From a virus: a stretch of DNA of 21,912 nt. Every line of letters starts with the position of its first letter. Position 1 is the first letter of the stretch. Shown here piece by piece: positions 1 to 21,912 of the stretch. The DNA lies in IMG/VR virus record IMGVR_UViG_3300037585_003867, positions 1 through 21,912 of that record; one strand, written 5' to 3'. The notes below the pieces were generated by a model that was given only the letters and a program-made list of their open reading frames with translations, searched no databases and was not told the origin of the DNA. The translations under genes and the position numbers were made by a program.

Positions 1-771
1 GTTACTATCAGCTGATCCATCAGCACTTCCGTTACGGATTTCACCAAGAAGCATCATCATTTCACGACGATCTTCAAAACGAGCGCGAGCCTCCTGCTCA
101 CCCTTCATAAACCAACGGTACTCACCATTACCTAAGTTTACCCAACCGATATTTGTTGCTTGTGATCCGTTAACCTCATAACGATCTTTTACGATCATAA
201 ATGGGTTACGGTACTTAATAGCCCCCATATCGTCATAGGCTGTAGGTTGATTAGTTCCCTGAGCGTACATGTTACCGAGCTTAATCCACTCACCAGTAGC
301 TCCATTGTGTGTGTCTTTAGTAGCTGTTCCGCCGTCAAGCCTAGAAAGCACAACTTGTGATGCTCCTCCTACGCCATATCCACCAGACCTTACAATAAAT
401 CGTGTTCCAGTGTCGCTATCCATTATAACGTCATTAGCCTGTACGTTAGATGTGAAGCTGTCTGCTCCTGCCGCTACGGTCAAGTCGTTTCCGTTTTGTG
501 TAATATTAGCTGTTTCATATGAATAAGACTTGTGACGCCTTCCAATCTCCCACCAATCTACTTGGTCAGAGGATCCACCGCTATTTACTGCGCCTGTTAG
601 TTTAAGAAATCCAGTAATACCTTGATCACCGTATGTCTCAACGAGGTTAGGCATAACCTCATCTTTAGTTGTTTTAATAAGAGTATCTACAGTTGTGTAT
701 GTTTCTGGTTTGATTAGAAACGATCCAGCTGCCCCTGCGGGTTCAATACTGCTTGATGCTATTGTAGCCAT
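1..771 (-). CDS. Major capsid protein, C-terminus cut off by window edge
   Basis: Open frame of 257 codons from the ATG at 771 to base 1 with no stop, so the 3' end lies outside the window. It should build the icosahedral head shell. The visible part starts MATIASSSIEPAGAAG, has an acidic/polar N-arm, a region DQVDWWEIGRRHKSY (about residues 70-84) and, near residue 228, the stretch YRWFMKGEQEARARFEDRRE followed by MMMLLGE. That pattern (aromatic, Lys/Glu, then an RF..RREM helix) is what I associate with HK97-fold major capsid proteins of Bacteroidota podophages. Position supports it: last of the head genes, directly after a scaffold-like gene with a 13-base gap. The leader is A-rich without a Shine-Dalgarno. 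The family call rests on recalled patterns, not on a search. Confidence 0.8.
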   Translation of the reverse strand, partial: MATIASSSIEPAGAAGSFLIKPETYTTVDTLIKTTKDEVMPNLVETYGDQGITGFLKLTGAVNSGGSSDQVDWWEIGRRHKSYSYETANITQNGNDLTVAAGADSFTSNVQANDVIMDSDTGTRFIVRSGGYGVGGASQVVLSRLDGGTATKDTHNGATGEWIKLGNMYAQGTNQPTAYDDMGAIKYRNPFMIVKDRYEVNGSQATNIGWVNLGNGEYRWFMKGEQEARARFEDRREMMMLLGEIRNGSADGSADSN

Positions 772-784
772 ATTTTCTTATTTT

Positions 785-1885
785 TTAAGTGTTAAATGTC
801 ATTTTAGAGCTGTTGCTCCTCATGATCTGTTTCACCTGATCTGCTAGTGCGGAACCTTGTGGCTCCTGCCCCAACTGCGGTGATTTGTTTGAAATATTTG
901 CCGCCTTATTTACTATTCCACGTTGCCCGTCGCTGAGCCCCTGTGTGTAAGCTGAAGAGACTATCTTATCGACATTATCTCTTATTGCCATCGTAGATGA
1001 GAGGGCATCGAAATCCCAGTTACCATCCTCCTTAACAAAAGAGTCAAAGAAGGTGTCTAACTTAGAATTGTTTTCTTTTAGTTGATTTCTGTAGTTTTCA
1101 TCTAGCCCAAAAGTAAATTTTTTGTCGCCACCAAGGTCAAACTCTAGACCTTCTAACGCATCTACTTCTTTAGACATATCAGATAACCACTGATCGTTAA
1201 TAAAAGATTTATCTGCTTGTGATTGAGATTCAGGGGCTTGATATTGAGAACGTAAGTTCTCTATAGAATTCCTAGCCTTCTGTGCCTCCATCTTAAGCTG
1301 AAGTTTAGCAACATTAACTTCTTGTTCAGACGCTAGGTCTGCATCAAGGTTATACTTGCTGTTAAGAAGCAGTTCCACCTCATCAGCCGAAAGGCTTGGG
1401 TTCTCAGTGGCCATTTGCACTTTTACTGCCGTTAAATCGTCCATCTCAGACGGATTTAATGACTGGTACGTAAACCAATCCTGAGGGTTCCTACCAGTTT
1501 CTTGTACGAACTTGGCAATCGCCTCCACCCTTTCATCAAGCTGTGGTGCTTCTTGTGGTGCAGTGTTGAACTCGTCTAAAGAAGATACCTTCCTCCCAAG
1601 CTTCTCGCTTAAGAATCCGAAGACCGCTTCTTCAATCTCGCTATCTGAGTACTGCGGGCTCTCATCACTTACAACATCCTCTTGTTGCGGTTGTGATTGT
1701 TCCGTGTTTACCTGTGGTTCGCTCTGTGGAGCTACCTCTGGGGTAATAATCTCTCCAACTGGAGGAGACTCCTGTACGGGAGCCTCTGTTGTTGGTGTTT
1801 CTGTTTGCTGTGTGTCTGCCTGCATTGAGGCAGCAAGTTGTTCGGGAGTATCAAAGATCTCCGCTTTTTCAAATTGTTCTTCCAT
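785..1885 (-). CDS. Probable capsid scaffolding protein
   Basis: A 366-residue, strongly acidic protein without membrane segments. Residues 1-80 are disordered-looking and rich in Glu, Gln, Pro, Thr and Ser. Residues 80-250 look helical (for example VFGFLSEKLGRKVSSLDEF, then EVNVAKLQLKMEAQKARNSI). The C-terminus is short and mixed-charge, ending KQIMRSNSSKMTFNT. This make-up and the location immediately before the major capsid gene are typical of internal scaffolds that shape the procapsid and leave before DNA packaging. No protease active-site signature (serine-type prohead protease) is recognisable, so a separate or absent protease is likely. An alternative is an internal head protein. Function is inferred mainly from position and composition. 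Confidence 0.7.
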   Translation of the reverse strand: MEEQFEKAEIFDTPEQLAASMQADTQQTETPTTEAPVQESPPVGEIITPEVAPQSEPQVNTEQSQPQQEDVVSDESPQYSDSEIEEAVFGFLSEKLGRKVSSLDEFNTAPQEAPQLDERVEAIAKFVQETGRNPQDWFTYQSLNPSEMDDLTAVKVQMATENPSLSADEVELLLNSKYNLDADLASEQEVNVAKLQLKMEAQKARNSIENLRSQYQAPESQSQADKSFINDQWLSDMSKEVDALEGLEFDLGGDKKFTFGLDENYRNQLKENNSKLDTFFDSFVKEDGNWDFDALSSTMAIRDNVDKIVSSAYTQGLSDGQRGIVNKAANISNKSPQLGQEPQGSALADQVKQIMRSNSSKMTFNT

Positions 1886-1904
1886 TATATTAAATTATTG
1901 TTTG

Positions 1905-2282
1905 TTATCCTGCGTATGCGAAACCAGTAAAGGTGCCGTCACCTCTTAAGCTGTCAAATCTACCATAAATAGTTTGACCTGCAATCATGGTTAAATTAAC
2001 CTCTTCTGAAGAGATCCTTTCATAAAAACCAACAGCATCACCAGCCGCTGCAGCCTCATCAGCATAAGCACTACCTGTGTTGGGGTCAATATATTTAACA
2101 ACATCACTAGCTGATGCTGAATCAATATCAATATATGTAAAGTTTCCTCCACCTTTCACTTTTACAACCCCCGCAATACTACACGTAACAGCAAAAAACT
2201 TTCCATTCTTTGGAGCTACGCTTGTGGTTGCACCTGTGCTGATTTCGTAAATGCTTCCAGGTAGCTGATTATGTAAATTCAT
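1905..2282 (-). CDS. Small beta-rich virion protein, possible head decoration
   Basis: 125 residues, starting MNLHNQLPGSIYEISTG, alternating beta-type hydrophobic residues with Gly/Ser/Ala, no Cys-pair motif and no membrane segment. It ends with an aromatic Gly-rich tail (GTFTGFAYAG). The gene sits between two related 135-residue proteins and the scaffold gene, where head decoration, head-fibre or head-completion proteins are usually coded. I do not recognise the family. The expected partner is the capsid shell or neck, by position only. Confidence 0.55.
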   Translation of the reverse strand: MNLHNQLPGSIYEISTGATTSVAPKNGKFFAVTCSIAGVVKVKGGGNFTYIDIDSASASDVVKYIDPNTGSAYADEAAAAGDAVGFYERISSEEVNLTMIAGQTIYGRFDSLRGDGTFTGFAYAG

Positions 2283-2292
2283 ATCTTATTTA

Positions 2293-2700
2293 TTATGCTA
2301 ATGATACTGCTGAGTTGTCTAATCCGAATACACCGTACTCAATTAGTGTATCAACCCTAGTAGCGATGCACTCATACGTTTTATCCACTGCAACGGGAAT
2401 AAAAGCGAATTCACCACCACCAATCTTTGCAGCCAAAGCGGTGTTTGATTCTGTTTCGTTTCTTAGATAGATGTAATTTTCTTTCTCTGTTTCAAGGTTT
2501 TTTATATATACGTAAGCGCTCTCTAACTTGTCGTTAGCTTTATATATAACCAAGTCATCCGTATCCGCAGCCGTGCCTTTTACTTTGGCGCGCACTAAGC
2601 TACCTGCATCTGCAAGTAAATTAACGGTTACAGATAAGTCTAATGCAGATGTAAGAACATCCGCACTTGTAAGAGAAAGTGTTGCTTTTACCGTAGCCAT
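2293..2700 (-). CDS. Small virion protein, paralogue of the next gene
   Basis: 135 residues beginning MATVKATLSLTSADVLTSAL. The start matches the neighbouring protein coded at 2701-3108 (MATTTATLTLSSADLTGDQL), and both have a central YIKNLETEKENYIYLRN-type segment aligned with YLKNTSSTASEFFTLSIN, a Gly-Glu-[FW]-A-F-[IL]-P motif (GGEFAFIPVAVD versus AGDWAFLPWGAH) and a C-terminal hydrophobic strand. So the two are tandem duplicates on an all-beta fold. Likely a multi-copy structural component of the head or appendage; exact role unknown. The genes abut: the start here (2700) directly follows the stop of the gene before it. Confidence 0.6.
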   Translation of the reverse strand: MATVKATLSLTSADVLTSALDLSVTVNLLADAGSLVRAKVKGTAADTDDLVIYKANDKLESAYVYIKNLETEKENYIYLRNETESNTALAAKIGGGEFAFIPVAVDKTYECIATRVDTLIEYGVFGLDNSAVSLA

Positions 2701-3108
2701 TTATGATACCTGGTAAATAAGCATATACTCTAGAGTCATTGTTGTATCCACGCTTGGGGTGATCTTAACGTCATTATCCGCATCGTGTGCTCCCCATGGA
2801 AGGAATGCCCAATCACCAGCATATAGCCTACCTACCTCCTCAGCGTTAATTGATAACGTGAAGAATTCAGATGCTGTTGAGCTAGTGTTTTTTAAATAAA
2901 TCTTGTGTGATCCTGTAGCAGCATAGTCGTTACCGTCAAATAAGACGTATTGAGCAGTAGCTGTTGTTGTCTTTCTCCCTACACCAGATGTCTCTGACAT
3001 CCCTGTAGCTGTACCAGCTTTTGTAAGCGTAGCAATAGTGGTAAGAGCTAATTGATCCCCAGTGAGGTCAGCACTTGAAAGTGTTAATGTTGCAGTTGTC
3101 GTTGCCAT
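2701..3108 (-). CDS. Small virion protein, first of the tandem pair
   Basis: 135 residues, all-beta composition, with the start MATTTATLTLSSADLTGDQL and the central GDWAFLPWG motif shared with its neighbour at 2293-2700. A related pattern (start MATLTVSIKEELTLNG, later AGDSWIGGNSLMYAD) is also seen in the protein coded at 19080-19505, so the fold may be used three times. A TATATTTG box on the minus strand at 3143-3136 lies 27 bases before the ATG and may start a transcript for the capsid genes. Probably a repeated surface or head component. The function is not recognised; paralogy is seen directly in the sequences. Confidence 0.6.
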   Translation of the reverse strand: MATTTATLTLSSADLTGDQLALTTIATLTKAGTATGMSETSGVGRKTTTATAQYVLFDGNDYAATGSHKIYLKNTSSTASEFFTLSINAEEVGRLYAGDWAFLPWGAHDADNDVKITPSVDTTMTLEYMLIYQVS

Positions 3109-3135
3109 TTCTTTTTTTGTTGAATGTTATACCTG

Positions 3136-3143
3136 CAAATATA
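3136..3143 (-). promoter_or_regulatory. Candidate -7 promoter box before the head-gene block
   Basis: TATATTTGC read on the minus strand, in one of the few gene-free gaps of the module (3109-3172), 27 bases before the ATG at 3108. It matches the Bacteroidota -7 consensus TAnnTTTG. No TTG is seen at the usual distance upstream, so it is weaker than the promoters at the right end. It could boost transcription of the scaffold and capsid genes. Confidence 0.4.
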
Positions 3144-3172
3144 ACGATTATTTAGCAACGCTTATTTATGCC

Positions 3173-4537
3173 TTATTGAGGATATACCCGCATGGTTACA
3201 TCTGCAACCATGTTATTATAGTTAACAGATTCAGTAGTTGTAGCTTGACCTATAAAATCAACAGTTCCAGTTGATTTTATCTCACCCCCTAACAAAAACA
3301 TATGCTGTTTGGCGAACCCATTTGCCGCCCCTATGTTTTGTGAGAAAGAGAAAGGCATTTTAGTAACCTCCTCGCCATCACTTAAAGTAAAGGTTGAGGT
3401 TTCGTTTTTGAATAAAAACTGAACGCCTGTATCTTCATTTATATCATCAACAAACCCATCAAGGAAATCTTCATGAGCATACCAAAAACTTATAGATTGA
3501 CCAGAGGGCGGGTCCATTCTAGGTTTCCACCAAACATGCCCGCTTAGCTCTATCGTCACAGCAGGGGCATCTGCAGGGTGGTCATATGTTAACCACGCAT
3601 CACCATACCCCACATCATCACCATCTTGATAAGAAGATAACGCATCCCCTGCCACCCCATCTAAAAAGGTAGTTCCATTCGAAAAGGCAGTCATGTCGTC
3701 TGGCTCTATTATATACGAAGCGTTGTTTTGTCCATCATCACCAGGTTTTAAGGACATTATATACCCATGAAGAGGTTGAAACCCATAAGCATATTGAGGG
3801 TTTAAATACATCTTGAAAGAGGTTTTTAGTGAATACTTTTGAAAACCTATTAAAAGGTCTTTTAAAGTAGCCGCATACACCTCTAAAGAATCCAACTTCC
3901 CAGTAACAGTATCCGCAACTTTTGGTAATATCTTTACAGCCGAAGCAACAGTACCAGCATTCATTAAACGAATATCTAACCTCCCGTCCTCGGTAGCGTT
4001 TGTAGCATCAACTATTGATGACTCTATTGAGGCATACGTTGTTGTTACACCCCCCGAATCCTCCCCTTCAAACACTATAACACCTAAATTATCTTCGGCT
4101 TCACCATAGTCATCATCTCCAGAAGGCGGCTGCCTTGTCAGGGCAAGAGTGGGGTTAGCTGCCGAACCAGTGTCCTGGTTATAAATTTGCAGTTGGTCAC
4201 ACGTAAAGACTGGGTTAGGTGCAGCACACGACCAAATATTGGCGGAATTAAATGACAGTATAGAGGTAGCGGCAAACACCATTACGTTACCATTGTAGTT
4301 ATGGGTATGAAGTGGAACTCCTGTCCCATCCGACGTAAAATTTGAAGCTGTTATAGTAAGAGCTGCACTTATGGAGTTGTCAGCTGCACGCTCGCCCCCA
4401 ATCGTAAACTTTCTAGAGGCAGTAGAGCCAGCCGTTTGCTTTAAACTAAAACTTCGGTTACTAGCTTCACTTTTTAAACTAGTATTCCCTAAATTAGGTA
4501 CATTATCGGTTAAAGCTACTTCTTTCCAGTTTGCCAT
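3173..4537 (-). CDS. Appendage or tail-fibre-like structural protein
   Basis: 454 residues starting MANWKEVALTDN, the same N-terminal signature as the protein coded at 4912-6249 (MANWKEIAFKSD). This suggests a shared attachment segment with different distal parts. Around residues 145-200 is a pattern common in phage fibres: LGVIVFEGEDSGGVTTTYAS, then a D.T..TEDGRLDIRLMNAG segment. The C-terminal half (from about residue 220) has a different character, with many aromatic residues and Asp/Gly, and may be the receptor-facing domain. Likely part of a tail spike, fibre or head fibre that contacts the host surface. It follows two very small genes by 2 bases. Exact structure is not recognised. Confidence 0.65.
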   Translation of the reverse strand: MANWKEVALTDNVPNLGNTSLKSEASNRSFSLKQTAGSTASRKFTIGGERAADNSISAALTITASNFTSDGTGVPLHTHNYNGNVMVFAATSILSFNSANIWSCAAPNPVFTCDQLQIYNQDTGSAANPTLALTRQPPSGDDDYGEAEDNLGVIVFEGEDSGGVTTTYASIESSIVDATNATEDGRLDIRLMNAGTVASAVKILPKVADTVTGKLDSLEVYAATLKDLLIGFQKYSLKTSFKMYLNPQYAYGFQPLHGYIMSLKPGDDGQNNASYIIEPDDMTAFSNGTTFLDGVAGDALSSYQDGDDVGYGDAWLTYDHPADAPAVTIELSGHVWWKPRMDPPSGQSISFWYAHEDFLDGFVDDINEDTGVQFLFKNETSTFTLSDGEEVTKMPFSFSQNIGAANGFAKQHMFLLGGEIKSTGTVDFIGQATTTESVNYNNMVADVTMRVYPQ

Positions 4538-4539
4538 GA

Positions 4540-4701
4540 TTACTTAGCTACATTTACCTTTTCTTGAATTTTTTGCAAACGGATAAACTCTCTAGATAGA
4601 GCGTCTTGTATATCCACCACATCGCGTGCGCTTTTTGCAGGTATATTCACAGAGTTTAAAACCTCCGTAAGGAAGTGGACTTGATCAATAGTAAGTTTCA
4701 T
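4540..4701 (-). CDS. Small helical protein, 53 residues
   Basis: A 53-codon gene, short enough to be missed by usual length cut-offs. The protein begins MKLTIDQVHFLTEVLNSVNI, then has an R-D-V-V-D-I-Q-D-A-L core and ends QEKVNVAK: an amphipathic, probably all-helical small protein. The ATG follows an A/T-rich leader (AATAAATTAAATTAAA) and the stop lies 2 bases before the start of the 454-residue fibre gene, so it fits the operon tightly. It could be a fibre chaperone or assembly factor, given its place between two fibre genes; that role is inference. Confidence 0.6.
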   Translation of the reverse strand: MKLTIDQVHFLTEVLNSVNIPAKSARDVVDIQDALSREFIRLQKIQEKVNVAK

Positions 4702-4722
4702 TTTAATTTAATTTATTTGTTA

Positions 4723-4899
4723 TCATTTTGAGTTTAGCTGGTTTGTCAGCTTAACAACTATACTTGATAACAAATGTACGTCTTTTCCTCTAAAAGTCGA
4801 CTCCGAAAGTGCAAATAAAAGATGTTCTAATTCATCTTTCGTTAACGTATCCGTACTTATCGCCTGATTTTGCTGGGCTTTCCCCCCTAATATTCCCAT
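4723..4899 (-). CDS. Small helical protein, 58 residues
   Basis: A 58-codon gene beginning MGILGGKAQQNQAISTDTLT, followed by KDELEHLLFALSESTFRGKD and a C-terminal amphipathic helix (VHLLSSIVVKLTNQLNSK). A Gly-rich N-terminus is followed by what looks like two helices. The leader is A/T-rich and the gene lies 12 bases after the stop of the 445-residue fibre gene and 21 bases before the 53-residue gene, in the same direction. The T-K-[DE]-E-L-[EH].LL style resembles small helical phage proteins of unknown function. Coding is supported by spacing and composition, not by recognised homology. Confidence 0.6.
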   Translation of the reverse strand: MGILGGKAQQNQAISTDTLTKDELEHLLFALSESTFRGKDVHLLSSIVVKLTNQLNSK

Positions 4900-4911
4900 T
4901 TTTAATTTTTA

Positions 4912-6249
4912 TTAAGCAACTTGTATAAATAATCTTGATGCAGCACCATTGTCACTTGAACCTGAATTAGTTAGAAACTGAGCCCCGATACCTACATCAA
5001 GGGTGTTATATGATCCCGACCCCTCCCCTGGGTAATTAGCTTGAGCTCCCCCAAATATTACCATAGGGGCTATATTATACCCTTTAGAATAAGCGTCTGA
5101 TACTGTGTCATCAGTTCCATCACCCCCTCTTCCCGCCATAAACCAACCTAAAGTTGTAGACACAGGTGTGGATCCAACGTTTGATATACCTGTAGCCCCA
5201 TCAATAGTGGTAGCTGTATTTTTCCACATAATACGCGGATTCCACGTTACATCCCCAGAAGTGTCATCTCCATCGCCGCCTCCACCATTAGTGCAAACTA
5301 CTATCCCTGAATTAGCCCCTGTAGCTATTGTGCCGTTAGCGGCAGTCGATGGAACGGAAAGCGTTATCGTATTGTCCTGAATAACAAGATCTTGTGTGTT
5401 TAGAGTCGTTGTCGTACCTGTTACAGCTAAGTTACTTACAGTCAATAGGTTATCAGTAGCATTATACGTTATGCCAGGATCGGTGTGGGCTGTAAGGTCC
5501 CCACTCGTTGATGTGAAAAGAGCTACCGAACAGGTCGAATTGGTTGTTGCCGTTACAGAAGAAGCAGCCGATAAAGAGGCTGTACCCGTAAAATTAGTCG
5601 CCACTACTGTGGTAGCAGCTATTGAGGGGACAGCTAGCGTTCCTCCATTTAGATTTTGATCGTAAGTAAATTGACCTGCATCCCCATAAATAGTTGCGTC
5701 ATCGCCTACCGCAGAAGCATAATTAACTGGGAGCGCATCTGTTTGGCTGCTACCATCAGTTACATCCACTGAGGACGTAGAAGACGGATCACCCCACTGT
5801 AAATATTTGTTATCACCCGCCACTACGGTTTTTAAAACCTGACCGTTAGTTCCAGCAGCTAAAGCTGAAGGAGAATAGTCGTCACCTGGTACCGTTGAAG
5901 CTGGTGTTGCGTGGTGGTGGACAAGAAGGGTACCCCCAGCTGAGTCTTCAATCTTTGCTAGGGTAACGTTATCATCTTTAATTTTCGTAGTTACAACCTT
6001 GTCATCAACTATCGTCATTACGGCGTTGGACCCACCTGAAGAATCTAAAGCTATATCCCCAGAGACAGTTAAGACTTTTGCATCACCCCCATCCCCAACA
6101 ACAACTGTGTTGTCGGCCATATCCTGCCAAACAACCTCACCAGCTGTTGTGCCCGATCCAATACCTATTTGCCCTTCTGTCGGTTCATTCGATTGAAGCG
6201 CAGCTGTCGTTAAATCCGATTTAAACGCAATTTCTTTCCAATTAGCCAT
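4912..6249 (-). CDS. Appendage or tail-fibre-like protein with MANWKE start
   Basis: 445 residues, low in charge and rich in Thr, Ser, Gly, Ala and Asp. From the N-terminus: the MANWKEIAF attachment-like segment shared with the 454-residue protein; a collagen-free beta repeat region with GTNGQVLKTVVAGDNKYLQW (about residues 132-151), a spacer common in phage fibres; then TGTTTTLNTQDLVIQDNTIT (about residues 277-296), a motif I associate with fibre and baseplate proteins of marine phages; then a Gly-rich globular C-terminus. Probably a trimeric host-recognition or connector fibre. The start is preceded by a run of A residues on the coding strand (bases 6250-6264), typical for Bacteroidota initiation. 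Confidence 0.7.
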   Translation of the reverse strand: MANWKEIAFKSDLTTAALQSNEPTEGQIGIGSGTTAGEVVWQDMADNTVVVGDGGDAKVLTVSGDIALDSSGGSNAVMTIVDDKVVTTKIKDDNVTLAKIEDSAGGTLLVHHHATPASTVPGDDYSPSALAAGTNGQVLKTVVAGDNKYLQWGDPSSTSSVDVTDGSSQTDALPVNYASAVGDDATIYGDAGQFTYDQNLNGGTLAVPSIAATTVVATNFTGTASLSAASSVTATTNSTCSVALFTSTSGDLTAHTDPGITYNATDNLLTVSNLAVTGTTTTLNTQDLVIQDNTITLSVPSTAANGTIATGANSGIVVCTNGGGGDGDDTSGDVTWNPRIMWKNTATTIDGATGISNVGSTPVSTTLGWFMAGRGGDGTDDTVSDAYSKGYNIAPMVIFGGAQANYPGEGSGSYNTLDVGIGAQFLTNSGSSDNGAASRLFIQVA

Positions 6250-6264
6250 CTTTTTTTTTGTTTT

Positions 6265-7014
6265 TTACACCCCTAAATAAAAGGTTTTGGTGTCGTTATT
6301 AAAATACATCCCTCCCTCCACGGCTATGGGGGCTGAATCACTACCTGCAAATATAAGCTTTTTATCTGTATCGATTGTAAGGGCCTTTTCCGAAGCATCG
6401 GATTCATCTGATGTGGATGTCCAAAACTCCACCCTGCTCCCTATTCCACTACCCACACGGCCATCCGCAACGAATTTTATCGCCGCCCCGTTTTTTTTAT
6501 CCCCGCTAGAGTTAAATCCTATAGAATTTAATTCCCCTAAACTGTCGCCATCTACAAGCGCATCATTAGATTTTTGTCTACTAAAAGTTAACGATGGGGT
6601 ATCTACGCTGTCGAGTTTTTTTAACTGAGCGTCCTCTAAGATAATAGAGCTTACCCAATCGCTTGCGTAATTAGAATCGCTGGTTTTAGCCAAAAGGTTA
6701 TTTGTAGACCCACCAACAGGTAAACCACCCGTAAGGGACGAAAGGGACATCCAATTATCGGTATTTTCCCACCCCGAAGTATCTGTTTTTTTATAAAAAT
6801 ATGGGGTTACGCTGTTTTCATCGTTTTTAACCACGGCCATATATCCTTGGGAACGAAGATTATCAGCTACGCTGTTTCTATTGTCTAGGCTGCTAAAAAC
6901 ACCTACACCTTTTACTTGGCTTCTCCCTGACCTTGAGTTATTATTGCTGTCCGTTAGGTCTAATACGGCTCCTGTTGCGGAGTTTACTCTTACGCTTCCT
7001 GAAAGTATAGGCAT
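6265..7014 (-). CDS. Fibre-like structural protein
   Basis: 249 residues beginning MPILSGSVRVNSATGAVLDL. The central part has LTFSRQKSNDALVDGDSLGE and AAIKFVADGRVGSGIGSRVE followed by FWTSTSDES: the 'simplified-world, low-resolution' beta pattern that precedes the tip or chaperone domain of many phage fibres. The C-terminal 20 residues (about 229-249) have GGMYFNNDTKTFYLGV, matching the usual closing strand 'gmiYfN..tk.fyl'. No intramolecular chaperone (S74 peptidase) domain follows. The gene overlaps the upstream gene by one base (TAATG). Likely an appendage subunit; the receptor is unknown. Confidence 0.65.
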   Translation of the reverse strand: MPILSGSVRVNSATGAVLDLTDSNNNSRSGRSQVKGVGVFSSLDNRNSVADNLRSQGYMAVVKNDENSVTPYFYKKTDTSGWENTDNWMSLSSLTGGLPVGGSTNNLLAKTSDSNYASDWVSSIILEDAQLKKLDSVDTPSLTFSRQKSNDALVDGDSLGELNSIGFNSSGDKKNGAAIKFVADGRVGSGIGSRVEFWTSTSDESDASEKALTIDTDKKLIFAGSDSAPIAVEGGMYFNNDTKTFYLGV

Positions 7015-8276
7015 TAGCTTGTTGTTATTTCTAATTTATTCCCAGCCGCAAAAGCTTGGGTTTGATTCGATTTATAAATATAGTGAATTTGAGTTAACCC
7101 CCAGGAGTTGGTTCGGTTAAATTCCCCTACAAGAGTAAAATCCCCTAGCACAGGAAAATTCTGGTTTTCTATAGAGTCTATATAACCTAAAGCTTTAGGA
7201 TAGGATATATACGTGTATTGCCCTGCACTATCCGAAGCTGCACCTGTGGTTAAATCAAAAGCCCCTGTAGACACAAACTCCGTGTCATCTATATTACCAT
7301 ATTCAGTAGCCCCTGACATTATAGAGTTAAAATTGCTGTCTTCCCCAGCGTTAAGGTTGATATTACTTGTGGATAAAACAACCCTATATTTCCATGACAC
7401 CGATATATTGTTTGATGTTATGGAATAGGTTGCCCCTATAGAAGTGTTGCCTGAGTCGACAGCGCTAAGACTAAACGTGTCCGTTTCTAAACTGTTATAC
7501 TCTAAATTTTGGTTAGACATATCTAGGTCGGCAAAATTACCATTAAACCCTTCCTCCGCAAACCCCTCTAAAGTAGACATCGCGGCACCGTCTCTAAGCA
7601 ACTTTATACTCCCTTCTTGAATCTGTGAAGCCGCTGTAGTAGCAAAATCCACCCCGTTAAAAACTATATTAGACCCCACTTCAACGGAAACGTCCACCTC
7701 AGAAGACTGAGCTGTACCCACACCTTCTGCAACAAATTTTATATTATTTAAGGTTAAAGTAGCCTCAACATATGGGTTTAATATCTGACTAAGTATAGTT
7801 GTGACGGAGGTTCCAGCCTCATACGTTTGGTTTAAAATAGTATCAAAAGCGCTGTCGGTATTTGTTACGTTTATTCCAGCATTTGTATTCTGTGAACCCG
7901 CTACAACAGAAAACTGATCTGCAAAAACAAAGCTATTTGAGGAGGAGTCATATACTAAAACCTGCTGACTAGAAGGGGTGCCAGAAACGTTTACAAGATC
8001 CTCTAGATTCCATTGTATCGGAGATTGAACACCTGTAGATACAGTAACAGAGTTACTTAATTGACTCACTGTACTTACCACAGAATTGCTCTGAGATATA
8101 GTTATGCCTGAAGAGGGTGATGCAGCAAGAGTAACAGAAGGAGCAGATTCCGCAGACACAGATATAGCGGTTGAGCTATCCGCCGTAGCAACGACAGTGT
8201 TAATTGAATTTGAAGCTTCGACAACAACAGAGGGGCCGTCACCGTTACTAACAGTAAGGTTGATAGCGTCTGCCAT
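7014..8276 (-). CDS. Appendage or baseplate-like beta protein
   Basis: 420 residues, Ser/Thr/Asn/Val-rich, almost without Lys, Cys or Trp. An N-terminal low-complexity segment (residues 1-85, many S-V-T repeats) leads into the connector NLEDLVNVSGTPSSQQVLVY (about residues 90-109), the 'LxDLxDV..GP..GQVLVYd' signature of phage fibres. Residues about 150-420 look like Ig-type beta domains (for example EATLTLNNIKFVAEGVGTAQ). It ends with a Tyr/Asn-rich domain. It lies between the small protein next to the portal and other fibre genes, so it may be a connector or distal fibre of the tail. The exact role is not recognised. Confidence 0.65.
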   Translation of the reverse strand: MADAINLTVSNGDGPSVVVEASNSINTVVATADSSTAISVSAESAPSVTLAASPSSGITISQSNSVVSTVSQLSNSVTVSTGVQSPIQWNLEDLVNVSGTPSSQQVLVYDSSSNSFVFADQFSVVAGSQNTNAGINVTNTDSAFDTILNQTYEAGTSVTTILSQILNPYVEATLTLNNIKFVAEGVGTAQSSEVDVSVEVGSNIVFNGVDFATTAASQIQEGSIKLLRDGAAMSTLEGFAEEGFNGNFADLDMSNQNLEYNSLETDTFSLSAVDSGNTSIGATYSITSNNISVSWKYRVVLSTSNINLNAGEDSNFNSIMSGATEYGNIDDTEFVSTGAFDLTTGAASDSAGQYTYISYPKALGYIDSIENQNFPVLGDFTLVGEFNRTNSWGLTQIHYIYKSNQTQAFAAGNKLEITTS

Positions 8277-8279
8277 GAT

Positions 8280-8747
8280 TTATTCAGTTGTAAATTCTGT
8301 AACGTCTTCGTTAACAATAAAGGAGCCAGTAAGTATAGTCGTGTGAGTTACATCATCGGTTGATGGGCTAGTTATAATATACTGAAGATCATACACATAC
8401 CTACCAGAAGGTACTTTTATCATAGTTGTATATGGTATCTTGATACTTATTACCCCTGAATTTGTAATGTTTGATTCCGTAAGATAATTCATCTCTTCTA
8501 TATTCCCAATAAATAACTCCTGGTTATCTATAGATGGCTGACCTAAAACCGTAGATAAAACTAACCCATCGGCTCCGTCGGCGAAAGCGTTTGTACGTAC
8601 ATGCATAATAAACTGATACTGTGAAGAGATCAAAGTTAAAGCGTCCCCGTTTGCGTCACTTAAAGTTACATCCAAGCTAAAAGTATCCCCCCTGCGACAG
8701 GTGATATTTAATTTTTGTGCTATGTCTAGGTTTACCTTTTGTGCCAT
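8280..8747 (-). CDS. Small beta protein resembling a baseplate upper-protein N-domain
   Basis: 155 residues. After a short N-terminus comes NITCRRGDTFSLDVTLSDAN (about residues 14-33), then QYQFIMHVRTN: the 'RRGDTF.l.v.l.D.dG.p.dLtG.....' pattern seen at the N-terminus of BppU-like phage baseplate upper proteins. The C-terminal half has Ig-like strands (GVISIKIPYTTMIKVPSGRY, VYDLQYI). There is only this domain, with no receptor-binding part fused, so it may be a hub or adaptor that carries the fibres coded next. It is one base away from the portal gene. The match is by eye. Confidence 0.55.
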   Translation of the reverse strand: MAQKVNLDIAQKLNITCRRGDTFSLDVTLSDANGDALTLISSQYQFIMHVRTNAFADGADGLVLSTVLGQPSIDNQELFIGNIEEMNYLTESNITNSGVISIKIPYTTMIKVPSGRYVYDLQYIITSPSTDDVTHTTILTGSFIVNEDVTEFTTE

Positions 8748-8748
8748 T

Positions 8749-11139
8749 TTAATTCATTTGTGGGGATTCTTGCTCTAGCCCTTTGTCGGCCTGCTTCATA
8801 GCCATCTGCTGTTCGGCTTGCATTTGCTGTCGGCTATCTTTCTTTTCCTCTTTAAAAACATCTAACTTCTCCTTGAAGTTTTGATCATCCTCTTTGAATC
8901 CAAGGGTAGCCTGTGCTTTTATTATCTCTATTTCTTTATGTAGTTCATGTAGTGCTGTAGCTACCTGTATCTCAGCTTGAGCTTTTAATTGTATTTTTTG
9001 AGACTCTAACTGAGATTGCATTTGCATTTCTTGTTGCTTAGCCTGCGACGCTGCTTGCGATGCAGCCTGAGCTTGCTGTGATTGCATTTCTGAATTTTGC
9101 TGAGCTATAGCTTGTTGTTCTTTTTGTCGTTTTTTACGCTTTACTATAAGTAACCTCTCCGCCTGGTTTACATCTTTCATAGACCTAACCATCATAGCAT
9201 CCTCTAAATCTATTTCTTTTTGACCTAAGGCCACCTGTATACTTTGCTCTAAATATTGTTTATCCGCACTCTCCATCTCCTTATGTACCTGAACACCAAA
9301 GTTATACATGGGGAGGTTTTCAAAAGAGGAAAGCACCTTCATGTTTTCTTTACCTATAGCGTTTTCGTATATCGTCTTTAAAGCTGATTCGGGCGGAATA
9401 ATCTGTAAACATTTTACAACATCCTCACAAACCTTCTTATAAAGTATCATAGAAGCATTCGTGATATCATATATAGCGTTGTTACCCGCCGCTATAGCTT
9501 GCTCTCTCACCCCTACCAAATCGTCGCCTTTTGGTGAGGAGGCATCCATAGCTTCATTTATACCCGTCGTATCTCTAATTAATCTGAGGTAATGATTGTA
9601 TAAACCTATTAATTCATTAATATTCCTTATGCTATTCCCTATTTCACGTATAGGTGGATTTTGGTGACCGCCTTCTGGGTTCTTACTTCTGTAGTAGAAC
9701 ACACCCGTCTGCTCGTATATATCGTGAAGATCTAATGGTTGTAGCTCCCCTCCTTTACCTATTTCAACACCTTCTAACCCTTCAATATCAATAATTAACC
9801 CATCTGGCTTGGCTTTAGCTATAGCTTGCTGGATCTTTAAGTGAGTTATCTGAAGCATGTCAGCAAAACCTATACAGCTGTCTACCATAGACTTAGGCAT
9901 CATCCTACCTATATTTGTAGCTACTACAGAATAACAAAGTCTAGCTTTACTTATATCGTGTATGTTTTTAGGTACATTATATTTTTGACCATAGTTTATA
10001 ATATAGTCCGTCCCCATAATGTATTTACCTGAGTACACCGTAGTAATTTCCATCTTGTGTGGAGTACGCTCAAAAACACTACCTGGTTTATCTTTATATG
10101 AATACCCTTCGTAGAAAAAGTTTGAATTCCCATACTTGTTTTCTTTTTCCTCAAAGTACATACAATCTACAGAAAGGAATTCAAAATCAAGAACATCAAC
10201 GGTGTGCTCATCATACCCATAAATAGACTTCTTAGACGAAGTATCATATTGCGTAGAGTATGGGGAGGGACTATTACCTTTAGATTTTTTAGCTATTTTA
10301 GAAAAATCCTCCTCTGTAAGTTCACCTCCAGCCAACCTCTTTAACTCCTGTATCGGCATAGTTTTTATACTACCCGCATACACTAGATCATCAAAGCTAG
10401 GATCTTCCGTATAACTGTGTATAAATTTGGCTGGGTCTATATATTCTGTTTGTATCCCATAGTTAGGATCATTTGTTCTACGAACTACAGCTATACCTAA
10501 AGCAGCTAAGTCATTTACGCAACGTCTAAAAACACTATCATTAAAGTTATTCCAAGATAGGGTCATATTAGTAGCTATCTGAGCTGAAATTTCTGCATCC
10601 AGCTTAGTATTTGTCTCTAAAAATATCTCCGCTTCCTCTAATGTATCAGGTATTTTGTCGGGGTCTTTATCTAAAATTAACCCACCTGTTTGCTCTTTTA
10701 ACTCTTTCAGCTGATCCTTCATCTGGACCTGCATTCGGAGGCGGTTCTTCTCTTTATCTTTTTCCGAAGAAGATAGAGGGTCTACCGCTTCAAGATTAGG
10801 GTAAGGGTTTTTAGACAGAATTTTATTTACTACTATCCTTACAAATTTTGGGAGAACAGGTACAGGCGTATAATCTAGGTTTAATAAACTACCATCCGCC
10901 GCATTTGGATCTAAGGAATTTAAAAGCCTTTTGTATATATCCGTATTTTGAACCCCTTGAGCATAATCTCTGTTCTTTTCAAAAGTCTTGCTTCTTTTTC
11001 TATGTAAAGAATTCTCCTCATTCGTAGAATTCCATTGACTTTCTATAGCCTTGGCGTATTTTAAGCCATAAGCTTTTTCGTCTTTTAACTCCTTTGCTAT
11101 TAAAGGGTCAGGGAATTTACCAATACGATTGCTTCTCAT
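8749..11139 (-). CDS. Portal protein
   Basis: 796 residues, long for a portal. It should form the ring at one head vertex through which the terminase pumps DNA. Supporting stretches: an N-terminal clip/wing region with RIVVNKILSKNPYPNLEAVD, a middle region with PIREIGNSIRNINELIGLYN followed by HYLRLIRDTTGINEAMDASSP, the '[RT]..[ST]GINE..dgS.p' signature of portal stem regions, and KGDDLVGVREQAIAAGNNAI just after. The last about 130 residues are Gln/Ala/Lys-rich coiled coil (for example QQNSEMQSQQAQAASQAASQ), which fits the barrel found in podophage portals. It follows the terminase gene with a 39-base gap that holds a promoter-like box. Confidence 0.85.
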   Translation of the reverse strand: MRSNRIGKFPDPLIAKELKDEKAYGLKYAKAIESQWNSTNEENSLHRKRSKTFEKNRDYAQGVQNTDIYKRLLNSLDPNAADGSLLNLDYTPVPVLPKFVRIVVNKILSKNPYPNLEAVDPLSSSEKDKEKNRLRMQVQMKDQLKELKEQTGGLILDKDPDKIPDTLEEAEIFLETNTKLDAEISAQIATNMTLSWNNFNDSVFRRCVNDLAALGIAVVRRTNDPNYGIQTEYIDPAKFIHSYTEDPSFDDLVYAGSIKTMPIQELKRLAGGELTEEDFSKIAKKSKGNSPSPYSTQYDTSSKKSIYGYDEHTVDVLDFEFLSVDCMYFEEKENKYGNSNFFYEGYSYKDKPGSVFERTPHKMEITTVYSGKYIMGTDYIINYGQKYNVPKNIHDISKARLCYSVVATNIGRMMPKSMVDSCIGFADMLQITHLKIQQAIAKAKPDGLIIDIEGLEGVEIGKGGELQPLDLHDIYEQTGVFYYRSKNPEGGHQNPPIREIGNSIRNINELIGLYNHYLRLIRDTTGINEAMDASSPKGDDLVGVREQAIAAGNNAIYDITNASMILYKKVCEDVVKCLQIIPPESALKTIYENAIGKENMKVLSSFENLPMYNFGVQVHKEMESADKQYLEQSIQVALGQKEIDLEDAMMVRSMKDVNQAERLLIVKRKKRQKEQQAIAQQNSEMQSQQAQAASQAASQAKQQEMQMQSQLESQKIQLKAQAEIQVATALHELHKEIEIIKAQATLGFKEDDQNFKEKLDVFKEEKKDSRQQMQAEQQMAMKQADKGLEQESPQMN

Positions 11140-11165
11140 TGTAAGATAAGTATAATTACTTTATG

Positions 11166-11173
11166 CAAATATA
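11166..11173 (-). promoter_or_regulatory. Candidate -7 promoter box between terminase and portal
   Basis: TATATTTGC on the minus strand in the 39-base gap (11140-11178), 26 bases before the portal ATG, nearly the same distance as the box before the head genes (27 bases). It matches the Bacteroidota TAnnTTTG box; a clear TTG 20 bases upstream is missing. It may start a portal/fibre transcript. Confidence 0.4.
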
Positions 11174-11178
11174 GTGAA

Positions 11179-13299
11179 TCATCCTAAAACATTATATTTC
11201 CTAAAAAACTTCTTTTCCGAAAAACTAACTCTAGGTTTTGGTTTTGCCTTTTGCGCTGCAAGAAGGGCTAATCCAGAACTTATAGTGAGGTCGAACTTTG
11301 TTCTATTGTCTATTTTAAACCCTATCCAATCTTCTAAAGTTTTGTTAAAATACATCGCACCGTTCTCTCCCGTGTCTCTATTTATACCTACATGAGAATG
11401 TACGTATGCTTCTATGGAGTGAGCATGAGCCTGGATGACGTCCTGAGAATTAGAAGGTATACCTTTTGTTTTAACCTTCATTGTAGAGTTAGGTGCTTTT
11501 AAGTGCTCTGGTCTATTCATTAGGTAGCCATCGTAACCTCTTGTCTCAAAGTATCTTGCTATACCGTACTTATTGTTCTCGATTAAGATAGGGTATCCGT
11601 AAAATACAGCAGACATAAGAACATCTTCATAAAATATTTTAGCTAAGGGTGGGCGTGAAGCATACTCCAACACAAACGTGTTAGATGGGTGCTCCATATT
11701 AAACTTATTGTATAAATGTAATGCCCCTTTAGACCCTCTACCATCTACGGTAGCATCAAGATCATATGAGTCAACACCTCCACAACCTATGTGACTGTTT
11801 GGTGGTAACCGCTTACCCCTCTCTATCCTTTTTTGATTACGGAGCTCTTCTGGGGGTAACCAGGATATTCTAAATCTACCTGCTGAATCTGGAGAAAAAA
11901 CCACCTCGGTATCCTTCTCCCCATTTTTCCATAAAAAATTACCGCTTACTACAGGGTTAGGAAAAAGCTCATCGTTATATTCTATTTGCTCATATATCTT
12001 GCCTATATTAAACAAGCTGCCTTCTATACTATCTCTAAAAGCTTCGTCTTCTGTAAAAGGGAACTGCCTCACTACCTCGTTAAGTTCAGAAGCATCTTCT
12101 TTAAGTGATTCTCTTTCATTCTTGAGATATGTCTTTGCCCCAATCTTAACTGGATCACCATCTATACCCTCTTGTTCTTTTTTTGGGTCTTGTATAACAG
12201 GATGTCCATGCATATCAAAAAACCCTTCTAAAGATTCATATGCGGGAATAAACAGCCTATATAGTCCCGTTCTAGTCCTCCCATTCGCGTTCCTCTCCAG
12301 AGGATTCGAATCCCTCCATAGGTCTTTGTACTGGCTTCCGCCTTTGTCCATTGGATTTACCGTGCTTCCGACCAGAGCCTTCCCCACGATTTTTCTTCCG
12401 ACGATCAAACACGTCCGTTGAATCCTCCAAGCGTCTCTTATGTCTGTAGGTCTTTCCCATTTTCCTGCTTCGTCTAAATACAATATGTGTAGCTTCTCAC
12501 CATCGTATGCGTTATTAGTTGTGTTTTTCCAATTTATAACCGTATTAAGAGCTTCCCCTATCTGTGAGGTTTTGTTCTTTTTGGTTATTCGTTTCGACGG
12601 TTCCCTAAAAGCTAACTCCATACGCGGATTAGTTGTACCATCTTGTATAGGTTTAAAGAAGAAAGGGTAGTTTCTAAACATGTAAACCACCTTCTTCATA
12701 AATATGTTTTCTTGTGCGTCCTTCCCCGTCTTCGACTGTATCCCCATAAGCTTATCTTTAACCTGTGTAGCTTCATCAACAAGTACAGCAGAACATATAT
12801 TGGTGTACCCAGAACGACGACACTTAGTATAAAGCTGGCCAATACAACGAGGATCAATCTCGCAAGCAGCCATGTGTAAAAATATCTCACGTTGAAAATT
12901 TAGAAAATAAGGGTAACCAATATCCAGCTTCGTCCACTGAAGCATCATGTAATGCCTCCCCGTAATATATATAGGTTCACCGTTGTTATAAAACCAAAAG
13001 CCCTCACGCCTGCGCCGAAACTCTTCCTCGACATATGGACGAAACCTCTCTCGAAACTCCCTCGGCATTTCCGCCCACTCATCCATAGAACGAATACGAG
13101 ACAATTCCTGCGGCATAGGTGTCCTCTCCCACATTTGCAAAGACTTTGGTTTTTTATATCCGAAAATTTCTTTCTTAGGCGGCCTTTTCGGAAGACAAAT
13201 GAGTAAATCACCGAGCTCGATAATTTCACCTTCCGTACCGCTGGGACAAACCTTGATAGCAGGGTCATCATACTCCTCCAGATCTAATAAGACAGACAT
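11179..13299 (-). CDS. terL: Terminase large subunit
   Basis: 706-residue DNA-packaging motor: an N-terminal ATPase and a C-terminal RNase H-like nuclease that cuts concatemers. Visible motifs: a deviant Walker A loop TKCRRSGYTN (158-167), in which the usual Gly-Lys-Ser/Thr reads Gly-Tyr-Thr; Walker B HILYLDEA (271-278) with the catalytic Asp-Glu; a coupling-motif candidate ALVGSTVN (309-316). The nuclease centre is marked by GCGGVDSYD (Asp510), a second acidic site in LIENNKYG (Glu574) and Asp670 in FDLTISSG. All parts are in frame, so the gene looks intact. A substituted Walker A is common in terminases of Bacteroidota phages. It comes right after a small zinc protein whose stop overlaps its start (base 13299). 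Confidence 0.92.
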   Translation of the reverse strand: MSVLLDLEEYDDPAIKVCPSGTEGEIIELGDLLICLPKRPPKKEIFGYKKPKSLQMWERTPMPQELSRIRSMDEWAEMPREFRERFRPYVEEEFRRRREGFWFYNNGEPIYITGRHYMMLQWTKLDIGYPYFLNFQREIFLHMAACEIDPRCIGQLYTKCRRSGYTNICSAVLVDEATQVKDKLMGIQSKTGKDAQENIFMKKVVYMFRNYPFFFKPIQDGTTNPRMELAFREPSKRITKKNKTSQIGEALNTVINWKNTTNNAYDGEKLHILYLDEAGKWERPTDIRDAWRIQRTCLIVGRKIVGKALVGSTVNPMDKGGSQYKDLWRDSNPLERNANGRTRTGLYRLFIPAYESLEGFFDMHGHPVIQDPKKEQEGIDGDPVKIGAKTYLKNERESLKEDASELNEVVRQFPFTEDEAFRDSIEGSLFNIGKIYEQIEYNDELFPNPVVSGNFLWKNGEKDTEVVFSPDSAGRFRISWLPPEELRNQKRIERGKRLPPNSHIGCGGVDSYDLDATVDGRGSKGALHLYNKFNMEHPSNTFVLEYASRPPLAKIFYEDVLMSAVFYGYPILIENNKYGIARYFETRGYDGYLMNRPEHLKAPNSTMKVKTKGIPSNSQDVIQAHAHSIEAYVHSHVGINRDTGENGAMYFNKTLEDWIGFKIDNRTKFDLTISSGLALLAAQKAKPKPRVSFSEKKFFRKYNVLG

Positions 13300-13484
13300 T
13301 AGTAGCTGCTACCATTCTTATTCATTCTCCCTAAAGATGGGAAACCCGTTTTTGGTTCAGCTAGATCCATATATTGCCCACAAGGACATTTAATGTCGCT
13401 AACAACTTTTCCGTCTACTATCTTCGCTGTTACTTTAGTAACACTTTCTTCGTGCTCTAAGCAATTACATTGATACTTTGCCAT
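13299..13484 (-). CDS. Small zinc-binding-like protein beside terminase
   Basis: 61 residues. Two short Cys pairs, C6-x-C8 (YQCNC) and C33-x-C35 (KCPCG), are spaced as for a single zinc site, with the strand pair TKVTAKIVDGKVVSDI between them. The tail is G-F-P-S-L-G-R. I recall similar small proteins next to terminase genes of Bacteroidota phages, but no function is established to my knowledge. It may help terminase assembly or DNA binding. Its stop codon shares base 13299 with the terminase start, so the two are probably translationally coupled. Confidence 0.6.
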   Translation of the reverse strand: MAKYQCNCLEHEESVTKVTAKIVDGKVVSDIKCPCGQYMDLAEPKTGFPSLGRMNKNGSSY

Positions 13485-13489
13485 TTTAT

Positions 13490-13747
13490 TTAATTTTTCT
13501 TTTTACACCTACAGCCTTTGCGCTTAGATTTTTTTAATCTTGATTTTTCTTTCCTCCCCCTGTTTACGGAGGGGTCTTCCAACCTTGTCTTTAATTTTCC
13601 CCCTTCATAATAATGGTGAATGTCTTTTTTTGGGGAATAACCTAGCTTTTTTATTAATTTCATGCGCCTGCCATTTCTAGCTGCACGTCTCTTCTTCTGC
13701 ACTGGTGAAGATTGATGATCTTTGTATTCCTTTTTATAATCCCTCAT
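13490..13747 (-). CDS. Small basic protein, probable degenerate HNH-type nuclease
   Basis: 85 residues with a very high share of Lys and Arg. The N-terminus MRDYKKEYKDHQSSPVQKKR, with RAARNGRRMK, followed by KKDIHHYYEGGKLKTR and then N-R-G-R-K-E-K-S-R, follows the plan of short phage proteins of the type 'dYkkeYk.fqsSp.qkkrRa.RNk.R', usually ending in D[IV]DH.dGN...N...S..KNR, which are regarded as HNH-like nucleases. Here the first His pair is present (D-I-H-H), but the Gly-Asn and later Asn-Leu are altered, so activity is doubtful. It ends KKSKRKGCRCKKKN. It overlaps the HNH gene before it by 4 bases (ATGA). The role may be DNA binding in packaging. Confidence 0.6.
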   Translation of the reverse strand: MRDYKKEYKDHQSSPVQKKRRAARNGRRMKLIKKLGYSPKKDIHHYYEGGKLKTRLEDPSVNRGRKEKSRLKKSKRKGCRCKKKN

Positions 13748-14208
13748 TCTTCTACAAAGTTAAGGAAAAGTTCTAGTTGCTCAACTATAGGAGTGTGTTC
13801 TTCTTGAACTTCCTCCTGGTCAATATATTTACCCGCCCCCCAATTTCCAGACCTTCTTTCTTCGTGGTGATGTATAGAGTGACAGTTTGCACACAAAACC
13901 TCACATTTTTCTATTTCAGCCCTTACGGTCTTAAAAATATATCCCTTCCCTATGAGTTGAGCAACACTTCTCTTTTTTGTCTCAGAGTCTCTATGATGAA
14001 GATGCAAGCACCGCGTATCCTTTATTCCACAATTAGAACACCCAATACCTTCTTTATAATTATCTACCCATTTGTATATTTTACGCTTTTGTTCTGCTAT
14101 ATTCTTTGCGGTGCAAGGAATGCAAGATAAAAACGTACCCGTACCCTTATTGTTTGAATAAAACTCATCCTCTTCTTTTAATCTTTGACAAGTTCGGCAA
14201 CGTTTCAT
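13744..14208 (-). CDS. HNH endonuclease-like protein
   Basis: 154 residues. Two zinc knuckles: C4-x2-C7 with C29-x2-C32 at the N-terminus, then C57-x2-C60 with C106-x2-C109. Between and after these lie CLHLHHRD (67-74) with the first catalytic His of an HNH fold, and CEVLCANCHSIHHHEE (102-117) with the central Asn and final His. So the complete H-N-H zinc-finger core is present. Next to the terminase it could serve, as HK97 gp74 does, to stimulate terminase cutting; alternatively it is a free-standing homing endonuclease. Both ends overlap neighbours by 4 bases (ATGA), which argues for a resident operon gene rather than a recent mobile insertion. Confidence 0.8.
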   Translation of the reverse strand: MKRCRTCQRLKEEDEFYSNNKGTGTFLSCIPCTAKNIAEQKRKIYKWVDNYKEGIGCSNCGIKDTRCLHLHHRDSETKKRSVAQLIGKGYIFKTVRAEIEKCEVLCANCHSIHHHEERRSGNWGAGKYIDQEEVQEEHTPIVEQLELFLNFVEE

Positions 14209-14495
14209 TTTGAAAATCTCTCGGCAAAACCACCAGAATAATCTTTAGTTTGCTCTATTTCTCCGCTTTCTTTTAAGTCTTTAATCATCTGTTCCAGGCG
14301 CTGTCTCTCAATAAGCAGTTCCTTACAGTCTGTTGCTGTTTGCTTTATAGACTGAAGTTCTGCTTTACGAGCGCTACCGTTTATCTCTGGGTCTACAGGT
14401 TTTTTAACCTCATCAATCATATTGTTTATGGCTATTTCCATACTCCCCATTAACCTAGTAGCTGCGCTTATGGTTGTAAATTTAGTTTTCGACAT
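14205..14495 (-). CDS. Small coiled-coil protein, possible terminase small subunit
   Basis: The frame is open from an ATG at 14513, but the ATG at 14495 (MSKTKFTTISAATRLMGSM) is preferred because it overlaps the previous gene by only 14 bases. That gives 96 residues: an N-terminal helical segment, a linker around PVDPEINGSAR, then a charged helix (SIKQTATDCKELLIERQRLE, then QMIKDLKESGE) with coiled-coil character and a short tail. No helix-turn-helix is obvious. Lying four genes before the large terminase, it could be the missing small terminase, but equally an unrelated assembly factor. I do not recognise it. Confidence 0.5.
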   Translation of the reverse strand: MSKTKFTTISAATRLMGSMEIAINNMIDEVKKPVDPEINGSARKAELQSIKQTATDCKELLIERQRLEQMIKDLKESGEIEQTKDYSGGFAERFSK

Positions 14496-15078
14496 ATAAC
14501 AAATCTTCTGCACGGGTGCGGTAATACTCCTGCCCGTCTATAATTATACGATAATCCCTATTTTGCTTAAACCCTACTATATCACCAGGTACAACACCTA
14601 TCTCATCAGCTTCTTTACATGTGTATGCCACCTCTCCTTTGGTAGGTAATTTTTCCTCTAGCTCTACTATCTCTATAATATCTGACTTAAGACTTAATTC
14701 TTCTTGCTCTATAGATTTTAGTAAGCACCACCCAGTTAAACATCTTATTTTGCTATCCTTCTGGCTTTTATACGCTATAGCTTGGTTGGATATAGCGTTA
14801 TTGGGATCGTAGTTTACTATATAAGTATCATCCTCTTCTGTAAATATTTGACCGTTGTTGTTTCCACCCAATACAACTAAATGATGAAAATATAATGTAT
14901 CCCCCACCTCTACCCCTGTGTCGTATTTAAACGGTACAGCCATAACGGGGGCTTCTGTTGTTCTGTTAGCAAAATCATTAAATTTTGCATCAACATACAG
15001 TTCAAATCCGCTTTCCGTGGTAATGGTGTCCTTAAGTCTATTTTTAATTTTTACAACAAACAGATTAAATGTTTTCAT
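14482..15078 (-). CDS. Tandem GroES-like co-chaperonin
   Basis: 198 residues that read as two GroES-type beta-barrels. The second half is the clearer: GWCLLKSI (about 116-123), a loop S-L-K-S-D-I-I-E-I-V-E-L (129-140), GEVAY, then VVPGDIVGFKQNRDYRIIID (162-181) and GQEYYRTRAEDLLYVEN, which follows GroES 'VKVGDIVLF.kyggt.vkiDGeeYl.lreeDILAvl'. The first half shows the same order: NLFVVKIKN (5-13), a loop with GFELYV, then VEVGDTLYFHHLVV (56-69) and DDTYIVNYDPNNAI. GroES itself has about 97 residues, so the length fits a duplication. Likely role: replacing or modifying host GroES on GroEL to fold capsid proteins, as T4 gp31 does. The second domain's IIEI could be the GroEL-binding tripeptide. 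Confidence 0.75.
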   Translation of the reverse strand: MKTFNLFVVKIKNRLKDTITTESGFELYVDAKFNDFANRTTEAPVMAVPFKYDTGVEVGDTLYFHHLVVLGGNNNGQIFTEEDDTYIVNYDPNNAISNQAIAYKSQKDSKIRCLTGWCLLKSIEQEELSLKSDIIEIVELEEKLPTKGEVAYTCKEADEIGVVPGDIVGFKQNRDYRIIIDGQEYYRTRAEDLLYVEN

Positions 15079-15081
15079 TTT

Positions 15082-15321
15082 TTAAAAATTACAATCAAAC
15101 TCTAGCATACACGGCATACCATCTATAGCTTTCCATAAGGTTTGTATACCTTCATCATCTTCCATATATACTAAATACCTGTTTTTCCCATGATTGTGTA
15201 AGTGACGCTCATCATCCACGATTGTACTAACTTTTCCAGATCCCGCCCTCATACCAACGTAATAAGCCATAGCGTCTTTAGGGTCTCTACCGACCACAAT
15301 TTTTCTAATAAGTCCTTCCAT
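15082..15321 (-). CDS. Conserved-looking small protein, unknown
   Basis: 79 residues, MEGLIRKIVVGRDPKDAMAY then YVGMRAGSGKVSTI, with a later His-rich turn (DERHLHNHGKNRYLVY) and an acidic end. A single alpha/beta domain without Cys pairs (one Cys each in GMPCML and FDCNF). It lies 3 bases after the stop of the preceding 106-residue gene and 3 bases before the co-chaperonin gene, so it is in the same transcript. I have the impression of having seen this GRDP.AM.Y.VG pattern in other Bacteroidota phages, but I know no function. It may be linked to the co-chaperonin by position. Confidence 0.55.
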   Translation of the reverse strand: MEGLIRKIVVGRDPKDAMAYYVGMRAGSGKVSTIVDDERHLHNHGKNRYLVYMEDDEGIQTLWKAIDGMPCMLEFDCNF

Positions 15322-15322
15322 T

Positions 15323-15643
15323 TTATTCTAAATCTATACCCGTTCCGTCTAACAAATCATCTATACCATCATAACCTTTGTTTTTTCCGTTAGTATTATC
15401 CCAGGTGCTATTAATAAATTCTAATATACTATCTAATTCTTCTCTTGAGTCTAAACTATAGCTGTACATAGCTTGTAGTCTTGAGTTACCAAATATGTCA
15501 GTATCTACTAACCCTGTAACCATTATCGACATAACCCTATCCTCCATCCCATGTTTTTTTATAACATCCTCCATTTTGTCAGATAAACGCTGTATTTCTA
15601 AGAAAAAAGCCTGTTCTTCCATATCTTTACGTAATAAATTCAT
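15323..15643 (-). CDS. Unknown 106-residue protein
   Basis: Acidic protein of 106 residues: a helical N-terminus (EIQRLSDKMEDVIKKHGMED), a beta part (RVMSIMVTGLVDTDIFGNSR, with L-Q-A-M-Y-S-Y-S-L-D after it) and a disordered Asp/Gly-rich tail (IDDLLDGTGIDLE). The first ATG is at 15643; a second ATG at residue 8 (15622) gives 99 residues. The 15643 start lies 4 bases from the start of a gene on the other strand, inside the palindrome CATTTAAATG. The product is not recognised. It opens the block that leads to co-chaperonin, HNH and terminase. Confidence 0.5.
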   Translation of the reverse strand: MNLLRKDMEEQAFFLEIQRLSDKMEDVIKKHGMEDRVMSIMVTGLVDTDIFGNSRLQAMYSYSLDSREELDSILEFINSTWDNTNGKNKGYDGIDDLLDGTGIDLE

Positions 15644-15647
15644 TTAA

Positions 15648-16070
15648 ATGCCAAAAAGTAAAGTTCCTAAGAAAAAATTATTTAGAGAGTCATCTAGATT
15701 AAATCAAAGATACATAAAAAGAAACTACCTTAAGAACCTCAGGAAAATACTTTTATCCACACAAGAGAGTTATGATGTGTTTCAGAAAGAAATTATGTTT
15801 ATGATGTGGGCTTATGACCTAGAATTTTGGACTCTAGATTATGCAGCAAAAGAATATAAGGTTAGTAAAAAGAAATTATCTGAAAGGACTGTTTTTCCGT
15901 TAGTTAAAGTAGGTTATATATACAAACACTTTGATAAACTTACCCCTTCAGACACATACGAAGACCATCTTTTCAGAGAGGAAACAAAGTTTAACTACAG
16001 GGTGAGGTACGCTTTAACTCAAAAAGCTAGACTTTTAGTGCAAAGGGTTTATCGAGATCTAGAAAGCTAG
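15648..16070 (+). CDS. Winged-helix-like DNA-binding protein, lone plus-strand gene
   Basis: 140 basic residues. After a Lys/Arg-rich N-terminus (KSKVPKKKLFRESSRLNQRY) the segment DLEFWTLDYAAKEYKVSKKK (about 57-76) and LSERTVFPLVKVGYIYKHFD read like a helix-turn-helix with recognition helix, and RYALTQKARLLVQRVYRDLE near the C-terminus reads like the wing and final helix of MarR-type proteins ('y.LT.kGr.lv.rv...l'). So a transcription regulator or DNA-binding structural protein is likely. The start is 4 bases from the start of a minus-strand gene, and the stop shares CTAG (16067-16070) with the stop of the next minus-strand gene. It is thus wedged into the late module antisense to everything around it. 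Confidence 0.65.
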   Translation: MPKSKVPKKKLFRESSRLNQRYIKRNYLKNLRKILLSTQESYDVFQKEIMFMMWAYDLEFWTLDYAAKEYKVSKKKLSERTVFPLVKVGYIYKHFDKLTPSDTYEDHLFREETKFNYRVRYALTQKARLLVQRVYRDLES

Positions 16071-16783
16071 TTCATCATATTTTTATATACATTACCTATA
16101 GCTATAAGTTGGGAGGAGGTAGGTAAAGTAACATCCATATAAAACTCAGCGGCTAAAAGTTCCCCGCTAAAAAATTCAACTACACCAGATCCACTATTTC
16201 CTGCACCGATTTGGTCTATATCCCATTCTAAACCATTGTTAGTTTCATCACTAACAGCTATTAAATCTCCATCTATGTTGTAAAAATTTAAAACTTGAGA
16301 GGTTGCTGCATGAGTTAATATAAGAACCTCAACATCAGACCCAAACGTATAGTTCGTTGAGCTGTTATCTGTATTATTTGTTGCCGCAGTTTTTTCCCCC
16401 TCTCTTGAACTACTACTTTGCCATTTTATAGAGGTACCTCCAGCACCTATAACAAGATGAGGATATGGTGAGCCAGACTCCGAAGCTAACGTTCCGTCTG
16501 ATGTATAGTCTCCATCAACCCAGGCAAAAACCCACACCCAGGTTTCCGTCGCAGTCGCCTGTTCTGGGGTTGCTAATATTAAAATATCTTCGTCAAAAAG
16601 GGTTGAGGTTCTAGTGGGATCAAGTTTTGCATTGGTTCCAGCGGCTTTATGTGTTGGTTTTCTCCCCGATGTCGATTGTTCCCAATTCGCTGTGTTTGAC
16701 CCTCTAGACGCTCTAGTAGCTATTGATTCATCACCTGTTGTTGTTGGGGATTCTGCTTTAAATATTACGTTTGCTTTTGCCAT
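16067..16783 (-). CDS. Lectin-like virion protein (tentative)
   Basis: 238 residues, Ser/Thr/Gly/Asp-rich with well spaced Trp residues. The order TSTLFDEDILILATPEQATA, TWVWVFAWVD, SSTNYTFGSDVEVLILTHAA followed by VLNFYNIDGDLIAVSD and EFFSGELLAAEFYMDVTL is like a concanavalin/LamG-type jelly roll (two sheets, 'v.v...dg..l..Y.nG..' strand). Such domains are used in phage appendages for glycan binding. The pattern is loose and no ligand residues can be named. Its stop codon overlaps that of the plus-strand winged-helix gene. Confidence 0.5.
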   Translation of the reverse strand: MAKANVIFKAESPTTTGDESIATRASRGSNTANWEQSTSGRKPTHKAAGTNAKLDPTRTSTLFDEDILILATPEQATATETWVWVFAWVDGDYTSDGTLASESGSPYPHLVIGAGGTSIKWQSSSSREGEKTAATNNTDNSSTNYTFGSDVEVLILTHAATSQVLNFYNIDGDLIAVSDETNNGLEWDIDQIGAGNSGSGVVEFFSGELLAAEFYMDVTLPTSSQLIAIGNVYKNMMN

Positions 16784-16787
16784 AATC

Positions 16788-17303
16788 TTATGCGTTAGGT
16801 ACCTGTACAGGTGTTGGGATTGTTACAAATACATCAGAAGTTGTAAAACCAGGGATATCAAGTACGGCCCTTATATCAAACTCATCAAAAGCACTGCTGG
16901 AATCAAGGCTATGACCTTCATACGGTAAACCGCTGCCTGTTGTTAAATTAATGGTTTCATAATCATCATCGCCACTTATAGTTATGTCACTTGTTGCTGG
17001 AGCAAGAAAATATGAATTATTGCCATTGTTGTAATTAAATATATTAAAAACAGCAGAGTGAGGTCCCTGGCTTGTAGTTTCATTTGTAATAGTTACGGTT
17101 GCCGTTCCATTCATTATTTTTCCTGCCGTTTCTGTTTTTCCTGATACAATAGCTTCTTGGGTGGCCGAACCGTGAGTAAGAAAGAATCTTAAACCAAAAG
17201 CTTCGTCTGTATTTTTATCATATAACAACACAGCAGGAGCGTCAGCTTTAGGGGCAGAGCTTGCTGAGGGTTTTATTGTATTTGATAATCCTAATCCTAA
17301 CAT
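16788..17303 (-). CDS. Beta-rich virion-associated protein
   Basis: 171 residues: MLGLGLSNTIKPSASSAPKA then an Ig-like beta series (GTATVTITNETTSQG, AVFNIFNYNNGNNSYFLAPA, DYETINLTTGSG, DIRAVLDIPGFTTSDV). No signal peptide, membrane helix or Cys. It probably forms part of an appendage with the neighbouring lectin-like protein; the name is by composition and position only. Its start overlaps the end of the DUF5675-like gene by 7 bases. Confidence 0.5.
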   Translation of the reverse strand: MLGLGLSNTIKPSASSAPKADAPAVLLYDKNTDEAFGLRFFLTHGSATQEAIVSGKTETAGKIMNGTATVTITNETTSQGPHSAVFNIFNYNNGNNSYFLAPATSDITISGDDDYETINLTTGSGLPYEGHSLDSSSAFDEFDIRAVLDIPGFTTSDVFVTIPTPVQVPNA

Positions 17304-17815
17304 TGTCCAAAAAATTCACTCACATCAGTTTGTGAGAGGATTAAACATTTTGCAAAGTCTCTGTACGTTATAATCACTTCTTCTTCTTTTTGGACCGCTT
17401 TCGCGATTTTTTCGTAGATACGCTTGTAGGCTTTTGTGGAGCTCCCAATAAACCCATCTTCTGTAACATTATTGTTGCTTTGCGTATCACCCACAAGCAG
17501 GCACCCCGCAGTATCCTCATCTGTATTACCACAATGAATAAGTACATACGTAAAATTAGGGACATCAAGGATTTCAAGCATCCCCATATGTATTTCAGAG
17601 AATCTTTTGGCGTACTTGGCATCGAAGCCACCCACTCTCCTAAAACCGAGGCGGTACTCTCCTTCAGGTATACAAGTCTCTCCTTGCACCTTTTTATCGC
17701 GGCTCTCATCTTCGAGAGTATAGCATAAAAACTTTCTTTTATCATCTGTTATATCGAATAGTATTCCGTTAGTCGAGTCCTTTCCTTTGTTGAATCTTAT
17801 TACTTCTAATTTCAT
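17297..17815 (-). CDS. DUF5675-like protein, possible cell-wall-acting
   Basis: 172 residues. The central part carries the marks I associate with DUF5675: LCYTLEDESRDKK (30-42), ETCIPEGEYRLGF (46-58), EILDVPNFTYVLIHCGNTDE (81-100) and DTAGCLLVGD (101-110). The IH.GN...DT.GC.LVG core, with His94 and Cys105, resembles the His/Cys arrangement of L,D-transpeptidase (YkuD) folds, which suggests a peptidoglycan-directed activity. The family has no proven function that I know, and I see no other lysis gene (holin, endolysin) here, so it is a lysis or entry candidate. There is no signal peptide. Two or more other open frames within it are shadows. Confidence 0.7.
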   Translation of the reverse strand: MKLEVIRFNKGKDSTNGILFDITDDKRKFLCYTLEDESRDKKVQGETCIPEGEYRLGFRRVGGFDAKYAKRFSEIHMGMLEILDVPNFTYVLIHCGNTDEDTAGCLLVGDTQSNNNVTEDGFIGSSTKAYKRIYEKIAKAVQKEEEVIITYRDFAKCLILSQTDVSEFFGQC

Positions 17816-17900
17816 TCTTTAATTTATTTAATCGGATTTTCTCTGCTTCTTTAGCGTGATCTTTTCTTTTTCTTATTGGGTTGAAATAAAACTTCTTCAA
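17769..17900 (-). CDS. Possible 43-residue basic protein with TTG start
   Basis: The 81-base gap between 17815 and 17897 holds an open frame that begins with TTG overlapping the previous stop codon (TTGA) and ends 47 bases inside the DUF5675-like gene. It would code LKKFYFNPIRKRKDHAKEAE followed by KIRLNKLKNEIRSNK and a short tail: basic and helix-like. The coupled start is the main argument; a non-ATG start, the overlap and short length argue against. Treat it as unproven. Confidence 0.25.
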   Translation of the reverse strand: MKKFYFNPIRKRKDHAKEAEKIRLNKLKNEIRSNKIQQRKGLD

Positions 17901-18547
17901 TCGCTCCAACTGTGAGATAACCCTTTTCTTATTAAATCACACCCTTCTCCAACACATCCTCCTCCTCCTTCTTTACTAGATCCTGATGATCCTTGTCCAG
18001 CAGATGTGCGTCTTAGAATCTTGTATTTTTCAAATTCTCTGCTTTTTGGATCTTCGTTTTCGTCCATAAGATACTTAAGTTTAGTCGTCTCTAACATGCT
18101 CATCCTTAATTCTCCTGCTTCATCGTCACTAAGTGGCCTCCCAGCAAGACTCTCCAGCTGTGATTTTTTTAATGCCATAGGAGAGACAGGAGGTGTGTAT
18201 ATAGGTTTACCTTTTTTGTTAACTCCTACTTTTTGAGATATCATTGGGGTTTTAGATTTTTTAAATTCTTTATGAAATTCAAATTCTGGGCTAGGCTCTG
18301 GAGCTAGCGAAGAGTCACCAAAAGCACTGCCAAAATCAACACCTGAAGCAGACCCCACTGCATCTTCTCTTTCTTTTTGTTCAATTACTTTTTCCCCGCC
18401 TTTCGTATATTTTAACATTTGCAAAAGGTCTTCTGTAGAATATTTATCCCCTTTAGGACTAGAGTAATATTTTAAAGCATGCATAAGATCCCCAAGCTTT
18501 CCTGGGGGAAGCTTACCACCTTCTGCGTATCTTTTTACGTATCTCAT
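17897..18547 (-). CDS. Virion-associated protein with N-terminal YAEGGK motif
   Basis: 216 residues, mostly disordered-looking: MRYVKRYAEGGKLPPGKLGD, a helical part (LMHALKYYSS, TEDLLQMLKYTKGG), Lys-rich linkers (SKTPMISQKVGVNKKGKPIY), a second helical part (ALKKSQLESLAGRPLSDDEA) and a Gly-rich end with two Cys (GGGGCVGEGCD). The tripartite Tyr-x-x-Gly-Gly-Lys start also occurs in the gene before it (YRNGGK) and near the C-terminus of the 196-residue protein (YKQGGR). Probably an internal or minor virion protein; not recognised. It lies 5 bases from the 176-residue gene. Confidence 0.5.
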   Translation of the reverse strand: MRYVKRYAEGGKLPPGKLGDLMHALKYYSSPKGDKYSTEDLLQMLKYTKGGEKVIEQKEREDAVGSASGVDFGSAFGDSSLAPEPSPEFEFHKEFKKSKTPMISQKVGVNKKGKPIYTPPVSPMALKKSQLESLAGRPLSDDEAGELRMSMLETTKLKYLMDENEDPKSREFEKYKILRRTSAGQGSSGSSKEGGGGCVGEGCDLIRKGLSHSWSD

Positions 18548-18552
18548 TTTTA

Positions 18553-19083
18553 TTAATCTCTACCTCCTGACGACTTATTAAAACCTTTTTTATCCCTACC
18601 ACTATTCCAGTGGGATCCATCCCACCACCCAGAGTGATGACCGCTAATAGGGGCTTTATCTTTCTTAAGCAGGTTAACTAGTTTAGGTATACCTACCATA
18701 GCCCCAAAACCAGTTCCTCCAGTTACAAGCGCTTGAATAATCTTTCTCCAATTTTCTTTATCCATACCTCCACCACTTTCTTCTCCTTCTTCCATACCTG
18801 GATCATCAGATCTCATTTCATCGAAAAACTCCTTGTTTAATCTTTTGTTTTCAGCTCGTTTTTTCTTGCGTTCTGTTTTTAAATCAGAATACCCCTCTTC
18901 TTCAGCGCTCTTAAGCTCTTCTCGGTATGATCGATTAAGAAGCTTATTTAAACCTCTTTTGTCATCTGCCTGAATAAAATCGACAGACTCTCTCATAAGT
19001 TCTGGGTTATTTCCCTCAAGCGCCTCTAAAAGCTCTTTTACACCCAATTTAGGTTTTCCTCCGTTTCTATATTTTAGCTTCAT
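18553..19083 (-). CDS. Basic/acidic helical protein with YRNGGK motif
   Basis: A longer frame begins at 19110, but the ATG at 19083 overlaps the stop of the preceding gene as ATGA and gives MKLKYRNGGKPKLGVKELLE, so 176 residues are preferred. The product has an N-terminal YRNGGK motif, a helical middle with many charged residues (LKTERKKKRAENKRLNKEFF), a hydrophobic segment near residue 120-145 (IIQALVTGGTGFGAMVGIPK, then LVNLL) that could insert into a membrane, and a Gly/His/Trp-rich tail. A hydrophobic stretch within a mainly charged protein is typical of podophage internal (ejection) proteins. Function is inference. Confidence 0.5.
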   Translation of the reverse strand: MKLKYRNGGKPKLGVKELLEALEGNNPELMRESVDFIQADDKRGLNKLLNRSYREELKSAEEEGYSDLKTERKKKRAENKRLNKEFFDEMRSDDPGMEEGEESGGGMDKENWRKIIQALVTGGTGFGAMVGIPKLVNLLKKDKAPISGHHSGWWDGSHWNSGRDKKGFNKSSGGRD

Positions 19084-19505
19084 AGTGCTGCAAAGATTTC
19101 TACATCGCAAGAGGCGGTATCCGCATCTGCATGTATTGTGTCAATATTAATAAAGGATTCCGTGGCCGAAGTTCCTGTAGCATCAGCATACATAAGAGAA
19201 TTTCCACCAATCCAGCTATCACCTGCCTCTAACTTAACATAGTACTGAGAAGTACCCCCTACTATACGTAGTTGTACGAAGTTAGTAGCATCTAGATTGG
19301 TTATTCTGATGTAATCCGCTGTAGCGTCTTTTAACGTACCAGCTGCATCAGCAGCAGCAAAAAGCAAGACCGATTGTTCAGTAGTAGTGCATGTAATAAT
19401 ACGCTTGTATAACTGAGTTACAGACTCAGACATAACATACTCACCCCCTTGCTCTACACCGTTAAGGGTTAGTTCTTCTTTTATTGATACGGTTAAAGTT
19501 GCCAT
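19080..19505 (-). CDS. Small beta-rich virion protein
   Basis: 141 residues starting MATLTVSIKEELTLNGVEQG, all-beta, with YIRITNLDATNFVQLRIVGG in the middle and the turn KLEAGDSWIGGNSLMYADAT near residue 98. The order N-terminal MATxT strand, [YI]-x-[KR]-N-L/T strand and AGD-W/[FS] turn resembles the tandem pair at 2293-3108, so it may share their fold. Probably a surface or connector protein. No ligand or enzyme motif is visible. The leader before the ATG is A/T-rich. Confidence 0.55.
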   Translation of the reverse strand: MATLTVSIKEELTLNGVEQGGEYVMSESVTQLYKRIITCTTTEQSVLLFAAADAAGTLKDATADYIRITNLDATNFVQLRIVGGTSQYYVKLEAGDSWIGGNSLMYADATGTSATESFINIDTIHADADTASCDVEIFAAL

Positions 19506-19514
19506 TGTATTGTT

Positions 19515-20105
19515 TTATTTAAAGCCAAAGGTATTACCTTTTATATAGTCATATTTGCGTGGGTTATATCTTAATCTACCACCTTGCTTGTAAACACCAC
19601 CTGTTGGATCATTCATATAATTACTAAACATATCATTGAATTGAGGTATGTATTGAGGTGTGTTTTGAATTGGATTTTCCTTATCCTTTCCACCACCTTG
19701 ACCGATCATACTTATAAATGGTGATGCAGCGGTCATAGCATCCTTAAAACTCAGCTGCTGATTAACTCCGTCGTTACCCGCAGCATCCTCCGCCATCTCT
19801 CCACCAAGGTAATTAGCCCCCATAGACAAAGAACTGCCTATTAGTTTAGGATTACCTGTGTAAATACCCGCAACAACACCCCCTACAGCTGCTGCACCCG
19901 TCCCAATAGCCCTAATCCTCTCATCACCCACCGTATCGAGGTATTCTTTCCTGTCCTCCTGGTATTTTCGTAAGCCTAATCCTGATTTTTCAGCTCTTTT
20001 AAGAGCCCTACGCTGTTTTCCACTAAATCCACCCTCAGACCCCTCCATATCGGAGTATCTATCTTGAAAATTCAAGGCTGATTTAGCTTTTTTGAGTAGT
20101 TCCAT
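19515..20105 (-). CDS. Probable internal virion or DNA-ejection protein
   Basis: 196 residues, first gene of the minus-strand module. It starts with a basic region (MELLKKAKSALNFQDRYSDM, later GKQRRALKRAEKSGLGLRKY). From about residue 66 comes a Gly/Ala-rich hydrophobic stretch (AIGTGAAAVGGVVAGIYTGN, then PKLIGSSLSMGANYLGG) long enough for two membrane passes, then a flexible Asn/Gly/Pro-rich part and a C-terminal YKQGGRLRYN. Such a Gly-zipper-like hydrophobic core fits podophage proteins that form a channel in the host envelope during DNA entry. Alternatives include a holin, less likely given the length and the basic start. A TATATTTG box ends only 7 bases before the ATG, so a leaderless transcript is possible. 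Confidence 0.5.
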   Translation of the reverse strand: MELLKKAKSALNFQDRYSDMEGSEGGFSGKQRRALKRAEKSGLGLRKYQEDRKEYLDTVGDERIRAIGTGAAAVGGVVAGIYTGNPKLIGSSLSMGANYLGGEMAEDAAGNDGVNQQLSFKDAMTAASPFISMIGQGGGKDKENPIQNTPQYIPQFNDMFSNYMNDPTGGVYKQGGRLRYNPRKYDYIKGNTFGFK

Positions 20106-20112
20106 GCTGAAG

Positions 20113-20142
20113 CAAATATACTACTTTTTTTTCTTCAACAAA
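20113..20142 (-). promoter_or_regulatory. Candidate promoter adjacent to the 20105 start
   Basis: On the minus strand TTTG (20142-20139), an 18-base spacer and TATATTTGC (box 20120-20113). The box ends 7 bases before the ATG, so transcription would begin at or next to the start codon, giving a leaderless or near-leaderless message. A stronger candidate lies about 170 bases upstream. Confidence 0.4.
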
Positions 20143-20284
20143 TACGAGTAAAAAGGACCGATTCACAACAAAATACAGCTAACCCGTATATAACATCTTA
20201 ATACTTTTAGCAGCTTTTAATGCTTCACTGTGTACACACAATAAAATCATTGAGATTAGCTTCATGTGATCTATCAAGATATAG

Positions 20285-20315
20285 CAAAGTTATAACAAAA
20301 AAATTGAAAAGTCAA
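20285..20315 (-). promoter_or_regulatory. Candidate main promoter of the minus-strand module
   Basis: TTG (20315-20313), 20-base spacer, TAACTTTGC (box 20292-20285) on the minus strand, both elements matching the Bacteroidota -33/-7 pattern. Expected start near 20278, so the first gene would have a leader of about 170 bases. Confidence 0.55.
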
Positions 20316-20361
20316 TAGTAGAGTAAATATTTAAGTAAGCGGTCCTAATTAACCGCCTCTC

Positions 20362-20445
20362 AATGCTTTAGAGTGGAAAATATGCCTAACCATCGTAAAA
20401 ATGATCCCGCGGTTTTGAAAAATTTATGAGTAATGTTTAGAGTGG
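20362..20445 (+). repeat. Direct repeat AATG(C)TTTAGAGTGG, two copies
   Basis: AATGCTTTAGAGTGG at 20362-20376 and AATGTTTAGAGTGG at 20432-20445, differing by one base insertion, start points 70 bases apart. Each copy is followed 7-12 bases later by an ATG with a very short frame (15 and 7 codons). They could be operator half-sites, iterons or leader elements. Confidence 0.5.
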
Positions 20446-20663
20446 GGATTATATACATGTACCAACGTTTACTTACGTAAACGGAAACGGAATCTCAAAC
20501 CCCCCTCCCCTAAACAAAGTTTAGAATTTGCCTTAACGTTTAACCCTATGGGTTACAGCTTGTTACGTAGTTGTACTTCAAGACATAGTTCACCTCGATG
20601 TTCTACATCGTTGGTAATCAGTGGAGGACAATCCCTCACTTAGAGTATAACTCTAACTCTATT

Positions 20664-20680
20664 AACCCCTATAAGGGGTT
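20664..20680 (+). repeat. Hairpin AACCCCT-ATA-AGGGGTT
   Basis: Perfect 7-base stem with a 3-base loop, followed on the plus strand by TTTAC. The same stem word occurs after the 84-residue gene (21220-21237). It could act as a weak terminator or as part of the structured leader. Confidence 0.5.
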
Positions 20681-20718
20681 TTACTGTTAACGTTAGTTAA
20701 GATTGTATTAGTATTCTT

Positions 20719-20739
20719 TTACTAAGTTTTACTTAGTAA
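20719..20739 (+). repeat. Perfect 9-base-pair hairpin
   Basis: TTACTAAGT, loop TTT, ACTTAGTAA. The longest uninterrupted short stem of the non-coding stretch. No poly-T follows, so a terminator role is doubtful. Confidence 0.55.
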
Positions 20740-20854
20740 TTCAGTTGTTGTTGACAATTCAATTATCAATACAAACCCATCTTGCTAAAGCAAGAGTACA
20801 AGTCTTGAGAGTCAACGCATTGAGAACCTTTAGGTTCTGTATGTTGAGAAGGGT

Positions 20855-20912
20855 AGAGTTAGAGGAATAAGAAGAAGGAAGTCTATGACTTCTTCTTATT
20901 ACTCTTAACTCT
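20855..20912 (+). repeat. Long imperfect hairpin before the 84-residue gene
   Basis: Arms of 26-29 bases around a TAT loop: the left arm begins AGAGTTAGAGGAATAAGAAG and the right arm GACTTCTTCTTATTACTCTT. The arms pair apart from a small mismatch and a 3-base bulge on the left and one base on the right. It lies about 50 bases before the start codon and could control expression of the plus-strand genes. Confidence 0.65.
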
Positions 20913-20929
20913 TAGAGGCTTCGAAGTTG

Positions 20930-20947
20930 CAAATTTCAAACCATTTA
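20930..20947 (+). repeat. Leader repeat, copy 1 (shortened)
   Basis: CAAATTTCAAACCATTTA, 13 bases before the ATG at 20961. It shares its right part (AAACCATTTA) with the copies at 21294 and 21889. Probably the 5' untranslated leader and ribosome-binding region of this gene family. Confidence 0.6.
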
Positions 20948-20960
20948 AATCTCATCTACG

Positions 20961-21215
20961 ATGAACGATTCAATTCTCAAAGACTGCCGTAAGGCAGTAA
21001 ACCAAGCTAAGTACTCAGCTACCGCTGAAAGAAAGGCTAAAGCCTTAAACCTCTTAGCAAAGCTAACCGAGGCAGTTACTAACCTCGAAGAGGTTAAGCC
21101 AAAGCCAAAGGCTAAGCCGAAGGCTAAGGCAAAGACTTCGAAGAAGTCTAAAGCTAAGTCTAAAGACTTAACGAAGCTAACTAAAGCCGAGTTGGTAGCT
21201 ATGCTAAAAGCATAG
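20961..21215 (+). CDS. Small basic protein with histone-H1-like tail, paralogue 1
   Basis: 84 residues. Residues 1-43 are a helical domain (ILKDCRKAVNQAKYSATAER, then KAKALNLLAKLTEAVTNLEEV) about 70% identical to the start of the next gene. Residues 45-69 are almost only Lys, Ala, Pro and Ser (KPKPKAKPKAKAKTSKKSKA), as in histone-H1 and HU-type tails, and the end TKLTKAELVAMLKA resembles a SAP/HeH-type small helical DNA-binding end. Likely a nucleic-acid-binding protein that compacts DNA or binds RNA. The coding sequence holds many small hairpins (for example 20983-20998, 21080-21096, 21133-21149, 21155-21170). Codon use differs from the minus-strand genes (more CGT, CTC, ACC). Function not proven. 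Confidence 0.7.
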   Translation: MNDSILKDCRKAVNQAKYSATAERKAKALNLLAKLTEAVTNLEEVKPKPKAKPKAKAKTSKKSKAKSKDLTKLTKAELVAMLKA

Positions 21216-21237
21216 TTACTAACCCCTTTAGGGGTTA
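21199..21237 (+). terminator. Two hairpins at the end of the 84-residue gene
   Basis: CTATGCT-AAA-AGCATAG spans the stop codon (21199-21215), and TAACCCC-TTTA-GGGGTTA follows 4 bases later (21220-21237). The second could end transcription, but it is followed by AAAAAAG rather than a T run on the plus strand, so a processing or RNA-stability role is also possible. Confidence 0.4.
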
Positions 21238-21256
21238 AAAAAGATTTGATAAAAGT

Positions 21257-21288
21257 TTTGGATTTTCAAGACTTCTGTCATATCTTTG
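21257..21288 (+). promoter_or_regulatory. Bacteroidota-type promoter of the 141-residue gene
   Basis: TTTG (21257-21260), a 20-base spacer and TATCTTTGC (box 21281-21288): a full match to the -33 TTTG and -7 TAnnTTTG pattern. Expected start near 21294, exactly where the 24-base leader repeat begins, 35 bases before the ATG. Confidence 0.75.
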
Positions 21289-21293
21289 CCCCG

Positions 21294-21317
21294 ACATCAA
21301 ATTTTATAAACCATTTA
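21294..21317 (+). repeat. Leader repeat, copy 2
   Basis: 24 bases, ACATCAAATTTT followed by ATAAACCATTTA, differing at one position from the copy at 21889-21912. It begins at the predicted transcription start and ends 11 bases before the ATG at 21329. Confidence 0.75.
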
Positions 21318-21328
21318 ATTCATCGAAG

Positions 21329-21754
21329 ATGAAAGACATTAATTTCAAAGATTGCCGTAAGGCAATAAACCAAGCCAAGTTCAGAGCTACCGCTGCTCGT
21401 AAGGCACAAGCGTTGAAGTTGCTAAAGCAACTAACCGAAGCGGTTTCTAACCTCGAAGAGGTTGAGGCTAAGCCAACCAAGTCGAATCGTCTGGCACGTA
21501 AGGCATCTGCAGGTCGACCACGTAACCGCAACCAAAAGTTGGAACGGCAACAAGCCAGAGATAGCGTAAGTACTACGTACTTAAAGCCTGAGGTTGTTGA
21601 AAGTTACCAAGCCCCTCGCAAGGAGGTGGTTACACTCTCCGAAGGAGAAACAGCAGAAATGGCAATGGCAAAGCTTCGCACCAAGCGTATGCAAGACGCT
21701 GAGGCACTTGCGATGGCTGAGTTCGAGGCTACTCTGGAGGTTGCCCCGTTCTAA
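21329..21754 (+). CDS. Small basic protein, paralogue 2, with longer C-terminus
   Basis: 141 residues. The first 45 (MKDINFKDCRKAINQAKFRA, then TAARKAQALKLLKQLTEAVS, then NLEEVEAKP) are the same domain as in the 84-residue protein. The middle is Arg/Lys-rich (SNRLARKASAGRPRNRNQKL), with a GRPR segment like an AT-hook core. The rest is helical and more acidic (EMAMAKLRTKRMQDAEALAM, then AEFEATLEV). So the family combines one conserved helical head with variable tails. A nucleic-acid-binding role is likely, possibly with protein contacts through the C-terminus. The coding sequence again holds hairpins, including ATTGCC-GTAA-GGCAAT (21351-21366) and AGTTGC-TAAA-GCAACT (21417-21432). It has its own promoter. 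Confidence 0.7.
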   Translation: MKDINFKDCRKAINQAKFRATAARKAQALKLLKQLTEAVSNLEEVEAKPTKSNRLARKASAGRPRNRNQKLERQQARDSVSTTYLKPEVVESYQAPRKEVVTLSEGETAEMAMAKLRTKRMQDAEALAMAEFEATLEVAPF

Positions 21755-21768
21755 GCACTCAACCCACC

Positions 21769-21815
21769 AGCATAGGCACACAGGGTGCACACAAGGTTCG
21801 ATTCCTTGCTATGCT
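21769..21815 (+). ncRNA. tRNA-like mini-structure without anticodon arm
   Basis: A 7-base acceptor-like stem AGCATAG (21769-21775) with CTATGCT (21809-21815) encloses a small hairpin GCAC-ACAGG-GTGC (21776-21788) and a perfect T-arm: stem CAAGG, loop TTCGATT, stem CCTTG (21792-21808). The T-arm matches the tRNA consensus GGTTCGATTCC and the GG in the small loop sits where a D-loop GG would. At 47 bases no anticodon arm fits. It could be a truncated tRNA, a tRNA mimic, or a tRNA 3' end kept as an attachment site. No CCA follows (CTAA). Confidence 0.5.
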
Positions 21816-21836
21816 CTAATCCTCTTAGAAGGTTTA

Positions 21837-21874
21837 GTATAATATATCTCTTCATTTATGAAGATATATTATAC
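21837..21874 (+). repeat. Long AT-rich hairpin
   Basis: 17-base-pair stem: right arm ATGAAGATATATTATAC (21858-21874), left arm GTATAATATATCTCTTCAT (21837-21855) with a 2-base bulge, loop TT. It lies between the tRNA-like element and the third leader repeat. It could be a terminator or an unwinding site; no T run follows. Confidence 0.6.
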
Positions 21875-21888
21875 AAACCATCTTAGTA

Positions 21889-21912
21889 ACATCAAAATTT
21901 ATAAACCATTTA
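21889..21912 (+). repeat. Leader repeat, copy 3, at window end
   Basis: ACATCAAAATTT followed by ATAAACCATTTA, 23 of 24 bases equal to the copy at 21294. By analogy, a start codon of a third family member is expected about 11-13 bases past the window edge. Confidence 0.7.

Follow-up and report, generated by a model that had tools for sequence, protein, structure and literature searches.

Short perfect hairpins fill the leader and first genes of an early operon in viruses related to flavobacterial phages

Why should the beginning of a viral early operon, leader and genes alike, be written as one short perfect hairpin after another, and is it as DNA or as RNA that these hairpins fold? The question is raised by the right end of a 21.9 kb virus record (IMGVR_UViG_3300037585_003867; the whole stretch of 21,912 nucleotides is called the window here), where a preliminary description had claimed a hairpin-saturated locus at 20339-21770 that runs through non-coding DNA and two genes. 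The window encodes a terminase (11179-13299, minus strand) that shares 42-48% identity with its counterparts in Flavobacterium elemo phages and in a Manatee Spring podovirus, and the TerL relatives in INPHARED are mostly Flavobacterium elemo and Cellulophaga phages; judged from these sequences, the viruses form a family akin to the phages that infect marine Flavobacteria. INPHARED held no close DNA-level phage record for the window, no prophage copy was found in bacterial genomes, no comparable array was seen in the 50 kb read of each of elemoA and MW202828, and searches of the open-access literature yielded no description of such an array. Contig scans recovered about 25 distinct related viral contigs with the same locus and genes, most of them also with the array, and the homologous place was a hairpin peak in all of the first nine loci compared. 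Late and early genes point in opposite directions in a 65.7 kb relative (G002), and the array lies at this divergence, at the start of the early genes. The GC-skew minimum of G002 (2494), which is confounded by gene direction, adjoins its array, and that of G007 falls at the contig end.

Hairpins were counted by script as non-overlapping perfect stems of at least 5 bp with loops of 3-5 bases. The results showed 30 such stem-loops between 20466 and 21877, and 20339-21770 held 28 against 4.8 expected from dinucleotide shuffles (z 11.8; 0 of 300 shuffles) or, with stems of at least 6, 21 against 1.4 (z 16.6). The tile overlapping the locus, with 27 hairpins against 5.8 expected, was the sole one of 15 equal tiles above 10, the remaining tiles to its left holding 2-10 each, near background, so that the claimed saturation is real and stronger than had been described. 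The excess was present in 20339-20960 (11 against 2.4) and, under synonymous-codon shuffling, in both genes (20961-21215, 8 against 1.8, 0 of 1000 shuffles; 21329-21754, 6 against 1.6, P 0.004); the dinucleotide and codon shuffles that the preliminary description had proposed as its check thus show an excess in the locus and in each gene. None of the 12 other genes of the window had a significant excess under synonymous-codon shuffling. The gene copies in nearly all relatives likewise exceeded the codon-shuffle expectation, the exceptions being those of the distant L134/L117 and of L158. The eleven intragenic hairpins listed beforehand are all present as perfect stems at exactly those coordinates, and only the limits of the array had to be moved: 20339-20465 contains no hairpin with a stem of at least 5 and a loop of 3-5, the GCGGT/ACCGC pair at 20339 has an 8-base loop and is not kept in neighbours, the first short-loop hairpin lies at 20466, and the end falls past 21770, at 21834-21877.

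The hairpins are alike in geometry. Among 100 distinct hairpins from eight loci, 98 had stems of 5-7 and 55 had a 3-base loop, the commonest length; the closing pair was 5'-C...G-3' in 59, against 19% in shuffles, so the C seen before and the G seen after the loop were correctly noted. GAA was the commonest loop (11 of the 100), most loops being of other sequence. Several ordinary sources were rejected. Chance or composition is ruled out by the dinucleotide and codon shuffles, and a by-product of Lys/Ala-rich codons by the codon shuffles together with the hairpins in an unrelated gene (MERLPK; see below). A repeated mobile hairpin element was discarded on the ground that the stems differ in sequence, the only repeats being the duplication of genes 1 and 2 and short flanks, and an array of intrinsic terminators was discarded after reading by eye, a short T run following the hairpin at 20664-20680 and nearly no others. 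Rfam gave 0 matches at gathering score in the window.

The array follows a conserved box on the plus strand (20426-20455; ATGAGTAATGTTTAGAGT-GGGGATTATATA, consensus GAGAAATRT..GGGGATWATATA), of which GGGGATWAT (20444) and the upstream half GAGAAAT stand 5' of the array in all 22 aligned loci and occur as a single copy in each of the two long relatives, G002 and G007. The box loosely resembles the Bacteroidetes -33/-7 type and is a putative promoter. The leader (20466-20960) holds eleven hairpins (20466-20483, 20510-20524, 20541-20555, 20596-20610, 20640-20656, 20664-20680, 20687-20700, 20719-20739, 20780-20795, 20823-20838 and 20878-20892), and one more, at 20952-20964, spans the start codon of gene 1. 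Gene 1 (20961-21215, plus strand, 84 aa) contains eight (20983-20998, 21015-21028, 21033-21046, 21054-21066, 21080-21096, 21133-21149, 21155-21170 and 21199-21215), the last of which encloses its stop codon. It is followed by an intergenic hairpin, TAACCCC-TTTA-GGGGTTA (21220-21237), whose loop is inverted (TAAA) in the close relative L004, and by TTCATC-GAA-GATGAA (21319-21333), which includes the start codon of gene 2 (21329-21754, plus strand, 141 aa), itself with six hairpins (21351-21366, 21417-21432, 21433-21445, 21449-21463, 21567-21583 and 21636-21648). Past gene 2 lie a tRNA-like element (21769-21815, plus strand), a hairpin from the script count (TCTAA-TCCTC-TTAGA, 21815-21829) and, as the end of the array, an A+T-rich bulged hairpin (21834-21877; inverted repeat I3, 94%; tip TCTTCA-TTTA-TGAAGA at 21849-21864), in which L004 and L005 show a paired change of TATAATAT/ATATTATA to TATTATAT/ATATAATA. 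A long bulged hairpin just 5' of gene 1 (20854-20914, plus strand; inverted repeat I2, arms 20861-20877/20889-20905, 94%; tip 20878-20892) has a counterpart in L116/L117 that is alike in position and form and other in sequence. Two long A+T-rich hairpins with small bulges in this way bracket the genes, one before gene 1 and one after gene 2, and L116/L117 carry A+T-rich bulged hairpins of different sequence at both corresponding places; the two in the window are possible RNase III-type processing sites.

Genes 1 and 2 are tandem paralogues over the first ~48 codons of gene 2, joined by a direct repeat of 157 nt (76% identical), and encode small, Lys-rich, very basic proteins without a Pfam or PHROG family match. 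The gene 1 product has a two-helix head and a Lys/Ala-rich tail (helices 3-18, 22-40 and 75-83 in a low-confidence AF2 model), and no solved structural relative was found for gene 2. Protein structure was set aside as a clue to function, the models being low-confidence helices with loose tails.

What the hairpins follow is distance from the box. Averaged over 16 relatives, observed/expected was 1.1 at -250..0 and 6.9 at 0..+250, peaked 0.5-1 kb past the box (10.8-fold at +500..+750) and returned toward background by +1500..+2000, whatever genes were present; in several relatives the first hairpin lies 22-24 nt past the box. In L146, L148 and L133 a further gene, third in order and unrelated (MERLPK...), also has 4-5 hairpins against ~0.9, and the hairpins therefore follow position and not protein.

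The structure itself proved to be under selection. When the beginnings of 16 gene copies are aligned, 97% of the cells are paired, 6 of the 19 pairs show paired changes, and the covariation score was reached by 0 of 500 shuffles; in the leader, two-sided compensatory changes occur in 16 of 59 pairs (seven relatives). Where KLLKQL and KLLTEL exchange Gln for Glu, silent Leu-codon bases change to match (CTG..CAG, CTC..GAG), and in the MERLPK gene ATAGTC-GTA-GACTAT becomes ACAGTC-GTA-GACTGT, both changes being synonymous (TAT to TAC, CTA to CTG). Between the window and L004, differences amount to 4.1% in stems, 16.3% in loops and 9.7% at other sites (stems against other sites, p 0.0007; against loops, 7e-5), and between L009 and L011 to 0 of 178 in stems against 31 of 419 (p 2e-5). 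Stems are also rebuilt on the spot in another register (L004 4712), and a slot can be kept among distant relatives, as in AGTTGC-TAAA-GCAACT of gene 2 in the window and AGCTCC-TAAA-GGAGCT of gene 1 in L116. The excess over synonymous codons, the paired changes and the slow stems together mean that the first ~1.4 kb past the box is kept by nucleotide-level selection as ~30 short perfect Watson-Crick fold-backs of diverse sequence, in leader and genes alike, which bears out the earlier suggestion of selection on structure within codons. It is rare for coding sequence to be obliged to fold all along its length irrespective of the protein encoded.

Whether these fold-backs act as DNA or as RNA was approached through wobble pairing. 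Over 17 relatives, perfect hairpins with stems of at least 6 numbered 209 against 11.5 expected, hairpins with one G-U 23 against 18.4, and A-C hairpins 36 against 31.2, so that one G-U did no better than A-C and worse than some true mismatches; the G-U share was 2.0% and the A-C share 3.6%. A like scan of MS2 RNA gave 31 G-U hairpins against 20.6, with A-C also in excess, which shows that the test can detect wobble without demonstrating strand specificity. Purines were not favoured in leader loops, where A numbered 80 and T 96, nor did these loops show a strand bias, and from one relative to another a loop may be inverted while its arms stay intact (AAA/TTT, TTTA/TAAA, ATA/TAT). The lack of wobble use, the lack of strand bias in leader loops and the loop inversions together point to a DNA-level constraint or to template switching, a process able to generate and mend perfect stems in a single event (PMC8794818). 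The comparison of these sequences favours DNA hairpins over RNA, and the DNA reading is somewhat ahead because wobble is not used, yet not far ahead, as the array sets in at a promoter-like box. The preliminary description had proposed a folded RNA or single-stranded DNA; as a class this stands, and the wobble test leans to DNA within it without settling the matter.

In phage N4, short C-G-closed DNA hairpins with 3-base loops extrude in vivo under gyrase supercoiling (PMC4496689). The array may be a set of such N4-type DNA mini-hairpins placed where early and late genes diverge, and they may contribute to a replication start, a reading that we consider quite possible if still short of probable. 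Put forward more tentatively is the claim that it represents a new functional DNA element, namely a kilobase-long, sequence-independent hairpin array superimposed on codons past a single early promoter and serving genome opening or replication. Under either DNA reading, the stretch would be opened by negative supercoiling, by an R-loop from the box or by a replication start, and either opened strand would fold into mini-hairpins with a 5-7 bp stem, a 3-4 base loop and a C-G closing pair. Their likeliest use would be in starting or organising replication and in keeping the opened early region apart, with the structured single strand used to load primase or helicase and to shed SSB or RNA, and template switching at the palindromes would probably help the arms to stay perfect. 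From the pattern as a whole we infer the promoter role of the box, the opening of the stretch, its folding as DNA and its use in replication or strand separation. If the hairpins do fold as DNA, they would serve a double-stranded DNA phage genome as structural material in bulk, not as isolated signals, and would offer a natural system in which to study how DNA extrudes, how replication starts and how palindromes are maintained.

The strongest rival is that the leader and the first two or three genes form a densely folded early mRNA, whose folding would protect it from nucleases, R-loops or RNA-targeting defence and whose end would be made by cutting at the tRNA-like or ribozyme element; we regard this as possible, leaning to the unlikely side. 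The short distance from the box to the first hairpin, the fading of the excess after the first genes and the pairing changes on both sides of stems all agree with it, and even under RNA selection, template switching by itself could exclude G-U from the stems (PMC8794818). Against it stand the absence of a G-U excess, the start and stop codons inside stems, the leader loops, which are not purine-rich, and the common loops of the array, which are A/T-rich and not UUCG or GNRA, types that do occur in several hammerheads of these operons. RNA folding was slightly better on the plus strand (mean z -1.79 against -1.41 on the minus strand after shuffling, paired p 0.001, over windows that are interrelated), which speaks for the mRNA; as a strand test folding energy was put aside, giving a slight plus-strand preference only. 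If it is RNA that folds, this would be an extreme instance of a structured early mRNA, and its avoidance of wobble pairs would call for a separate explanation; the ~25 related contigs make the DNA/RNA question testable.

True RNA elements in these operons, and the end of the array near one of them, also count in favour of an early mRNA. The tRNA-like element of the window has an acceptor (AGCATAG/CTATGCT), a small D-like arm (GCAC-ACAGG-GTGC) and a T arm (CAAGG-TTCGATT-CCTTG) and lacks an anticodon arm; ARAGORN called no tRNA there, and Rfam mascRNA-menRNA scored 22.9 bits, below its gathering score of 42.5. It could be an RNase P processing signal. Similar elements, usually without an anticodon arm, follow gene 2 or the next small gene in several relatives (L005 5430-5480, L009 5704-5770), and the early region of the 65.7 kb relative holds a true tRNA-Tyr gene (GTA; L005 8020-8103). 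Sister clades have canonical hammerhead cores between the same early genes, at places like that of the tRNA-like element in the window clade: L116 1816-1896 and L117 near 1860-1920 and 1246-1295 (all minus strand), L133 3709, L134 3237, L151 2860, L154 2860, L155 2932 and L158 1620. Where scanned, they fell below Rfam thresholds (RAGATH-1-hammerhead in L116, 35.8 bits, and Hammerhead_1 in L117, 21.6 bits, both under gathering score), and in L117 all three stems and the GUC cleavage site are readable. Hammerheads in sister clades and a tRNA-like element in the window clade thus suggest that the means by which the early transcript is cut between genes may differ from clade to clade.

It is unlikely, and already disfavoured, that the locus is a mutational hot spot in which template switching keeps making and repairing palindromes that have hardly any function or none. 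Loops inverted between intact arms, perfect arms without wobble and compensated changes requiring two transversions (TCTTGC/GCAAGA to TCTAGC/GCTAGA) are what such a process would leave, but it does not account for slots kept across distant relatives, for stems that change less than loops and other sites, or for a preferred closing pair. Less likely still is a binding array for the encoded Lys-rich proteins, which would recognise the hairpins in autoregulation or DNA condensation; an array for the encoded basic proteins had been proposed earlier. Both proteins are very basic, their genes lie inside the array, and array and gene family mostly co-occur, but the unrelated MERLPK gene is equally filled, the gene family persists in the distant L134/L117 and L158 although its members there contain few hairpins or none, the stems share no sequence, and distance from the box decides where hairpins stand. 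Packaged RNA, a further earlier suggestion, found no support.

Among known systems, genome-scale ordered RNA structure and structured RNA genomes such as MS2 have many coding-sequence hairpins kept by selection. The array resembles them in this and in its compensatory changes, but it occupies no more than ~1.4 kb past one box of a double-stranded DNA phage and, unlike MS2 under a like test, does not use G-U as a pair. The N4 virion RNA polymerase promoters (PMC4496689) are also short DNA fold-backs, closed by a C-G pair around a 3-base loop, in a podovirus early region, a geometry (5-7 bp stem) shared by many array hairpins, not all, and the GAA loop is of the G-N-A type that N4 requires; N4 hairpins, however, are few and each is a promoter with fixed bases, whereas the ~30 of the array have many sequences, many are intragenic, and most lack a G-N-A loop. 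The two giant virion proteins examined from G002 matched only structural or unknown families, with no RNA polymerase match. Hairpins maintained by template switching (PMC8794818) share perfect stems and compensated double changes, and the loop inversions of the array fit them, but that work concerns a mutation mechanism on known RNA genes, whereas the array occupies a whole operon start with stems more conserved than their surroundings. The RAGATH-1 hammerhead (Rfam RF03152) is represented in relatives by the cores between the same early genes; the window has none, and the array hairpins are not ribozymes. We found no known class to which the array belongs, the testable families each failing in a defining feature, with the folded early mRNA as a live rival.

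Among relatives the leader part of the array is variable and the gene part steadier, L005, L009, L143 and others having few short leader hairpins. A GC-richer tract with alternating purine-pyrimidine runs replaces the leader hairpins in L005 (4330-4600), L009 (4170-4420), L010 (4720-4830) and L024 (10970-11160), and a TTTTACC-TTC-GGTAAAA motif is conserved in several relatives with a hairpin-poor leader. In the window, a 24 nt direct repeat, ACATCAAAWTTTATAAACCATTTA, is present at 21294-21317 and 21889-21912, upstream of gene starts; the record ends in the second copy, and a further early gene therefore probably comes next.
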